A stretch of DNA of 64,000 nucleotides from assembly GCA_031292555.1 (NCBI GenBank), contig JARLGV010000067.1, positions 1 through 64,000 of the forward strand, given 5' to 3'. Positions 1 to 64,000 of the stretch are shown in pieces. The stretch's first letter is position 1, and each line of letters starts with the position of its first letter. The notes beneath the pieces were generated by a model. It worked only from the letters and a program-made list of their open reading frames with translations. It was not told the DNA's origin and did not search any database. The stretch is from Fimbriimonas sp. Lineage in GTDB: Bacteria > Armatimonadota > Fimbriimonadia > Fimbriimonadales > Fimbriimonadaceae. A program made the translations under genes and the position numbers.

Positions 1-108
1 CAACCTGCGGAACTTTGAACCGAATCTCGCCAGCCTCACACGCCCGGGTGGCACATGGGAAGGGTCCGGTTCGAGGTCGTGTAGCACAGGTCATAACCAA
101 GGGTCGGT

Positions 109-210
109 TTAAGCTAGCCACGATCGCTCCAGTGCAATAATAGCGCAGTTTTCGTCACCCGTGGCGTTGATGAGTTCGGAGAAGTCTGAACGCTCGAATA
201 GATAGCTCAC
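109..210 (-). pseudogene. Remnant of an AbiEii-type nucleotidyltransferase toxin (N-terminal stub only)
   Basis: A 33-codon frame starts at a GTG that overlaps the stop of the upstream antitoxin-like gene (AAGTGAGC), the usual arrangement of abiEi-abiEii pairs. It begins SYLFERSDFSELINATGDE, which resembles the beginning of AbiEii/AbiGii nucleotidyltransferases as I remember them (YLFER-DF-x-LI, followed by a conserved ALVEKDYW-like segment). Here the second segment is degraded to ALERSWLA and runs into a TAA. No recognisable continuation is visible in the other minus frames down to base 1. I read it as the stub of a lost toxin. It could instead be a chance frame, and the first bases of the window limit what can be checked. 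Confidence 0.42.
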
Positions 211-971
211 TTCGCTTGCCACTCCTCAGCATTCGGAAGCTCAGAGAACAAACCGAAGTCGAACTTTGTGAGCGGGTTCAAAGAAGCTTTGAGAGGCTCC
301 CAAAGCCCCTCTGGCAACTCGGCGTAAGCAAACATGGCTCCAAGCATGGCCCTGACTCGTGGCGGCTCTTCAAGAGCGGCCTCGCGTAGCTCGCGCAATC
401 TACTCATCTGAAGTTGCTCCTTGAGCAAATGTCGAAGTCGCCGGTAGCTTTCCTCAGGGCTCGTCTCTGCCGACTCCCCTCGTTCCCTGATGAATTCGAG
501 AAGCGCCCCTTCCAGCATCGGAAGTGGATGCGACATCGAGCGACGCCGGAGGCTGATTCGAGCCGCACCCGTGTTCTTTGGCTGATTACTCGTGAACGCG
601 ACCAGCTGTGGTCTTGCGGGCAATTGGGTGCTGAGTCCCAAGAGGTTTGCTGCCGAAGCTCCGGTCGGCCTGGTCTTGCCTTCAAGCGTCTTCAGAGCGA
701 CTGCCATTTCAGATGGTCTACTCTTCCCGATGAGGGTGTCTTTGGGAGCGAAATACAGGCCCTTGCCCACTCTGGTGAGAACCCCTTGTTTGGCAAGTCT
801 TGCGAGGGCCTTGGTCGCAGCGGCAGGTGTTGTGCCCTTGAGGTCCTCGGCTCGGAGCAAGGAATTCGCGGACAACTTCGCCTGACGCAATGCGAGTTCG
901 GTCGCCGTGCGCTTCGGTTGCTCCTTTGATTTCAGCTTGCTCATAGTCCGATTATGCCATTCTTGGTTCAA
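207..971 (-). CDS. AbiEi-type antitoxin / DUF6088-like winged-helix protein
   Basis: This 254-residue protein has an N-terminal winged-helix segment (about residues 25-75: LRAEDLKGTTPAAATKALARL then GVLTRVGKGLYF), the form of the DNA-binding domain of AbiEi antitoxins of type IV toxin-antitoxin systems. The middle and C-terminus fit the DUF6088/AbiEi C-terminal region. In the family it represses its own operon and counteracts an AbiEii nucleotidyltransferase. Here the downstream partner seems reduced to a 33-codon stub, so the antitoxin may be an orphan. The longest start is ATG at 971; a second in-frame ATG (residue 10, base 944) is equally possible. Family assignment is by recalled motif similarity. 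Confidence 0.75.
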   Translation of the reverse strand: MNQEWHNRTMSKLKSKEQPKRTATELALRQAKLSANSLLRAEDLKGTTPAAATKALARLAKQGVLTRVGKGLYFAPKDTLIGKSRPSEMAVALKTLEGKTRPTGASAANLLGLSTQLPARPQLVAFTSNQPKNTGAARISLRRRSMSHPLPMLEGALLEFIRERGESAETSPEESYRRLRHLLKEQLQMSRLRELREAALEEPPRVRAMLGAMFAYAELPEGLWEPLKASLNPLTKFDFGLFSELPNAEEWQAK

Positions 972-1580
972 TTTGTCCCGCTAATAAGCACAATAAACTA
1001 GACGCACTAAACCTCTCTGGCGTTCGCAGAACTGTCTGAGACCGATTTCTTTGGGGGCTAGCTCAACGGGCGTGGCTGAGGGTCCGGCCCAAGCTCTCGC
1101 TCAATTCTCTGTGAAAGAGGCTTTTTCAGCACGTGCTGACAATGTTCGCCTTTATGCGGGGGCCAAGACGACCCATCATCCAGACCCTTCCGAGGAAGGA
1201 GAGCCTGTCGATACATTGGGAATTCCAGGGGGACTTGCCCAACGGAAAAAAGGACATGTGGGGCTAAATAGGCCAACGGGTAAAATCCTGAAAATTTTCA
1301 CTTTGCAAATTATTCGCCGTAAATATTTGCGCGCTATTTGGCGTAACTTCGGTCGCGATTTGCTCCGTTTGAACCTACTGACCAAAACGCGTCTCTAGAC
1401 CTGGCGGATGAATACGTCTCTGTAATCCATTGCTTCTCCCTTTCATAAAGCCTCTGACCACCGGCAAGAAGGAATTTCCCGTCGGGGTCGAGGAGTTTTT
1501 GTTCTCACATCGCTGGAACGAAAACTCCTTGATTCCAAAGGTCCTCAATGATTGGTGGCCAATGGCAACAAGGAAGGGAA
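972..1580. other. Intergenic stretch without a convincing gene
   Basis: About 600 bases between the antitoxin gene and the broken Fic gene. Open frames exist on both strands but none has a good ribosome binding site or a recognisable family. It is AT-richer around 1285-1345 and contains a long hairpin at 1491-1529. The last part probably includes frameshifted remains of the Fic 3-prime end (see the Fic entry). Confidence 0.5.
1491..1529. repeat. 14-bp inverted repeat (hairpin)
   Basis: AGGAGTTTTTGTTC at 1491-1504 is complementary to GAACGAAAACTCCT at 1516-1529, with one G-U pair if transcribed and an 11-base loop. It lies just beyond the 3-prime end of the broken Fic gene. It has no T-run in either direction, so it is not a standard terminator; it could be a remnant of a mobile or palindromic element. 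Confidence 0.6.
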
Positions 1581-2012
1581 TCACGCAGCCTCATCAAGCG
1601 ACTTCATGTATTCGGCACGGTTCTGGACGTGAATAATTGTCCACGGATAGCCACCTTCAGCAACGGCAATGTTCATGAGGAACCTGGCCAGGCGTCCATT
1701 TCCGTCCGTATATGGGTGAATGAAACCTATGAAGAAATGACCGAGTACGGCATTCACCGCATCTGAGGTTTCTGCCGCCATGAGGTCGAATAATGCCTCC
1801 ATGCAGTCCGTGACGGCTTCATAAGGAGGAGGAACGTGGTCGGCGCCATTGATCATGACGACGTTATCTCGGTTTCCAACCAGATCCGCCGAACTTACCA
1901 TGCCCGCTCTCGCCATCGGTAAAACGAGAGCGCGGTACCCGCCATGGTGGTCGTATCGTGCAACTTCGGCAGCGGATTGCCCCTCGTGGTGGGAACGGTT
2001 CCCAAGTGTCAC
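1581..2012 (-). pseudogene. Broken Fic-domain protein (AMPylase-type), both ends missing
   Basis: The 143-residue frame keeps the core of a Fic domain: the loop HPYTDGNGRLARFLMN with the catalytic histidine at about residue 99 of this frame, preceded by HVPPPYEAV and followed by GGYPWTII and EYMKSLDEAA. Fic proteins transfer AMP or another nucleotide to hydroxyl groups of target proteins. Full-length relatives are usually 300-400 residues, so the N-terminal half is missing. After SLDEAA the frame stops (TGA at 1581-1583), but the next frame continues VIPFLVAIG, resembling the expected DIxPFxxFIA segment, so a frameshift or small deletion is likely. The 5-prime end abuts the end of the preceding minus-strand gene. 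I call it a pseudogene. Confidence 0.72.
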
Positions 2013-2053
2013 TCCTACAGAACGGCCCGATGGTGTGCAGACCCAACGCCGTG

Positions 2054-3463
2054 CTAGTAATCGCTCGGAAGGCTTGCTCCCGAATTGGCGTTTGCGAAAC
2101 CTCCCGGCATTTCGTAGATCTTGGTGGTCGTGAACGTCGCGTAGCCGACGAAGACGCTTGGATAGAAGACGGAGGGCTTCAATCCCGGGAGATTGGCCAG
2201 CGGATGGGTGCGATCGTATTTCCAGACCGGCACCCGGATGGTCAGCGCGCTTGGATTCCGAGGCGCGAGGAGTCCGCTACGCGATGCTTCGGCGATATAT
2301 GAGCGGCCTCCAATCGAAACCGGCAACACGATGACACGCTTTCCGATCCGCTGATGATTGCCGATGTAGGGCGCCCTCGAATGTCTGTGCCAAGTCTGGC
2401 GATCCAGGACCTGAAGCTCGTGAGGGTCCGCTTCGTCCCGGGGCGCTCCGCCCGTCGTGATGGCGACGACTTCCCCGCCCTTCTCGATCACCACCCCGTA
2501 GAGCGTCTTCTTGATCCCGCCGACCTCGACCGAAGCGACGGGCTGGGCGATCTCTGCAAGGAAGCGAGCCTTTACGGCGTCCGAAGAGACGGTTTCCGAC
2601 GCTTTGGGCGTGGGTGGCGGATTCTGCCAGAGGCCGGTCTGATCCGGATACCGAAACTCGATGGTCGCCTGCTGCCGATTCAATCGCGGCCCGGCCGCCA
2701 TCACCCACTGGTTGGTGACCTTGTCGGCAGTCGGCGTCAATTCGTGACTCTCCTGCAAAGGTTGATCGACGAATCGAATCCGGTGGGATTGCGGATCGGC
2801 ATAGACGATGCTCGTCATCGGTTCGCCAGGCGAGCCCGCAGTTTGGATCACATACTGGTCGAACGCACCGCCGTGGGCGAACACATGGGCCGTGCTGTGA
2901 ACCAACTTGCCGACTTTCAGCCAGTCGCCGACTTTCATCGAAGTCCCAAACACGAACGGGAGACCTTGGAAGCTTACGGCTTGCCGGCAGCGCGCGTTGC
3001 CGGCGACGTACCCCCCGGAACGTTCCATCCACAGGGTGGATTCGTCGAGTGGAGCGTCCGATAGCGACCTTGCCGGGTTCAGGCGGTGGTCGCAGATTCG
3101 GGTGCTGGTTCGCATCACAGAATAATCCTGACGGCGCCAAGTGACGGTGATCCCCTTCATCTCGGAGTCCCTGATTTGATTCCAGGAGTGGCTGATCGCC
3201 ATGAACTCGGCGGCCCGATTGCTTTGGTCGAGGACGGCGTTCAGCGACGCCATCGCCCTCTGAGGAAGCAACAGGTAGCCCGCCACGCATAGACCGGCCG
3301 CCAACGACAGACCCGTGCCGAGTCCTACTCGCATCCGGCGGAGAGCCCTTCTGCGGTAAGCGGGCGCCACGAAATCTTCGGCGGATCGGAACGACTTCGC
3401 CGTCTTCAGGCACTGAACGCCAAGTTCAATGCGTTCGTCGGGAGTCGATGGGTTGTTGAACAT
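2054..3463 (-). CDS. Single-pass membrane protein, probable anti-sigma/regulatory partner of the ECF sigma factor
   Basis: A 469-residue protein with a short basic N-terminal part (residues 1-46), one membrane segment (about 47-66, VGLGTGLSLAAGLCVAGYLLL) and a large exported domain of about 400 residues. I do not recognise the exported domain. Its start overlaps the end of the sigma-factor gene by 38 bases, so the two are co-transcribed and probably translationally coupled. By position and topology it is a candidate membrane anti-sigma factor or sensor for that sigma factor, but I see no zinc-binding ZAS motif (HxxxCxxC), so its role is inferred from context only. The broken Fic gene follows within 45 bases. 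Confidence 0.7.
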   Translation of the reverse strand: MFNNPSTPDERIELGVQCLKTAKSFRSAEDFVAPAYRRRALRRMRVGLGTGLSLAAGLCVAGYLLLPQRAMASLNAVLDQSNRAAEFMAISHSWNQIRDSEMKGITVTWRRQDYSVMRTSTRICDHRLNPARSLSDAPLDESTLWMERSGGYVAGNARCRQAVSFQGLPFVFGTSMKVGDWLKVGKLVHSTAHVFAHGGAFDQYVIQTAGSPGEPMTSIVYADPQSHRIRFVDQPLQESHELTPTADKVTNQWVMAAGPRLNRQQATIEFRYPDQTGLWQNPPPTPKASETVSSDAVKARFLAEIAQPVASVEVGGIKKTLYGVVIEKGGEVVAITTGGAPRDEADPHELQVLDRQTWHRHSRAPYIGNHQRIGKRVIVLPVSIGGRSYIAEASRSGLLAPRNPSALTIRVPVWKYDRTHPLANLPGLKPSVFYPSVFVGYATFTTTKIYEMPGGFANANSGASLPSDY

Positions 3464-4031
3464 TTGTTAGCTCCATTGGCGGATCCAAGAGCTCGCGAAG
3501 TTGGGCGCGAGCGTAGTGCAGGCGAGACTTAACGGTGCCGGGAGGGATGCCGAGGATGAACCCGACCTCTTCCATGGAAAGCTCGTTGATCTGGCTGAGA
3601 ACGAACGGCTGACTAAGCGTTTCTGGCAACCGGGCGATGGCCCTCGTGAGAGCCTCGGCTTCGTCCACTGCCGCAAAGGGCGAATGAGCATCGCATACGT
3701 CGTCATCCAGGCGGACGTGACGACGCTGGCGACGCTTCCAATGCGTATAGGTGTGGAAGGCGATTCGGTGAACCCAGGTTCTCAGCGAGGAACCGGCTCG
3801 ATACGAGCCGAGCATGGTGTGAGCCTCGACGATGGCCTCGGCGGCTAGATCCTCGGCGTCCTCGGGAGACGCAACCAGGCTGGACGTATAGCGGAAGACG
3901 CTGACGTGATAGGTCTGGAAGAACCGGAGCGAAGCGGCCCGATCGCCGGCCGCGGCTCTCTTTGCTAGCTCTCGGTCCTCTGCGGCGTCCACGTGAGCAT
4001 AGTGCCATTTCAGCGGCGTGTGGTTCAGCAA
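3426..4031 (-). CDS. RNA polymerase ECF-type sigma factor
   Basis: A 201-residue sigma-70 family protein. Region 2 runs from about residue 30 to 95 (FRYTSSLVASPEDAEDLAAE, then LRTWVHRIAFHTY), and region 4 from about 130 to 185, with the helix-turn-helix ELSMEEVGFILGIPPGTVKSRLHYAR. It has the two-domain form of ECF sigma factors, which lack regions 1.1 and 3. The first possible start is a TTG at 4031; a GTG 13 codons further in is an alternative. It overlaps the downstream membrane-protein gene, its likely regulator. It is divergent from the GH13 gene at 4152, so the 120 bases between hold promoters for both directions. Confidence 0.9.
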   Translation of the reverse strand: MLNHTPLKWHYAHVDAAEDRELAKRAAAGDRAASLRFFQTYHVSVFRYTSSLVASPEDAEDLAAEAIVEAHTMLGSYRAGSSLRTWVHRIAFHTYTHWKRRQRRHVRLDDDVCDAHSPFAAVDEAEALTRAIARLPETLSQPFVLSQINELSMEEVGFILGIPPGTVKSRLHYARAQLRELLDPPMELTNVQQPIDSRRTH

Positions 4032-4151
4032 CCGTGGAAATGTCCGGGGATCAGAGCAGACTTCGCCTGATGGTCTCGACCGGCAAAAACAGGTGATTCG
4101 GATTCACCGCTCGACTAGATAGAATGAGGCTGGCTTGAACGAGGGTGTCCA

Positions 4152-7100
4152 ATGACTGGTGCCATCCTGCTTCTGACCGCGTCGATCTTCTCCGCGCAGT
4201 CGAACTCTCTCCTACATCTTGACTTTGGACCGCTGTCCATCGACTTCGACTCGACGACCGGCGCCATGCTCGAAGCGCGATACTCGGAACGAGTGATCGC
4301 CCGCGGTTCCGCTCGTGCGTTTCCCGTAACCTTTGCGACCGGATCGGCGGACAAACCCATTTGGATCGATTCGACCGGTGTGCCCCCCAGGCTTATCCGC
4401 CATGAGCAACCCACCACGGACACGCTTGAACTGACGATCTGCTTCAGCGACTTTGAACTGCTCGAGACGTACCAGGTTCACACTCATCCGATGCGCTTGG
4501 ACCGCTCACTGCGGCTCACGTATCGCGGCTCTACGCCGGTGAAGCTGCGCGACCTCTATTTTCGAACGCCCGGGATCGTTGCGCCGCCGGAAGGCTTCGC
4601 TCGGTTCCCCGGAAACTGGCCACCGACCTCCTACTCGTTTGGGTCGATGAAACCCGGCGTCTTCCGATGGGGCGGCGGTTCGATCGCACCGGCCGGTCTG
4701 CAATTGGCGCCGGACTTGACGCTGTTTTTCGCCTCCTACACCCAGGACTCGCCGGGGATCTCGATGGTAGAAGGGCGTGGTTCGGTCGAAATGCGCCAGT
4801 CGGTGGCCGCCCAGGGAATCCTAAAAGCCGACGTGCCTCAGGAGATCGGAACGGTGTCGATGCTGGTATCGCCCAGTCCGTATCGAGACGCATTGCCCTC
4901 GCTCTGGAAATGGATGGACGACGTTGGGCTGAAGGTTCCCGCCGACCGGCCGGACTGGGTGAACGGCGCGGTGATCTACGGATTCCATCCGGGTGGAACG
5001 ATCGGCAGCGGATTCAAGGACCAAGGCGGGTTCGAAGCTGCAACCGAGCGGCTGCTACCCGATATTCCCCGCTTGGGCGCCACCGCAATCTGGGTGCTGC
5101 CGATCGAGTCCGAAAGCCCCTATTGGCCAAAGGACTACTACGCCCTCATGGACGGCATCGGCACGTTCGATCAATACCGGGCGATGGTCGCAAGGGCTCA
5201 CCAACTTGGACTGCACGTCCTCCAGGATCTTGTTCCTCATGGCGGCTCGCCCCGGGCGGTGCACAACATTCAACATCCTGAGTTCATGCTGCGCAAGGAA
5301 GACGGGACGACGTTCGACTACTGGCTGAACGACTTCGGCAACCCCGGCTGGCAGCGATACATCGCCGATGTGGCGCGACACTACGTGAAGGACTTCGACG
5401 TCGACGGGTACCGCGTGGACGCGTGCTACGGCAGCAAGGAGCCGAATTGGAGTCCGAGCATTCCGTACTCAAGGGCAAGCCTCGCGGTGATGCAGGGCGG
5501 CCTTGGGATGGACTCCGGCATCCGCAACGCGGTGCGCGAGATCAAGCCGCGTGACGGCGCGATCCTAGCCGAGGTCGAGAGCGCCCGCCACGCGGCTTGC
5601 TCCGACATTCAGTACGATTTCGCCCTCTGCTACAACGTGTTGGATCGATGGGCCGAGATGCCGGCGGCCGATTTCGCATCACAGCTTCAGACTTTCCTGG
5701 ATGAACGCCAATATGCCTACCCGCGCGGCACACTGCTATTGCGCCACATCGAGAGCCACGATTCCTTGCGTTCGCAATTGCGATTCGGCGTCGAAGGCAT
5801 GCATGCCATGTACGCCCTTGCCGCCTGGATCGACGGCGTGCCGCTGATCTATCACAACATGGACATCGGCAACACGGCCGCGATCGCGGAGATCAACGCC
5901 GTCCGCCATCTGCGCCCCGAGATTGCGCGAGGCGAGGCGCTCTACCGCTCGGTGCAATGCGACACGCCGGGCGTCTTCACCTGCCTTCGACATTTGGGAT
6001 CACGAAACAGCGTGGTCGTGATCAACTTCAATCGCGAACCAGTTCAAACGAAGCTCACGTGGCCCGGTGGGCAGGCACGGGTATCGCTGAAGCCCCTCGG
6101 ATACACCGTCGTGCCGGAGGACAGTCCCCCGCCCAGCCCGACCTCGGCTGTCTACCGAACTTCGACAAGGCTGTCCTTGCCCGATCGCTATGCGCTGTCA
6201 GGCGCCAAGGAGTGGTTCGTCGACACGCTCGAGGGACGGCTGCAAGGTGATTTCCGCGTAGCCAGAACGAGCGGCAACCCGGTGGCGAGCGCGGGCATCT
6301 ATTGGCGCCCACCGATCCCGTCCCTCGTTTGGCGCGCCGCCATGCTCCCTCTTGACCCGGCACGGCCTCGAATCGGGTATCGCACCGCTGACGGCGTATG
6401 GCATGTGATTGACTTCGCCAACTCCGATTGCGGCGATATGCGCATGGTCGAGCGGTTGGACGGAAAGGAGGGTCTCTTCTTGGTGAGCGGCACCCACCCA
6501 ATGGTCTCGAACGCGGAGTGCAAGGCGATCCCGCCTGCTCGCGATGTAACGGCGTCGTGTCAGTTCGGACCGTGCCGCTTGCGCAGTGTCGGGAACGAGA
6601 TCCTCATATCGAACGGGTCCTACACGGTAGCGGTGTGCCGAGAAGGCGGCCTGGTGAGATGGATCGAGCGTGGAGGCAAGCGAGTGCAGGTCGACCACAA
6701 TATGTATGGGGACCAAGCCGCATTCGCCACGGGCAGTTCGAGAACGATCGAGGCCAAATATGACGCCGAGTGCGGGGCGAGGATTTGGGTCGAAGGCGGC
6801 ATCTTGCACCTTCGCTTCGAGGGACAGCTACGCGGCAAGGATCGCTTCGATATCAAGAACCCACCGGTGGATTTTGCCAATGAGTATGCGTTTGGAACAG
6901 GTAACACTTTTCGGCATCGGTGGGGATTCCGGTCCGAAGGCGGCGTCTCGGGACAAGTCGCGTTTCTTGCCGAAACGCTTTCGGTATCGGGGAGCGACAC
7001 GTTCCGGTTTGGACGAAAGGACTTGACGGCGGACGTCGGCGGGTTCCACGCGAACTCGGGGAGACAAGCGCAGTCGAGCGGGGCGTCCTTCCCCGACCGC

Positions 7101-7277
7101 ATCGAGTTCTTTCGTAGCGGGACCCGGCTCTGGTCGCTGTCCGATTTCCATTGCCCGTCAGGCGGCGCACCAGATGCGTTCGTCGACATGAACCTCGTGT
7201 TCCTGACCTTGCTCGACGGATCAAGCACGATGGACAAGGGCCGATGGTACGACTTCGCCTGTACTTGGGAATTGTAG
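4152..7277 (+). CDS. Secreted GH13-family alpha-amylase-like glycosidase
   Basis: A 1041-residue protein with a short hydrophobic N-terminus (MTGAILLLTASIFSAQS) that is probably an export signal. Residues 17-265 form a beta-rich N-terminal region. Residues about 270-620 carry the (beta/alpha)8 barrel of family GH13: DVDGYRVDAC with the nucleophile Asp423, ILAEVES with the acid/base Glu474, and IESHDS with Asp537, the third catalytic acid (the usual NHD is SHD here). The remaining 400 residues are a beta-rich tail I cannot assign. It should hydrolyse or transfer alpha-glucans or related sugars; the exact substrate cannot be read. The start has a GAGGG ribosome binding site. A DUF4037 gene follows 27 bases later, probably in the same transcript. 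Confidence 0.88.
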   Translation: MTGAILLLTASIFSAQSNSLLHLDFGPLSIDFDSTTGAMLEARYSERVIARGSARAFPVTFATGSADKPIWIDSTGVPPRLIRHEQPTTDTLELTICFSDFELLETYQVHTHPMRLDRSLRLTYRGSTPVKLRDLYFRTPGIVAPPEGFARFPGNWPPTSYSFGSMKPGVFRWGGGSIAPAGLQLAPDLTLFFASYTQDSPGISMVEGRGSVEMRQSVAAQGILKADVPQEIGTVSMLVSPSPYRDALPSLWKWMDDVGLKVPADRPDWVNGAVIYGFHPGGTIGSGFKDQGGFEAATERLLPDIPRLGATAIWVLPIESESPYWPKDYYALMDGIGTFDQYRAMVARAHQLGLHVLQDLVPHGGSPRAVHNIQHPEFMLRKEDGTTFDYWLNDFGNPGWQRYIADVARHYVKDFDVDGYRVDACYGSKEPNWSPSIPYSRASLAVMQGGLGMDSGIRNAVREIKPRDGAILAEVESARHAACSDIQYDFALCYNVLDRWAEMPAADFASQLQTFLDERQYAYPRGTLLLRHIESHDSLRSQLRFGVEGMHAMYALAAWIDGVPLIYHNMDIGNTAAIAEINAVRHLRPEIARGEALYRSVQCDTPGVFTCLRHLGSRNSVVVINFNREPVQTKLTWPGGQARVSLKPLGYTVVPEDSPPPSPTSAVYRTSTRLSLPDRYALSGAKEWFVDTLEGRLQGDFRVARTSGNPVASAGIYWRPPIPSLVWRAAMLPLDPARPRIGYRTADGVWHVIDFANSDCGDMRMVERLDGKEGLFLVSGTHPMVSNAECKAIPPARDVTASCQFGPCRLRSVGNEILISNGSYTVAVCREGGLVRWIERGGKRVQVDHNMYGDQAAFATGSSRTIEAKYDAECGARIWVEGGILHLRFEGQLRGKDRFDIKNPPVDFANEYAFGTGNTFRHRWGFRSEGGVSGQVAFLAETLSVSGSDTFRFGRKDLTADVGGFHANSGRQAQSSGASFPDRIEFFRSGTRLWSLSDFHCPSGGAPDAFVDMNLVFLTLLDGSSTMDKGRWYDFACTWEL

Positions 7278-7304
7278 TGGACGCGCGACCGGTGAGGATT
7301 CGAT

Positions 7305-8384
7305 ATGTCTGACCAAACCTCCCCGTTCATTCCTGGACGTGAACTCAGTCGGAGGTTTCACGTCGATGTCGTCGCGCCGATCCTGGCCCGGCGTTGTCCA
7401 GGACTACCGTATACGGCAGCGCTGATCGGAGCAGGCTCGGAAGTAATGGGGTTCGACACGGAGATGTCGACCGACCACAACTGGGGGCCGCGCCTGCAGA
7501 TCTTGTTGGCCGCTACCGATCTCGATCAAAGGTCCATGGTGGATGGAGCGCTTCATCAAGAGCTTCCGCCTTCGTTCATGGGGTTTCCTGTCTTTGTTCC
7601 TACGCCCGACGGGATGTCGACGCGGCACCTGGTCCAGGTCGATGCGACAACGGCATTCATGCGCTCGACCCTTGGATTCCCCATCGACGAACCGATCTCG
7701 GCCGGCCAGTGGCTCTCGGTGTCCTCCCAGAGACTGCTGAGCGTGGCCAGTGCGACGATCTACCGTGACGACCTCGACCTGCAAGCCCAAATTGGGCGGA
7801 TCGAGTGGTACCCGCGGGACGTTTGGCTTTACCTTCTCGCATCGGCGTGGACACGCGTCGGGCAGGAAGAACACCTGGTCGGTCGAGCCGGATACGTCGG
7901 GGATGAACTCGGGGCGAGGGTCATCGCGTCTCGGCTCGTGCGGGACATGATGCGGATCGGATTCTTGCTCGAGCGCAAATATGCCCCGTATCCGAAGTGG
8001 TTCGGAACTGCCTTTCGGCGACTCGACGCGGGCGAACGGCTCCTACCGCTGCTCGAAGCGGTATTGAACGCCACCGACTGGCAGGATCGGGACCGGCGCC
8101 TGGTCTCCGCTTACGAGGCCGTCGCCGACCTGCAGAACCTCTCTGGGCTTGTCGAATCGGCCCCAGCCGAGGCCGTTTGGTTCCACGATCGCCCCTTCCA
8201 TGTTATCGAGTTCGGAGCCGGCTTCGCGACACGGCTCCTGGGTGCGATCGCCGATCGGGAGGTCAAGCGCATCGCCCAAGCTCGCCCGATCGGAAACCTC
8301 GACCTGTTCAGCGACTCAACCGACCTCGCTGAAGATCTGGATCGGCAGAAAGCGCTTTTGGACCTCTTCTCTGTCGATGACTAA
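7305..8384 (+). CDS. DUF4037 domain protein (nucleotidyltransferase-like)
   Basis: A 359-residue soluble protein. The N-terminus, with GAGSEVMGFDTEMSTDHNWGPRLQI at about residues 42-66, matches the start of DUF4037 proteins, which have a nucleotidyltransferase-like N-terminal fold and a helical C-terminal half. The conserved GS and paired acidic residues (FDTE, STDHNWGPR) would be the nucleotide/metal site. No substrate is known for the family. The start has a GAGGA ribosome binding site. It follows the GH13 gene closely on the same strand, with no obvious functional link. Its last four bases overlap the convergent ribbon-helix-helix gene. Confidence 0.8.
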   Translation: MSDQTSPFIPGRELSRRFHVDVVAPILARRCPGLPYTAALIGAGSEVMGFDTEMSTDHNWGPRLQILLAATDLDQRSMVDGALHQELPPSFMGFPVFVPTPDGMSTRHLVQVDATTAFMRSTLGFPIDEPISAGQWLSVSSQRLLSVASATIYRDDLDLQAQIGRIEWYPRDVWLYLLASAWTRVGQEEHLVGRAGYVGDELGARVIASRLVRDMMRIGFLLERKYAPYPKWFGTAFRRLDAGERLLPLLEAVLNATDWQDRDRRLVSAYEAVADLQNLSGLVESAPAEAVWFHDRPFHVIEFGAGFATRLLGAIADREVKRIAQARPIGNLDLFSDSTDLAEDLDRQKALLDLFSVDD

Positions 8385-8668
8385 GCTGGGTCCTCCACCG
8401 GCTGAGCCATGGGCTGAGGGTGGGGCTCGGCGTGGTGGTGATCGGGGTGGTAGTGAGGGTTGGGCGGATGGGGGAAAGCGAAGGTGGAGATTCCAGTCAC
8501 GTCGTCTTCCGTTATTAGGAAAGCATTGGTGTGTGGCTCTTCGACTTGCGTGTCGATCGCGATTCGCAAAAACTCGGTGACCACGTCGTCTACGGTTCGG
8601 CCCTGCCTATCGGCAAGGGTCTTCACTTCGGCGAAGACATCATGAGGTATTTCCAGGGACAATCTCAT
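8381..8668 (-). CDS. Ribbon-helix-helix (VapB/CopG-like) protein with His-rich tail
   Basis: A 95-residue protein. Residues 1-41 (MRLSLEIPHDVFAEVKTLAD, then RTVDDVVTEFLRIAID) look like a ribbon-helix-helix DNA-binding domain of the antitoxin type. The C-terminal tail (about residues 66-95) is unusual: PPNPHYHPDHHHAEPHPQP contains eight histidines in about twenty residues. Such tails bind metal ions in other proteins, so a metal-responsive repressor is possible, but that is inference. No toxin gene lies beside it. It converges with, and overlaps by four bases, the DUF4037 gene. The ribosome binding site is weak. Confidence 0.7.
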   Translation of the reverse strand: MRLSLEIPHDVFAEVKTLADRQGRTVDDVVTEFLRIAIDTQVEEPHTNAFLITEDDVTGISTFAFPHPPNPHYHPDHHHAEPHPQPMAQPVEDPA

Positions 8669-8981
8669 CTTCGTTCATTTTAGACGTCCGATGCGACCCC
8701 AAAGCTATGGCATACCAATAATCAGGGTCAGACTTTAGCAGTACCGTGAGTAAGGCGCCGGCAGACTCTTTAGGCATTGGGCCGGCACCTGCAAGCTGAA
8801 CGGGGGCCATTGCTTGATAGAAGCGTTCCGAGCAGATGCTATTCAGGCTGCCATCACTAGGGCGGCCTCGACTTTTGGTTCACGTTTGGCTCATTCACGT
8901 CAGCCATGCGAGAAAGTTCGGCCAGTTTGGAGCAATTGATGTTAATATGGATCTCAAAGAAAGACCACTTGGCATCCATTC
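8669..8981. other. Intergenic region, probable promoters for two divergent genes
   Basis: About 310 bases between the divergent ribbon-helix-helix gene (minus) and the GntR/LacI-type regulator (plus). I see no open frame worth calling. It should hold the promoters of both genes, and operator sites for the regulator if it controls its own operon, but I could not pick a clear palindrome. Confidence 0.4.
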
Positions 8982-10169
8982 ATGGACCAAAAGGATTTGT
9001 TTCTGTTGAGCCGAACGCAAAGTCGCGAGTTTATTGAGAGAGAATTGGGTCGCCGCATTTCGACGGGTCATTACAGCCCCGGTCAAAGGCTGCCCAGCGA
9101 GCGCGACCTGGGAAACGAATTTGGCGTCAGCCGCGCCACCATCCAAGGCGCATTATCAATGCTTGCCGAATCTGGCTTGATTGTTCAGGAAGTCAACTGC
9201 CGTCCCGTTGTCGCGAACCGCCCTCGAATGATCGAGGAGAAGGTGAGGCGAACCAGAAACCGAATTGCAGTATGGATCCAGCCTGACCTTCAGGATCTCG
9301 GAGCGGCAATGATCCTCCAAGGAATCCGTACTGCCACTGAATCCAGTGGATACCCTCTGCTCGTCGGATTTCCACGCACGAATCGGTCCCAAGAAGAACA
9401 GCGTTCCGAGGTGCAGTTTCTAAAGTCCCTCGTCGATCAGCCGGACGTCGCCGGCGCCATCGTCTGGGAGACCTGCGCACCCTCTTTTCCAACCGTCTAC
9501 CCGGCTCTACGAGACGTCGGGATACCGGTCGTATTCGTCGATCGTGAACCTCCCGAAGATATCGAAGCGGATGTCGTGACCACCCACAATCGGCGTGGTG
9601 CGATGAAGGCAGTCTCACACCTGATACGTCTCGGCCATCGAGATATTGCAATGATCTGCAACGACGAGCCGGCCTCAAGCGTTCGCGATCGGATCGACGG
9701 GTATCGCGACGCATTGTGCGCCGCGGAACTTGGATTTCGGCCGGAGCTCTTGGTGGGTTTTGCTATCGAAGCCTCTGACGATAGGCCCAACAGCCTGATC
9801 GAGTCGCTCCGAAGCCTCTTTGCTGCAAGCCCTCCACCCACAGCTTTCTTTTGCGTCAACGATGGCATCGCTATGCGAGTCCAGCAGACGCTATTGCAGT
9901 TCGGCATGCACGCTCCGAATGATATTTCGGTAGTCGGGTTTGACTGGATATTGAGAACCTTGCCAAACGGCGGAGACCTAACGACCGTTGCCCAGCCATT
10001 CGAAGCCATCGGACGCATTGCGGCTGAACGGCTTCTGGATAGGATCACCGGCAACTCCGCCGAACCACCCCGCCACATCCTCATCGAGGCTTCGTTGATC
10101 GTAAAGTCGACCACGGGGCCTCCTCCGTCGACCCCCGCTTCGATGCGGATCACTCGAATGTCCCAGTGA
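8982..10169 (+). CDS. GntR-HTH / LacI-type sensor transcription regulator
   Basis: A 395-residue regulator. Residues 10-80 are a GntR winged helix-turn-helix ([30 protein letters not shown]). Residues about 95-385 are a periplasmic-binding-protein-like sensor of the LacI/GalR type ([57 protein letters not shown]). This pairing is known from AraR-like sugar repressors; the ligand is usually a small sugar. It ends only four bases before the pseudopilin gene, so it is the first gene of an operon with the pseudopilin, lipoprotein and sulfotransferases and probably regulates it. The inducer cannot be read from the sequence. Confidence 0.9.
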
Positions 10170-10173
10170 AATC

Positions 10174-11064
10174 ATGAATAGACGAAAAGCATTCACACTC
10201 ATAGAACTGCTTGTGGTAATTGCCATTATCGCAATTCTCGCATCAATTCTCTTCCCTGTTTTTGCGCAGGCCAAAGCCGCGGCCAAGTCGTCTGTCTGTC
10301 TCAGCAATCTGAAACAGCAGACCCTGGGTGTATTGATGTACACCAACGACTACGACGACGACTTCCCTATGGGCTCGATTAATTTCGGGGGCGTTTATGG
10401 CGCTTATTGGCTCGGTACGGGCTTCGTAGGCTGGCAGTTTCCGTGCGGTAACGGCGAGCTTGATTGTAACACCGAAGGGAACTCCACTCAGCCGTACATT
10501 AAAAACACGGGCATCTATGATTGCCCGGCGATCGGCGGCGCAGCGTACAACGTCTACGGATACCGGCCTGGAAGCGTCCCGCTAACAAGCTATACCTTTA
10601 ACGGTGATCTTCAGGCCTTCTCGACGTCCGCCGTCACCAATCCGGTACTGACAGTCGTGCTCTGGTCCGGCGACCTTGGCAACAACCAATTGGGACGCAT
10701 TGTGCCGGCGCCAACGCTCAATTGCGGATTCAGCCAAACCGGCGCCTGTATGTACGTACCGAATCCCACCGGAACGACGACAGGTAATGGGGCGTCCGAC
10801 ATCCCGTCGATTTACGACTACCCCGGCTCCAACTACGTATTCCCGAGCTACAGCAAATGGGTTCATACACAGGGAGACAATATGTCGAACAGCGATGGAC
10901 ACGCCAAGTATCACCATATGCTCGGCGGTATTAAGGAAGATCCGTGGGCGTTTACCGGCGTCAATGGTTCGGCCCAACAAAGCACCAACGTCTTTCCGGT
11001 CTATTTGAACGCACCTGGCGGGCATGAGTGCTTGTTTGGCCCGGATGACCCTTGTGGCCTGTAG
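10174..11064 (+). CDS. DUF1559 / PulG-like pseudopilin (sulfotransferase operon)
   Basis: A 296-residue protein with a class III prepilin leader: a five- to six-residue basic peptide, then [19 protein letters not shown] with Glu five residues into the mature part. The residue before the cleavage site is Ala rather than the commoner Gly. A DUF1559-type body with a C-terminal DGHAKYHH segment follows. A prepilin peptidase would process it and it would be exported to a type II secretion or type IV pilus-like fibre. Residues 56-63 read YTNDYDDD, a tyrosine in an acidic context also present in the other two pseudopilins of this window. Genes before and after lie within 30 bases, and two sulfotransferases follow. 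Confidence 0.9.
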
Positions 11065-11092
11065 ATCGGCTCAACTGAAGCAAGGAATTCAA

Positions 11093-11284
11093 ATGACCAA
11101 GACTACTCTTGCAATAACGGCAGCGTTCGCCCTGCTGATGTTCTGCATTTTGACCGGATGCAGCAAAAGCAGCGACGCCGGCCCACCGGGCCCGGCCGTC
11201 GGCTCGGCCACTCCGCAAGGAGGGAAGATTACGGTTGCCCCTCAACACGGCAATCGCCCTCACATGGGTATGGCTCCCAAATAA
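11093..11284 (+). CDS. Short lipoprotein (63 residues)
   Basis: ATG at 11093 has an upstream AAGGAATTC ribosome binding site. The product has a signal peptide (MTKTTLAITAAFALLMFC) and the lipobox LTGC with the lipidated cysteine near residue 21, then a short polar, Gly/Pro-rich tail. It sits 28 bases after the pseudopilin gene. A very similar small lipoprotein (GCSK start to the mature part) follows the second pseudopilin near 17.3 kb, so the pair may belong together. Function unknown. Its 3-prime end overlaps the longest possible start of the next gene. Confidence 0.75.
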   Translation: MTKTTLAITAAFALLMFCILTGCSKSSDAGPPGPAVGSATPQGGKITVAPQHGNRPHMGMAPK

Positions 11285-12971
11285 CCAAGGTTGGCATCAA
11301 CATGGGCCGTCCTTCCAAATTCGTCTATTCGACGCTATTGGAGGGTTCGGCCCAAATGGCGCGCCGGCGGCCAGAACTGCGGAAATTCGTTCTAATATAG
11401 ACAGCACCACGCTGGGAATCACGCCATTGGAACTCGAAGAACTATTGGAATCCGCCGATCTCACGAGAAAGGGAGGTGACCTGGAGGAGGCGGCCGGGCT
11501 CTATGAGCAGATCCTTCGCCGCAATTCGAGTTCGAAGAGCGCGGCGGCCGGTTTGGGAATCTGTTTGCATAAACTTGGGCGCGCCAGCTTGGCGCTCCAG
11601 TATCTTAGCCGCGTGGCCTCCCAAGGCTGCGACGACCCAGAAGTCTATATAAGCCTGGGCAACTGCTACTTCGCCATCGGCCAGTTCGATCTGGCAACGA
11701 CGGCGTTCTGGCGAGCGGTGGGCCTTGATCCTCACTCCGCTTCTTCGCTTGTCCTGCTCGCACATGCACTCGTTAAAAAAGGCGACGCGGATGAAGCGGA
11801 ACGGTCCATTCTCAAGGCGATTGATCTAGAACCGGGTCTAGCCACGGCGTACGACTTGATGGCCTTTCTTCTGCCGCAAATGGGAAGATTCACGGAGGCT
11901 AAAGAGTTCGCACGCCGTGCCACTGACTTGGAACCGGACAACCCAGCCTATTGCACTCGCTTCGTCTACGGAGGCAAAGTTACCCCGGACGACCTCGAAT
12001 TCGTAATGAGATTGGAGGCTATGTCCGTGTCGGGCCGCCTGAGCACTGCAGACGATCTTCGAGTCGAGTATGGCCTAGGAAAGGCATATGAAGACCTGGA
12101 TCGATACGAGGACTCGCTCCGGCACTACACGAGGGCGAATGCGGTTGCCAGTCGCGAGCTTGATCAGCGAGGGAATCGATTTGATGCGGTAACCCATCGG
12201 CGAGAAGTTGACTATCTCATTGAGACGTACTCCGAAGCTGAGCTTCAAAGACGGCAGACAAGTGGGGTCGACAGCGAGTTGCCAGTGTTTATCGTTGGCA
12301 TGATGCGCTCGGGAACTACTCTGACCGAGCAGATTCTTTCGAGCCACCCAGACGTAGCCGGGGCCGGCGAACTGAACTTCTGGGTAGAGGCTGCGCCTCG
12401 GACGATGAACTCCAGCAAAGCAACGATCCAGGCCACCGCCAACGACTACCTAAAAAGGCTTGCCAAGATTGGTCCGGGAAAGAGTCGTGTATGCGACAAG
12501 ATGCCCCAGAACTACATGAGTCTGGGCCCCATTCACGCTGCCTTGCCGAATGCCCGAATCATCCACTGCAAGAGAGACCCTCGGGACACCTGCTTTTCAA
12601 TCTTTACGATTCCGTTCACTCATCATCCTCCCTTCGCGTATTCGGCGAAGAACATTGCTTTTGCCTATCGCCAGTATCAGAGGATCATGGAACACTGGCG
12701 GAACGTCCTTCCCGCAGATCGATTCACGGAAGTCGAATACGAAGAACTGGTCGCGAACCAAAAGACGGAATCTCAAAGGCTGATTCAGTTCCTGGGCCTG
12801 GAGTGGAGCGAATCCTGCCTCTTTCCGGAGAACAATACGCGCGTCGTCAATACGCCCAGCAGGTGGCAAGTTCGGCAGCCGGTTTACAACAGATCTGTGC
12901 TCCGTTGGAAGCGATTTGAACCTTGGTTGGGTTCGATGGTTAGCGACTGGAGCCTTATCAATGAACTCTAA
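11235..12971 (+). CDS. TPR-repeat sulfotransferase 1
   Basis: Up to 578 residues. Tetratricopeptide repeats occupy about residues 60-260 (DLEEAAGLYEQILRRN, LALQYLSRVA, FDLATTAFWRAVGLDP). The sulfotransferase domain follows: VFIVGMMRSGTT at residues 351-362 is the 5-prime-phosphosulfate loop for PAPS, and IIHCKRDPRDTCFSIF is the 3-prime-phosphate site. This layout is that of the bacterial TPR-sulfotransferase family, related to tyrosylprotein sulfotransferases. It should move sulfate from PAPS to a protein or small-molecule acceptor. The first 50 residues are doubtful because they overlap the lipoprotein gene; a TTG near 11430 may be the real start. The next gene overlaps its end by 11 bases. 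Confidence 0.85.
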   Translation: MPLNTAIALTWVWLPNNQGWHQHGPSFQIRLFDAIGGFGPNGAPAARTAEIRSNIDSTTLGITPLELEELLESADLTRKGGDLEEAAGLYEQILRRNSSSKSAAAGLGICLHKLGRASLALQYLSRVASQGCDDPEVYISLGNCYFAIGQFDLATTAFWRAVGLDPHSASSLVLLAHALVKKGDADEAERSILKAIDLEPGLATAYDLMAFLLPQMGRFTEAKEFARRATDLEPDNPAYCTRFVYGGKVTPDDLEFVMRLEAMSVSGRLSTADDLRVEYGLGKAYEDLDRYEDSLRHYTRANAVASRELDQRGNRFDAVTHRREVDYLIETYSEAELQRRQTSGVDSELPVFIVGMMRSGTTLTEQILSSHPDVAGAGELNFWVEAAPRTMNSSKATIQATANDYLKRLAKIGPGKSRVCDKMPQNYMSLGPIHAALPNARIIHCKRDPRDTCFSIFTIPFTHHPPFAYSAKNIAFAYRQYQRIMEHWRNVLPADRFTEVEYEELVANQKTESQRLIQFLGLEWSESCLFPENNTRVVNTPSRWQVRQPVYNRSVLRWKRFEPWLGSMVSDWSLINEL

Positions 12972-14823
12972 GTTACTTGCCCAAGCAGACCGTGCGATGG
13001 CCGAAGGACATTTGGATCGATCGCAGGAGCTATGCGAATCAGTTCTCCTGACGGACCCGGACGATATGTCGGCGCTGCTGCTTCTCGGCGTCGTCCTCAC
13101 CAAGAAAGGTCGCTTCGAAACGGCGTTGCCCTTGCTGCAACGCGTGATGGACGGCGATCCTGCCGGCTGCCAGGCAGCCATCTGGATGTCTCGCGCCCTT
13201 CGTAAGTTGGGCCGAGTCTCGGACGCCCTAACCCAAGCTAGGGCTGCGGTTGAGCGGGAGCCGGAGAGTCCGCTAGCCCGGCACCAGTTGGGTCTTTGCC
13301 TTATGGAGACTCACGAATACAACCAGGCGGCAGATTGTTTTCGGCGGGCTGCGGAACTGGACCCGAAAGTTTCAACCGTCTTTCATGGGCTTGGGTTGGC
13401 CCTCCAAGCCGCCGGCAAGAACTCCCAGGCTATCAGCGCATTTCGCCGGGCTTCCATGCTCGCGCCGCGATCTTTGCCTGCCCTGGAAGGACTATTTCAA
13501 TCGTTGCTGGATGAGAGCGATTCCTCCGGCGCCGTCGACTGCGCTCGGAGGATGCTTGAACTCCAGCCGAGCAGAACGGACTCCCACCTTCGCCTGGCCA
13601 GGGCGCTGACCATCGACAACAAACCCATTGAAGCGGCAAAGCACTTGGACAAAGTGCTGAAACTCGGACAAATGGATGGCAATGCCGCATTTGCGGCCGG
13701 GACGATCATGCAGTCGCTGGGCCGGTTTGAAGAGGCTCGGGCTCAGTTCCGACGATCCATCGAATTGTTGCCCACTAATGGGTCTGCTTTTTCTGCGCTT
13801 GTATACAGCGGAAAGATCCGTGAATCGGATCGCTCCTTAGTCGACCGACTAAAGGGCCTGTCTGAAAACGACCAGCTTTCGCCGCTCGACCAAAGCCACG
13901 TTCAGTATGGACTCGGCAAAGCCATGGAGGATCTTGGCGACTATGAGTCCGCCATGACGCACTTCGAGAAGGCAAACCGGATCGCTTACAACCTAAAATT
14001 CGGCGACCGTACGTTTGACAGAGTGCTCTATGCCGAACGGATCGAGTCTGTGATCCAAAGAGCCAGCCGCCAAGAGCCCGATCGCTTCCGATTCGAAGGT
14101 TCACAGAGTGACGTGCCAATCTTCATTGTCGGCATGCTCCGGTCCGGAACGACCCTCATCGACCAAATCCTCTCGTGCCACCCCGAAATCGGGTCCGTCG
14201 GCGAGCAAGGCTTCTGGCTCCATAACCGGGACGCCGCTAATTCTGAGGATGGATTATCTGTGGACGCGGCCAAATTGGGAAGACTGGCGGAATCCTACTT
14301 GTCCAACCTCAATCAAGCCGCGCCCGGAAGGCGACGAGTAGTGGACAAGATGCCAGACAATTATCTTGAGATTCCACTCATGCATTTGGCTTTCCCTAAC
14401 GCAAAGATCATTCACTGCTCCAGGAATCCCGTCGACACCTGCATTTCGATTTACACGACGATCAACCGCCTTCGTGTCGATTGGGCTCACGATCGGGAAA
14501 ACATCGTGTACGTTTACCGCCAGTATTTGCATCTGATGGACCGCTGGCGAAAGTGGTTGCCAGCCAACGCGATGATGGAAGTCCCTTACGAGGAACTTGT
14601 CACCAATCGCGAACAGGTGACTCGAGAGATGGTCGCCTTCTGTGGGTTGGATTGGGACGCTGCGTGCCTGTACCCCGAAAACAACAAACGGGCAGTTGCC
14701 ACCCCAAGCGCTTGGCAGGTGAGGCAATCGGTATACCGGACATCCATCGGTCGTTGGCTCAAATACGAGCCGTGGCTCGGCGAATTTGCAGACTTGAAGG
14801 ACGCGGCTCCGCCTCGAACTTGA
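12961..14823 (+). CDS. TPR-repeat sulfotransferase 2
   Basis: A 620-residue protein if ATG 12961 is used, which overlaps the previous stop by 11 bases. About nine TPR-like helical pairs cover residues 1-300 (AMAEGHLDRSQELCESVLL, AVEREPESPLARHQLGLCL, YNQAADCFRRAAELDP). The sulfotransferase domain has IFIVGMLRSGTT at residues 387-398 (PAPS 5-prime-phosphosulfate loop) and IIHCSRNPVDTCISIY (3-prime-phosphate site). It is clearly a paralogue of the gene before it; both end with a similar NN-T-R/KAV-TPS-WQVRQ-VY segment. Two paralogues in tandem suggest two acceptors or a heterodimer. The acceptor is unknown; the operon context makes the upstream pseudopilin or lipoprotein a candidate. Confidence 0.88.
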   Translation: MNSKLLAQADRAMAEGHLDRSQELCESVLLTDPDDMSALLLLGVVLTKKGRFETALPLLQRVMDGDPAGCQAAIWMSRALRKLGRVSDALTQARAAVEREPESPLARHQLGLCLMETHEYNQAADCFRRAAELDPKVSTVFHGLGLALQAAGKNSQAISAFRRASMLAPRSLPALEGLFQSLLDESDSSGAVDCARRMLELQPSRTDSHLRLARALTIDNKPIEAAKHLDKVLKLGQMDGNAAFAAGTIMQSLGRFEEARAQFRRSIELLPTNGSAFSALVYSGKIRESDRSLVDRLKGLSENDQLSPLDQSHVQYGLGKAMEDLGDYESAMTHFEKANRIAYNLKFGDRTFDRVLYAERIESVIQRASRQEPDRFRFEGSQSDVPIFIVGMLRSGTTLIDQILSCHPEIGSVGEQGFWLHNRDAANSEDGLSVDAAKLGRLAESYLSNLNQAAPGRRRVVDKMPDNYLEIPLMHLAFPNAKIIHCSRNPVDTCISIYTTINRLRVDWAHDRENIVYVYRQYLHLMDRWRKWLPANAMMEVPYEELVTNREQVTREMVAFCGLDWDAACLYPENNKRAVATPSAWQVRQSVYRTSIGRWLKYEPWLGEFADLKDAAPPRT

Positions 14824-15256
14824 GTTCAAACGACCAATCGACCCGACTGCACGGAATCGGACCATTATCCCGGATATGGCGTACTTCACCCAGAAGCGCT
14901 GGCGACGCTAGAATACGAAGCCAAGTCATAGCCGGTGGCTCACGCATATCCTCCTGTTCAACGGCTACTTCAGCATGCGGATCCTTGTCGAAGTGTTCCC
15001 AATGTGGTTCCAGACCGACGAGGTTCTATCCGTTCAATCATCCGCAGCCCCTCCTTGGGACTACTACGCCGCGGCGCAGAGATGATCGCCTATCCTGGCC
15101 GCAAGCCCTGCGGCGTCACCACGCTCATCGTACAAGCGAGGTCCAGCAAAACCCCGCTGTTCATCGGATCGATCGCGCGTAACCCAATCGCTACGCTGCG
15201 AAACGCGGTGCGGGCCTGGCAGAAAAACGGTTAACATTAGCTGCCAGGTCCACACT
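14824..15256. other. Intergenic stretch with two small overlapping frames of doubtful status
   Basis: The 433 bases hold two short plus-strand frames that look protein-like but lack convincing starts. One ends ...PPWDYYAAAQR at a TGA near 15084. The second starts at ATG 15082, overlapping that stop (AGATGA), and runs to 15234 (MIAYPGRKPCGVTTLIVQAR...). Neither matches a family I know, and neither has a good ribosome binding site. They could be the remains of one frameshifted gene. Confidence 0.3.
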
Positions 15257-16090
15257 ATGTCCGACGCGAAACCTCCCCGCACGCCCACGGCGACCGACGA
15301 CTATCTCTTCGACTTGCGAGGCTATCTCGTGCTGGAGAATGCGGTCGACCCAGAACATTTGAATGACCTCAACGCCGCGCTCGACGCATTCCCGGATTTG
15401 GGTTGGGGAGAGTGGCACGGGAACGTTCAACGGTTCGACAACAACGGCGCGGCGGGCATCGAACTGCAGAACATCGTCGAAGGGGGCGAACCATTCGAGC
15501 GGCTGATCGACCACCCTTCCTGGATTCGGTATTTGCGCCACTACTGCGGAGAGGAGGACTCGTATGTGGAGGGTCTGTACATCGACGAGTGCTTCGCCTC
15601 GATCCGGCGTTCGGGGGGCTTCTTCCCCGTCCATTCGGGCGGCCATCGAGGCGCCCTTCGCGGCGCGTTTCACTACAGCCATGGTCGATTCCGCTGCGGA
15701 CAGGTGAACGTTCTACTCGCCCTTACCGACATCGGCCCGGGCGACGGCGGGACGATGGTCGTGCCGGGAAGCCACAAGTCGAACTTCCCCCATCCTCAGG
15801 ACATGTACGTGAACGAATCGGGCAAACCGGTGCCGATGGACAACTTGCTGGGCGCGATCGAAGTGCACCTCAAACGAGGAGATGCGCTGCTGTTCTGCGA
15901 CGGCATCTCGCACGGCGCGAGCAGCCGCACCAACCCGGGCGAACGCCGAGTCTCGATCTTTCGCTACGGGGTCAGTTGGGGGAGTACCCGCTACGGATAC
16001 GAGTACTCGCAAGCCCTCTTGGACCGGCTGACGCCCGAACGCCGATCGATCCTGGAACCGATCGCCAAGCGGCGACCACCGACAGCTTAG
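15257..16090 (+). CDS. Phytanoyl-CoA dioxygenase (PhyH) family protein
   Basis: A 277-residue member of the Fe(II)/2-oxoglutarate-dependent PhyH family. The N-terminus has the family form YLFDLRGYLVLENAVDPEHL. The core is GQVNVLLALTDIGPGDGGTMVVPGSHK, and a later HGASSRTNPGERRVSIF holds the distal iron-binding His and the arginine that would bind 2-oxoglutarate. These enzymes hydroxylate or halogenate small molecules; bacterial members have many substrates and none can be named here. It stands alone between the sulfotransferase operon and a convergent thioredoxin gene. Confidence 0.85.
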   Translation: MSDAKPPRTPTATDDYLFDLRGYLVLENAVDPEHLNDLNAALDAFPDLGWGEWHGNVQRFDNNGAAGIELQNIVEGGEPFERLIDHPSWIRYLRHYCGEEDSYVEGLYIDECFASIRRSGGFFPVHSGGHRGALRGAFHYSHGRFRCGQVNVLLALTDIGPGDGGTMVVPGSHKSNFPHPQDMYVNESGKPVPMDNLLGAIEVHLKRGDALLFCDGISHGASSRTNPGERRVSIFRYGVSWGSTRYGYEYSQALLDRLTPERRSILEPIAKRRPPTA

Positions 16091-16099
16091 CCCGAGGTC

Positions 16100-17155
16100 C
16101 TACCCTTTGCCAGACCGGTAGGACTCAAGCGTTCGCTTTAGGAACTCGACGAAGGGCGCCGGTGCATGCGGGTCATTCTTGGCGGACTCGACAGCTTGCT
16201 CGGCGTAGTCGATCGCCTGCTTGCCGTCGTGCATCGAGCGACTGACCGCGCCTGCCATGCTCAGGAACAGATACGCTCGATCCTTCTTTCCCAGCGCCTC
16301 CTGAATGAGCGACATGCCATACCGATACCCTTCAATGGAGAGATCGGTCTGCGTCGCGTAGACCGAACTCATCATCTGATAGACGCCGATCTCACCGCCG
16401 GACGCCTTGATCAGCCGAGCCGACATTGCTTTGGCCTTGGCGAGGTCGGTATGGACGAAAGCCGTATACCGGTCGTAGTCGTAGTAGCGATCCATGTTGG
16501 GCCGCTTGGCAACGATCTGGTCGATCAGAGTAAGCGCCTTCACGTACTGCTTTGCCGCCATCGCCGTCTGAACCGGCCGGATCGCCTCGACCTCCGTGGT
16601 CCGTCTATCTTTGGCGGCCTGGACGTCGAACTTGTCGGACAAAACTTGCGGAAGGACCGATTCGAGTCCTTGGGCATGGCCCATCCAGGCGATTCGGCCG
16701 TCCTTGCCTATTACGAACGACATCGGAATGCCGCCTTCGCCCGCCGCCTTCATCCAAGCGTTCGCGGTCGAAGCGGCAAGGTCGTCAGCTCCGACGGTGT
16801 AGTCCATCTTGTCGCCTTCCTTGTCGACGAATGCCGCCACCCGCTTCTGGTAGCTCGTGTCCTGGTGATCAGTCGACTCCCAGATGCTGATTCCGGAGAT
16901 CGAAACCTGCCCCGCGTATTTGTGGGCCAGTGCGGTCAGGTTAGGGATGTTCTCCTTACACGGCTCGCACCAAGTGGCCCAGAACTCAACGACGTAAACC
17001 TTGCCCTTCTCGAAGCTCTTTGCCGGAGTTCCTTTGAACCACGTCACGTGGGCGAGCGATGGCGCCGGATCGCCGATCGTCAGATCGGCCCGGGCCGAGG
17101 AGGCGCCGACGAGGGCCAAGGCGATCGTCGGCAGAAACAAGCGTGTTTTCATCAT
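16100..17155 (-). CDS. Exported TlpA/ResA-like thioredoxin with helical C-terminal domain
   Basis: A 351-residue protein with a signal peptide ([23 protein letters not shown]). Residues about 24-175 are a TlpA-type thioredoxin fold with the redox motif WCEPC in VYVVEFWATWCEPCKENIP and a later GGIPMSFVIGKDGRIAW holding the cis-proline. Residues 180-351 are a helical, TPR-like region. It would reduce or rearrange thiols outside the cytoplasm. Its ATG overlaps the stop of the small lipoprotein gene (ATGA), itself overlapping the second pseudopilin gene, so the three form a coupled operon. CEPC is less common than CGPC or CxPC variants with small residues. Confidence 0.88.
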   Translation of the reverse strand: MMKTRLFLPTIALALVGASSARADLTIGDPAPSLAHVTWFKGTPAKSFEKGKVYVVEFWATWCEPCKENIPNLTALAHKYAGQVSISGISIWESTDHQDTSYQKRVAAFVDKEGDKMDYTVGADDLAASTANAWMKAAGEGGIPMSFVIGKDGRIAWMGHAQGLESVLPQVLSDKFDVQAAKDRRTTEVEAIRPVQTAMAAKQYVKALTLIDQIVAKRPNMDRYYDYDRYTAFVHTDLAKAKAMSARLIKASGGEIGVYQMMSSVYATQTDLSIEGYRYGMSLIQEALGKKDRAYLFLSMAGAVSRSMHDGKQAIDYAEQAVESAKNDPHAPAPFVEFLKRTLESYRSGKG

Positions 17156-17364
17156 CTCTTCTGGGGCACCGAAGGAAGGCCTGCCGAGGCGGTGACTTCG
17201 CTCAAATGCGCCTTGGCATACTCGGTTCGCTGCTCCGGGGTCATGCCCTGGAGCTTTTGCGTAAGGGCCGTTTGGGGAGTAACCGTTGCGTCAGACCCCG
17301 CAGACGGCGGCTTGGAGCAGCCGACCGCGGCGATCACGACGAGTATGGAGCAAACCGTCTTCAA
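17152..17364 (-). CDS. Short lipoprotein (70 residues) after the second pseudopilin
   Basis: The frame begins at a TTG that overlaps the pseudopilin stop (AATTGAAG) and ends in an ATGA overlap with the thioredoxin gene. The product [21 protein letters not shown]... has a signal peptide and a lipobox whose cysteine is followed by Ser-Lys, as in the lipoprotein after the first pseudopilin. The mature part contains [14 protein letters not shown], a short charged helix. Function unknown. The double stop-start overlaps support the TTG start and co-translation. Confidence 0.72.
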
Positions 17365-18224
17365 TTCGGCTTGTCGATCCTGAAGTAGTAATCCTGCCAA
17401 TCCGAGCCATAGGGGTATTGGGCGTTCATCACGTCACCCATATAATTCGTCTCGCACAGCGCCTGCAGGGCAGTATCCGGATAGTCGCTGGCCGGGCGCT
17501 TGCTCAGGCTGGCCGACTTCGAATGGCCGTCGCACCATGCCACATTGCACTTCTGCGTGTGAACGCCGTACATCGTGGGAGGTCCGCCGGCCGACGGCGG
17601 GGTCAGGATGAACGAGGGCTCAAGACCGAGCGACGGGATCTCGATCGCGCTGGCAGCGTCCGACATGAGAATCGTATCGGCGGACGAGGCCATCTGCGTG
17701 GTGGACGGCGAGCCGTTTCCGCCCAGGTCGGGCGGCGGACCGATGACGTTGTAGTTCGCGCCGTACCCGAGGTTGAATGCATGCTGGATGCCGCCGTCCA
17801 AGTCCTTCGGAGCGGTAGCCGACGGGCACGCCATGATCGCCTGGTTCTTCATGTACGGATAGAGCATCCCTTGAGTCGGAACGATTTTCCACCCCAGCGC
17901 CGGATTGTTGAGATCGAGGCCGACTCCGCCGAACCAGAAGACGAAGAGGACGGTTGGAGCGGGGCCATCGGGCGACGCCACGAACTGAGGCGCGCCGCCT
18001 TGCTCCATGATCGGTTCGCGATCATCGTAGTCGGAGGCGTACATGATCGTGCCTAACCCGATCTGTTTAGTCTGCGAAACGCAAACCGTCTTTTTCGCTG
18101 CCGCCTTCGCTTGAGCGAAAACCGGGAAGAGGATCGCCGCCAAAATCGCAATGATGGCAATAACGACGAGCAGTTCGATGAGCGTAAAAGCCCGAACCCT
18201 CGGTGAAGAATGACTGAGATTCAT
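17361..18224 (-). CDS. DUF1559 / PulG-like pseudopilin (BTAD operon)
   Basis: A 287-residue pseudopilin when started at the internal ATG 18224; a longer frame starts at 18278 but would add 18 residues to the leader and overlap the regulator gene. The leader is [12 protein letters not shown], cleaved before [19 protein letters not shown]. Residues 62-68 read YASDYDD, the acidic-tyrosine motif shared with the other pseudopilins, and a C-terminal segment [12 protein letters not shown] is typical of DUF1559. It lies 47 bases after the large BTAD regulator and is coupled to a lipoprotein and a thioredoxin gene. Possible fibre or surface protein; exact role unknown. Confidence 0.88.
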
Positions 18225-18271
18225 AGTTTGTGCAACCCGACCTGTACGCGGCGCATGGTACAGGCAGGCAG

Positions 18272-21271
18272 TCAACAATTCGTCAACAACTCAGTCGATC
18301 GACCTACGAAGCGGATCGCTTCCCCGCGATCCATGGCCAAACCCTTGGCCCAAGCAGATTCGAACTGATGGGTGGTCAACGCGCTTCGGATCTTCTCGAT
18401 CGCCCTTTGTTCGTCCTTGACGTCCATCGCCCGATCCGATCCGCTCGCTTCAGATGTGGCCGCCATCAGAATTGCGGCGTCTCGATAGCGCCCCATCTCG
18501 GCCCAGATCGCCGCATGGCTGCGCAGGCACTGTAGTATCCAGAACAGGAAATCGCCCTGTTTGCACTTGTCGAGCGCCTCCAGATTGGTGGCGGACGCCG
18601 CCTCCAGATTGCCGGTATGAAGATGATGGCGACTGACCACCATCAGCGCGACCGCGAGCGAGAAGTCGTCGTGGAGGCGGCGGCTGATTCGAATCGCCTC
18701 GTATGCAAGCCGAAGCGATTCGCCGTACTTTCCCAGGTCCAGGGCGCACCGAGCCTGGTTGATCACAATTAGCGCTTCGGGCTCGCCGCCACGCAACTTC
18801 GCGCTGACTGCCCGCGCTCGGTCGAACCACGTGCTGGCCTCGTCGATCTGGCCCAGACTCCAGTGGGCGGCGCCAATGCCCAGATAGGATCGCTCGACCA
18901 GATTGAGATCCGCGCCGCCGACGAGTTGCAGCACCTTCTCGTTCAGCCTCAGGCTCTCCTCGATATTCCCTCGATATCCGGCGCAGATCGACAGTCCGGA
19001 ATAGCAGGTCGCCAAGAGCAGCCGGTCCTGCTCCGCCAGGGCGATCTCTACCGCTCGCTCGCAGGCGCCGTAAGCGGCCTCGTACTCGCCCGAGCGGATG
19101 TAAGTGGTTCCGAGCATCCGCTGTGCCTGAACCCGCAAGGCAGCGCGACAGGAATCCAAGCTCGGATGATCAGCAATCTGCCGAATCAGCCTTCGCTCGG
19201 TGGCCTTCGGTCCCCGGAACAGCCACCGAATCGCCAGGATTCCGAGGAGGCTGACGGCGCGTTCCAAGTTGCCTTGGGATATCGAGTACTCGAGCGCGGC
19301 GATGAAGTTGTCGTACTCCTGTTCGATCGACAGGTGGTAGGCAGTTTGCTCACTAACGTCTCGAAACGGCCGATCGGGAGCGGTCATTCGAAGATAGAAC
19401 TCGGCATGTCCTTCGCGGATCTGGCGCAGCGCTTCGGCCTGCAACCGCTCTTCACCATACTCGCGGAACGCGTTGAGCAGCCTGAATCGGGGCGCCCGGC
19501 CGTCGTCCGAGGGCTCGCTTCGCAGTAGTGAACGTTCTTGGAGGCGTTGCAGATCGTGCAGGCACGCCTCCCGACTGCCATCCGCATCCAGGCATACTTC
19601 GGTGGCCGCTTCGATCGTGAAGCCTCCCCGAAAGACGCATAGCCGGCAGAAGAGGGTCTGGAGTTCCTCGGCAAGGAGATCGTAGCTCCAGTCGATGGCG
19701 GACCGGAGGCTCCGGTGACGCTCGGGAATGTCCCGGCGGCGGCTTGTCAGGTCGGTCTGGCGTGCCGGCAGATGCCGCAGCATCTGGGCGGGAGAGAAGC
19801 TGTTGGACAGGCCAGCCGCGATTTCGATCGCCAGCGGCAGACCATCCAGCCGATTGCACAGTTCGACGATCGACTCCCAGTTGCGCTCGTTCAGTTGGAA
19901 GTCGGGACGAAGTGTCTGACACCGGTCGACGAAAAGCTGAACGCTGGGAGTCGAGGCCGCTTCGTCGAGCCCTTTCAGGAATTCGGGCGGCGCGGGGAGT
20001 GGTTCGATGCCGAAGATGCGTTCGGACTCTACTTGAAGCGCATGGCGGGAACTAGCCAGGCACCGCAATTCCGGCACGCGGACAAGCAGCCTTTCGAGCA
20101 GAATTCCCACTCCGTCCGAGATCTGCTCCAAGTTGTCCAGAACGAGTAGGGTGGGACGGCCTGCCGCCAATTCGATGATCCGGTCGATTTCGGAGTGGGC
20201 GCTGCCCTTCCTCGGGTCCATCGCCGCGACGATCGCCTCGTACAGCTCGCCGGAATGGAATCGATCCGCCATCGGCACGAACCAGATGTTCCACGGTTGA
20301 CGATCGGCCAGGGCGGAGGCACATCGGACGGAGAGACGCGTCTTGCCGACCCCCGCGGGTCCCAAGATCGTCACCAGTTTGGCCCCGGATTCGAGCAGGC
20401 TGCAGATGGCGTCCGTTTCCAGCGTCCTGCCGAAGTAACGGTTCGTGAAGACGGGGAGCGAGAGTTTCGGCCCGCCCGACGGCGCGACGAGATCGTGCAC
20501 TCTCACCGGCAACTTCGGCGATCCCTGAGTACCGAGTCTCCGGTTGGCTTCTTCGGCGAGACGTCTCGCAGATGGCGACGGTTGCTGGCCGAAGCTCTCC
20601 AATAGAGCCGACGTCAACTCTGCGTATTGGTCGATCGCCTTCTCCGGCCGGCCGACGTCCAGATAGCGTTCCATCAGCTTGCGATGCCATTCCTCATTGA
20701 AGGGTTCTCGAATGACTCCCTGCCGAAGGTGATCGATCGCGGCGTCCGGGGCGATCGCTTCGCTCAACCGGCTCAGGGCCGATAAGTACATATCCTCAAG
20801 TCTCATCCGCTCCGGCCAGATCCAATCGTCGAGGAACCCAGGCAGCAGGTCGCCCTTGTACAGGCTGACCGCCCGAGCCAACGTCGACGCCCGATCCGCC
20901 GAATGGCCGAGCCTCCTTCCCTGGTCGACTTCCGCCTCAAATTCGGCGATGTCGGTCGTCACCAAGTCCCCGTTTAGTTGGATGCCGTCGTGCAGCGACT
21001 TCAAAACAGATCCCACCGGAAAAGACGCGGGTTCGAGAACGTGCCGCAGCGAAAAGAGGGCCTGCCGCAGATTCCGCCGGGCAACCATGATGTCCGCATC
21101 CGGCCAAAGCATCGAAGCCAGTTCGTCTCGCGAGTGGACCCGTTGCGGAAAGTAGGCGAGATAAGCCAACAGCGATGCCACGCGGCGAGTTCGAAAGCGC
21201 GAAACCACGTGTCCGTCTTGGTTCGCAATGAGCGTGCCCAGCAGTTCGATGCGCCAAACCCGTTGCACCAA
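18272..21271 (-). CDS. AfsR/BTAD-type transcription regulator with NB-ARC ATPase and TPR
   Basis: A 999-residue regulator. Residues 5-95 form an OmpR-like winged helix ([39 protein letters not shown]). Residues 100-250 are a bacterial transcriptional activation (BTAD) domain. Residues about 275-560 are an NB-ARC-type ATPase, with the P-loop GPAGVGKT at 304-311 and the Walker B strand [11 protein letters not shown]. The rest is TPR repeats. The layout is that of the AfsR/SARP/MalT-like STAND regulators, which bind DNA on oligomerising with ATP after a signal. It is divergent from the gene at 21.4 kb and lies upstream of the pseudopilin-lipoprotein-thioredoxin genes on its own strand, which it may control. 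Confidence 0.92.
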
Positions 21272-21390
21272 GAGAGTCTACGTCCAATTCGGCCCAGACG
21301 TGGCGGCGGCAAGAGGGGCCAATTGGCTGGAACTCTGGTTACCCTTCCATGATCCAATGGGTAGTTACAAATCCAGGATAGGTGAATGCG

Positions 21391-21708
21391 ATGTCAAAGA
21401 TGACCGGTTACCTGACCATCTACTCCGTCGATAGGGCGGAGATTTACGGGGAGTGCGCTGACGCAGAGTGGGATACCGACATCGTGAGGGGCGAGAAAGT
21501 CCACACGTTTATCGGAACCGCCAGCGACGGAACTTTGGAGACGTTCTTGAGACTCGACAACGCCGGCGTCAGCCACGTTGCCTACTCCTTCGACTCACAC
21601 GGGTTCACCTACGTCGGCGCCGCCGAACTCCTGGCCCCCAAGACCGACGAACCCCCGTCCCACGCCCAGATCCGACTCGAAACCGGGGTTGCTCCCGTCG
21701 CGACGTAG
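21391..21708 (+). CDS. Small hypothetical protein
   Basis: A 105-residue soluble protein from ATG 21391, which has a GGTGA sequence at suitable distance; a GTG at 21382 is an alternative. It starts MSKMTGYLTIYSVDRAEIYGE and contains acidic stretches but no signal, membrane segment or family I recognise. Codon third positions look coding. It is divergent from the BTAD regulator. The following 300 bases to the transporter gene hold no gene I can support. Confidence 0.55.
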   Translation: MSKMTGYLTIYSVDRAEIYGECADAEWDTDIVRGEKVHTFIGTASDGTLETFLRLDNAGVSHVAYSFDSHGFTYVGAAELLAPKTDEPPSHAQIRLETGVAPVAT

Positions 21709-22007
21709 ACTGTAACGCCGAGTCGCTGCGACCGGTAGCGCCACAGGTGCGTCCGCATCTTTTTGGCCAGGTCGAGAGCCCCGTATTCGCCCGGGCCCTT
21801 CATCTTGAAGCAGGCGACGTTAACCACTGTCGGGCAGAGCCAGAACTATGTAGAATCCTCAGCCAGTTTCGCGGGGCGGACAGCCCGGTCAAGCGGAGCC
21901 AAAACGCCAGGGCCAAATCCAGGTTAGATTGACGGGTTCTTCGGCGGCGCCGGTGCGGCGACCGATTCCCGACCGCACGGTTCGAGGGGCTAGGTAGAAT
22001 CGCGCCG

Positions 22008-23234
22008 GTGAAGCAGGCGAACCTCGTCGGTGGCCTCCAAAGCGCAAAGGACCAAACATCTGCCGTGCTGGCCAGTTTCCTGGGCTGGACGCTCGACGCG
22101 TTCGATTATTTTCTGGTCGTCTTGTGCCTAACCGCGATTGGGAAGGAGTTCCACCGTTCCGACAAGGAGATGGCGTTCACCATCACGATCACCCTGGCGT
22201 TTCGTCCGGTCGGGGCGTTCTTGTTCGGGCTACTGGCCGACCGGTACGGCCGCCGCATCCCGTTGATGATCGACCTGGTGTTCTACTCGGTCGTCGAGGT
22301 GGCGACCGCGTTCGCCCAGAACTACTGGACCTTCGTCGTTCTTCGTGCCCTGTTCGGCATCGGCATGGGCGGAGAGTGGGGGGTCGGCGCGTCGCTGGCC
22401 ATGGAGAAGGTGCCTCCGCGACTTCGGGGTGTGCTCTCCGGCCTGCTTCAGCAAGGCTACGCGATGGGCAATCTGCTCGCGTCGCTTTGCTATCTCGGGC
22501 TGTTCACCCACCTCGGTTGGCGTCCGCTCTTCCTGATCGGCGGCCTGCCCTCGCTTCTGGCGCTGTTCGTCCGCAAGAACGTGAAGGAGTCGGAGGTATG
22601 GGAGCGCACCCGAGAGAAGACCTGGCACAGCCTCTGGCAGTCGATCTTCGCCAACTGGAAAGTCTTCCTCTACATGGCGTTGCTGATGACGTTCATGAAC
22701 CTGAGTTCGCACGGGACGCAGGACATGTACCCGACGTTCCTCCAGCGCTACTGGCATTTCGACGCTCACAAGCGATCGCTGATCACGGTGATTTCGAGCG
22801 TGGGCGCGCTGTTCGGCGGGGTGGCAATCGGCTATTACTCCGACCTCAAGGGCCGGCGTCGCGCGATCGTGACCGGCCTGTTGCTGGCGGTGGCGATGAT
22901 TCCGGTATGGGCGTTCTCGCCCTCGACCGCCCCGCTTGTCCTGGGCGCGGTCCTCATGCAGTTCATGGTCCAAGGGGCATGGGGCGTCATCCCGGCCCAC
23001 CTGTCCGAGCTTTCGCCGGACAGCGTGCGCGGCTTCCTGCCTGGCTTCGCCTACCAGTGCGGCGTGCTCCTTTCCAGTTCGATCGCCCTCGTCCAGGCCG
23101 GGTTCGCCGAACACATGCCCTACTCCACCACGATGGCCCTGACCGCAGGAGTGGTCTTCATCGGCGGCAGCATCGTCGCCGCCCTCGGCCGCGAACGCCA
23201 TGGCAAGATCTTCGGCGAACCCAAACCCACCTGA
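22008..23234 (+). CDS. MFS transporter, sialate/lactate:H+ symporter (SHS)-like
   Basis: A 408-residue protein with about twelve membrane segments. The N-terminus (LGWTLDAFDYFLVVLCLTAIG), the loop GLLADRYGRRIPLMIDL between segments 2 and 3, and RALFGIGMGGEWGVGASLAME match the MFS group of carboxylate:proton symporters (NanT/JEN/lactate type). Substrate is probably a small organic acid such as lactate or sialate; the sequence does not decide it. The start is a GTG at 22008. A sulfatase gene follows after 315 bases, which may or may not be linked. Confidence 0.88.
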   Translation: MKQANLVGGLQSAKDQTSAVLASFLGWTLDAFDYFLVVLCLTAIGKEFHRSDKEMAFTITITLAFRPVGAFLFGLLADRYGRRIPLMIDLVFYSVVEVATAFAQNYWTFVVLRALFGIGMGGEWGVGASLAMEKVPPRLRGVLSGLLQQGYAMGNLLASLCYLGLFTHLGWRPLFLIGGLPSLLALFVRKNVKESEVWERTREKTWHSLWQSIFANWKVFLYMALLMTFMNLSSHGTQDMYPTFLQRYWHFDAHKRSLITVISSVGALFGGVAIGYYSDLKGRRRAIVTGLLLAVAMIPVWAFSPSTAPLVLGAVLMQFMVQGAWGVIPAHLSELSPDSVRGFLPGFAYQCGVLLSSSIALVQAGFAEHMPYSTTMALTAGVVFIGGSIVAALGRERHGKIFGEPKPT

Positions 23235-23549
23235 TCCCGCCGTTGCGCCTCCTTACGTCAGGGCAGAAATCTTCTTGAGCACTGCCGTCGTCACGTTGCT
23301 ATCAAGTGTGAGGCGCACTCGGGGCCGTAGCTTTGTCTCTCGCAGGAGCCGCATGGAACTTACTGTCTCGTTGTGCTCAGCCACACTTCCCCCTTTGCGG
23401 CCCTTTCGTCTCTGCATGACATTCCTATTGGCACCCAGGCTGACACCCACTCTAGGAGATTGAAGGCCATCCAAATACGCAGGGCTTGTGTCATACCGGG
23501 GCCCACAGGAGGTGTGCCCTAAGCGCAAGACCGGCCAAACTTAGCCGGG
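23235..23549. other. Intergenic stretch without a supported gene
   Basis: About 315 bases between the transporter and the sulfatase, both on the plus strand. A 91-codon minus-strand frame exists (23253-23528) but is basic and low in family character and has no good start, so I do not call it. No strong hairpin or repeat stood out. Confidence 0.4.
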
Positions 23550-24995
23550 ATGCACTCATCGCGGCCGAATTTGATCTTTGTCTTTGCGGACCAGTTGCGT
23601 TACTCGTCGTGCGGGTTTGCGGGGGACTACCGGGCGAGGACGCCGGCGATGGACGCCCTTTCGCGGCAGGGGATCAGCTTCACGCAGGCGGTGGCGAGTG
23701 CCCCGGTGTGCACCGCTTACCGCGCTTCGCTGCTGACCGGCAAGTACACGACGAGCACCGGGATGGTGATCAACGAGTTGAGGATGAACCCCCATCAGCG
23801 GTGCCTGGGGCACATCCTTACCGAAGCCGACTACGACACCTGCTATATCGGCAAATGGCACCTGTACGCGAATCAGCTCGGCCATCATGACGATCCACGA
23901 AATTCCCATATTCCAAGGGGCCCCCACCGGTTAGGGTTCGAGGGGGAATGGTGCGCTTACAACTTCCACCATGAAAACTACGGGCCGCTTGCCTACTATC
24001 ACCGGGAATCCCCCGAGAAGATCCACTACGGCGACGGCGTCTACGAGGCGGACGCCCAGACGGGTCTGGCGATCGACTTCCTGCGGAGGCGCGCCGGAGA
24101 GAGCGCGCCGTTTGCGATGGTGCTCTCGTGGGGACCACCCCACGATCCCTGGTCCACCGAGAACACGCCGACCGACCTCGCCAGCCAGTTTCACCCGAGT
24201 GACTACCCGCATCCTCCGAACTACAAGCCGGTCAACGACCCGCACGGCGACGCCTGGTCGCGACTCTCCGAGCAGGAACGCCTAGAGTTGCCGGTGTGGC
24301 GGGCCAACTACGCGGCACAGGTCAGCAGCATCGACCGGAACCTGGGCAGGCTGATGGCGGCGATAGAAGAGATGGGGTTGGCAAAGGACACGCTGCTCGT
24401 CTTCACCTCGGATCACGGCGAGATGTTCGGCGCCCATGGTCGACGGGCGAAGAACATCTTCTACGAAGAGGCGTGCCGGGTTCCCCTGATGATGCGTTGG
24501 CCCAACCGGATCCCCGCCGGGCTGACTTCGGATGCCTGCATCGGAACCGTGGACCTGTTGCCAACCCTCGCCGGTCTGATGGGGCTCGAGACGCCGTCGG
24601 ACGTCGAGGGAAGCGATCTGTCCGGCCTCGCATACGGCGGCGTCGAGGGGACGCCTGACGCGGCGATGATGATGATCTGCGGAGCGACTGCCGATTGGCA
24701 GGACGGGCACGAGTGGCGCGCCCTACGCGACTCCCGGCATACGTATGCCACCTATCGTCACGACGGCGCCGAATTGCTGTTCGACAACGCGGATGACCCG
24801 TTCCAGATGCGCAACCAGTTCGCGAATCCGGCCTACGACGAGGTGTTGTCTCGATTCCGAGAGCAGCTTCGCGGGAAGATGTCCCGAATCGGCGACGAGT
24901 TTCAGGCGTGCACCTGGTACCGCGACCATTGGACCGACGGAGACCGCCGGATCATCCGATCGGCGACCGCCGATTGGAGCGTATACGCAAACTAG
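23550..24995 (+). CDS. Type I sulfatase (formylglycine-dependent)
   Basis: A 481-residue cytoplasmic-looking sulfatase; no signal peptide is visible. The N-terminus PNLIFVFADQLRYSSCGFAG holds the first metal-binding Asp. The key motif PVCTAYRASLLTGKY puts Cys54 at the formylglycine position in a C-x-A-x-R context, where C-x-P-x-R is commoner. GHILTEADYDTCYIGKWHL and TLLVFTSDHGEMFGAHG hold further metal and substrate residues. It would hydrolyse a sulfate ester of an unknown, probably sugar, substrate after a formylglycine-generating enzyme modifies Cys54. Its stop overlaps the convergent response-regulator gene by four bases. Confidence 0.92.
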   Translation: MHSSRPNLIFVFADQLRYSSCGFAGDYRARTPAMDALSRQGISFTQAVASAPVCTAYRASLLTGKYTTSTGMVINELRMNPHQRCLGHILTEADYDTCYIGKWHLYANQLGHHDDPRNSHIPRGPHRLGFEGEWCAYNFHHENYGPLAYYHRESPEKIHYGDGVYEADAQTGLAIDFLRRRAGESAPFAMVLSWGPPHDPWSTENTPTDLASQFHPSDYPHPPNYKPVNDPHGDAWSRLSEQERLELPVWRANYAAQVSSIDRNLGRLMAAIEEMGLAKDTLLVFTSDHGEMFGAHGRRAKNIFYEEACRVPLMMRWPNRIPAGLTSDACIGTVDLLPTLAGLMGLETPSDVEGSDLSGLAYGGVEGTPDAAMMMICGATADWQDGHEWRALRDSRHTYATYRHDGAELLFDNADDPFQMRNQFANPAYDEVLSRFREQLRGKMSRIGDEFQACTWYRDHWTDGDRRIIRSATADWSVYAN

Positions 24996-25366
24996 GCGGC
25001 TTTGGCCCGATTTCGCGATTCGATTCTCGCCAGCAGTTCATCGGCAAAGAACGGCTTGAGTAGATAGTCGTCGGCGCCGGCGGCCATTGCATTCGTCTGA
25101 TCGGCAGTCCCCCATCGGGCAGACGCAACGATAATCTGACCCTTCATCTCCTTTCTCAAATCGGCAACGACCGAGGAGCCCTCGAAGTCGTGCAAATCGA
25201 CGTCGATCAGCACTACGTCCGGATGGTGGGTTCTGGCCATGCGGATGCCCTCGGCAAAAGAGCGGGTGACCATAGGGTGCGGGCAAACCCGGCCGAGGGC
25301 GCGCCGGGCAAACCCATGCACCGCCACGTCACAATCGACAATCAGCACCTTTAGGTCTTGAGCCAT
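24992..25366 (-). CDS. Single-domain response regulator (receiver only)
   Basis: A 124-residue receiver domain from ATG 25366, which has an upstream GGAGAACGTGGAT; a longer frame reaches 25432 but lacks support. It begins MAQDLKVLIVDCD with the acidic pocket, has the phosphoacceptor Asp in VVLIDVDLHD, the Thr/Ser position at IIVASAR, and the conserved Lys in DDYLLKPF. No output domain follows, so it acts by protein contact (CheY/Spo0F-like). No histidine kinase is nearby. It converges with the sulfatase gene. Confidence 0.88.
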   Translation of the reverse strand: MAQDLKVLIVDCDVAVHGFARRALGRVCPHPMVTRSFAEGIRMARTHHPDVVLIDVDLHDFEGSSVVADLRKEMKGQIIVASARWGTADQTNAMAAGADDYLLKPFFADELLARIESRNRAKAA

Positions 25367-25498
25367 ATCCACGTTCTCCAACCCTTCCGCAAGGTCGGAG
25401 TTTACGGCGGGGCCGGCGCAAGACGCCATCAATTATCGTCACCCTCCCGTCAAGGAATCGTAAGGCGATTGAGAAGGAATCCCGTGTCAATGTGACGC

Positions 25499-25596
25499 CG
25501 GACTTTTGGCGCAATTGCCGCCTGACCAGGCTAGCGGCACGGAACCGCAAACCTGGGCTAACGTACCAAATTCCTCCGGGATATCCGGAACGAGGC
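25499..25596 (+). repeat. Dispersed structured intergenic repeat, copy A
   Basis: This sequence between the response regulator and the TlpA-like gene is clearly similar to 62614-62714 (shared blocks GCAA-T/C-GCCGCCTGACC, GCTAAC, GGGATA-C/T-CCGGA). It folds as an outer stem CCAGG (25526-25530) with CCTGG (25552-25556), a 3x3 internal loop, an inner stem GCGG (25534-25537) with CCGC (25545-25548), and a second hairpin TCCGG (25575-25579) with CCGGA (25585-25589). In copy B the first two stems are kept by different bases. Orientation is given as read on the plus strand; its true polarity is unknown. Confidence 0.65.
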
Positions 25597-25603
25597 GTTC
25601 CGT

Positions 25604-26575
25604 TCACTTGTGGTTCAGCGCTAGCTTGATTCCGGAAGTGAGGTCATCTTCGCTTCCCGAGTAACCGACCAGGCTCTTCACGATTCGGCCTTTGCGATCG
25701 ATTACGTATTGGGTCGGGATGCCCGACACGTGATAGAGCTTGGTGGCGACATCCTGTCCATTGCCTCGCGTGTCGATCGCGAACTTGATCGAGTTGAACT
25801 TCTTGTGGTCGGGCAGCCAGCTATGGAAAGCCTTCTGCGTATCCCAAACGTTGACTCCGATCACGACGACTCCCTTGCCGGCATACTTGGCGGCGACCGA
25901 ATTGGTCGACGGCAGGGACTCTTGGCAAGGGCCGCACCACGTCGACCAGAAGTCGATCACGACCACCTTTCCCCGGTAGGAAGATAGTTTCACCGGCGCG
26001 CCGCTATCGTCCTTGACCGTAAAGTCGGGGGCCAACGTGCCGGCGTGAAGCAACACCGGTTCAGCCGTCTTGACCACGTCGGAGGCTGCCGGTTCCGTCT
26101 TCCTCGGAATCAACGGAGTGGCCGGAATCGCCCCGATCTGCTCGTTGAGGTCGAACACCTTGATACCGTCCATCGCGGTCACCGCATGGAGGTTGAGAAG
26201 CGAAAGCCGGATCGTCGTGTTGGCGCTTATCGGTTTCGCCTTCGGAGGGCCGCCGCTGGTCAGAAGGGACGCCATATCGGGGCCGTCGGGCTTATAGGTC
26301 ACGAGGAAGACCTCGGCTCCGACGGTGATCGTCTCGCCCTTGGTGTAGACGCGATTGCTGCCCCCTCCCATCGCGCTTGCGAGAATGTTCTCGTAGGAGC
26401 TTGAGGCGGCGGTGAAAACGCGCCAACTGGCGTCCAGTTCCTTCAGTTGCAGCGTCAATGGGACGGTCTTCCCAGACAGCAAGGGAAACGTGTTGTCGCC
26501 GGTCTGCGCACTGGCACAGACTGCGGGAGCGGTCAACACAATCGAGGCAATCAGAATCGAAGTCTTATAAAGCAT
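25604..26575 (-). CDS. Exported TlpA-family thioredoxin with N-terminal domain
   Basis: A 323-residue protein with a signal peptide (MLYKTSILIASIVLTAPAVCASA). Residues 25-165 are a beta-rich domain I do not recognise. Residues about 180-320 are a TlpA/ResA thioredoxin: APDFTVKDDSG, VVVIDFWSTWCGPCQESLP with the CGPC redox pair, and VSGIPTQYVIDRKG with the cis-proline. It should act on thiols outside the cytoplasm. It stands alone on the minus strand; repeat copy A lies after its end. It is a different type from the thioredoxin at 16-17 kb, which has CEPC and a C-terminal helical domain. Confidence 0.88.
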   Translation of the reverse strand: MLYKTSILIASIVLTAPAVCASAQTGDNTFPLLSGKTVPLTLQLKELDASWRVFTAASSSYENILASAMGGGSNRVYTKGETITVGAEVFLVTYKPDGPDMASLLTSGGPPKAKPISANTTIRLSLLNLHAVTAMDGIKVFDLNEQIGAIPATPLIPRKTEPAASDVVKTAEPVLLHAGTLAPDFTVKDDSGAPVKLSSYRGKVVVIDFWSTWCGPCQESLPSTNSVAAKYAGKGVVVIGVNVWDTQKAFHSWLPDHKKFNSIKFAIDTRGNGQDVATKLYHVSGIPTQYVIDRKGRIVKSLVGYSGSEDDLTSGIKLALNHK

Positions 26576-26635
26576 CGTCGATCTCCTTCGGCCCCACCTT
26601 ACCGCGAATGGACCATGAGTCCGACGACTTCGTCG

Positions 26636-27184
26636 CTAATCCATGACCATGTAATCCACATGCGGAATCGAGACGCTGGCGACAGTATCCGAGTCGACCC
26701 CGCCGGACGAGGCGCGAAACATGACGTCGACTTTCAGTTCCGGGCAACCCTTGCCGACAAACGATTGGCGTGTGCGACTAGAAAGTCCCCCTTCGGTCGT
26801 GACGAACCTGAGCATCTCCTTGCGGCTCATCCCAGCCCGCACCGACCGGATCGCCTTGATTTGGCCCAGGAACCAGTCCCAATGCTGCCGTTCGGTGACT
26901 CGCCTTCCGCGCACGAACCCCGCGTGCCCCGGACCGGGCGCGTCGTTCAACGGGCTGTTTGCCGTGGAGGGCTTGGCGTTTCTGAGCGCTTTCGATTTGG
27001 CAAGTTGGACAGTGCGTTCGTCGGCAGGGGCGCGAAAACCGGACGCGTCCTGCTGTTCACGGGCTATCTGAACGAGGTCAGGCATCAGCGACTGCTCGAC
27101 CCAGGCCATGTGGTCTGAGTCCTTGATTGCCTTGTTCCCTTGACTCATGAACAGCAACAACAAAATCGGCGTGTAAACACTCAT
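26636..27184 (-). CDS. Hypothetical exported protein
   Basis: A 182-residue protein starting MSVYTPILLLLFMSQGNKAIKD, a short hydrophobic segment that may be an uncleaved or weak export signal. The C-terminal half has IRSVRAGMSRKEMLRFVTTEGG, which resembles the GMSRxEV helix of SmpA/BamE-like lipoproteins, but there is no lipobox and the resemblance is weak. No family assigned. It is upstream of nothing on its own strand; the TlpA-like gene lies 60 bases further on and could be co-transcribed. Confidence 0.6.
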   Translation of the reverse strand: MSVYTPILLLLFMSQGNKAIKDSDHMAWVEQSLMPDLVQIAREQQDASGFRAPADERTVQLAKSKALRNAKPSTANSPLNDAPGPGHAGFVRGRRVTERQHWDWFLGQIKAIRSVRAGMSRKEMLRFVTTEGGLSSRTRQSFVGKGCPELKVDVMFRASSGGVDSDTVASVSIPHVDYMVMD

Positions 27185-27221
27185 ATCAATCTGCGACCTC
27201 TGCGCGATTCATCTGGAAACT

Positions 27222-27264
27222 AAACGCGGCGGTCGCAGCGGTAAGCGCAGCGGTCGCCGCGTTT
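27222..27264. repeat. 10-bp inverted repeat with 23-base loop
   Basis: AAACGCGGCG (27222-27231) pairs perfectly with CGCCGCGTTT (27255-27264). The loop itself contains related GCAGCGGT/AGCGC words, and AAACGCG occurs again at 27275. It lies upstream of the minus-strand hypothetical gene and could be an operator, part of its leader, or a small palindromic repeat. Confidence 0.55.
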
Positions 27265-27341
27265 GATCTCAGACAAACGCGTTCCTCAACAACTTCTGTG
27301 ACGGCTGACGGCCCAAACGTTTACTGGATCGTCATTGGTCA

Positions 27342-27372
27342 TTGGCGTTCCTATCGCAAATCCGGATATAAT
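27342..27372 (+). promoter_or_regulatory. Candidate sigma-70 promoter for tRNA-Ser
   Basis: A perfect -10 box TATAAT at 27367-27372 is preceded by TTGGCG at 27342-27347 (19-base spacer, longer than ideal). Transcription would begin almost at the first base of the tRNA (27380). Confidence 0.6.
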
Positions 27373-27379
27373 GCTCCTC

Positions 27380-27472
27380 GGAGAGATGGCTGAGTGGACG
27401 AAAGCGCCCGCCTGCTAAGTGGGTAACGGGCTATAAACCTGTTCTCGGGTTCGAATCCCGATCTCTCCGCCA
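27380..27472 (+). tRNA. tRNA-Ser (anticodon GCU)
   Basis: The acceptor stem GGAGAGA (27380-27386) pairs with TCTCTCC (27462-27468), followed by the discriminator G and an encoded CCA. The anticodon stem-loop is CCCGC-CTGCTAA-GTGGG, giving anticodon GCT (reads AGC/AGU). A long variable arm (GGTAACGGGCTATAAACCTGTTCT region) and the T-arm CGGGTTCGAATCCCG are as expected for a class II serine tRNA. Length 93 including CCA. Confidence 0.97.
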
Positions 27473-27493
27473 CTCTTTTCCGGGCCGAACCCG

Positions 27494-28501
27494 ATGAAGC
27501 GCTTCTTAACCGCCGCATCAATTCTGCTTAGCTTGGCCGGCCTTGGATACGGCCAAACGCTGAAGGACTACCTACGCGTCCGGAAAACAAACGGCATCGT
27601 CGAGTCGGTCGGCGTCGCGGCGCTTGAAACTCTGTTCGGAACTCGCACGTTCGAGATTCAAGGGGTCGTCAAGGGCAGTTTCAGCGTGGATCACCACACC
27701 TCCCTGCTCTTGGAGAAGACGGACGGCGACACGATGATGGTGGATGCCACCACGATCCCCGATTGGCTGGTCGGCACGGAAGCGCCGTGCCGACTAATCG
27801 TCAAGGCGACCAGGACGGAAGTAGACGGACCGCTCAAGGCAACGATGATCGCCGCGGCGCGCGAAGAAGAAGTTCAGCCGGTCGAGGCGGACTTGGTCGC
27901 GGCTGCGGCCAGGGCCGCGATGGCAAAGCACCGTGCCTCCACCTCTGCATCGAGGCACAAAGGCAATGTCCGTTACACGCCGAACATGAAGGCCCCTTCT
28001 CGGATCTGGACTTTGCCGGCCGACGAAGCGACCCCGTACTATGCGGCCTTCATCTTGAAGGACAATCCGCGCCTCAGCCCACGCGAAGCGACCCGGATCG
28101 CCCAAGGCGTGCTCGGATTCAGCCGCCGATATGGGGTCGACGCACGACTGATCGTGGCGATGATCGTCTGCGAGAGCGATTTCAACCCGAACGAGGTCAG
28201 CCGTGCCGGCGCCATGGGTCTGGGCCAGTTGATGCCGGACACGGTGAACGATTACGGGATCAACAACCCGTTCGATACGATCGACAACCTCTATGGGACG
28301 GTTCGCGAGATCCGGAGCCACATGGACAAGTATCGCAACGAGACAGGTGACGACTACCAGGCTCTCGTGCTGGGCCTTGCTGCCTATAACGCCGGAGAAG
28401 GCGCCGTCAAGCGGCACGGCGGCGTTCCACCCTACCGCGAGACCCAGAACTACGTTCGCAAGGTCATCAGCCTCTACTACCGCCTATGCGGCTACAAATA
28501 G
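27494..28501 (+). CDS. Exported lytic transglycosylase (SLT family)
   Basis: A 335-residue protein with a signal peptide (MKRFLTAASILLSLAGLGYGQ). Residues 22-130 are a small beta domain of unknown type, followed by a low-complexity linker rich in Ala, Lys and Ser. Residues about 195-335 are an SLT/lysozyme-like domain: MIVCESDFNPNEVSRAGAMGLGQLMP with catalytic Glu227, then ALVLGLAAYNAGEGAVKRHGG and YRETQNYVRKV. It would cleave peptidoglycan glycan strands in the periplasm. It begins 22 bases after the tRNA gene. Confidence 0.92.
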   Translation: MKRFLTAASILLSLAGLGYGQTLKDYLRVRKTNGIVESVGVAALETLFGTRTFEIQGVVKGSFSVDHHTSLLLEKTDGDTMMVDATTIPDWLVGTEAPCRLIVKATRTEVDGPLKATMIAAAREEEVQPVEADLVAAAARAAMAKHRASTSASRHKGNVRYTPNMKAPSRIWTLPADEATPYYAAFILKDNPRLSPREATRIAQGVLGFSRRYGVDARLIVAMIVCESDFNPNEVSRAGAMGLGQLMPDTVNDYGINNPFDTIDNLYGTVREIRSHMDKYRNETGDDYQALVLGLAAYNAGEGAVKRHGGVPPYRETQNYVRKVISLYYRLCGYK

Positions 28502-28623
28502 CCTTCAGAGGCAATCGTCTCGACCAGACTCGATCGCCTAGACCTTTTTGCGCGCTGGTTCCTCCGCCGCGTCTTGGTCGCGGACCCCTGACAAGCGCAT
28601 AATGAGCCAAGTAAGAGGGCTAT

Positions 28624-29202
28624 ATGCGAATGAGAACATTAACGATCGCAGGGGCAATGCTCCTGTTTGCCGGTATCGCTATCAGCGGTTGCAGTCACTC
28701 CGTCACGACCAGCGACGGGAGCAAGGTCACGTTTGAACCAGGCGGCAAGATCGAGACCACCGACGCCAAGGGTAACAAGGCCACCGTCAGCGGGAATGGC
28801 GACAAGATGACGATAGAGTCGGAAAACGGCAAGACGCAGTACGAAGCCACCAACGGAACCGTCAAGGCCCACGACGACAAGGGCAACTCCATGGAGATGG
28901 GAACCGGCGTCTCCGAAGCCGACCTCGGCGTGCCGTTCTATCCGGGAAGCGTGGAAACCAAGGACAGCATCAAATCGACGACCGACAAGGGCACGACCGT
29001 CATGTCGAATCGCACGACGACCGACGACCCGGCCAAGGTGTTGGAGTTCTATACCGGGAAGCTTGGCAAGCCAGAGACATCGGTAAACGCCAAGGACATG
29101 ACGATGGCGTCGTGGAAGGCAGGGAAGAAGTCGGAAACTCTTATGGTCAGCAAGGACGGTACGTCCAACAAGATCTCCCTGACCGTAGTTAACGAGAAGT
29201 AG
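28624..29202 (+). CDS. Lipoprotein with repeated charged segments
   Basis: A 192-residue protein with a signal peptide and lipobox ISGC (cysteine near residue 23). The mature part is polar and rich in Thr, Lys, Asp and Gly, with repeated strand-like words (TTSDGSKVTFEPGGKIETTDAKG, ENGKTQYEATNGTVKAHDDKG) that suggest a beta-structure with short repeats. The C-terminal 80 residues (VPFYPGSVETKD, DPAKVLEFYTGKLGKP) resemble domains seen in other small exported bacterial proteins, but I cannot name a function. A strong hairpin follows the stop. Confidence 0.8.
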   Translation: MRMRTLTIAGAMLLFAGIAISGCSHSVTTSDGSKVTFEPGGKIETTDAKGNKATVSGNGDKMTIESENGKTQYEATNGTVKAHDDKGNSMEMGTGVSEADLGVPFYPGSVETKDSIKSTTDKGTTVMSNRTTTDDPAKVLEFYTGKLGKPETSVNAKDMTMASWKAGKKSETLMVSKDGTSNKISLTVVNEK

Positions 29203-29217
29203 GAAGAGGTCGCCTGG

Positions 29218-29244
29218 GGCGCTCCGCGAGCATCGCGGGGCGCC
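29218..29244. terminator. GC-rich hairpin between convergent genes
   Basis: GGCGCTCCGCG (29218-29228) pairs with CGCGGGGCGCC (29234-29244) with one T-G wobble and a 5-base loop. It sits between the lipoprotein gene (plus) and the tautomerase-like gene (minus), where a two-way terminator is expected. There is no clear T-run, so termination strength is uncertain. Confidence 0.6.
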
Positions 29245-29252
29245 TCACAACG

Positions 29253-29603
29253 TTACTTCATATAGGTTTCGCTGTCCATCTCCCGAAGTTCTAGCGTGAC
29301 CTGAACAAGTCCCTCTTCGATGGAGGTGGCGAACTGCTCACGCATGATCACCATCATCGCTTGGGCGATCTCCCTTCGCTCTTCCACGGAGCGGCCACGG
29401 AGCAGCGCAATTTCGCAGTGGGCGAAACCGGGGGCGCCGCCGTCCCCCACGCACCAAACGCTTAGCAGCGAGTGGAACGACTTGATGGCGTAATCCGGGA
29501 TCGAATCGAACGCGGCCAGCCTGCCGGTCAGGGCCTCGAGAATATCGGGAACCTCTGCGTTCTCCGAAAGATCGGCGGTTGTTTCTAAGTGAATGTGCGG
29601 CAT
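29253..29603 (-). CDS. 5-carboxymethyl-2-hydroxymuconate isomerase (CHMI)-like tautomerase
   Basis: A 116-residue protein when started at ATG 29603, so the second residue is Pro (MPHIHLETTADL), as needed for the tautomerase superfamily where Pro2 is the catalytic base. The form MPHIxxExxxxL, the central GFAHCEIALLRGRSVEERREIAQAM and the length fit the CHMI (HpaF) family. In other bacteria it isomerises a product of homoprotocatechuate breakdown; no other genes of that pathway are in the window, so the substrate may differ. The longer frame to 29636 would hide the catalytic proline. Confidence 0.8.
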   Translation of the reverse strand: MPHIHLETTADLSENAEVPDILEALTGRLAAFDSIPDYAIKSFHSLLSVWCVGDGGAPGFAHCEIALLRGRSVEERREIAQAMMVIMREQFATSIEEGLVQVTLELREMDSETYMK

Positions 29604-29738
29604 CGTGCTTATTGTGGACACTGAGAACTGCGACAAAGCCGAAGTCGCGGTCCCAAGGACCTATCGTTTTTGCGAGGTCTGATTCGGAAGACCCACCGGC
29701 AAATGGCATGGCCGTAGCCTGTCGGACTCCTTCGAGTC

Positions 29739-30506
29739 CTACTCCGCGTCTTCGCGCGGAAGATACTCGAATGTGCTGAACCACCAAGCCGAGAGCGCGA
29801 CGAGAGCAACTGCGAAGCCGATCATCGCCATATAGCCGACGCTCGACGTCAGTGTGTTGTCGCCGGCAGTGGAGGTCAGCAGCCCCAGACCCTTGTTCCC
29901 GCCTTGCGAAGGGTGCTGTGCAATCGCCTGAAGGTAGCTATTGATGGAGAGGTAGCACATCTGTCCCGGCATATTCGGAACCATCGTCTCCCACCCAAAG
30001 GCGAAGAGCAGGCACATGATCATGGCCCGGTTGAACAGCAGTCCCAGGAACATGAAGAACGCCCCATAGGCGAAGGCGCCCACTACAATGGCCGCAATGT
30101 CCTTCGCGAGCGAGGCCCCCGCGCCGAGGCTCCCATAGACGCCGACCGACGCACAGACGGCGTTGAAACCGCCTAGGAACGAAACCACGAGTCCGCACGC
30201 CAGGTACCGGAACAGCAGCAATTTCCACCGGGGGACCGGTCGCGTCACCAGGTACACGATCGTCTTCTGCTCGATCTCCTGGGAAAGAATCGTCGATGTT
30301 AGGATCGCCGAGGTCAAGGCCAGGATGTGGAAGACGAGAATCGACGAGACAGTGCCGTACCGCTGCTCCAACGACGCATCGGGCTGGAAGGTCGACCACA
30401 GATGCCCGAAGCCGAACACGAGGAGAACCCCTAGGACAATCCAGGGCAGAAAGCGGCGCAAACGGAGATTCTCGCGCAACGCTTGAAAGAAGATTGCCTG
30501 CTCCAT
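29739..30506 (-). CDS. ABC-2 type transporter permease (second of two)
   Basis: A 255-residue membrane protein with about six membrane segments (FLPWIVLGVLLVFGFGHL, ILVFHILALTSAILTSTIL, LACGLVVSFLGGFNAVCASV, DIAAIVVGAFAYGAFFMFLGLLF, MAMIGFAVALVALSAWWF). IEQKTIVYLVTRPVPRWKLLLFRYLA is typical of ABC-2 permeases. Its start abuts the stop of the ATPase gene before it, and it is the last gene of a four-gene exporter cluster. Substrate unknown. Confidence 0.88.
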   Translation of the reverse strand: MEQAIFFQALRENLRLRRFLPWIVLGVLLVFGFGHLWSTFQPDASLEQRYGTVSSILVFHILALTSAILTSTILSQEIEQKTIVYLVTRPVPRWKLLLFRYLACGLVVSFLGGFNAVCASVGVYGSLGAGASLAKDIAAIVVGAFAYGAFFMFLGLLFNRAMIMCLLFAFGWETMVPNMPGQMCYLSINSYLQAIAQHPSQGGNKGLGLLTSTAGDNTLTSSVGYMAMIGFAVALVALSAWWFSTFEYLPREDAE

Positions 30507-31424
30507 CTATGCCTCCACCAGATACTTAAAGACGGACTCGAGGTTGTTGTCGGGGCTGCTTAGGCCGCGAACGAGCAAGCCACGCTCGAGAATCGCCGCC
30601 GAGAGGGCGTCGTAGAATGCAGCCGGCTCACGCACCTCGAGTTCGAGCGCCTCGCCCGATCGGTCGAACTTCATGCTGACGATGTTCGGTACCGATGCCA
30701 AAAGCTCGGCGGCACGTCGTGGTTCGTCGGTATCGATTCGAATCTGATGAGGGTGCTTGTCGATAAGCGATCGGATCACGCCGAGATCACCAGTGGCGAG
30801 GAGGCGTCCTCGGTGCAAAAGCAGCAGCGATCGGGTCATCTGCTCGACCTCGAACAGGATATGGGAACTCACCAGGATCCCCTTTCCGTTCTCGGCGAGG
30901 CCGTGGAGGAGATCCATGAACTCTCGTCGGCCAACCGGATCGAGACCGTTCAACGGTTCGTCGAGCAATATCAGGTCCGGATCGTGGAGCATCGCCTGGG
31001 CGAGCTTGATCCGTTGGCGCATGCCTTTCGAGTAGCCCGCGATTCGCCTTCCCGCCCGCTCCGTCATGCCGACCATGTCGATGACTTCGTCAGTGCGGCT
31101 GGCCGCTTTGGCGGCGCTCATACCGTCCAGCCGGGCCAGGTAGCGAACAAAATCGCGTCCCGAATAATGCTCGTAAAAATTATCGATCTCCGGGCAGTAA
31201 CCCATGCGGCGATAGACTTCGGGATTCGCGAAGGGCTGCAGTCCGAAGACCGTCAGCACCCCGGTCGTGGGTCGGAGTTGGCCGGTGATTAGGCGGATCA
31301 AAGTCGTCTTGCCTGCCCCGTTCATCCCCAGAAGGGCGGTGATGCCGGGACCGATCTCGCAGGTGACGTCATTCACGCCGATAACCTGGCCATACCATCG
31401 CGATACTTGAGAGGCGACGACCAT
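30507..31424 (-). CDS. ABC transporter ATPase (second of two)
   Basis: A 305-residue ATPase with Walker A GMNGAGKTTLIRL, signature YSKGMRQRIKLAQAML and Walker B DPDLILLDEPLNGLDPVGR, plus a C-terminal extension of about 80 residues seen in drug- and lipid-export ATPases. It overlaps the first permease gene by one base and abuts the second, so it is co-translated with both. It pairs with the ABC-2 permeases as an exporter; substrate unknown. Confidence 0.93.
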   Translation of the reverse strand: MVVASQVSRWYGQVIGVNDVTCEIGPGITALLGMNGAGKTTLIRLITGQLRPTTGVLTVFGLQPFANPEVYRRMGYCPEIDNFYEHYSGRDFVRYLARLDGMSAAKAASRTDEVIDMVGMTERAGRRIAGYSKGMRQRIKLAQAMLHDPDLILLDEPLNGLDPVGRREFMDLLHGLAENGKGILVSSHILFEVEQMTRSLLLLHRGRLLATGDLGVIRSLIDKHPHQIRIDTDEPRRAAELLASVPNIVSMKFDRSGEALELEVREPAAFYDALSAAILERGLLVRGLSSPDNNLESVFKYLVEA

Positions 31425-32380
31425 CAGCGCACCACCTCGACCGCACGGATCTGACTCCAGGCAAGCAGTACCGACCCGGCGCAGATTACGAGGAAGAGCG
31501 GAATGAACAAGAAGGTCGAGGGTTCGGGAACTTGCATCCGAGTGGACATCTGCCCGAGCTGAATCGGAAACTTGGGACTGCCGTTCGTGTGCAGGATGAT
31601 TTTTAGCATCCCAATCTGCAACCCATCTATCGACGCATAGAACAGGTTATTAACGATCGGAGGTACTTCGTTTCCGCCCATCGTCATCTGCGTGTGCACG
31701 AGTTCCATCAAGAGGGTCACGAAGTAAGAAATGAAGTAGACACCCGCAAATACCGCCCCGGCGAGCCTTCCCTGCTCGAACAGCGAACTGATCGCAAGCG
31801 TGATGCTCGCATAGAGCGTGCCCGGGATGAGGACCATGCCCATGAGTTGAACGAACAGCCACGGGTCCTGACTCCAGAAACCGTACGACCGGTAGCTCAT
31901 CAGGCAGTAGAGGTAGAAAACGACGGCAGGCACCGTTGTCACCAGGGTGATCGGGATGAAGATGCCGAGCCACTTGCCGATCACGTAATCGAGCTTTGTG
32001 CAGGGCTTGCTGAGGTAGACCAGCAGCGCCTTGGCTCGATTATCGTTCGCAATACTCCCCGCGCCCGTCAGCAAGGCGAGAATGAAGAGGAATAGCTGAC
32101 TTTCGGAGAAGGCATTCAGAAACTGGTCTTTCCACACCAACCCCTTGAGCAGCGACACCTGCTGACCCATCGGATTCGCGGCAGCGAGTGTGTCGTTCAC
32201 ATAGAAAATGATCAGCAGGATGCCGTACCAGAAGCAGGAGAACGTCGACCAGACCCAAAATCCGCGCTTCTTGGTCGATAGCCGCATCGACATCTTGGCG
32301 ATCGCCCACCATCGGTTGACCGGCGGCTCAAGCGGCCCGTCGTAATTGCGGTACGTTAGGTCGGCGATTGGCGAGGCCAT
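31424..32380 (-). CDS. ABC-2 type transporter permease (first of two)
   Basis: A 318-residue membrane protein. The N-terminal cytoplasmic part (ADLTYRNYDGPLEPPVNRWWAIAKMSMRL) leads into about six membrane segments (WSTFSCFWYGILLIIFYV, FLFILALLTGAGSIAND, IFIPITLVTTVPAVVFYLYCLM, FLFIPLFLVICAGSVLLAWS). NRAKALLVYLSKPCTKLDYVIGKWLG matches the conserved cytoplasmic segment of ABC-2 permeases. The reading NYDGP at the start is common in permeases next to such ATPases in several phyla. It lies between the two ATPase genes. Confidence 0.88.
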   Translation of the reverse strand: MASPIADLTYRNYDGPLEPPVNRWWAIAKMSMRLSTKKRGFWVWSTFSCFWYGILLIIFYVNDTLAAANPMGQQVSLLKGLVWKDQFLNAFSESQLFLFILALLTGAGSIANDNRAKALLVYLSKPCTKLDYVIGKWLGIFIPITLVTTVPAVVFYLYCLMSYRSYGFWSQDPWLFVQLMGMVLIPGTLYASITLAISSLFEQGRLAGAVFAGVYFISYFVTLLMELVHTQMTMGGNEVPPIVNNLFYASIDGLQIGMLKIILHTNGSPKFPIQLGQMSTRMQVPEPSTFLFIPLFLVICAGSVLLAWSQIRAVEVVR

Positions 32381-32422
32381 CAGGAAATCCCTCCCCTTGG
32401 CGCTTGAACGTTCTTTGCGGAG

Positions 32423-33343
32423 TTACTTCGCACTGATTGCCTCCAAAAATGCGTCTTCCAACGACCTTTCGGCGACGATATATCCCCGAATCTGGGCGCC
32501 GCTCTCCTTAGCCGCCTGCATGGCGATCTTGGCGATCTCCTCGGGCAGGCCAGGCATTTGAATGCGGTACGTCGACCGCTTCGGAGGCTGAACGACTGCT
32601 CCCTTGTCCATCATCGCCTGAACGAATCTGGGAGAGTTTTCGCGCAGTTCGACGTCAACCGGCCGGCCCTCGATCTTCTTCAGGTCGCGTATCGTGCCCT
32701 GGGCGCGAAGTTGTCCCTGCATCACCACGATCACCCGGTCGCACACGCGTTCGATATCTGGCAAAAGGTGGGAGCTGACCAGCACGCTCAAGCCCTTGCC
32801 GTGCGACACCGACCGGACCAGTTCGAGCATTTCGATCCGACCCGCCGGGTCGAGACCGTTCGTCGGTTCATCGAGAAGCAGAAGTTTCGGTCCGTGTACC
32901 AACGCTTGGGCCAGCTTGATTCGCTGTTTCATGCCCGTCGAATACGTCTCGACGTTTCGGTATCGCGCTTCACCCAGGCCACAGTAGTCCAGCACTTCGT
33001 GGGCTCGACGAACTGCCTGGTCGCCCGGCATGCCGGCCAGTTCTCCTGCGTAGGCAACGAACTGGACGGCCGTCGTCCCGGGGATGTGGCAGTCCTGTTC
33101 CGGCATCAGGCCGACTTTCTGCCGAATCGATGCGCCCGCCGTCTGGATGTCGAAACCAAGGACGGTCGCCGAACCGGACGTCGGCTTGACGAAGCCCAGG
33201 ATTGTTTTGATAAGGGTCGTCTTTCCGGCGCCATTGGGACCGAGTAGGCCGGTGCACCCTTCAGGAATCTCGCAGGTGAGACCACTTAGAGCCGTAAAAT
33301 TTCCATAACGGACAACCAGGTTTTGGATAATTGCAACGCTCAC
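32423..33343 (-). CDS. ABC transporter ATPase (first of two)
   Basis: A 306-residue ATPase if it starts at the GTG at 33343 (VSVAIIQNLVVRYGNFTALSG); a longer frame begins at 33442 but adds about 33 residues with no family character. It has Walker A GPNGAGKTTLIKT, signature YSTGMKQRIKLAQALV and Walker B GPKLLLLDEPTNGLDPAGR. It is the first gene of a cluster of two ATPases and two permeases in alternating order, which may form one or two exporters. Confidence 0.9.
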   Translation of the reverse strand: MSVAIIQNLVVRYGNFTALSGLTCEIPEGCTGLLGPNGAGKTTLIKTILGFVKPTSGSATVLGFDIQTAGASIRQKVGLMPEQDCHIPGTTAVQFVAYAGELAGMPGDQAVRRAHEVLDYCGLGEARYRNVETYSTGMKQRIKLAQALVHGPKLLLLDEPTNGLDPAGRIEMLELVRSVSHGKGLSVLVSSHLLPDIERVCDRVIVVMQGQLRAQGTIRDLKKIEGRPVDVELRENSPRFVQAMMDKGAVVQPPKRSTYRIQMPGLPEEIAKIAMQAAKESGAQIRGYIVAERSLEDAFLEAISAK

Positions 33344-33520
33344 GGATTGATGAGAATACTTCGCATTCCTACGATTCGTTTCACCCGGTTTCAAAAACCG
33401 CACATTCCGACTGCTCCACCTCTGGAGCTTCGGGGCGCCCAAAGTGCGGCTGGTCGGACTTTCCTCCGACCAAAGCCACTGGCTATCCGCGAATTCGGTT
33501 CACTCGCACTAGAGGTCCCG

Positions 33521-33691
33521 ATGGAAGTTCTTGAATTCCTGTTCAACTTGTTCGCCGAGGCGTTTTTCGAGTGGCTCCTATCCGTGATCATAGAAGGCCT
33601 TTTCCGCCTCCTACTGTCAGTCGTAACCCAGTCCATACGACTCGTGGTAGCAGCGGCCGCCAGGTCGAAGCCACGGCTTGGCGTGAATTGA
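33521..33691 (+). CDS. Small hydrophobic/amphipathic protein (56 residues)
   Basis: ATG 33521 follows AGAGGTCCCG, a fair ribosome binding site. The product MEVLEFLFNLFAEAFFEWLL... has one long hydrophobic or amphipathic helix of about 40 residues (through LLLSVVTQSIRLVVAAAA) and a basic C-terminus. No family recognised. It is short, so chance cannot be excluded, but composition and start look better than those of neighbouring frames. It is divergent from the ABC cluster. Confidence 0.45.
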   Translation: MEVLEFLFNLFAEAFFEWLLSVIIEGLFRLLLSVVTQSIRLVVAAAARSKPRLGVN

Positions 33692-33845
33692 GCTCTGGTG
33701 AGCGTCGATAGACACTACGAGACTCGCGAGAGGGCCCCGTCATACCAAGTCGCACGCCAGACACTCCGCGACTCCGTTCTTCTCCCAGCGCGGTGGACGA
33801 TGTCGCGCAGCGACAGGAGAAGCGGTAGATCCGTGTTACTCCAAA

Positions 33846-33905
33846 AGTCCGCATCTCCGGTATATCCGAAGCAAGGCGAGGTGTTGCGCCGAAGGTGCGT
33901 CCCAA
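33846..33905 (-). repeat. Possible third, shorter copy of the dispersed repeat
   Basis: Read on the minus strand this stretch contains CTTCGGCGCAACACCTCGCC, then CGGATATACCGGAGATGCGG, which resemble the two ends of the repeat at 25.5 and 62.6 kb, while the central hairpin is absent. It has small stems GGCG (33875-33878) with CGCC (33887-33890) and CGG-ATATA-CCG. The similarity is weak and the relation is tentative. Confidence 0.25.
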
Positions 33906-33975
33906 TCTCAGGCGAGATGCATGCAAAGAGGCGTTACAGGTCGCTCGGCGACGGAAAGGGGGGTTAACTAGCCGT

Positions 33976-35568
33976 ATGCGCGAAACGGCATGTGACGTGT
34001 TGGTCGTGGGCGGGGGAACGGGAGGCTGCGCTGCGGCGATGGCGGCCTGTTCACTTGGGATGCGCGTCATTCTGACCGAAGAAACGGACTGGATCGGTGG
34101 GCAACTGACTTCGCAGGCGGTCCCTCCGGACGAACACCCGTGGATCGAGCAGTTCGGCTGTACCACCAGATACCGTGCATTTAGAAACGGCGTCCGTCGC
34201 TTCTATCGGGACAACATGCCCCTTACCGGAGAGGCGCTTTCCGACCCGGCGCTGAATCCGGGCGGCGGATGGGTCAGCCGGCTCTGTCACGAACCGCGAA
34301 TCGGCTGGCAGGTGCTCAACCAGATGCTCCAACCGGCGATCAGCCGGGGACTTCTCGATATACGACTCCATACCGTCGTCAGCGCGGCCGCCACTGACGG
34401 AGATCGAGTCACTGCCGTAAGCCTGTTCAACCGCCTCGACGATTCCGAGACCATCGTTATTCCCAAGTTCGTCCTTGACGCGACCGAGCTTGGCGACTTA
34501 CTGCCGATGACGCATACAGAGTACGCGGTCGGCGCCGAATCCCGCGCCCAAACGAATGAGCCGAATGCGGTCGACGGTCCTGAGGAGCCGTCAAACCTCC
34601 AGGGCCTCACCTGGGTTTTCGCAATGGCGTACGATGAGGGCTCCCACCGGATCATCGACAAACCCGAGCAGTACGAGCGTTGGAAGGCCTTTCAGCCGAG
34701 CTTCTGGCCCGGCCCGCTGATCGGATTCGACGATTTGAACCCGCACACCGGCGAGAGGCGCCACATTCCGATGTTCTCCGGCAAGCAAGTGGCGTGGTAC
34801 GGTGGGGACTTCGGGCTGTTCACCTACCGCCAGATTGTGCGGCCAGCCAACTTCCAGACCGATCCGGCCGCTCACCCGGTGACGATTGTTAATTGGCCAA
34901 TGAACGACTACTTCGTCGACTCTATCGTGGACGTCGAAGAGACGCAGAAGGAGGTCCGCCTTCTGGATGCGAAGCAGCTATCCCTAAGCCTGCTCTATTG
35001 GCTCCAGACAGAAGCGCCGAGGCACGACGAAGGCGTCGGATATCCAGGATTGTACATGCGCCCGGACATAACCGGTACCGCCGACGGGTTCGCCAAGACA
35101 CCATATGTGAGGGAATCTAGGCGGATTCAAGCCCGGTTTACGATCCTCGAACAACATATCGCGGCATACACCAACCCAGGGCTGGATCGCGCTCCGAGTT
35201 ATGTGGACTCGGTTGGAGTGGGCAGCTACCGCATCGACCTTCATCCGACTACGGGCGGGAAAAGCTACCTCGATACGAGTACGCTCCCGTTCGAAATCCC
35301 ATTGGGCGCTCTTGTGCCGGTTCGGATGACGAACCTGATCCCCGCATGCAAGAACCTGGGAGTCACCCATATCACCAACGGTTGCTATCGCCTGCACCCG
35401 GTAGAATGGAACATCGGCGAGGCGGCGGGCACACTGGCGGCTTACTGTATCCAGCATGATCGCACCCCTCAGCAAGTCCATGAATCACCCGAATTAACCG
35501 GTGAAATTCAGAGGATGGTGCAGCGGCAGGGGGTCGAAATACGGTGGCCGAAGCTGAAAGCCCTATGA
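33976..35568 (+). CDS. FAD-dependent oxidoreductase (PF12831-type)
   Basis: A 530-residue protein from ATG 33976. The N-terminus CDVLVVGGGTGGCAAAMAACSLGMRVILTEE is a dinucleotide-binding fold (GxGxxG) followed by the acidic residue that binds the ribose; WIGGQLTSQAVPPDEHPWIE follows as in the FAD-dependent family PF12831. The C-terminus NLIPACKNLGVTHITNGCYRLHPVEWNIGEAAG contains the second FAD site (cf. NxxxAGxxxG). The reaction is unknown; relatives occur near sugar- and glycan-degradation genes. The longer frame to 33895 runs into repeat-like sequence and is not preferred. Confidence 0.88.
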   Translation: MRETACDVLVVGGGTGGCAAAMAACSLGMRVILTEETDWIGGQLTSQAVPPDEHPWIEQFGCTTRYRAFRNGVRRFYRDNMPLTGEALSDPALNPGGGWVSRLCHEPRIGWQVLNQMLQPAISRGLLDIRLHTVVSAAATDGDRVTAVSLFNRLDDSETIVIPKFVLDATELGDLLPMTHTEYAVGAESRAQTNEPNAVDGPEEPSNLQGLTWVFAMAYDEGSHRIIDKPEQYERWKAFQPSFWPGPLIGFDDLNPHTGERRHIPMFSGKQVAWYGGDFGLFTYRQIVRPANFQTDPAAHPVTIVNWPMNDYFVDSIVDVEETQKEVRLLDAKQLSLSLLYWLQTEAPRHDEGVGYPGLYMRPDITGTADGFAKTPYVRESRRIQARFTILEQHIAAYTNPGLDRAPSYVDSVGVGSYRIDLHPTTGGKSYLDTSTLPFEIPLGALVPVRMTNLIPACKNLGVTHITNGCYRLHPVEWNIGEAAGTLAAYCIQHDRTPQQVHESPELTGEIQRMVQRQGVEIRWPKLKAL

Positions 35569-35721
35569 TTTGCGGCCAGATCGCGTGACCGAAGGTATCT
35601 GTGTTGCAGGTGGATGCGTATACTGTTAGAACCGGGTGTTCCATAGGCGAACGAATGAGCGAGACCATTCTTTGGATTCGCGCCATCGTTCGTGGCCACC
35701 GGCCACGGAGGGCTTAAGAGA

Positions 35722-35922
35722 ATGCTGGTGCTCACGCGAAAAGTCGGTCAGAGCATCGTAATAGGCGACGAGATTGAGGTGGTAGTCCTGGAAGTGAGAG
35801 GCGAGCAAGTGCGAGTTGGCATCAGAGCGCCCAAAACCGTCTCCGTCCACCGTAAGGAAATCTACGAGCAGATTCACGATGACCCACCCAGTGGATCCGA
35901 ACAACCCGACAACAAGCCCTGA
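35722..35922 (+). CDS. csrA: Carbon storage regulator CsrA
   Basis: A 66-residue protein from ATG 35722, behind an upstream [56 protein letters not shown] is the full conserved CsrA/RsmA fold, including the Leu4/Arg6 and the C-terminal VHRxEI RNA-binding residues. CsrA binds GGA motifs in mRNA leaders and represses or stabilises them. It overlaps the next gene by 44 bases, so the two are probably co-translated. The usual fliW and flagellin neighbours are not present. Confidence 0.96.
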
Positions 35923-36364
35923 CGGGGCCGTACCGGCCCAGGCTCCAAAGCGCTTCGCTGTTTCCCTGCCCTGTGGAATCACGATGTTTGGCTGCGCTGC
36001 CGGGTACGGCGGCTACTTCGCTTGGTTCAAGGGCGCCCATGGCTCTGTGCCGGTGGACATTCTCTTGGGCGTGCCGGCCATAGCGACGATTGCCTTTGTG
36101 TTGGCTGGCGAAGCGTTCCCGCCGCTTCTGGCCTCCCAGAGAATCGGGTTTCCATTGACAGTGACCCTCCCGATCGTATTCAATTCTTTCGTTTTTCTGA
36201 CGGCGATTCTGCTGACAAGCACTGGAAACAGCCTCATCGCTCCCTACGAGCAGTTGGCGGTTGCGAAGTTCTGGCAGATGCCCGGCGTTCTGGCACTGGT
36301 TACGTTCACCCAAATCGTCTGCCTCTCGGCGCTTGCAATTCTGAAGCGCGGGCAGACAAGCTGA
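35879..36364 (+). CDS. Four-helix membrane protein, unknown
   Basis: A 161-residue protein from ATG 35879. A polar N-terminus ([21 protein letters not shown]) is followed by four membrane segments ([72 protein letters not shown]). No family recognised. It begins inside csrA in another frame and ends eight bases before ribF, so it is a likely member of the csrA-ribF transcript. Confidence 0.7.
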
Positions 36365-36371
36365 ATTCGCG

Positions 36372-37304
36372 ATGCAGACTCATTTCGGACTAGGCCTCCT
36401 TCGGCCGGAGTGGAAGCAGTCGATTGCCTGCGTCGGCACCTTCGACGGCGTTCACCGGGGACATCAAGCGGTCATCGGACGCGCGGTCGAGATAGCCCAA
36501 ATGGCGGAACTGCCGTGCATCCTTGTTACGTTCGACCGTCATCCCGCCGCGATTCTTGCACCCGCCCGCTGCCCCAAGGCCCTTTCCGGGCTCCAAAGCA
36601 ATCTCCACACCTTCGCGGTTCTAGGAGTGAGCGCGGCTGTCGTGCTGCCGTTCGACGCCGAACTCAGCCGGATGTCGGCCGAGCGCTTCCTGCGTGAGAT
36701 CCTCATCGGTTCGATTCGAGCCACCAGCATCGTGATCGGCCACGATTTCGCGATGGGCAACGGCCGCGAAGGGAATGCGGACTGGTTGGGCGCCCGGATT
36801 CCGACGACGGTGGTGCCGCCTTTCGAAGTGGACGGCAGCCGCGTGAGTTCCAGCCAGATCCGATCGCTTGTCGATGAAGGCGATGTGGAAACGGCAGCGG
36901 GATTGTTGGGGCGGCGGTTCGCGCTGGGCGGCGTGGTCGTGGGTGGGGCGAAACTGGGCAGAAAGCTCGGGTACCCGACAGCGAATCTCGCGCGATCATT
37001 CGATCAGGCAGTGCCCGCTAACGGAATCTACGCGGCATGGGCCGAGACTGCCCACGGTCGGTATATGGCATCGGTCTCGATCGGCAACCGACCGACAGTC
37101 GGTGGCGGAGACCGCACGATTGAAGCCTTCTTGATCGACTACCCAGGCGATTCCCTATACGGTGCTTCGCTCGACGTCGAATTCGTCAAGAGGCTCCGGG
37201 ATGAACTGAACTTCGCGACGCTCGAGGATCTGATTCACCAAATAGCGGCCGATGTCGTAGAAACACGGCAGGTACTGAGCAATCCCCAAGTTTCTGCGTC
37301 TTGA
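36372..37304 (+). CDS. ribF: Bifunctional riboflavin kinase / FAD synthetase
   Basis: A 310-residue enzyme of the RibF family that makes FMN from riboflavin and then FAD. The N-terminal nucleotidyltransferase half (about residues 15-165) has VGTFDGVHRGH, the HxGH-type site, and VSSSQIR, the ISSTxIR-type loop. The C-terminal riboflavin kinase half has GAKLGRKLGYPTANL and NGIYAAW, with the PTAN motif for ATP/Mg. Length is as usual. The next gene starts at an overlap (TTGA), and csrA with a membrane protein is upstream. ribE lies 11 kb away on the other strand. Confidence 0.96.
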   Translation: MQTHFGLGLLRPEWKQSIACVGTFDGVHRGHQAVIGRAVEIAQMAELPCILVTFDRHPAAILAPARCPKALSGLQSNLHTFAVLGVSAAVVLPFDAELSRMSAERFLREILIGSIRATSIVIGHDFAMGNGREGNADWLGARIPTTVVPPFEVDGSRVSSSQIRSLVDEGDVETAAGLLGRRFALGGVVVGGAKLGRKLGYPTANLARSFDQAVPANGIYAAWAETAHGRYMASVSIGNRPTVGGGDRTIEAFLIDYPGDSLYGASLDVEFVKRLRDELNFATLEDLIHQIAADVVETRQVLSNPQVSAS

Positions 37305-37807
37305 GGAGTATGGGGAAACAGAAGAAGGGTCTGACGATCCTCGGCATAGTCCTAGTGCTCTTGCTGGGGGGACGCGCCATCGTGGTAGTTCTAAGCCACC
37401 AAGACGATCGCACATTGATTCAGCAGGCGCTCAAGGAGTCGATCCAAGCGAGCAAGGAGGGCCGCCCCGGCGGCGTGATGGACAAATTGAGCGACGACAT
37501 CAAGCTCAACGGCGAAAGCGAAGAGGGTAATCAGCGGGAAATCGCTCGGTTTATCCGAGACAGTAAGCCTGAGATCACGGTTCAGGACATGAACCCGGTT
37601 GTCACAGGAAACGAAGCCACGATCACTTCTCCGGTCGACCTGACGCTTTCGATGCTTGGTATCGAGCGTAGCCGTCACCTCAAGGAAGTGACCCTGATCT
37701 TTCGAAGAGAGGAGGGGCGCGAGTGGCTTGTGATCCCGGTCAGCAACTGGAAACTAGCCGAGGTTCATGTGCCTCAGAGCGCAATCGCGGACTTGATGTC
37801 GCCTTGA
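37301..37807 (+). CDS. Membrane-anchored NTF2/SnoaL-like protein
   Basis: Up to 168 residues. A basic N-terminus and one membrane segment (LTILGIVLVLLLGGRAIVVVL) are followed by an exported domain of about 120 residues (DDRTLIQQALKESIQASKEGRPGGVMDKLS, then ITVQDMNPVVTGNEATITSPVDL, WLVIPVSNWKLAEV) with the helix-then-sheet order of the NTF2-like superfamily. The start is either the TTG at 37301, overlapping the ribF stop, or ATG 37310, which has GGAG very close. Function unknown; the TTG overlap suggests co-translation with ribF. Confidence 0.7.
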   Translation: MRSMGKQKKGLTILGIVLVLLLGGRAIVVVLSHQDDRTLIQQALKESIQASKEGRPGGVMDKLSDDIKLNGESEEGNQREIARFIRDSKPEITVQDMNPVVTGNEATITSPVDLTLSMLGIERSRHLKEVTLIFRREEGREWLVIPVSNWKLAEVHVPQSAIADLMSP

Positions 37808-37843
37808 ACTTCTGTTTTCATGTAACTGACGACATTCCGATTG

Positions 37844-37849
37844 TATAAT
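37844..37849 (+). promoter_or_regulatory. Candidate -10 box for the GAPAA lipoprotein gene
   Basis: TATAAT preceded by TTG, 62 bases before the lipoprotein start. No good -35 box is visible at the right distance (TGTAAC near 37821 is the nearest match). Confidence 0.45.
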
Positions 37850-37910
37850 GCCAAAGGCTACCTACGCGGGAGCAAGCGGAGAAATCCGCGTTCAACTAGG
37901 AGGATACGAT

Positions 37911-38237
37911 ATGAAAAAGTTTATGACCCTGTTCATTGCAGGCGTTCTGGGCGCGGCTCTTATGAGCGGCTGCAGCAAGAGCGACGATACCACCACCCCG
38001 TCCGATTCGAGCAGCGCAACGACCGCCGCTCCTAAGGACAGCTCAACGACGGCCGCCCCGGCCGACACGAGCGCACCTGCCGCCGGAGCACCCGCTGCTG
38101 GCGCACCTGCCGCCGGAGCACCCGCTGCCGGAGCACCTGCCGCCGGAGCACCTGCTGCCGGAGCACCTGCCGCTGGAGCACCTGCCGCCGGAGCACCTGC
38201 TGCCGGAGCACCTGCAACCGCCCCCGACAAGAAGTAA
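37911..38237 (+). CDS. Lipoprotein with GAPAA tandem repeats
   Basis: A 108-residue protein from ATG 37911 with a very good ribosome binding site (AGGAGG). Signal peptide MKKFMTLFIAGVLGAALMSGC with lipobox MSGC, then a Ser/Thr/Ala-rich linker and nine copies of the five-residue unit APAAG, ending PATAPDKK. It is predicted to be an unstructured stalk on a lipid anchor, perhaps spanning the periplasm or extending from the cell. It has its own promoter-like box and a strong terminator, so it is a single-gene unit. Confidence 0.9.
   Translation: MKKFMTLFIAGVLGAALMSGCSKSDDTTTPSDSSSATTAAPKDSSTTAAPADTSAPAAGAPAAGAPAAGAPAAGAPAAGAPAAGAPAAGAPAAGAPAAGAPATAPDKK
38073..38216 (+). repeat. 15-bp coding tandem repeat (nine full units plus part)
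   Basis: The unit GCACCTGCCGCCGGA encodes APAAG. Units differ at third positions (CCT/CCC, GCC/GCT, GGA/GGC), so they are not freshly copied, but the length is a multiple of three per unit and could vary between strains without breaking the frame. Confidence 0.9.
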
Positions 38238-38259
38238 TTCTAGTCTGAGGACGTAAGAT

Positions 38260-38299
38260 GGCCCCCCGTGTCCAAGAGCGCGGGGGGCCTCTTTATTTT
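38260..38299 (+). terminator. Rho-independent terminator
   Basis: GGCCCCCCG (38260-38268) pairs perfectly with CGGGGGGCC (38281-38289), followed by TCTTTATTTT. It ends the GAPAA lipoprotein transcript, 23 bases after the stop. Confidence 0.92.
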
Positions 38300-38326
38300 C
38301 CGGTGCGGGTAACCTGCTAGCTTCCG

Positions 38327-39343
38327 ATGAAGCAACACTCGATACGCGTCGCAGTTGTGGGAGCGACCGGATATGGAGGAGCGGAGGTAATCCGACTACT
38401 TGCCTCTCATCCGTGCGCCAAGGTTACGATCGCCACATCGGCCCGTCGTGCCGGCACGCCGTTGCGTCAAGAGTGCCCCTGGCTTTCGAGTGACCTTGTG
38501 CTCAGCGAGTTCATCCCCGATGGCCTCAATGCCGATTTCACCTTCCTGTGCCAAGAAACCGGTTTCGCGATGGACGTTGCGCCATCATTGCTTCCTCATA
38601 CGCGAGTGATCGACTTGTCCGCCGATTTTCGGCTTGAAGACTTGGATATCTACGAGCAGTACTACGGACGCAAGCATACGAATCCGACTCTCTCCACGAA
38701 GCCGGTGTACGGTTTGCCCGAACTTGTGGACCGTGCCCAGATCCAAAGCGCCGTGTTGGTCGCCAATCCCGGTTGCTTTCCGACTGCCAGCCTTCTGGCA
38801 TTAATGCCGCTTGCCCGTGCCGGTTTGGTTTCGGGAATCCCCGTTGTCGACGCCAAGTCGGGCGTATCCGGTGCCGGACGTTCGAAGGCAGACACCGCTT
38901 ACCTCTTCTCCGAACTGGACGGCGGAGTGAAGGCATACGGCGTTGTCGGGCACCGGCACACCCCCGAGATCGAGCAGCTATCCGACCTGAAAGTACGTTT
39001 CACGCCTCACTTGATTCCGATGCCGCGCGGTATCCATGCAACCGTTCACATTCCGGTCAAAGAAGGCCAAAAGCTCGACGGCATCAAGGAGCTTTATCGG
39101 CAGTTCTATTCAGGCGAGCCGTTTGTGACTCTTCAGGACGCGCCCCCTTCGACCAAGCAGGTGCTTGGTTCGAACCGATGCGCGATGAGCGTCGATCTCG
39201 ACGAGCGCACGGGGTTTGCGATCGTGAACTCCGTGATCGACAACTTAGTAAAGGGAATGGCCGGCCAGGCCATTCAGAACATGAATTTGATGGCGGGAAT
39301 TCCGGAAGAAACCGGCCTGCCGATGGATGGCGTTTGGCCATAG
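38327..39343 (+). CDS. argC: N-acetyl-gamma-glutamyl-phosphate reductase
   Basis: A 338-residue enzyme that reduces N-acetylglutamyl phosphate to the semialdehyde in arginine synthesis, using NADPH. The N-terminal Rossmann motif is VAVVGATGYGGAEVIRLL; the catalytic cysteine is Cys150 in VANPGCFPTAS; VDAKSGVSGAGR and HRHTPEIEQ are conserved substrate residues. It begins just after a strong terminator and is followed after seven bases by argJ. No other arg genes are in the window, so the pathway is split in the genome. Confidence 0.97.
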   Translation: MKQHSIRVAVVGATGYGGAEVIRLLASHPCAKVTIATSARRAGTPLRQECPWLSSDLVLSEFIPDGLNADFTFLCQETGFAMDVAPSLLPHTRVIDLSADFRLEDLDIYEQYYGRKHTNPTLSTKPVYGLPELVDRAQIQSAVLVANPGCFPTASLLALMPLARAGLVSGIPVVDAKSGVSGAGRSKADTAYLFSELDGGVKAYGVVGHRHTPEIEQLSDLKVRFTPHLIPMPRGIHATVHIPVKEGQKLDGIKELYRQFYSGEPFVTLQDAPPSTKQVLGSNRCAMSVDLDERTGFAIVNSVIDNLVKGMAGQAIQNMNLMAGIPEETGLPMDGVWP

Positions 39344-39350
39344 AATACAG

Positions 39351-40556
39351 ATGATTCCCTTACCTAAAGGCTTTACCGTGGCTGGAGTCCGATGCGGGCT
39401 CAAGAACAAACGAAACGACCTCGGTCTGATCGTTTCCGACCGGCCGGCGCTCTCCGCCGGCGTGTTTACGACCAATCACGTGCGTGCATCGTGCGTGGAT
39501 TACTCGCGACGCGTCGTTTCGAAGGGGCATGTCCGAGCCATCGTCGTCAACAGCGGAAACGCCAACTGCTGTACCGGCGTTCAAGGCGAACGCGATACCG
39601 CCCGGATGGCGGAATTAGTGGGCAAGGAGTTGTCGGTCGATCCCGAACTGATCGCGGTCGGCTCAACCGGCATAATCGGCCACCTTCTCGACATGGCGAA
39701 AGTCGAGCGCGGAGTAAGGGAAGCGGCTCAGAAGCTCGGAGTGGACGCTCACGCGTTCATGGACGCGATCCTGACCACCGACCTAGTCGAGAAATGGGCC
39801 TGGGTTCAACCCGACAACCTAGAAGTGGTTTCACCCCACTCGCTGACGCCTCGAACGCCTGACACCGACCATAACGGTCTCATGATCGGGTTTGTGAAGG
39901 GCTCCGGCATGATCGCTCCGAATATGGCGACTATGCTTGGGTACGTCATCACCGATTTGGATGTCGAGGGACTCGACGTACAGGCCATCCTAAAGCGGGT
40001 CGCCGACAACAGCTTCAACTGCATGACGGTGGACAGCGATACGTCGACGAACGACATGCTGATCGTTCTTGCCAACGGCGGCTCCGGCGTCAAGGCCGAT
40101 GAGGCGGCTTTCGAGCAAGCGCTCGGACTGGTCTGCACGTCTCTCGCCAAGCAGGTCGCGCGGGACGGAGAGGGGGCAACCAAGCTTGTCGAGATCCGGG
40201 TGACCGGCACCGAGAACCCGAAGAAGATCGCGCGGTCGATCGGCGACTCCCCGCTGGTGAAGACCGCGATGTTTGGCTGCGATCCCAACTGGGGCCGGAT
40301 CCTGATGGCGGCAGGAAAGTGCGGCGTTCCGTTCCAGCCCAGTGACGTCAAGCTTTCGATCATCGCCGCCGACGAGGAGCACTTGTTGTTCGAAGAGGGC
40401 GCGCCTGCGTCATTCGATCCCAAGCGGGTGTCCTCCGCTCTGAAGTCGGACCATGTCGTGATCGACCTTCGGCTCGGAGATGGCGAGACGGCAACCATCT
40501 ACACGTGCGACTTCGGCTATGGATACGTCCGCATTAACGCCGAATATCACACGTGA
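39351..40556 (+). CDS. argJ: Glutamate N-acetyltransferase / amino-acid acetyltransferase
   Basis: A 401-residue enzyme from ATG 39351; an ATG at 39327 overlaps argC and is less likely. ArgJ cleaves itself before a threonine in the motif MIAPNMATMLG, here between Ala193 and Thr194, which then transfers the acetyl group from N-acetylornithine to glutamate. VVNSGNANCCTG and NCMTVDSDTSTNDM are conserved family segments, and PNWGRILMAAG is near the C-terminal part. It follows argC by seven bases, so the two form an operon. Its last ten bases overlap the convergent hydrolase gene. Confidence 0.97.
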   Translation: MIPLPKGFTVAGVRCGLKNKRNDLGLIVSDRPALSAGVFTTNHVRASCVDYSRRVVSKGHVRAIVVNSGNANCCTGVQGERDTARMAELVGKELSVDPELIAVGSTGIIGHLLDMAKVERGVREAAQKLGVDAHAFMDAILTTDLVEKWAWVQPDNLEVVSPHSLTPRTPDTDHNGLMIGFVKGSGMIAPNMATMLGYVITDLDVEGLDVQAILKRVADNSFNCMTVDSDTSTNDMLIVLANGGSGVKADEAAFEQALGLVCTSLAKQVARDGEGATKLVEIRVTGTENPKKIARSIGDSPLVKTAMFGCDPNWGRILMAAGKCGVPFQPSDVKLSIIAADEEHLLFEEGAPASFDPKRVSSALKSDHVVIDLRLGDGETATIYTCDFGYGYVRINAEYHT

Positions 40557-41461
40557 GTCTTTGAGTTCGCCGGCAGTTTCGCCGGCGGCGCCACTGTGTC
40601 GGCAATCGCTTTCAAGGCCTGCAAGTAGGCTTTGCGCGCCACCGTAAAGCACTGGGCGTGTTGAGCTCCCGGCACAATCCAAAGTCGGCAATGGGCGGCA
40701 TCCGAGAGTTGACGGGCGTGGGACATCGGGATGAGCACGTCGTCGCCGCCTTGAATGACGAGCGCGGGCTTCGTCCACTTCGCCGCCGAGTTCAGCGGAA
40801 CGATGTCGGATGGGTTCAAGTGGTCCATTGCACTTGCGAACCAGATCATGGGGCGCAAGGTGACTGACGAACCAGGGATCTTCCGGTTGAGCCAGTTGTT
40901 CATCGCCTCGTCGAATCGGGCATAGGCGCCCTCCGTCACGACGGCGTCGACGGTTGGATCTTGCTCCGAAGCGATCCAGGACGCGGCGCCGCCCATCGAG
41001 ACGCCGCAAAGCACGATCTTCGGTGGCGTCCGGTACTTGGTGCGGACCCACCGGACGGTGTCGACAATCGTGTGAGCCTCGGTTAGGCCGAATCCGACTG
41101 AGTTCTCGCGGCTTGCTTCTTGGCCGGGCATGCATGGCGCCACGCATTCGAAGCCCATCTTGGGTAGCGCCAGCATTAGGTCGGACCAACTCTCGCGCGT
41201 GCCGCCATAGCCGTACGCCAGGACAAAGACGACCGGCCTACCCACGCCGCCGGCGATTCGGGGCGATACCCAAGCAGGAATGCTCGCATGAGATCCAGGT
41301 AGGTCGACCTGCCTCACCCAGGTCGGGGCGGTGACCTTCTGCCTTGCCGGATGGATGTATGTGTAGGCCAGATAGGCGCAAACGGCCAGATAGAGACCGC
41401 CGTAGAACGCGAGTCGAAAAAGGATGCTACGCCAGGATATTTTCCGCCGAATCAACCGCAT
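40547..41461 (-). CDS. Membrane-anchored alpha/beta hydrolase
   Basis: A 304-residue protein. The N-terminus has one membrane segment (SILFRLAFYGGLYLAVCAYLAYTYI) and the rest is an alpha/beta hydrolase: VVFVLAYGYGGTRESW (oxyanion region), LCGVSMGGAASWIA with the nucleophile Ser in GVSMG, ALVIQGGDDVLIP with the acid, and GAQHAQCF with the His. It looks like an esterase or peptidase of the BAAT/DUF-type family; the substrate is unknown. Its first 35 bases overlap the end of folD, upstream on the same strand, so it is probably the last gene of the accB-nusB-folD run. Confidence 0.85.
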   Translation of the reverse strand: MRLIRRKISWRSILFRLAFYGGLYLAVCAYLAYTYIHPARQKVTAPTWVRQVDLPGSHASIPAWVSPRIAGGVGRPVVFVLAYGYGGTRESWSDLMLALPKMGFECVAPCMPGQEASRENSVGFGLTEAHTIVDTVRWVRTKYRTPPKIVLCGVSMGGAASWIASEQDPTVDAVVTEGAYARFDEAMNNWLNRKIPGSSVTLRPMIWFASAMDHLNPSDIVPLNSAAKWTKPALVIQGGDDVLIPMSHARQLSDAAHCRLWIVPGAQHAQCFTVARKAYLQALKAIADTVAPPAKLPANSKTHV

Positions 41462-42281
41462 TGCTCAAGAGACTCGCTACCGTCATCGGTCCTACGCCCC
41501 CCGGAACGGGAGTGATCCACGCCGCAACTTCCTTGGCGGACTCGAATTCGACATCGCCGACATCCCACTTACGGCCCTCCACTTTGTTGTAGCCGGCGTC
41601 GATCACGATCGCGCCCGGCTTGATCCAATCGCCTTTGATCATTTCTGCTTTTCCGACGGCTGCGACCAAGATGTCCGCCTCACGGCACAGGTCGGGTAGG
41701 TCGACCGTTCGGGAATGGGCGATCGTCACGGTCGCATGCTTCTGCAGCAGCATTAAGGCGGCCGGCTTGCCAAGGATGACGGACCGGCCCACGACAACCG
41801 CTTTCTTGCCCTTCAGCTCCATGCCGTAGTGCTCAAGCAGCTTCATGATCCCGAGCGGAGTCGCGCATCGGAATCCGGGCAGGTCGGCCACCAGCCGACC
41901 AAGCGATGCGGGGGAGATCCCGTCGACGTCCTTCTCCGAACCGAGGGCGATGAGCGCCTCCTGCTCGTCGAGGTGTTTGGGCAACGGATGCTGGAGCAAG
42001 ATGCCATGTACATCAGGATTGGCGTTAAGTTCGGCGATCTTGTCCAGAAGCTCCTGCTGGGTCGTGTTCTCGTCGACCGGGAAGCTCTGGCCCGTCATCC
42101 CTGCCTTTTCCGCCCAAAGATGCTTCATCCGGACGTAGGAGAGGCTCGCCGGGTCGTGCGCGGCGACCAACACGTCGAGGCGAGGGATGACTCCCTTCTC
42201 CCGCAAGGAAAGGACCCGCTCCTTCAGCGATTCTCGAACGACTTTCGATAAGGCAAGGCCATCCAGTATCTGTGCACTCAA
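41427..42281 (-). CDS. folD: Methylenetetrahydrofolate dehydrogenase / cyclohydrolase
   Basis: A 284-residue bifunctional enzyme of one-carbon metabolism, converting methylene-THF to formyl-THF. Start is the TTG at 42281, one base after the nusB stop, with GGAGAA as ribosome binding site; this gives the usual FolD length. Motifs: SLSYVRMKHLWAEKAGM with the catalytic Lys, GILLQHPLPKHLD, and the NADP loop VVVGRSVILGKPAALML, then VTPVPGGVGPMTVA (here ITPVPGGVGPMTV). The operon order accB-like, pilin-like, accC, nusB, folD, hydrolase is tight. Confidence 0.96.
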   Translation of the reverse strand: MSAQILDGLALSKVVRESLKERVLSLREKGVIPRLDVLVAAHDPASLSYVRMKHLWAEKAGMTGQSFPVDENTTQQELLDKIAELNANPDVHGILLQHPLPKHLDEQEALIALGSEKDVDGISPASLGRLVADLPGFRCATPLGIMKLLEHYGMELKGKKAVVVGRSVILGKPAALMLLQKHATVTIAHSRTVDLPDLCREADILVAAVGKAEMIKGDWIKPGAIVIDAGYNKVEGRKWDVGDVEFESAKEVAAWITPVPGGVGPMTVASLLSNAVDSAENILA

Positions 42282-42282
42282 C

Positions 42283-42879
42283 TTAAATGTTCTCCGTATT
42301 CGGCGGAATCTCGCGCTCTCCCGATCGCAGCTTCCACGTGCCATATTTCGCTGCGAAGTCGGCCTCTTTCGATCCTTCCTGGACCACGATTTCTTCGATC
42401 TCCGGTTCCGGATCCTCGATGATCGGCTCATCGCCTTCCGGGGGCGCCAGGGCAGGATCCCAGGTTGCCTTCGGGCTTTGCTTGAGCAGTTGGCCCAGAA
42501 CGCCGTTCACGAATTTGCCGCTTTCGGCGGTGCTGTACCGCTTGGCGATCTCGATGGCTTCGTCGATTGTCACGGCCGGCGGGATTTCGGGAACCTCGAA
42601 GAGCTCATATGCGGCGACTCGAAGGACGTTGCGGTCGACGGCCGCGATACGCATGAAGTCGTAATCGTGAATCAACGACGCGAGCGCCCGGTCGAGATCC
42701 GGAAGACACTTCCGGGAGCCTACGATCAGCCGCTCCGCGTACGCCGCGATATCTGGTGCGAGCTTCGCTTCCTCCAAAGTTATGCGAAGTGCGTCCGCCA
42801 CCTCGGCATGCCCCAGTTCGATTTCATAGAGAGCTCGCATGGCCGCCTCGCGTGCCTTGCGTTTTGAGCGTACTGCCAC
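42283..42879 (-). CDS. nusB: Transcription antitermination factor NusB
   Basis: A 198-residue protein from the GTG at 42879, with GAGGG upstream; the reading frame extends further but into accC. The NusB fold is complete: SKRKAREAAMRALYEIELG at the start, then FMRIAAVDRNVLRVAAYELFEVPEIPPAVTIDEAIEIAKRYS and FVNGVLGQLLK. NusB binds boxA RNA with NusE. The C-terminal 45 residues form a long acidic tail (PEGDEPIIEDPEPEIEEI) not found in typical 140-150-residue NusB proteins. Confidence 0.94.
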   Translation of the reverse strand: MAVRSKRKAREAAMRALYEIELGHAEVADALRITLEEAKLAPDIAAYAERLIVGSRKCLPDLDRALASLIHDYDFMRIAAVDRNVLRVAAYELFEVPEIPPAVTIDEAIEIAKRYSTAESGKFVNGVLGQLLKQSPKATWDPALAPPEGDEPIIEDPEPEIEEIVVQEGSKEADFAAKYGTWKLRSGEREIPPNTENI

Positions 42880-42892
42880 TAAATGAGGTCCC

Positions 42893-44248
42893 TCACTGCT
42901 CGTCACCCGATAAGAACTTGGGGACGTATCCGGTGTCGAATTCGCCCGATATATAACCTTCCGACTCCACGAGGCGGCGGAGGAACGGGATATTGGTCGA
43001 GATTCCGCTGACTTCGAACTCTCGCAACGCGACCTGCAATTTGGCAACCGCTTCCGTGCGGTCGTCGCCCCGCACGATGAGCTTCGCCAAAAGCGGGTCG
43101 TAGTAGGGGCTAACGGAGAACCCGGCATAGCAGTGAGTCTCCATGCGTACGCCTCGCCCGCCTGGAACGCGCCAGCCCTGGATGCAGCCGGTACTCGGGG
43201 CGAAGTCCCGCTCCGGGTCCTGGGCGGTGATTCTAGCCTCAATCGCATGTCCCCTGATCCGAACATCGTCCTGTGTGAGCATCAGGGGCATCCCGCTCGC
43301 TATTTCCAGCATTAGGTGGACAAGGTCGATTCCGGTCACCTCCTCGGTAATTGGATGCTCGACCTGGAGACGGGTGTTCATTTCGAGGAAGTAATAGTTG
43401 AAGTCGGAGTCGACGAGGAACTCGACTGTTCCAGCATTTTGGTATCCGACGCTTGACGCAACCTTCACGGCCGATACACCCATTGCCTTTCGGACGTCTT
43501 CCGGCAGACCTGAATAGGGCGCCTCCTCGACGATCTTCTGGTGGCGCAAATTCTGGATGGAGCATTCACGCTCGCCCAAGTGGATCATATTGCCAAACGA
43601 ATCGCCGATCACTTGGATCTCAACGTGTCGTGGCGCAACCACGCACTTCTCGATAAGGATTTCATCAGAGCCAAAACTAGCTTGCGCTTCCGCCTGTGCC
43701 GTCTTCCACAGTCCAGCCAACTCATCGGGGGCATCAACGCGCCGAATGCCCCGTCCTCCGCCACCAGCCACCGCTTTGAGGAGTACGGGGTAGCCGATCT
43801 CCTCTGCCACGATCAGGGCGTCGGTCTCGTTCGGAACCGCGCCGTCGCTTCCCGGGACGACGGGACAGCCTACTGCGATCGCCGCTTTCTTGGCGCTCGC
43901 CTTATCGCCCATCGCTTCGATGGCACGAGTCGGCGGACCTACGAATTTGATTCCAAGCGATTCGAGAGCGACCGCGAAGTTAGCCCGCTCACTGAAATAG
44001 CCGTAGCCGGGATGTACGGCCTCGGCGCCCGAGATCTGGCACGCCATCAGCACGTTGGCCAAATTCAGATAAGAATCGGTGTTGGCCCCTGCTCCAACGC
44101 AAATCGCCTCGTCGGCAAGCTTCACGTGTAGGCTTTCGCGATCGGCCTCTGAAAATATCGCGACGCTTTTGATGCCCTTTTCACGACACCCTCGAATCAC
44201 GCGACACGCGATCTCTCCACGATTGGCGATGAGGACCTTACTAAGCAT
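42893..44248 (-). CDS. accC: Biotin carboxylase subunit of acetyl-CoA carboxylase
   Basis: A 451-residue enzyme from ATG 44248, which overlaps the stop of the gene before it (TGATG). It carboxylates biotin on a carrier protein using ATP and bicarbonate. Conserved parts: VLIANRGEIACRVIR, VHPGYGYFSERANFA, the ATP loop AVAGGGGRGIRRV, IEKCVVAPRHVEIQVIGD, and EMNTRLQVEHPITEEVTGIDLV with the catalytic Glu and Arg. Length is as usual. The adjacent carrier gene lacks a biotinyl-lysine, so AccC may use another carrier encoded elsewhere or have a changed partner. Confidence 0.96.
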   Translation of the reverse strand: MLSKVLIANRGEIACRVIRGCREKGIKSVAIFSEADRESLHVKLADEAICVGAGANTDSYLNLANVLMACQISGAEAVHPGYGYFSERANFAVALESLGIKFVGPPTRAIEAMGDKASAKKAAIAVGCPVVPGSDGAVPNETDALIVAEEIGYPVLLKAVAGGGGRGIRRVDAPDELAGLWKTAQAEAQASFGSDEILIEKCVVAPRHVEIQVIGDSFGNMIHLGERECSIQNLRHQKIVEEAPYSGLPEDVRKAMGVSAVKVASSVGYQNAGTVEFLVDSDFNYYFLEMNTRLQVEHPITEEVTGIDLVHLMLEIASGMPLMLTQDDVRIRGHAIEARITAQDPERDFAPSTGCIQGWRVPGGRGVRMETHCYAGFSVSPYYDPLLAKLIVRGDDRTEAVAKLQVALREFEVSGISTNIPFLRRLVESEGYISGEFDTGYVPKFLSGDEQ

Positions 44249-44628
44249 CAATAACTCTCGTGGCCGGGATGCGGACACGTCACTTTGCCGGTGGTGGGGT
44301 CGTATCGATACTTCTCACCGCCGATCGGGCACTTGTAGAAATCGCTCCCCAACTTCGTTTCTTCGAGCGTGTCGGGGTATTTGTCGTCATTGTTGGTCTG
44401 GGAGATGATCAACGCTTGGCGTACCTGTGCCAGATTGCTTTGGCAAACAGCGTCTTTGGCGTCGTACTTCACCTGCCCCATAATGGTCGTGCCCTTGCCA
44501 TCTTTGCGCGGCGTCACTCCTTTTCCGCCGAAGGCGCCACTTCCCTTGAAGAGAGCCACGGCAAGGATCGCCATCAGTGCGATCGTGATCAGTGTTCCCG
44601 CCAGTGTATTTCCGCGTTCTTGTTTCAT
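44248..44628 (-). CDS. Pilin-like / type IV prepilin-like protein between accB and accC
   Basis: A 126-residue protein. The N-terminus MKQERGNTLAGTLITIALMAILAVALFK looks like a prepilin with a hydrophobic helix after a Gly, but NTLAGTLI lacks the usual Glu at position 5 of the mature part, so peptidase cleavage is doubtful. The body includes SNLAQVRQALIISQTNNDDKYPDTLEETKLGSDFYKCPIGGEKYRYDPTTGKVTCPHPGH, which resembles pseudopilin C-terminal regions and two CP pairs that may form a disulfide or metal site. It overlaps accB by four bases and accC by one, so it is coupled to both. Confidence 0.75.
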   Translation of the reverse strand: MKQERGNTLAGTLITIALMAILAVALFKGSGAFGGKGVTPRKDGKGTTIMGQVKYDAKDAVCQSNLAQVRQALIISQTNNDDKYPDTLEETKLGSDFYKCPIGGEKYRYDPTTGKVTCPHPGHESY

Positions 44629-45023
44629 GCCTTCACCTTCGCCAATACCTGTCCGTATTCTACGGCTTGCCCTGGTTGGACCAAAACTTCGACGACTTCT
44701 CCCGTAACCTTGGATTCAACGTCGTTTGCCAGACCCAGTGCAGTGACCACCGCCACGACTTCGCCGGCTTCCACGTTGGCGCCGACCTTTAGCGGCTGCT
44801 TCGCCTCGCGATAATAGCCGACAAGTGTGGACGTGATGGTCAAGGCTGCCGGTTCGGACGTCCCATCCATGTCGCATGAAGCCTGCTTTTTGCCCTTCTT
44901 CGGGCCGGGATCGAGTTTCGCGGAAAAACTGTTATCGCCTATCCCAAGTTCCACTTCGGCGAACCCATGTTGGCGCGCCACGGTCAATGCGTGCCGGACA
45001 AGTTTGGGATCGAGCTGCGCCAT
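44625..45023 (-). CDS. Biotin carboxyl carrier protein (AccB)-like, lacking the biotinyl lysine
   Basis: A 132-residue protein of biotinyl/lipoyl-carrier form: a basic N-terminal part, a linker, then LTITSTLVGYYREAKQPLKVGANVEAGEVVAVVTALGLANDVESKVTGEVVEVLV, QPGQAVEYGQVLAKV. In carrier proteins the segment aligned with TALGL reads EAMKM and the lysine is biotinylated; here the codons read ACT GCA CTG GGT CTG, with no lysine. It cannot be biotinylated at that site. It is the first gene before the pilin-like gene and accC. It may be a non-functional or regulatory homologue, with the working AccB elsewhere. Confidence 0.8.
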   Translation of the reverse strand: MAQLDPKLVRHALTVARQHGFAEVELGIGDNSFSAKLDPGPKKGKKQASCDMDGTSEPAALTITSTLVGYYREAKQPLKVGANVEAGEVVAVVTALGLANDVESKVTGEVVEVLVQPGQAVEYGQVLAKVKA

Positions 45024-45054
45024 CGGACGACGAGTTTACCAGGAGCCACCTTGA

Positions 45055-45098
45055 ACAATAAAAAATGGGACGCTCGCGTGAGGGTCATGGAGCGTCCC
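45055..45098 (-). terminator. Hairpin with T-run in the accB leader (candidate attenuator)
   Basis: On the minus strand GGGACGCTC (45098-45090) pairs perfectly with GAGCGTCCC (45075-45067), followed by ATTTTTTATT. No gene on this strand ends upstream of it; the neighbouring gene is on the other strand. It lies 32 bases before the accB-like start, in the direction of its transcription, so it could control read-through rather than end a transcript. Confidence 0.7.
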
Positions 45099-45133
45099 GG
45101 AGAGGAGTTTGTCTAGGTGTGCGGTCGTTTCTC

Positions 45134-45169
45134 TTACGACTCTCTTTGATAGATGAGACATTGGGCCAT
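45134..45169 (-). CDS. Possible 11-residue leader peptide before accB-like gene
   Basis: ATG at 45169 is preceded by AAGGA nine bases upstream. It encodes MAQCLIYQRES and stops about 35 bases before the hairpin. Such an arrangement (leader peptide plus terminator) is known for attenuation, but no amino acid is repeated in the peptide. A short chance frame is quite possible. Confidence 0.25.
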   Translation of the reverse strand: MAQCLIYQRES

Positions 45170-45340
45170 GGCCGTACGTTCCTTAAAGAAGTCGTGCTTA
45201 GGGGTGTTTTGCCTTAAACGAAACTTAATTCAGCAAGAATCACTTCTCTGACGTTCGTCATAGCAAACTCAAATGGGCCTGACGGACGCTTGCCGGTCCC
45301 AGGTGCAACCCAAGGCCCGCTCGGGCGTACCATACAGCAA

Positions 45341-46207
45341 ATGGCAGAGCGCAAGATTCTCACGGGCCTCACGGCAGAGGCGTTCACATCGGATGCGGAT
45401 CGATGGGCGCTGGACAAACTCAAGAAAGTCCCGCTCCTCCCCTTGGTCGTGTCGAAGTTCTACGAGTATGGGGTCGACCGTTGGTTTTACTGCTACAACA
45501 TGAGCATGTCGGTCCGTTGCGGTCCGAACCAGTACCCGACCCTCCATCGCATTCTCCAGGAATCTTGCCGGGTGCTCGACATGCCGGAACCTGAACTCTA
45601 CATCAGCAGCAACCCGTTCCCGAACGCGTTTGCCGGAGGCGTCGAAAGACCCTATATCACGTTGAGGAGTTCCATGGTCAACACGATGACTGACGACCAG
45701 CTCTATCACCTGATCGGCCACGAACTCGGGCATATCAAGGCGAACCACGTGCTGTATTTCTCTGTGGCGAGCATTATGTTCCCCCTCTTGGAGCTACTCG
45801 GAAAGCATACGCTTGGGGCAACCGACATGGCGACCTACGCTCTGGTGCTCGCCATGTACGAATGGTCCCGCCAGGCCGAGTTCTCGGCCGACCGTGCCGG
45901 ATTGCTGACGTGCCAGTCTCTCCAGACCAGCATCGACGCCGAGATCTCGCTAACCGCCGGCCCCAACCGGCTGTCTCACGAGATGAGCCGCGAGGCGTTC
46001 ATGGATCAGGCCCGGGCGTATCAGGACGCCGAGCCCCTCGACAAGCTTGGAAAGGTCCTGCTCTTTGCCTTGATAGGCAAAACGTTCACGCATCCGATGC
46101 CGGTTCACCGCGCGCAGCAACTTGAGAACTGGGTCCTCGGTGGCGCCTATGACCGAATCCTTGCCGGCGACTACCCCGGGGCACCCAGAGCCGCTGCAAC
46201 GGCGTAG
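45341..46207 (+). CDS. M48-family metalloprotease (HtpX/Ste24-like)
   Basis: A 288-residue protein from ATG 45341; a TTG at 45290 would add 17 residues. The zinc motif is HELGH (residues 127-131) in LIGHELGHIKANH, and the third ligand Glu is in RQAEFSADRAG. It has one or two hydrophobic segments around the active site (VASIMFPLLELLG, DMATYALVLAMYEW), as in membrane-bound M48 peptidases, but the N-terminal helices of HtpX are absent, so it may be peripheral. Role in quality control is inferred from family. Confidence 0.88.
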   Translation: MAERKILTGLTAEAFTSDADRWALDKLKKVPLLPLVVSKFYEYGVDRWFYCYNMSMSVRCGPNQYPTLHRILQESCRVLDMPEPELYISSNPFPNAFAGGVERPYITLRSSMVNTMTDDQLYHLIGHELGHIKANHVLYFSVASIMFPLLELLGKHTLGATDMATYALVLAMYEWSRQAEFSADRAGLLTCQSLQTSIDAEISLTAGPNRLSHEMSREAFMDQARAYQDAEPLDKLGKVLLFALIGKTFTHPMPVHRAQQLENWVLGGAYDRILAGDYPGAPRAAATA

Positions 46208-46596
46208 GTGTGGGGCAGAGGTTTTGAGAAGTTGAGTCTGGAGTAGCGGAGCATTGCGCTAATCGGACTGGGCGCCCTGGCGCCGTCGTTCTGTGACCTA
46301 TTCCGGCGTAGCCCGGTAGCGGACCGCTTCACCGGCGTTTTTGCCCGCTTGCGCCTGTGCACGGACGGCGCGGCGTGTTGGCGCCTGCCAATGTGCCATT
46401 AGCAGCCATTCCATCCACAGCGTTGGTGGATAATCAACTCAAAGATCCACATCTCCCTGTCTCTTCTCCCATTCCGCCTATCCATCCCACGAACACTGGG
46501 TGACGCAACGGAGGCTTGGGCTAAGGGCCAGTTGTGGCTCCAACCATACTCCAGCTCTCCATCTCTTCAAAGCACCTCCCCCTTCCAAAACACCTC
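46208..46596. other. Intergenic stretch, hairpin-rich
   Basis: Nearly 390 bases between the M48 peptidase and the amidohydrolase gene. There is no gene I support. It contains GC-rich inverted words (GGGCGCCCTGGCGCC near 46270; CCGG-GCTACG-CCGG read on the minus strand near 46305-46320), which could be a diverged relative of the dispersed repeat. The end holds the promoter region of the next gene. Confidence 0.4.
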
Positions 46597-48087
46597 ATGG
46601 GACCGATACTCCTTTCATTCGTTCTGTTGTCGGCCAAGCCGACCATTCTGATCGCTGGCGGCGACGTCATCGATGGCACGGGCAGTAGACGCCACATGGT
46701 GGATGTGCGGGTTCAGGGCGATACGATTGTGGCGGTCGGGCACTTAAGGCGACAGCCTGGCGAACGCGTTATTAACGCCAAGGGGTTGGTCGTGGCTCCA
46801 GGGTTCATCGACGCCCATAGCCATGTCGACGGTTGGCTGCTCTCTGATCCGGTGGCGGAGTCTCAGATCCGGCAGGGCATCACTACCTCGGTGATCGGTC
46901 AGGACGGCGGTTCCCACTATCCTATCCGAGAGATGTTCGCCCAATACGCCGCCCGCCACGTCGCCCTAAACATCGCCTCCTACGTGGGTCACGGGACAAT
47001 TCGCAGCAAGGTGATGGGCCGCAAGAACAAGCGCCTTGCGACACCGGACGAGGTCCGCAGGATGGCCAATCTGGTAGGAAAGGAAGTCGAGGACGGCGCA
47101 CTCGGCATTTCCACAGGACTCGAATACGAGCCGGGGCGTTTCTCGAATACGGCCGAGCTGGTTGCATTGGGGCGGGCAGCAGGACGACATGGCGGCATCT
47201 ATATCAGCCACATGAGAAACGAGGATAACGAGGTTCTCCAGGCGATCGACGAGTTGTTCACAATCGCCCGAGAGGGCCACTTGGGAGCCCAGATCTCGCA
47301 CATCAAGATTGGCTCTGCCCGCGTATGGGGCAAGGCGCCCGAGATTCTATCGAAGATGAAGTCGGCCGAGAAGAATGGGATTTATATCACTGCAGACGTC
47401 TATCCCTACACTTATTGGCAGTCGACGATCCGCGTGTTGATACCGACTCAGGACTACGGCGACAAGAAGCTTTGGGAGCAGGGCCTGAAGGACGTGGGGG
47501 GTCCGGATCACGTACTGCTAGGAAACTACGGTCCCGACCCTACATGGAAGGGCAAGACCATTGGAGAGATCTCGAGGGCGACCGGCAAGGACCCCGTCTC
47601 GGTGTGTCAGGAGATCGTTTCGGCTACTTCAGGATCCAAGAAGGCGGAAGGCGAGTCGGTCGTTGTGACCGCCATGTCGGACGCCGACTTGGATAAGTTC
47701 ATCGCGTCCCCGCGAATCATGTTCTGCACCGATGGCCAGAAGGGCGGCGCTCATCCGCGCTATGCCGGAAGTTTCCCCCGAATCCTCGGCGTCTACGTGC
47801 GCCAGCGCCACGTCCTGACGCTGGAAGAGGCGATCCGCAAGATGACTTCGTTCCCCGCCCACCGTCTCGGGTTTCTCCATCGAGGCGCAATCAAGCCGGG
47901 CTTCAAAGCCGACATCGTCGTTTTCGATCCGAAATCGGTCCTCGACAAGGCGACCACCAAGGACCCGGAAGCTCCCCCCGTCGGCATCGACGACGTACTT
48001 GTCAACGGCGTACTGGTGCTGGACAACGGAGTTGCCACAAGGAAGACGCCGGGGCAGGTGATCAAGCGGACAGTGAGGCTTCGATAG
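46597..48087 (+). CDS. N-acyl-D-amino-acid deacylase family amidohydrolase
   Basis: A 496-residue protein from ATG 46597 with a short hydrophobic start (MGPILLSFVLLSAKP) that may be an export signal. It belongs to the D-aminoacylase branch of the amidohydrolase superfamily: ILIAGGDVIDGTG at the start, HSHVDGW in VAPGFIDAHSHVDGW (metal-binding HxH), ALGISTGLEYEPG, HMRNEDNEVLQAIDE, and AHRLGFLHRGAIKPGFKADIVVFDP at the end. It would release D-amino acids from N-acyl-D-amino acids or related substrates. Substrate is not certain from the sequence. Confidence 0.88.
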   Translation: MGPILLSFVLLSAKPTILIAGGDVIDGTGSRRHMVDVRVQGDTIVAVGHLRRQPGERVINAKGLVVAPGFIDAHSHVDGWLLSDPVAESQIRQGITTSVIGQDGGSHYPIREMFAQYAARHVALNIASYVGHGTIRSKVMGRKNKRLATPDEVRRMANLVGKEVEDGALGISTGLEYEPGRFSNTAELVALGRAAGRHGGIYISHMRNEDNEVLQAIDELFTIAREGHLGAQISHIKIGSARVWGKAPEILSKMKSAEKNGIYITADVYPYTYWQSTIRVLIPTQDYGDKKLWEQGLKDVGGPDHVLLGNYGPDPTWKGKTIGEISRATGKDPVSVCQEIVSATSGSKKAEGESVVVTAMSDADLDKFIASPRIMFCTDGQKGGAHPRYAGSFPRILGVYVRQRHVLTLEEAIRKMTSFPAHRLGFLHRGAIKPGFKADIVVFDPKSVLDKATTKDPEAPPVGIDDVLVNGVLVLDNGVATRKTPGQVIKRTVRLR

Positions 48088-48088
48088 C

Positions 48089-48673
48089 CTACGCTCCGGC
48101 CGCCATCATCTTCTCGACGTAGCGCGCAACCAAATCGAACTCCAAATTGACCCGGCTTCCAACCTTGAGCACCCCCAAGTTCGTAACTTCAAGCGTATGA
48201 GGAATGATCCACACGTCGAACTGGCCGTCCACCGGCTTGACGACGGTAAGGGAAATGCCGTCGATGGCAACGCTCCCTTTGTCGATCAAGTAGCGATCGT
48301 ATTCGATAGGCGCCTGGAAACGGTAGACCACCGAGTTGCCTTCGGGGGTGATTGAGACGATCGTGCCGGTTGCATCGACGTGCCCCTGGACCATGTGACC
48401 GCCAAATCGGCCGTCCGCACTCATCGGCCGCTCAAGATTCACAGGCGATCCAGGAATTGCGTCTCCTAGCGACGTGCGCGCCAGAGTCTCCGGACTCACG
48501 TCGAACTTCAAGGTTCCGCTGTCGGCGATCACAGTTAGGCAGATTCCGTTCACGGCGAGGCTCTCGCCGATATCGAATCCATCCGGCGCAAATCCCTCCG
48601 GCGGAGTCATCGTCAATACCCCGTTCTCGTACGACTGCACGCGTCCCACGCCCTGAATGATCCCGGTATACAT
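48089..48673 (-). CDS. ribE: Riboflavin synthase, alpha subunit
   Basis: A 194-residue enzyme that makes riboflavin from two lumazine molecules. It is a duplicated barrel: MYTGIIQGVGRV at the N-terminus, ESLAVNGICLTVIA in the first half, GGHMVQGHVDATGTI between, and GSVAIDGISLTVV in the second half, with the conserved Ser/His/Thr positions of the active site. Length is as usual. It converges on the amidohydrolase gene (one-base gap) and begins 34 bases after the GH31 gene end. Confidence 0.97.
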   Translation of the reverse strand: MYTGIIQGVGRVQSYENGVLTMTPPEGFAPDGFDIGESLAVNGICLTVIADSGTLKFDVSPETLARTSLGDAIPGSPVNLERPMSADGRFGGHMVQGHVDATGTIVSITPEGNSVVYRFQAPIEYDRYLIDKGSVAIDGISLTVVKPVDGQFDVWIIPHTLEVTNLGVLKVGSRVNLEFDLVARYVEKMMAAGA

Positions 48674-48707
48674 GTCCCGATTATGTCGCCCCGGGGGCGC
48701 TGTGGCC

Positions 48708-51026
48708 CTAAAGGATCTGGACTTTCAGGGGTTTGCCGGTGAGTACTACTTTAGCGTTCTTAAGCTTGCCTTCGCCGCCATTCAATCGGACGCTCTTGGG
48801 ATCTCCGTGGATGACGAACGTCGGCTCGATGGGTCCAAAGCCATTCTCAATCTCCTCCACGCTGATCGCCAGGTTTCCGTTGGCTGAAGCAAGTCGAACC
48901 GAGATACTGCTTCGCTCACCCGACCGGTAGCGATACGAGATCCCGTCGTCTGCTTTGTACGTTGTCGACGAATCACCCGACCAAGACGGCGGAATGAAGA
49001 TGTGGAGGTGAACCTTCCTCAACTCCTTTGTGTTATCCACCGGCGTTCCCGCTTGCATCGGCAATATGGCGCCAGCCCGAATGTACATTGGCGTCGAACC
49101 TCGGTCGTTCTTCGCTTCGACAGCGCCCGCATCTAGCCAGTCGCCGGAGACGGCGTCGTACCACTTGTCGTTTCCCGGAAGAAGCACCGGTCGGGACTTG
49201 GCTTTCTCCTGAACGAACGGCGCTTGAATGACCCAAGGACCCACCATAAACTGATCGTTCACCCGGTCAAGTCCGGCATCGTCGAATTCGTAAAACAGGG
49301 GGCGGAGGATCGGGTCGGCGTCCTCTTCCTGAGCGATGAACAAATTGTAAAGGTAGGGGATAAGTTTGTAGCGAAGCCGAATGTATCGCCGCACCAAGGC
49401 CATCACCGGTTCGGGGAAATTGAACGGTTCCTGGTCTCGCTGCCCCTTCGCGCAGTGGTTCCGGAAGAAGGGAAACAGGAAGTTCGCCTTGACCCAGTCG
49501 ATCATCAGCCCGTCGGAAACGCTGTCACCGAATCCGCCAATGTCAGGTCCGTTGAATGGGACCCCGGAGAGGGACAGATTGACCGATGTCGGGATCGAGA
49601 TGGACAGGTAGAAGTAATTCGACAGGTTATCCCCCGTCCAGATCGCCGCTTTCTTGCTGCTGCCAATGAAGCCCGACCGGGACAGCAGGAACGGTCGCTC
49701 TTCCGGACGCGCCCTGCGAAATCCCTCATAAGTTGCCATCTGCATGCCGAGGGCGTATTGGTTGTGATAGGCGGCATGAAGCTCCTTGCCATGGCGGAAT
49801 CGCATGCCCTGAGGGTCGACCGGACCCGTCGAGGGATCGTTCATATCAAGCCAAGACGCCCCAAATCCGCTTCGCGCGAACTCCTCCACATAGCCGGCCC
49901 ACCAACTGCGGACTTTCGGCAGGGTGAAGTCTGGGAACACTGTCTCCCCGGGCCACACAAGCCCCACGAACTCCTTGCCCTCGGCGTTCTGACAGAAGAC
50001 CTCGTGCTTGTTGCCGTCGTCATAAACCCGGTAACCGGTCTCGAATTTCACGCCCGGATCGAGAATTGGCACGATGCGCCGCTGATTCACGGCCAGAGTG
50101 TCGGCCGTAGCTTGGGCGCCTAGAGGAAAAGCCTCCGAACTTGTCTGGAAAATCCGGTACCCGTCCATGTAGTCGAGATCCATCCACAGTCCGTCGCAGG
50201 GGATTTTGTGCTTGGCGAACTGCTCATCCAGTCGGACCAGGTCGTCGTGGCCCCGATAGCCCCACCGCGACTGATGGTAGCCAAGGGCCCACGCAGGTGG
50301 CAAAGGTGTCGTGCCAACGAGACGCTGGAGCTTTCGCGTCAACTCCCTTAGCGTTGGTCCATTGAGAATCCACAAGTTTGGTTCGCCGCCCTCGGAACCT
50401 AGGATCAGGTCGGGCGACGTGTGCTTCCACTCTTCGAAAGCCCGACCGTCTTCGGTACCGGGAGTTTCCATAAACGCGGGGTACGGGTTATGGAGAAGCA
50501 AACCCACGTATTCGTCGGCAACCTTGACGATTACGTAGGGCGTGGTGAAATAAGGGGGGTCGGTCGGATGGTCGGCGTAATGCGCGATGTGAAAGTCGCC
50601 CCATACATCGGTGTTCCAGAATTTGGCCCGCACCCCGGATAGTTCCATTCGCCCGAATGTCTTTTCTCCCATCCCGTAGAAGCGAGGGGCGCCCTCAACC
50701 GAGAATACGAAGATGGACGCCTCTCCGGAAACGCCAAACGTTCCCTTCAGAAGCGTCTTGCCCCGCTTGCCCAAGACTTGGAGTTTAAAACCGGGGGCAA
50801 CTTTGATGTGCCGGTGTTCAGAGACTTCAGGAGCGGATAGTGCTTCCAGACAACGATTCTCGCCCCATCGTTCGGAGTCGATCACCTGAACGTGGGTTAT
50901 CCCGCCGTCAAATGTCCTAACCGAAACGTCCATTTGCTTTCCGCCGGCGGCGATCGTCGAATCTGCCTCACTGTATGAGTCCACAAAAGAGAAGTTCGAA
51001 CGATGCGGGAATTTGGAAAAGTACAT
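48708..51026 (-). CDS. GH31-family alpha-glucosidase
   Basis: A 772-residue protein with no signal peptide. The N-terminal galactose-mutarotase-like beta domain (about 60-230) has FYGMGEKTFGRMELSG, and the catalytic barrel (about 245-590) has PPAWALGYHQSRWGYRG, the nucleophile Asp394 in SWLDMNDPS (usually WxDMNE) and the acid/base Asp466 in IWTGDN. PDIGGFGD and the C-terminal beta domains follow. It should release alpha-linked sugars such as glucose or xylose from small oligosaccharides in the cytoplasm. The N-D in place of N-E next to the nucleophile is a minor departure from the family. Confidence 0.94.
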   Translation of the reverse strand: MYFSKFPHRSNFSFVDSYSEADSTIAAGGKQMDVSVRTFDGGITHVQVIDSERWGENRCLEALSAPEVSEHRHIKVAPGFKLQVLGKRGKTLLKGTFGVSGEASIFVFSVEGAPRFYGMGEKTFGRMELSGVRAKFWNTDVWGDFHIAHYADHPTDPPYFTTPYVIVKVADEYVGLLLHNPYPAFMETPGTEDGRAFEEWKHTSPDLILGSEGGEPNLWILNGPTLRELTRKLQRLVGTTPLPPAWALGYHQSRWGYRGHDDLVRLDEQFAKHKIPCDGLWMDLDYMDGYRIFQTSSEAFPLGAQATADTLAVNQRRIVPILDPGVKFETGYRVYDDGNKHEVFCQNAEGKEFVGLVWPGETVFPDFTLPKVRSWWAGYVEEFARSGFGASWLDMNDPSTGPVDPQGMRFRHGKELHAAYHNQYALGMQMATYEGFRRARPEERPFLLSRSGFIGSSKKAAIWTGDNLSNYFYLSISIPTSVNLSLSGVPFNGPDIGGFGDSVSDGLMIDWVKANFLFPFFRNHCAKGQRDQEPFNFPEPVMALVRRYIRLRYKLIPYLYNLFIAQEEDADPILRPLFYEFDDAGLDRVNDQFMVGPWVIQAPFVQEKAKSRPVLLPGNDKWYDAVSGDWLDAGAVEAKNDRGSTPMYIRAGAILPMQAGTPVDNTKELRKVHLHIFIPPSWSGDSSTTYKADDGISYRYRSGERSSISVRLASANGNLAISVEEIENGFGPIEPTFVIHGDPKSVRLNGGEGKLKNAKVVLTGKPLKVQIL

Positions 51027-51111
51027 GGTCTAGGTTCCATTTTGACCGATGTTGAAAAAGCGCGCCCTACGAAATCGGCAGTTTGGACGCGCTGCCTTAA
51101 TCGGTCGTACA

Positions 51112-51627
51112 ATGAACTCGATGGAATCCAACCACCAACTAAGATCGCGAGCGCTGCTTATTGGAGCGCTCGTCGTTGGATTCATCTCGGGTTGCTTTGT
51201 CATATCGTGGAGCGACTCTCACCCAAGTTTCTTAGGCAAGACGAAACCTCTGGTCGAGCGGGATGAAGTCACTGCCTTGGGTCGCGACACCGTGAGCTAT
51301 TACTCGATGCCGGAGGATTGGTTGCACGTGATCGCAGATGCCAGAAAGGAGTGGCCTTTGTCGTTTGAGCACGATTCGTCTTTGGGTGGTCTCAGAACCA
51401 AAGTGCTGACCGTCCCCCGGATCGAACATGGCCACGTAGAGCTCTTCTATCCTCCCGACAAGGAGATCACCTTCTTTCCACGGCGGTTGGCCGTCAATCA
51501 CAAAGGTAAGGTCGTCGCGTTGGACGAAGGCGACGAACCCTGGACCGGGATCCAGATGCGCGTTTACCGTCGTCCGCGTACGCTGGACGGAGTGGTCGAG
51601 TGGATTCACAAGAACTTCAAGGTCTAA
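51112..51627 (+). CDS. Membrane-anchored hypothetical protein
   Basis: A 171-residue protein from ATG 51112; a longer frame from 51049 overlaps the divergent GH31 promoter region. One membrane segment (ALLIGALVVGFISGCFVI) is near the start, followed by a soluble domain of about 140 residues (YYSMPEDWLHVIADARKEW, FEHDSSLGGLRTKVLTVPRI, EWIHKNFKV). I recognise no family. It is divergent from GH31 and upstream of the hydrolase gene, 42 bases away on the same strand. Confidence 0.65.
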   Translation: MNSMESNHQLRSRALLIGALVVGFISGCFVISWSDSHPSFLGKTKPLVERDEVTALGRDTVSYYSMPEDWLHVIADARKEWPLSFEHDSSLGGLRTKVLTVPRIEHGHVELFYPPDKEITFFPRRLAVNHKGKVVALDEGDEPWTGIQMRVYRRPRTLDGVVEWIHKNFKV

Positions 51628-51669
51628 GCCAATGAGTTCGAATCGTCTCGGGTTGGTCCATTCCGACCC

Positions 51670-52989
51670 ATGCAGGATCGCCTGAACATGAACGCGGAGT
51701 ACATTGGAAGGGTGAACCAACTCTCGCGCATTGGTTGCAGAACGATCAGTTGGCTGGCTGGCGCACGCTCTCACCTTCTTCTTTCCTGCCTGATCTGTTC
51801 GTGCGTCGTCACGCCATTTGCTGCGTTCGGGCAGGTTGGTATCCCAGTGCCGATGCCAAGGGTCGACGTACCCCCTCCCGCAATCTCGTTCGCACCTTGG
51901 CGACAAGTCGATCAGACCGACGAGGTCACGGAGTTTGTGGAGGAGTTTCCCAGCACCGTCGTCACCGCATACCCGGAAAACAATGTCGTTCCGCTTCGAG
52001 TATTCGTGCCTGCTAACGTCTCCGGTCCGATTCCGATTGTGCTAGTTCTGCACTACTGGGGCGCCACCGACATCAGGAATGAACGGGCACTCGCTCAAGA
52101 ACTCACGCGGGCCCACATCGCGACGGCGGTGATGACCCTGCCCTACCACTTGGCGCGGACCCCGCCCGGACATCGCTCGGGCGATATGGCGATTCAGCCG
52201 GATCCCGCGAGTTTGGTTTCGACCATGACTCAGGCGGTCCTCGACGCTCGCCGATCGCTCGACTTCCTGGATACTCGCCCCGAGTTCGACCACTCGCGGG
52301 TAGGTATCGCCGGAACTAGCCTGGGAGCCGTCGTCGCCGAATTAGCCTATGCGGTCGATTCGAGGGTGACAAAGGCCACGTTTATTCTAGGCGGCGTCAA
52401 CTTGGCGCACATCGTGTGGTCTTCGTCGCTCTTGGTTCAGCAGCGAGACCTTCTCCGGCGGAAGGGCTATACGGAGGAGAAACTGAGCGAAGCAATCAAA
52501 TCGATCGAGCCTCTAGAATACTTCTCAACCCGTAAGCCGACCTCGTCCTTCGTTATTGCGGGGCTTTATGACACAGTCATCCCGAAGCAATCTGCCGAGG
52601 AACTGATCGAGTCCCTTTCGTCGCCAAAGGTCTTGTGGCTCGACACCGGGCACTACGGAGGGATATTCGTTCAGCGCCGACTCATGCGGGAGGTCGGCAA
52701 GTACTTCCAGATCGAATTCCGAGGCGCCACGTTCGCCGCTCCGAAGAACCTTTATGCTCCGACCATTCGCCTAGGTGTGAAAGTCGACACCGGCAACGGA
52801 TTCGATATCGGCGTCGGATTGGATCTTATCAAGTTCGACAAGCGGGGAGATGGGTTCACCTCGCTCTTTCTCACGCCGAGAGGTCCGCAGCTTTTCGTAG
52901 GCAAGACCATCTATCCGGCGGTAAGCGTCGGTGTTATCGGATCGACTCATTCGGTCGGCATTGGTCTGCTCTGGAGCGCGGTTCTTTGA
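51670..52989 (+). CDS. Exported alpha/beta hydrolase with C-terminal beta domain
   Basis: Up to 439 residues; the first 25 may not be translated. The signal region is HLLLSCLICSCVVTPFAAFGQ. Residues about 80-330 form an alpha/beta hydrolase: PIVLVLHYWGATD (oxyanion), VGIAGTSLGAVVAELA with nucleophile Ser in GTSLG, AGLYDTVIP with the acid, and DTGHYGG with the His. The C-terminal 100 residues (LGVKVDTGNGFDIGVGLDLIKF and following) are beta-rich and Gly-rich, perhaps a small barrel or adhesion part. The next gene starts at a TTGA overlap with its stop. Confidence 0.82.
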   Translation: MQDRLNMNAEYIGRVNQLSRIGCRTISWLAGARSHLLLSCLICSCVVTPFAAFGQVGIPVPMPRVDVPPPAISFAPWRQVDQTDEVTEFVEEFPSTVVTAYPENNVVPLRVFVPANVSGPIPIVLVLHYWGATDIRNERALAQELTRAHIATAVMTLPYHLARTPPGHRSGDMAIQPDPASLVSTMTQAVLDARRSLDFLDTRPEFDHSRVGIAGTSLGAVVAELAYAVDSRVTKATFILGGVNLAHIVWSSSLLVQQRDLLRRKGYTEEKLSEAIKSIEPLEYFSTRKPTSSFVIAGLYDTVIPKQSAEELIESLSSPKVLWLDTGHYGGIFVQRRLMREVGKYFQIEFRGATFAAPKNLYAPTIRLGVKVDTGNGFDIGVGLDLIKFDKRGDGFTSLFLTPRGPQLFVGKTIYPAVSVGVIGSTHSVGIGLLWSAVL

Positions 52990-53765
52990 CGCTGTCCGAA
53001 ATACAGCGTGCATCCAGCGACAATCTGCGGCAGACCTATTTCCGTTTGGCGATGTCGATTCCTGACACCGTGCTTGTCGAAGACCCAGCCTATCGAGCCT
53101 GTTTGGGCGAATTCGAACATCCAATCTGCAATTTCGCCGCCGACCTGAAATTGGACCCGTGGTCGGGACGAAGACTCGCCAATCTCGCAATGTCTCGCCG
53201 ATCATTCAACGTCTATGCGCTTCCGGGCGACGAACCTGCTCACGTGGCCGAATTGTTGATCCGTTGCGACTTTCGCATCAGCTATCGCTTGATTCAGATG
53301 GCATCAGACGGCGCCCCTGTCGAACCCTCTATCGACATGAGAAAGGCGGAATCAGCGCCGATTCGCTCTGAAATCGCTCAGTTCATGACGGACCAGTTTT
53401 TTCCTCGACAGACATCCGGCTTCCGTCGGCGAATCGCCCAGGCAACCGCCGACTCACAGGTACTAGATTTGTACGAGATGATTTGGGGCGATCAGCGCAT
53501 CGGAGGCGTGATGTTGTATGAGACCGAATTGGCGGTTGGCATCTACAACCTCTGCATCGATTTTCCACGGCGCGGACAGGGATTGGGTCGTCTCCTAACG
53601 AATTGGGCGCTGCGACAGGCCAGTCTTCGAACCAAGCCGGCCATTTTGCAGTGTGATCCTCATCTTCAGGAATGGTACGAAAAGCAAGGCTTTTGCCGGA
53701 CCGGAACCATTGATGTTTATACGTTGTCCAATCCGGTGCGGCGCGATATAATGGGAATTACATAA
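52986..53765 (+). CDS. GNAT-family acetyltransferase
   Basis: A 259-residue protein from the TTG at 52986, which overlaps the stop of the hydrolase. The C-terminal half is a GNAT domain: VLDLYEMIWGDQRIGGVMLYE and LAVGIYNLCIDFPRRGQGLGRLLTNWALRQA, the RRGQGLGR loop binding acetyl-CoA. PAILQCDPHLQEWYEKQGFCRTG is the family end. The N-terminal 120 residues are not assigned. It ends one base before the third pseudopilin, so the three form an operon. Substrate unknown. Confidence 0.82.
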   Translation: MTLSEIQRASSDNLRQTYFRLAMSIPDTVLVEDPAYRACLGEFEHPICNFAADLKLDPWSGRRLANLAMSRRSFNVYALPGDEPAHVAELLIRCDFRISYRLIQMASDGAPVEPSIDMRKAESAPIRSEIAQFMTDQFFPRQTSGFRRRIAQATADSQVLDLYEMIWGDQRIGGVMLYETELAVGIYNLCIDFPRRGQGLGRLLTNWALRQASLRTKPAILQCDPHLQEWYEKQGFCRTGTIDVYTLSNPVRRDIMGIT

Positions 53766-53766
53766 G

Positions 53767-54651
53767 GTGCGTCGTTTTGCCCACGCGTTTACGTTGGTCG
53801 AGCTACTGGTTGTTATAGCCATTATCTCAATTGTTGCTGCGGTGCTTCTCCCTGTATTTCTGGGAGCGAGGGGCGCGGTGTTGCGCTCTTCGTGCCAGTC
53901 GCACCTACATCAGATTTCGGTCGGCTCGATGGCGTACAACACCGACTACGACGATCGTTTCATGCCGGTCAACTACCAGCCAGCATCGACTCCGAACTCA
54001 AGAAACGACCGCACATGGGTTCAGATGGTGCTGCCCTATGTTGGAAGTTTCGACGTCTTCCAGTGTCCAGGCGACTACAGTGTCCGGTTGACACCCCAGG
54101 CCACCTTCGATCAAGATCTCGTTCCCGGCGACACCGACTCGCAGTACTACACGGCCTCGCTCCGATCCGATTACGGCTACAACTACCAAAACCTGGCGCC
54201 GATCGTGATAACTCAGAACGGTGGCCACGCGCTTCCCCGGGAGACGAACGAAGTCGCCGACGTATCCAACACGGTGGAATTCATGGATACGGTCTGGAAT
54301 CGCACGACCTCCGGCGTACCATTCGGCGGTGGTAACTGGTTGGTGGTCCCACCTTGCCGATTCTACGAGCCAGCCTCGGTTGGCGAACCGCCGGTTGACA
54401 GCTTTACCGGTGCTCGAAGCGTGGACGTTCAAGTTTTCACAACCTCCGATGGTTGGGAACCGCAGATTGAGTCGGCTTCGAACGTGTTTGGTGGAGCTTG
54501 GCCCTGGCACATGGGCCGTATGAACGTGGTCGAAGTCGACGGCAGCATTAAGTCCCTGGATCCCCGTCAGTTGACGGATGGATGCAATGCCGAGGGTCAA
54601 TGGACCGGCGAAATCACTGATCCAGTGACGTACATGTGGGATCTGCGCTGA
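53767..54651 (+). CDS. DUF1559 / PulG-like pseudopilin (third copy)
   Basis: A 294-residue pseudopilin starting with a GTG at 53767. The leader MRRFAHA is cleaved before [19 protein letters not shown]. Residues 57-63 read YNTDYDD, as in the other two pseudopilins of this window. The C-terminal segment AWPWHMGRMNVVEVDGSIKSLD is of DUF1559 type. Unlike the first two copies it is not followed by a small lipoprotein; a 1496-residue peptidase/permease fusion follows after 120 bases. It lies one base after the acetyltransferase gene. Confidence 0.88.
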   Translation: MRRFAHAFTLVELLVVIAIISIVAAVLLPVFLGARGAVLRSSCQSHLHQISVGSMAYNTDYDDRFMPVNYQPASTPNSRNDRTWVQMVLPYVGSFDVFQCPGDYSVRLTPQATFDQDLVPGDTDSQYYTASLRSDYGYNYQNLAPIVITQNGGHALPRETNEVADVSNTVEFMDTVWNRTTSGVPFGGGNWLVVPPCRFYEPASVGEPPVDSFTGARSVDVQVFTTSDGWEPQIESASNVFGGAWPWHMGRMNVVEVDGSIKSLDPRQLTDGCNAEGQWTGEITDPVTYMWDLR

Positions 54652-54771
54652 CCCTCAACCCAAGATCGGCGGGAGTGCGGCGCAATACTCCTTGAACAGG
54701 GCCGTATTTACAGAAGGGAATATGAGTGACCGAGTCGAACTAAGGTTCAACACTCACCTGTTGCCAACTCC

Positions 54772-57700
54772 ATGATCGCCGACCTGATCCGTTTCTTTGA
54801 GCGAGAGATCCCGACTCGAACCCTCACTGCGCAGTCAATCGTTTCACTCAAACGGATCATCGTCGGCATTCTGTTTGGTTCCCTAGCCTGCTTGGCGATG
54901 TCGACGCCTACCGACGACCAGATCAAACAGATCTACCGTCAGCTCCTTCCGCAGGTCCGCCTCGACCGAATCCAGCGGGACTACCGTTCCATCGCCGAAC
55001 TGGGCTCCCGATTGGCTGGTTCGACGGGAGAGGCAAACGCGTTCGACTACGCAGAAGCGACTTTCCGATCGATCGGAGCCGTCAACATTCACCGGGAGAC
55101 GTTTCGCGTAACCGTTCCCGATCCCGATGCGGTTGGCCACCTGGCCGTCTCGGGGCATACGGTCGACGTACTCCCCCTCTGGCCCAATCTGGTGCGCACC
55201 TCTACATGCGACATCAATGGCCCGATCATTTACGGGGGCAACGGTTCGCTCGAAGCCCTTCGGGGAATGGATATTGTCGGCGCTGTCGTCGTGGAGGAGT
55301 TCGGGGTGGGCGCCGCATGGAAGAACGCAGCCAAGCTGGGCGCGGCGGCGATAGTCTTCATCGAGCCGGGCGCCATGCCCAGAGGCGACGCCGAGAACAA
55401 ATTCAGCGCAGTTCCCCTCAGCGTCCCCCGATTCTATTTGCCAATCAAGGTTTCGGGGCCGGTGCTCCAGGCGTGCCAATCGCACCAAACCGTGCGATTG
55501 AGTTGCAGACAAGATTGGGTTGGGCGGACGAGTTGTAACCTGATCGCCGACCTGCCCGGCAATTCTCCGGCACAGAACTCGGAGCCGATCGCGCTCGAAG
55601 CCTATGCCGACTCCATGTCCATTGTCCCGAAGTTGGCGCCGGGCGCCGAATCGATCGGGGGCTTGGCAACCTTGCTCGAAGCCGCTCGCGTTTTTTCCGT
55701 TCGTCCCCATGCACGCCCCCTGCGGCTGATCGTTTCTGGCGCACATTTTCTGGCCCTTCAAGGGGCGCGCGAGTACGTTCAGAAGCGGATGGACACGAAC
55801 GACCTTCCGCCCCTCCTATGCCTAACGCTCGACCTATCTTCGGGAAGCCGCAGTATAGGAAGCTATGCCCGAGGCTGGTTCTACGACTATCGGGACGAAG
55901 AGGAAGACAACGTCCGTCAACTGTCCCGTCTCTTTCGAGCCCATGCGGAGAAGCTGGCCGAAGTCATGGACGTCTCGCCTGCCCGGGTTGTGCTTGTCGA
56001 CGCGGTCAATAACGGGGACGACCGAACCTGGAAGAATAACATCCCCGGCAAGTTCGCCTTGGACTGCGAGCCGATCCTGACATCCGGGATGAATGCCCTC
56101 ACCCTCATGACCGTCGAGGACAGCCGGGAACGCGTGGATACGCCCTTCGACACCATCGATCGGGTCGACATCAGCAACGTTCGTCGCCAGGCGCAGACGG
56201 TGGCAGCGATGCTGCACCACGCCTTGAACGACACGATCGACCGATCGGAAACTTCCGACTACCGTTTGGCCATCGAAGCGGCAAAGCCGGTCGGCATGAG
56301 ATTGACCGGCGGGTTCGCCTCCGTCGCTGGCAAGGTCGTTATCTACGATCCGAACAAGAGCTTCGTTCCCGACACGCCGGTATCCAACTCGATCGCCGCC
56401 GTGTTGGCAACCCAGAAGACGATGATGGGAGTTCGGGGAGACATGCTCCAAGGCGTCGACGACAAAGCGGACTACCGTATTGTCGGAGTCGCGCCAAAGA
56501 CGGCCTATAGTGACGAGAAGCGGTGGATCACTCGGCTTGCCGCATTCCACCTTGATCCGGTTTCCGGAAACATCGATTATGCGCCCTCGTGGGGCACGTA
56601 CGGGGACGAAACCTACCGCATCGAGTTTCCGATGAAGACGTCGGAACGCTCCTCGCCCCTTGTCGTCTTCCACTGTGCGTCCATCGACCTGTACGACTTG
56701 GTCGACCCCCAGGACTTGCAGGCACTTCAATGGGTTTGGATCGGCGATTCGGACACGGGGGCGCATCCGCAAGACTACGGCGTCCTCGGTCCAGGCTTCG
56801 ATACCAAGTTCAGCCCGGAGATCGAAGACACCCAAGTCATTTTTGTAAAACCGGACCTTCACTTCTTTGTTCTGGCCCAAGGCGGCCCGGGCGCGGCACG
56901 CCTGATCCTGACTCACTCGAAGCTGGGGAACGAAGCAGGGGAAGGCTACGTCTCGAAATCCGGTCGGTTCGCCAACCTGCCGCTGCACACTGCCGAAGAT
57001 ATCGTAGCGATCAACGCTACGCGGCTGGCCCGGTTCAAGAAGTACCGGATCATCAGCCCGAGCGTGCTCGAACTGCACAAACAAGCAGAGCAAGAGATTG
57101 CAGCGGCGAAGGCCTCTCAGGCTGCTCGCGATTGGCCAGAAGCCGAACGGCATGCCCGGGCAGCTTGGGGGCTTGCGTTACGCGCTCACCCTGTCCTCCA
57201 AAGCACCGCCAACGACGTGGTGAACGGGGTGATCTTCTACCTGTTTCTGCTCATCCCGTTCAGCTACTTCATGGAGCGGCTCTTGGTCGGCAACCAGCTG
57301 CTTTCCAAGCAGCTCGGTTTCGCGGTCGCGTTCTTCATCGGCGCGTTCCTGCTTCTTCGGCTGATCCATCCCGCTTTTGAGATCGTCAGCAACCCGGCGA
57401 TGATCTTCGTCGCGTTCGTCATGGGCACGTTGAGCCTCATCGTCATGTCGTTCATTCTCGGGAAGTTCGAGGCTTCCCTGAAGGTTGTGCGGCAGGCTCA
57501 AAGCGGCGTTCACGAGGTGGACATCAAGCGCTCCAGCGTGGCGATGGCCGCCTTCAACCTCGGAGTGAGCAACATGCGTCGCCGTAAGGCCCGCACGATT
57601 CTGACCACCTTGACGCTGGTCGTGATGACGTTCATTGTGCTCAGCTTTACTTCGATCGTGCAGGAATTGACGCTCAACGAATACGCCAGCAACACGGTGG

Positions 57701-59262
57701 CACGCTACCCGGGGATTCTCCTGCGAAACCCGGGCTTGGACCCAATGCAGCTGGCCATGTACCGGCAGTTGACAAACGAGTTCTCTGGACGAGCCGTTGT
57801 CGTCCGCCGAGCCGCCTACTACGGGGCGGACATCGGTACGACCGGCGTTCTGACCCTTCAAAGGGCGGACCGCTCCGCCGAAGTAAACGCGTTGGCCGGG
57901 TTCGAGCCGGATGAAACCAAGGTGATGCATCCCCAAGATGCGCTGCTTCCGGGTGGGCGCTGGTTCCGTCCGGGTGAACGCGATGCCATGATCCTTCCCC
58001 AGCGGATCGCCCAGCAGCTCAAGATCGATCCGGACGAGGTAGGCAAAGCCAAGGTCAGCTACGCCGGCGTCGACTACACCGTCGTCGGCATCATCGATTC
58101 TGGCTTCATGCGTTCGCTGGTCGACCTGGACGGCGACGGAATCATGCCTGCCGACTTCAGCCTTTCGAACAAGTACCAGCAGGAGTCCGCCTCCACGACG
58201 AAGGCGTTTCGGAGCTACCTCCGACTGGACCCGAGCTCCTGCTTCATCTTGCCGACTGAAACCGCCCTCAGCCTGGGCGCCGATATTCGGAACATGGCAG
58301 TCGCATTCGAAACGCCGGCTCAAACGAGAAAGGCGCTTGACACGCTCATGCCCAGGCTGCGGATAAACCTGTACGGTTCGGTGCCGAATGGCCACGGCGG
58401 CTTGGAGGTCCGGCAATTCAGCGTCTTCGAGAGTTCGAAGGGCGTCGGATTGGGCCTGGTGTTCATTCAGTTGATCATCGCGTCGGTGTTCGTGTTGAAC
58501 ACGATGGTCGCGAGCGTTTACGAGCGCACGAAAGAGATCGCGATCTTCTCGTCCATCGGCTTGGCGCCCAACCACATAGCGATGCTGTTTTTTGCCGAAT
58601 CGTTGGTTTACGGGGTTCTTGGCGCGGTCATCGGCTACTTCGTGGCCCAAACATCGGCGAAAATTATCGTTTCTACTGGCGCGCTGCCTGGCCTGACCCT
58701 GAATTTCAGTTCCACGTCGGCCGTCATGTCCGCTACGATCGTGATGGCGGTCGTACTGGCAAGCACGATCTACCCCGCTCGCAAAGCCAGCGAGATCGCC
58801 GCTCCCGCGATGAACGAAGAGGTTTTCGAGACAGAGCCGGACGGCGACCTGTGGGACCTTCCCCTACCGTTCAGCATCAACGCCACGGAGGCGGGACCGC
58901 TCATCCGCTTCCTGGGCGAATGGCTGAAGGCGTACGAGGAGTACACGATCGGAGACTTCGTCACCGCAAACACCAAGACGGAGGCGGAAACCCCCGCCGA
59001 TGGGACGGGGACGATTTTCCGGGTATCGACGGTGGCCTGGCTTGCCCCGTACGACCTAGGGATCTCACAAACTCTGCTGCTGACCGCCAGCCCCGCCCAG
59101 GTACCAGGCGTCTACCTGCTCGACCTCAAGTTGGGCCGGATTGCCGGCGACCCAGAGAACTGGCCGATTGTGAACCAGAGATTCCTCGCCAACTTGCGAA
59201 AGCAATTCCTCACCTGGCGCACCCTCGGCCCCGAACTTCGGCGGAAGTATTCGGTGGACTAG
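54772..59262 (+). CDS. PA/M28-like pseudo-peptidase fused to an FtsX/MacB-type permease
   Basis: A 1496-residue membrane protein. After an N-terminal membrane segment (about 28-45), residues 50-500 follow the plan of PA-domain M28 peptidases (AKLGAAAIVFIEPG; then an M28-like domain), but the metal-binding positions are lost: the HxD region reads EAYADS (276-281) and GAxDNxSG reads PGAESIGG (290-297). Residues about 815-900 hold three membrane segments; 940-1360 is an FtsX-like permease with an exported domain and three C-terminal segments (EIAIFSSIGLAPNHIAMLFFAESLVYG at about 1250). A C-terminal cytoplasmic domain ends the protein. No ATPase gene is adjacent. Function unknown. Confidence 0.8.
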   Translation: MIADLIRFFEREIPTRTLTAQSIVSLKRIIVGILFGSLACLAMSTPTDDQIKQIYRQLLPQVRLDRIQRDYRSIAELGSRLAGSTGEANAFDYAEATFRSIGAVNIHRETFRVTVPDPDAVGHLAVSGHTVDVLPLWPNLVRTSTCDINGPIIYGGNGSLEALRGMDIVGAVVVEEFGVGAAWKNAAKLGAAAIVFIEPGAMPRGDAENKFSAVPLSVPRFYLPIKVSGPVLQACQSHQTVRLSCRQDWVGRTSCNLIADLPGNSPAQNSEPIALEAYADSMSIVPKLAPGAESIGGLATLLEAARVFSVRPHARPLRLIVSGAHFLALQGAREYVQKRMDTNDLPPLLCLTLDLSSGSRSIGSYARGWFYDYRDEEEDNVRQLSRLFRAHAEKLAEVMDVSPARVVLVDAVNNGDDRTWKNNIPGKFALDCEPILTSGMNALTLMTVEDSRERVDTPFDTIDRVDISNVRRQAQTVAAMLHHALNDTIDRSETSDYRLAIEAAKPVGMRLTGGFASVAGKVVIYDPNKSFVPDTPVSNSIAAVLATQKTMMGVRGDMLQGVDDKADYRIVGVAPKTAYSDEKRWITRLAAFHLDPVSGNIDYAPSWGTYGDETYRIEFPMKTSERSSPLVVFHCASIDLYDLVDPQDLQALQWVWIGDSDTGAHPQDYGVLGPGFDTKFSPEIEDTQVIFVKPDLHFFVLAQGGPGAARLILTHSKLGNEAGEGYVSKSGRFANLPLHTAEDIVAINATRLARFKKYRIISPSVLELHKQAEQEIAAAKASQAARDWPEAERHARAAWGLALRAHPVLQSTANDVVNGVIFYLFLLIPFSYFMERLLVGNQLLSKQLGFAVAFFIGAFLLLRLIHPAFEIVSNPAMIFVAFVMGTLSLIVMSFILGKFEASLKVVRQAQSGVHEVDIKRSSVAMAAFNLGVSNMRRRKARTILTTLTLVVMTFIVLSFTSIVQELTLNEYASNTVARYPGILLRNPGLDPMQLAMYRQLTNEFSGRAVVVRRAAYYGADIGTTGVLTLQRADRSAEVNALAGFEPDETKVMHPQDALLPGGRWFRPGERDAMILPQRIAQQLKIDPDEVGKAKVSYAGVDYTVVGIIDSGFMRSLVDLDGDGIMPADFSLSNKYQQESASTTKAFRSYLRLDPSSCFILPTETALSLGADIRNMAVAFETPAQTRKALDTLMPRLRINLYGSVPNGHGGLEVRQFSVFESSKGVGLGLVFIQLIIASVFVLNTMVASVYERTKEIAIFSSIGLAPNHIAMLFFAESLVYGVLGAVIGYFVAQTSAKIIVSTGALPGLTLNFSSTSAVMSATIVMAVVLASTIYPARKASEIAAPAMNEEVFETEPDGDLWDLPLPFSINATEAGPLIRFLGEWLKAYEEYTIGDFVTANTKTEAETPADGTGTIFRVSTVAWLAPYDLGISQTLLLTASPAQVPGVYLLDLKLGRIAGDPENWPIVNQRFLANLRKQFLTWRTLGPELRRKYSVD

Positions 59263-60131
59263 CAGCCCGATAGATAACTGGAGCCGAGTAGAATCCCGTT
59301 CTTCTCACCGGCTTCCGATCCATTGAAGTTCTCGTCTTCCAGTTCGATGCTGACGGCGCCCTTGTAGCCGCGTGCGGCGAGAATCTGGAACGCCTTGATC
59401 CATCGCATTTGGCCATGCCCGGGAATCGTGTAGCGCCATGCCGTGCTTCCGAATCCGTGCCCCTGGGCAAACGTCGCCGGCTGCTCGGTTCCGAACTCGT
59501 AGACGTCCTCCGCGAAGATCTCGGTGTCCTTGCCGTGAACGTGATAGACCTGGTCGGCGAATTCCTCAAGGAAGCGGATGGGATCGATCCCCATGCGGAT
59601 GAGGTGGGACGGATCGTAGTTGATGCCGATGCTCTTCGACGGCACCTCTTTGATGAGGGCGCGATACCCTTCTGGCGTGCAGCAGAGCGCTCCCGGTCCC
59701 GGCCATCCTTCGATAACCAGCCGTCCGCCGTGCTTCTCGAGGTGCGGCACGAGGAGATTGAGACCCTCGACCATAAGCTTGAAATTCTCGCTACGCGGCT
59801 TCGTTGCATCGGACGGGAGCATCACCAGGAAGTAGTTCTTGACGCCCTGAGCGCCACAGGCAGCCACATACTCGGCTTGCTTGGCAATCGCTTCATCGCG
59901 CTTGGCGGCATCGTCGGTGATCAGACCGCTCCAACTTGGAAGGTCGACCGAGCCGGCAATGATTCCGGCATCTTTGAGAAGACCCGCCGATTGATCGCCG
60001 TCGCCTCCAAGGTCGATTACACCAAGGTTATTGGCCTTCGTCCAAGCAATGAGGCCGGGGAGATCTTTCTGCCAGTCGGACCAGCCGCGGCGAAAACCGA
60101 TCGGAAATGAACCTGTTCGGGTGGTAAGCAT
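59259..60131 (-). CDS. Sugar phosphate isomerase/epimerase (xylose isomerase-like TIM barrel)
   Basis: A 290-residue AP-endonuclease-2-type TIM barrel without a signal peptide. Metal ligands are seen in LVIEGWPGPG (Glu), GINYDPSHLIRMG (Asp and His), VYHVHGKDTEIF (His) and AVSIELEDENF (Glu). The family converts sugars or inositols by isomerisation or dehydration. It converges with the permease-fusion gene, overlapping by four bases, and is the last gene on its strand after rimO, about 65 bases away. Substrate is not known. Confidence 0.88.
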   Translation of the reverse strand: MLTTRTGSFPIGFRRGWSDWQKDLPGLIAWTKANNLGVIDLGGDGDQSAGLLKDAGIIAGSVDLPSWSGLITDDAAKRDEAIAKQAEYVAACGAQGVKNYFLVMLPSDATKPRSENFKLMVEGLNLLVPHLEKHGGRLVIEGWPGPGALCCTPEGYRALIKEVPSKSIGINYDPSHLIRMGIDPIRFLEEFADQVYHVHGKDTEIFAEDVYEFGTEQPATFAQGHGFGSTAWRYTIPGHGQMRWIKAFQILAARGYKGAVSIELEDENFNGSEAGEKNGILLGSSYLSGC

Positions 60132-60195
60132 TTGGCCCGGTTTTACCTGAGATCGGTAGGGGTTGGCTGAACGTTAACCTTGGACTGCGGAATCC

Positions 60196-61590
60196 CTACA
60201 GCGGTCTGGCCGGAGACGCCATCCGAAGGGGCTTCAAGCGGCGCCCCGGGGCGACCGGCATGCGAGTGAGTTCGCCGAAAAGGTCGTACTCCTCGGCGTC
60301 GGTGACCCGGCAACGGACGATTTGGCCCAGCTCCGCCTCGCCTTGAACGAACACCATCCCATCGATCTCGGGCGCGTCGCGGTGAGACCGGCCGATCAGC
60401 CATCCGTCCCTCGTGTCGTCGATCAAGACGTCGAGATCCTGGCCCATCCATCCCTGATTCACCTCGTGCGAGATCTTCTGCTGGGTTCGCATGAGCTTGT
60501 CGTAGCGCTCACGCTTCACACGGGGCGCCAGTTGGCCGTCGAGATCGTAAGCGGGAGTTCCCGGTTCCTTCGAGAATACGAACGCGCCAACTCGGTCCAG
60601 TCTCGCCTCGCGCACGAAGTCGAGAAGGTAATCGAACTCCTCCTGGGTTTCGCCGGGGAATCCGACGATGAAGGTCGTCCGAATCGCGCAGTTGGGCATC
60701 GCGGCACGGACTTTGTTGAAGAGGTTCAAGTAGCGCTCGCCGTCCCACGGACGTTTCATTCGCCGAAGGGTCTCCGGATGAGCGTGCTGAAGGGGGATAT
60801 CGATATAGGGGAGCACCTTCTCGCAAGTCGACATCGTTTCGATGACTTCGTCAGTGAGGCGGTTCGGATAGAAATAGAGGAGGCGGATCCATTCGACCCC
60901 GTCGATGCCGTTCAGTTCCCGAAGCAGTTTGGGCAGCGTGAACTCGCGATAGATGTCGTATCCATACTGAGTGACGTCCTGGGCGATCAGGTTGAGTTCC
61001 TTTGCCCCGGTTCTCGCCAAGTGGCGCGCCTCTTCCACCACGCGTTCGATCGGCTTGCTTTGGTGCCCACCGCGAAAGCTGGGAATCGTGCAGAACGTGC
61101 AGCGGTGGTCGCACCCCTCGCTGATCTTGAGGTAGGCGCTCCACGGGCGGCCGGTACGCGCTCGGGTGGGAACCTCTGCCCACCGGTGATGGGGAGGAGA
61201 AACGTCGATCCGCTGCTCGCGCTCGGCCTGGACCTCTTTGACGATCTCCGCGAACCGCCCCATCTGACCGACACCGACGTACAGGTCGGCGCCCGGAGCC
61301 AGCTTGGCCAGTTCCGGTCCCAGCCGCTGGGCGAGGCACCCGGCGACGATCACCTTCCCGGTTCGTCCGGCGCGCTTCTCTCGCACCGCGTCTTTGATCG
61401 CCTGGATCGACTCGAGCTTGGAGGCCTCAAGAAACCCGCACGTGTTGATCACGGTGACCGACGTCTTCTTGGCCGATCCGTCGACCGTATACCCCGCCTC
61501 GCTCAAGACCCCGGCGATCTCTTCGCTGTCGACCTCGTTCTTGGCACAGCCAAGGGTGACAATTTTGACTTTCTCCGGTGAATCCTGCAT
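60196..61590 (-). CDS. rimO: Ribosomal protein S12 methylthiotransferase
   Basis: A 464-residue radical-SAM enzyme. The N-terminal UPF0004 domain has three cysteines for one 4Fe-4S cluster (LGCAKNEVDSE, NTCGFL, AGCLAQR). The radical-SAM cluster motif is CDHRCTFC in KISEGCDHRCTFCTIPSFRGG. The C-terminal TRAM domain runs to the end. RimO rather than MiaB is favoured by YFYPNRLTDEVIETM, KVLPYIDIPLQHAHPETLRRMKRP and length. It adds a methylthio group to an aspartate of ribosomal protein S12. It stands with the TIM-barrel gene on the minus strand. Confidence 0.95.
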   Translation of the reverse strand: MQDSPEKVKIVTLGCAKNEVDSEEIAGVLSEAGYTVDGSAKKTSVTVINTCGFLEASKLESIQAIKDAVREKRAGRTGKVIVAGCLAQRLGPELAKLAPGADLYVGVGQMGRFAEIVKEVQAEREQRIDVSPPHHRWAEVPTRARTGRPWSAYLKISEGCDHRCTFCTIPSFRGGHQSKPIERVVEEARHLARTGAKELNLIAQDVTQYGYDIYREFTLPKLLRELNGIDGVEWIRLLYFYPNRLTDEVIETMSTCEKVLPYIDIPLQHAHPETLRRMKRPWDGERYLNLFNKVRAAMPNCAIRTTFIVGFPGETQEEFDYLLDFVREARLDRVGAFVFSKEPGTPAYDLDGQLAPRVKRERYDKLMRTQQKISHEVNQGWMGQDLDVLIDDTRDGWLIGRSHRDAPEIDGMVFVQGEAELGQIVRCRVTDAEEYDLFGELTRMPVAPGRRLKPLRMASPARPL

Positions 61591-61750
61591 GGATAGTCAT
61601 TATGTCGCGTAATGCGTACCCCTCGACCCGACGGTCCGCCCCATGAAGTCTGCCATTGATTGGACAGGTGAAGCGTCGGGCAGGCCGACGCCCACCGGCT
61701 CAGCCGATTCTAGCCGCACCCCGCGCTCCGCATAAAGGTATCGTCGTCCG

Positions 61751-62560
61751 ATGGACAACCTGATTGCGGTTTCGTCTTGGTCTTTGCATCGGACCATCGG
61801 TGTCTCCTATCCCGATTCGCCAACCGGGGCGGGAGGACGGGTTCAGCATTCGGAGAGTCCTCTCGATCTGCTCGATCTGCCGGCGGCACTTGCGGCACAT
61901 GGCTACTCGGCGATGCAGCTTTGCCATTTCCACTTGCCGTCTCGGAGCCCGTCGTACGTCGCGGAGTTCCGCGTGGCGCTACGTGACGCGAAGGTTGATT
62001 TGCTGACGCTGCTCATCGACGACGGAGACGTCACCGATCCTGAGATCGGCCTGGCGAGCGTGAAGTGGACAGCCGACTGGGTCAGGACGGCGGCCGAGTT
62101 GGGCGCGCCGAGGGCGAGAGTGATCGCGGGCAAGCAGCCCGATTCGCGTGAGGCGATCGAATTATCGTTCACAAGGCTGATGGAGATCGCCGAGACTGCC
62201 GGCGAAGTAGACGTGCAACTCGAAATCGAGAATTGGCATGCCCTTCTTGCCGCTCCTCAGACGGTACACGAACTTTTGGATCGAAGCCAGGGCGCGCTGC
62301 GGCTGAACGCCGATTTCGGGAACTGGCCCAAACCCTATCGCTACGAGGCGCTCCCGAAGATCTTTCGGCGTGCGGAAACGTGCCACGCCAAGTTCGAGTT
62401 CTTGTCACCGACCGAGCTCGATTGGCACGATGCGTCCCGCTGCCTCATGATCGCGAAAGACGCCTCCTTTTCGGGCCCCATGGTGCTCGTCAACGGCGGA
62501 ATCGGGGAGAGCGATTGGGACGCGATGGACATTCAGCGAACGGCAATTATCGAGGCCTAG
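61751..62560 (+). CDS. Sugar phosphate isomerase/epimerase-like TIM barrel (second)
   Basis: A 269-residue TIM barrel of the same broad superfamily as the gene at 59.3 kb, but clearly different in sequence. Metal-site candidates are LEIENWHALL (Glu) and LRLNADFGNW (Asp); the usual H-x-K-D-x segment reads ETCHAKFEF, and VLVNGGIGE replaces the last Glu-containing strand, so metal binding may be partial. It is divergent from rimO, 160 bases away. No substrate can be named. Confidence 0.82.
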   Translation: MDNLIAVSSWSLHRTIGVSYPDSPTGAGGRVQHSESPLDLLDLPAALAAHGYSAMQLCHFHLPSRSPSYVAEFRVALRDAKVDLLTLLIDDGDVTDPEIGLASVKWTADWVRTAAELGAPRARVIAGKQPDSREAIELSFTRLMEIAETAGEVDVQLEIENWHALLAAPQTVHELLDRSQGALRLNADFGNWPKPYRYEALPKIFRRAETCHAKFEFLSPTELDWHDASRCLMIAKDASFSGPMVLVNGGIGESDWDAMDIQRTAIIEA

Positions 62561-62613
62561 GGGAAGGCGAATCGCGGCGCTGGCCGAAATGGAGATCTTT
62601 CCGGTGAGGCAAT

Positions 62614-62714
62614 CGGACCTTTGTCGCAATCGCCGCCTGACCTCGGGTAGGCGCACAGAGCGCCAATCCGAAGCTAACTAATGTAATCCCTGAGGGATAC
62701 CCGGAGCGGACCGC
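62614..62714 (+). repeat. Dispersed structured intergenic repeat, copy B
   Basis: It aligns with 25499-25596. The inner stem GGCGC (62650-62654) pairs with GCGCC (62660-62664) around ACAGA, and the outer stem TCGG (62643-62646) pairs with CCGA (62668-62671) across a 3x3 internal loop. Both stems differ in sequence from copy A but keep the pairing, so the structure is conserved. The 3-prime part has GGGATACCCGGAGCGG in place of GGGATATCCGGAACGAGG. Confidence 0.65.
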
Positions 62715-62892
62715 GACCTCAGTGTTAGTCGCCTCAACATCCAGTTGGGCACGATGTACGCCAATTCGGGACGTCGATCTTTTGAAATCTCTGGCATTTC
62801 CCGATGAAGTTCCGCGGTTCTTTCGCCCGGCTGGAGCTTTCAAATTAACCGATATGGGCGCTTATCAAGGCTCGAATGCCAGAGGATGTGAG

Positions 62893-62938
62893 TGAGGGCT
62901 GGCCCAAGAATCTTCCTGGGCTGGCATGCTCTCCCTCA
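62893..62938. terminator. Possible two-way terminator hairpin
   Basis: Nested pairing of TGAGGG (62893-62898) with CCCTCA (62933-62938) and GCCCA (62902-62906) with TGGGC (62917-62921), between convergent genes. No T-run is present; strength is uncertain. Confidence 0.4.
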
Positions 62939-62951
62939 TCGGGCTTCCCTT

Positions 62952-63362
62952 CTAGATCGTTCCTTCGGGGAACCAGAGTTGGAGTTCGCGGGCGGCGGCG
63001 TCAGGGTCGCTGCTGCTGTGGGTGAGGTTGTCCTCGATCGATAGGGCGAGGTCGCCTCGGACGGTGCCGGGGGTGGCATCGAGCGGGTTGGTGGCGCCCA
63101 TCATGGCGCGGATCGCTTTGACGGCGTTATCGCCCTGGACCGTCATCGCGACGATCGGGCCGCTGGTTAAATATTCCACGACGCCATTGAAGAACGGCCG
63201 CTCTCTGTGCTCGGCGTAGTGCTCTTCCACGGTTGCGCGAGGCGCATTGATCAGCTTCAGGCCGACGACCTTGAGGCTGCGGGCTTCGATTCGGCGCGTG
63301 ATCTCTCCGATCAGATTTCGCTGGACTCCGCCGGGTTTGATGAGTACAAGGGTTGTTTCCAT
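62952..63362 (-). CDS. ndk: Nucleoside diphosphate kinase
   Basis: A 136-residue enzyme that passes phosphate between nucleoside tri- and diphosphates through a phosphohistidine. [21 protein letters not shown] is the conserved start, with Lys in [31 protein letters not shown] and [12 protein letters not shown] are typical. The catalytic His115 lies in DNLTHSSSD; the family usually reads NxxHGSD, so Gly is replaced by Ser here. The NDK fold and other residues are intact. It is divergent from alaS, 84 bases away. Confidence 0.95.
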
Positions 63363-63446
63363 ATTGAGTCTAGTAGTTTACCGGCAGGTCGGCCGGGGGT
63401 GAACAAGCGGCTCCATCCCACGCCCTGGGTACCCTCTTACTCATTC

Positions 63447-64000
63447 ATGAAGGTTCGAGATTTACGCGAGAAGTTTCTGCGGTTCTTCGAGTCGAAGGGG
63501 CACCTGAGGTTCCCGGGCGGCTCGCTGGTGCCGTACGACGTGACGGGGCGCCTGGACGAATCCTTGCTCTTCAACGGAGCAGGAATGATCCAGTTCAAAC
63601 CGTACTTCCGCGGCATCGCCCACCCCGATAACCGCCGCCTTATGACGGCGCAAAAGTGCATTCGAACCGGCGACATCGAGGAGGTCGGCGATTCCTCGCA
63701 CCTGACCTTCTTCGAAATGCTCGGAAACTTCTCGTTCGGTGACTACTTCAAGGCGGATGCGATCGCCTACTCCTGGGAGTTCATCACCGATCCCCAATGG
63801 CTTGGCCTGGATCCCAGGCGCTGTTCGTTTACGATCTTCGAGGACGACGATGAGGCTTACTCCGAGTGGGCGAAGTGGATCGCGCCGACTGGTATCGATC
63901 CGGCTTCCCGCATCGTTCGACTGGACGAAGAGACGAACTATTGGCCGGCGGGAGCCTACACCTGCGGCCCTCCGGGCCCATGCGGCCCAAACTCGGAGAT
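63447..64000 (+). CDS. alaS: Alanyl-tRNA synthetase, N-terminal part (cut by window end)
   Basis: The frame starts at ATG 63447 and is open to the end of the window (about 185 residues seen of a usual 870-900). The class II aminoacylation core is clear: [20 protein letters not shown] at the start, [29 protein letters not shown], then [19 protein letters not shown] (AlaRS motif), and [22 protein letters not shown] with the residues that bind alanine and [15 protein letters not shown] is the variant of the more usual DPTLLFTNAGM, a small change. Confidence 0.95.

Follow-up and report, generated by a model that had tools for sequence, protein, structure and literature searches.

A pseudo-aminopeptidase fused to an FtsX/MacB-type permease in Fimbriimonas sp., putative subunit of an uncharacterised type VII ABC system

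Results

Fusion gene and its domain layout

The window analysed here, a 64,000-nucleotide stretch from Fimbriimonas sp., carries on its forward strand an open reading frame that starts with ATG and runs for 1496 codons with no internal stop (54772..59262; all features below lie on the same strand). The frame is intact and has full-length homologues in many genomes, which bears out a sequence-only reading that had described a single protein joining an inactive M28-type ectodomain to an FtsX/MacB permease. A pseudopilin-like gene (53767-54651) precedes it, as that reading had also remarked, and the linkage is common to most Fimbriimonadaceae genomes whose flanks were compared.

Averaged hydropathy places an N-terminal signal or anchor segment at residues ~27-45 (54850..54906; peak at residue 35), followed by an ectodomain of PA/M28 aminopeptidase fold (residues ~50-500, 54919..56271) that was recognised by profile, Pfam and fold comparison and has lost its catalytic site. 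In this member the M28/PA half scores below Pfam cut-offs; among 20 homologues, Peptidase_M28 was matched in 15 (best E-value 7e-14), PA in 12 and MacB_PCD in 12. The family profile matched the M28 aminopeptidase 2ek8 at 1.6e-22, and the low-confidence model of the head superposes on BSAP (6hc6) with a Z score of 24 over 358 residues, the protein having an M28 fold with an inserted PA domain. The models of the two halves were built from alignments of only six and five rows, and their mean pLDDT values (53 and 47) are poor. The middle extracytoplasmic region (residues ~501-812, 56272..57207) is conserved among homologues; profile and Pfam searches gave no family match for it, and its pLDDT is low.

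Three extra transmembrane segments, centred by averaged hydropathy at residues ~825, 857 and 886 (57214..57462), lie ahead of the FtsX core. The first FtsX/MacB transmembrane segment (residues ~940-962, 57589..57657), with a conserved basic RRRKART stretch just before it, leads into a MacB-like periplasmic core domain (residues ~970-1225, 57679..58446) identified by fold alignment and by PF12704 in 12 of the 20 homologues. The FtsX C-terminal permease domain with TM2-TM4 (58456..58794) matches PF02687 at residues 1229-1341 (E-value 1.1e-13) as well as MacB, LolC and YtrF chains. PF02687 was found in all 20 homologues, and structure comparison of the model gave Z scores of 13-14 against BceAB, HrtB and MacB. 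The C-terminal domain (residues ~1355-1496, 58834..59259; pLDDT ~70-86), probably cytoplasmic and with a beta-alpha-beta4-alpha order, is START/Bet v 1-like at best, with a Z score of only ~8.5.

Rebuilt metal site of the head

Alignment to 6hc6 and 2ek8 shows that the canonical zinc ligands His, Asp, Glu, Asp and His correspond here to Tyr278, Glu293, Phe326, Asp354 and Asp456. Tyr278 (55603..55605) stands at the first metal His of the HxD motif, of which Asp280 is kept; in nearly all of 58 homologues this position is occupied by Y, F or N. Glu293 (55648..55650) takes the bridging-Asp position within a PGA[ED] motif that is one residue shorter than PGAND, some homologues having Asp instead. 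The Glu-Glu pair providing the catalytic base and a metal ligand is replaced by His325-Phe326 (55744..55749), the invariant His325 standing for the catalytic Glu. Asp354 (55831..55833) retains a metal-ligand Asp, and Asp456 (56137..56139) takes the place of the last metal His, HTPxDT having become DTPxDT. The loss of the zinc-binding His and Asp positions, as first proposed, accordingly holds, with a correction: both His are gone and the Glu ligand is lost as well, but Asp354 is kept and the bridging Asp has become Glu293.

The site is altered in the same way, an invariant His and Asp having come in as replacements, in all homologues read, both the 58 aligned and those from other phyla, and none of them has intact ligands. 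This shared pattern suggests that the rebuilt site has been under selection.

Spread of the fusion

Of 291 Armatimonadota genomes, 197 carry a full-length homologue; so do 81 of the 84 genomes from a second phylum and both genomes sampled from a third. An assembly artefact or a local fusion event, which could have shown up as separately encoded homologues that keep the ligands, is ruled out by full-length homologues in three phyla; the fusion is conserved far beyond this genome. The second-phylum homologue L212 carries LysM repeats in two stretches of its ectodomain (2.3e-9), which places that head at the cell wall, and its pseudo-M28 domain is interrupted by a long helical, charged segment (residues ~545-1038). 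We looked for a mini-FtsX unit built into the 2400-aa homologues of this phylum and saw a single FtsX domain in each.

Six-gene set and its unlinked ATPase

In many Armatimonadota the fusion gene opens an operon that continues with genes for an OPT-like membrane protein of ~670 aa, an orphan protein of ~310 aa, a PqqD-like protein, an FtsX permease of 190-220 aa that is 'bald' (mini-FtsX) and a LolD/MacB-type ATPase. The same order of six genes, overlapping or close, was found in one genome of another phylum (L190). The operon of the second phylum is without the mini-FtsX gene, so that a hetero-pair of permeases is not universal.

No ABC ATPase gene lies near the fusion gene in the Fimbriimonadales flanks read; the sequence-only reading had seen none adjacent in the window. 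The idea that the permease lacks one altogether is not supported: the set is split in this genome, and contig C12 carries together the orphan, PqqD and mini-FtsX genes followed, with overlapping ends, by an ATPase gene. The product is 71% identical to the operonic ATPase, has its Walker A, LSGGQ, Walker B and switch His all intact, and finds its best PDB relatives in MJ0796, LolD and MacB. The OPT-like gene is also present in this genome. Members of the set lie apart even in single-contig genomes (about 1.05, 1.30 and 0.86 Mb in G041).

Counted per genome, with Fisher P values that ignore shared ancestry, fusion and orphan genes occur together in 185 of 291 genomes, the fusion alone in 12, the orphan alone in 5 and neither in 89; the corresponding figures for the fusion and the OPT-like gene are 189, 8, 7 and 87. 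The mini-FtsX gene and the fusion gene occur together in 28 genomes, one without the other in 3 and 1, and neither in 29. Among 37 Fimbriimonadaceae, the fusion is accompanied by the orphan, and likewise by the OPT-like gene, in 12 genomes, either partner alone in none, and neither in 25. In this family sample (12/12 present, 25/25 absent) the unlinked parts come and go jointly and are inherited as a unit. The operon in relatives, the C12 orthologue and co-occurrence all point to the LolD/MacB-type ATPase as the probable cognate one, and they rule out an orphan permease lacking an ATPase.

Partner proteins

The mini-FtsX protein matches PF02687. Its TM1-TM2 loop, ~22 residues between hydropathy peaks in this genome and fewer than 100 in the longest homologue, is too short for a periplasmic core (Porter) domain, and the protein is therefore without one. 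The product of the fourth gene belongs to the PqqD family (PF05402; 33.6 and 43.1 bits against a cut-off of 23.4, with E-values of 5e-8 to 5e-11 in the operon). The assignment of the ~670-aa membrane protein to the OPT family is weak: PF03169 exceeded its cut-off in one member only (G068) and in none of 17 proteins run through hmmscan. Profiles of the OPT-like and orphan proteins had no PDB match at E-values up to 1, and neither obtained a usable Pfam or NCBIfam name. A kinship of the orphan with the C-terminal domain or the middle region of the fusion protein was unsupported by hhalign.

Discussion

The fusion protein probably forms the large permease in a hitherto uncharacterised ABC system of type VII (mechanotransmission), in which the pseudo-aminopeptidase head is moved as the ligand-binding part. 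We would be rather confident that the system is an ATP-coupled envelope machine served by an ATPase of the C12 type, and it is probable that the head is a non-catalytic binder; that its ligand is a peptide or protein is a more tentative proposal. The idea of a substrate-binding pseudo-enzyme mounted on a force transmitter, put forward from the fusion gene by itself, would be consistent with these data. Two ATPase subunits would drive a membrane core consisting of the large permease, joined by the bald one in genomes that have it. Through ATP binding and hydrolysis, the stalk and, on the outside of the membrane, the head would be set in motion; the head might hold or let go of its ligand, most likely a peptide or a protein N-terminus, without cleaving it. 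The OPT-like multispan protein may take part in uptake or handover as a membrane partner; in the cytosol, the PqqD-like and orphan proteins may act as adaptors. Because the pseudo-active site is rebuilt and conserved, the question of what the head binds can be tested directly.

No earlier description of the system or its parts was found in the full-text literature searched, which takes in a minority of subscription journals. It appears to be an undescribed addition to the small type VII ABC set of FtsEX, LolCDE, MacB, YbbAP and BceAB, and differs in having a dead hydrolase-like partner fused in cis, a permease without a supposedly universal domain, and further conserved parts. Like MacB, LolCDE, FtsEX and HrtBA (PMC5985334), it combines an FtsX permease domain and a MacB-like core with an ATPase of MJ0796/LolD type; unlike them, the fusion protein has ~770 extra ectodomain residues, three extra transmembrane segments and a C-terminal domain. 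The Porter domain is known in all members of the type VII superfamily (PMC5985334), whereas the mini-FtsX protein is without one. In E. coli YbbAP-TesA (PMC12646458), too, a type VII permease whose periplasmic core is of MacB type, together with a separate LolD-like ATPase, is functionally tied to an exported hydrolase fold; TesA, however, is a separate, active GDSL esterase, whereas the dead M28 head of the fusion protein is joined to its permease in cis and the set adds the bald permease, OPT-like, PqqD-like and orphan proteins. YbbP has two periplasmic domains, the first of which BceB lacks (PMC12646458), a difference reminiscent of that between the bald and the headed permease; BceAB nevertheless has two units in one chain, a different head and the membrane-intrinsic partner BceS. 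As to the head itself, BSAP/YwaD and the Aneurinibacillus aminopeptidase share its fold (Z 24) and have the PA domain inserted in M28 in the same manner, but they are zinc enzymes with canonical ligands and no permease. The transferrin receptor, nicalin and nicastrin have an M28 fold and no known peptidase function. They resemble the fusion protein in bearing an inactive M28 fold on a membrane protein, and the family profile picks up TfR1 and nicalin; they are, however, eukaryotic and have no ABC permease.

LysM repeats and the long helical, charged segment in the L212 ectodomain raise the possibility, which we regard as unlikely, that the permease activates or positions a cell-wall hydrolase in the manner of FtsEX, the dead head replacing an EnvC-type effector. 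FtsEX acts by mechanotransmission through a periplasmic partner (PMC7668044, PMC11491553). Yet the NCBIfam FtsX model scored 29 bits against a cut-off of 225, no hydrolase gene was seen in the conserved operon, and the OPT-like and PqqD parts find no place in such a model. Moreover, most Fimbriimonadaceae sampled (25/37) live without the system, which hence is not itself the regulator of division.

Somewhat less probable still is extraction of lipoproteins or lipids from the inner membrane as by Lol or YbbAP, the head being a built-in LolA-like chaperone or a TesA-like ex-hydrolase that only binds. LolD, LolC/LolF and MacB are among the relatives of the ATPase and permease, and YbbAP-TesA offers a precedent in which a hydrolase in the periplasm is fed by an ABC system of type VII (PMC12646458). 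The LolC/LolE NCBIfam models, however, reached only ~24-26 bits against cut-offs of 362-473, and in the operon we noticed no gene for an outer-membrane receptor. Besides, we know of no lipid-carrier role for the M28 fold.

It is also doubtful, a little more so than extraction, that the head is no pseudo-enzyme and remains an active hydrolase using an altered metal site of Glu293, His325, Asp354 and Asp456. The replacement residues are conserved among homologues, and the Aeromonas enzyme accepts a His in place of its catalytic Glu, if the title of 2anp ('Functional Glutamate 151 to Histidine mutant') is taken at its word; against this, both His and one Glu ligand are missing, and among the five ligand positions of the canonical site no more than two hold a canonical-like acid. 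An export or immunity module for modified, RiPP-like peptides, in which the PqqD-like protein would bind leader peptides and to which PF05402 in the operon might hint, is very improbable: some lineages have the system almost throughout and not just here and there, and no radical-SAM or precursor gene was noticed beside the operon.

Returning to the reading of a type VII ABC motor working a dead aminopeptidase receptor, it is tempting to speculate, albeit as an unlikely extension, that peptide is handed to an OPT-type transporter with the PqqD-like peptide binder inside. If true, capture energised by ATP would here be coupled to a second transporter; to our knowledge, no characterised system combines the two. 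The system is near-universal in at least one phylum and present in most genomes of another, and it probably has a basic role in those envelopes.

Domain organization of the fusion protein

The open reading frame at 54772–59262 on the forward strand is intact and encodes a single protein of 1496 residues, in agreement with the sequence-only reading. The FtsX C-terminal domain is the sole domain above the Pfam cut-off in the window member, while among 20 homologues matches were obtained to FtsX in all 20, to Peptidase_M28 in 15, and to PA and MacB_PCD in 12 each. Residues 78–342 were linked to the M28 aminopeptidase 2ek8 already by a single-sequence phmmer search, a match that improved to 1.6e-22 with a 20-member family profile, which also retrieved nicalin and the transferrin receptor, both of them inactive M28 folds. 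Averaged hydropathy places a signal or anchor segment at the N-terminus, three transmembrane segments near residues 825, 857 and 886, FtsX TM1 near residue 954 and TM2–TM4 near residues 1238, 1278 and 1324. Despite poor AlphaFold models (pLDDT 53 and 47, with few alignment rows used), superposition reaches Z 24 for the head against the aminopeptidase BSAP and Z 13–14 for the permease against BceAB, HrtB and MacB. The C-terminal domain (pLDDT about 70–86) may at best be START/Bet v 1-like, its Z of about 8.5 being one that unrelated folds reach too.

Directly upstream, positions 51670–54651 carry alpha/beta-hydrolase-like, GNAT-like and pseudopilin-like genes. The pseudopilin gene, rightly said earlier to precede the fusion, lies about 40–120 bp before it, and its linkage, like that of the hydrolase gene, is common to most Fimbriimonadaceae homologues compared.

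A rebuilt active site

The proposed loss of zinc-binding positions was borne out, with a correction as to which ligands are lost, by alignment to BSAP (6hc6) and 2ek8. The first His ligand is replaced by Tyr278, the Glu ligand by Phe326, the catalytic Glu by His325 and the bridging Asp by Glu293 (Asp in some homologues), while Asp280 of the HxD motif and the third Asp, Asp354, are kept. Because the profile alignment ends before the last His, the assignment of this position to Asp456 is based on a DTPxDT motif found where M28 enzymes have HTPxDT. Across 58 aligned homologues His325 is present in all, Asp456 is kept with rare exceptions (Asn or Glu), and the Tyr278 position is His once (L132); the same pattern returns in homologues of other phyla. 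To judge from these alignments, the site is rebuilt and under selection, not decayed. Alternatively, the head may still be an active hydrolase: entry 2anp is, by its title, a functional E151H mutant, and His at the catalytic-Glu position need not by itself kill activity. The loss and conservation of the site together suggest instead that the head acts as a binder.

Distribution and partner genes

Full-length homologues of the same layout were found in 18 of the 33 genera represented by 61 near relatives and, over Armatimonadota, in 197 of 291 genomes and 118 of 156 genera. Some families give up to four matches per genome, where one match is possibly a piece of one gene. Outside the phylum the fusion occurs in 3 of 106 sampled genomes, but within two of the phyla that carry it there it is nearly universal (81/84 and 2/2 genomes). 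Since the layout is this widespread, the proviso that homologues with intact ligands and separate genes would mark it as an assembly artefact or local event does not apply.

The statement that no ATPase is adjacent is correct for the Fimbriimonadales flanks read, in which none adjoins the fusion gene and two ATPases more than 5 kb away belong elsewhere, but the ATPase of the set is present on contig C12 of the same genome. Other families of Armatimonadota have, downstream of the fusion gene, a gene for a multispan protein of ~670 aa and then genes for an orphan of ~310 aa, a PqqD-like protein, an FtsX permease of ~210 aa (mini-FtsX) and a LolD-type ATPase; alternatively, the mini-FtsX and ATPase genes lie just upstream of the fusion gene. 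The latter order is seen at L127, L128, L131 and L139, whose ATPases bear an N-terminal CxxC...CxxC zinc-ribbon-like extension. At L190, in another phylum, all six genes occur in the same order within 9.3 kb. In the window's own genome, which also has the 670-aa protein gene, the last four lie side by side on C12 (locus L160), each overlapping the next: orphan (11957–12754), PqqD (12724–13164), mini-FtsX (13161–13736) and ATPase (13733–14476). This ATPase shares 71% identity with its operonic counterpart, has intact motifs and groups with MJ0796, LolD and MacB. Just before the four genes is a TatA/B/E-family gene (L160:7632–7946; PF02416, 3e-9).

The orphan (L160:7958–8755) matched no known family; a CxxC is near-invariant in its homologue alignment and many members have further Cys. 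It is possibly a metal-binding cytosolic protein. The 670-aa protein resembles OPT transporters at most weakly, PF03169 exceeding its cut-off in one member and in 0 of 17 by hmmscan.

Over the 291 genomes, fusion and orphan are both present in 185, discordant in 17 and both absent in 89, and fusion and 670-aa protein in 189, 15 and 87, respectively; P values for such co-occurrence take no account of common descent. Among the 37 Fimbriimonadaceae of the first sample the three were fully concordant (12 present, 25 absent) although their loci are unlinked, at about 1.05, 1.30 and 0.86 Mb in G041, a genome assembled as a single contig. Mini-FtsX presence agrees with the fusion in 57 of 61 relatives; of its three apparent absences, two are in genomes of less than 90% completeness and one is in an assembly of 140 contigs. 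Genome G043 (L196, L197) has the partner genes and OPT-like protein, no full fusion gene being found there; L197 holds a 593-aa ORF with a weak full-profile match (41.9 bits).

Possible function

In type VII ABC systems, ATP binding and hydrolysis shift stalks and periplasmic domains, and substrate is not moved through the membrane (PMC5985334; PMC12646458). Strong comparative evidence argues that the ATPase of the set would couple to the fusion permease, which, where mini-FtsX is present, may form a hetero-pair with it, as operon structure and co-inheritance suggest. From the ancestry of the fold, the presence of a PqqD-like protein and the weak similarity to OPT, the ligand of the putative binding head could be a peptide or protein. 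The same genes might also make up a Lol/YbbAP-like extractor or a RiPP exporter.

We found no earlier description of the six-gene system in the open-access library searched; permease and ATPase are of known kind, and the composition of the set is, as far as can be told, new. Mini-FtsX lacks a Porter domain, in contrast to all type VII members known to the authors of PMC5985334.

Variation in a second phylum

In the phylum with 81 of 84 positive genomes the fusion runs to about 2400 aa and has a single FtsX domain. Homologues at L212:7592–14722, L211, L213, L214, L215, L217 and L218 have 2380–2560 aa, and their pseudo-M28 domain is interrupted by a long helical stretch. In L212 two stretches of the PA region exceed the LysM cut-off, suggesting that this head may contact the cell wall, and the system could also be viewed as an FtsEX-like wall regulator; LysM matches in L214 are sub-threshold only. 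Where loci were read far enough, the genes for the ATPase, PqqD, the orphan and the 670-aa protein are again present, and since mini-FtsX is absent from the operon in the loci read, this 'bald' permease would be an optional partner. At L211:11990–16069 the OPT-like ~665-aa protein occurs as two tandem copies in one operon. At L216:4571–6592 an extra ~673-aa multispan protein, which the OPT-like profile does not match, is encoded between the ATPase and fusion genes.
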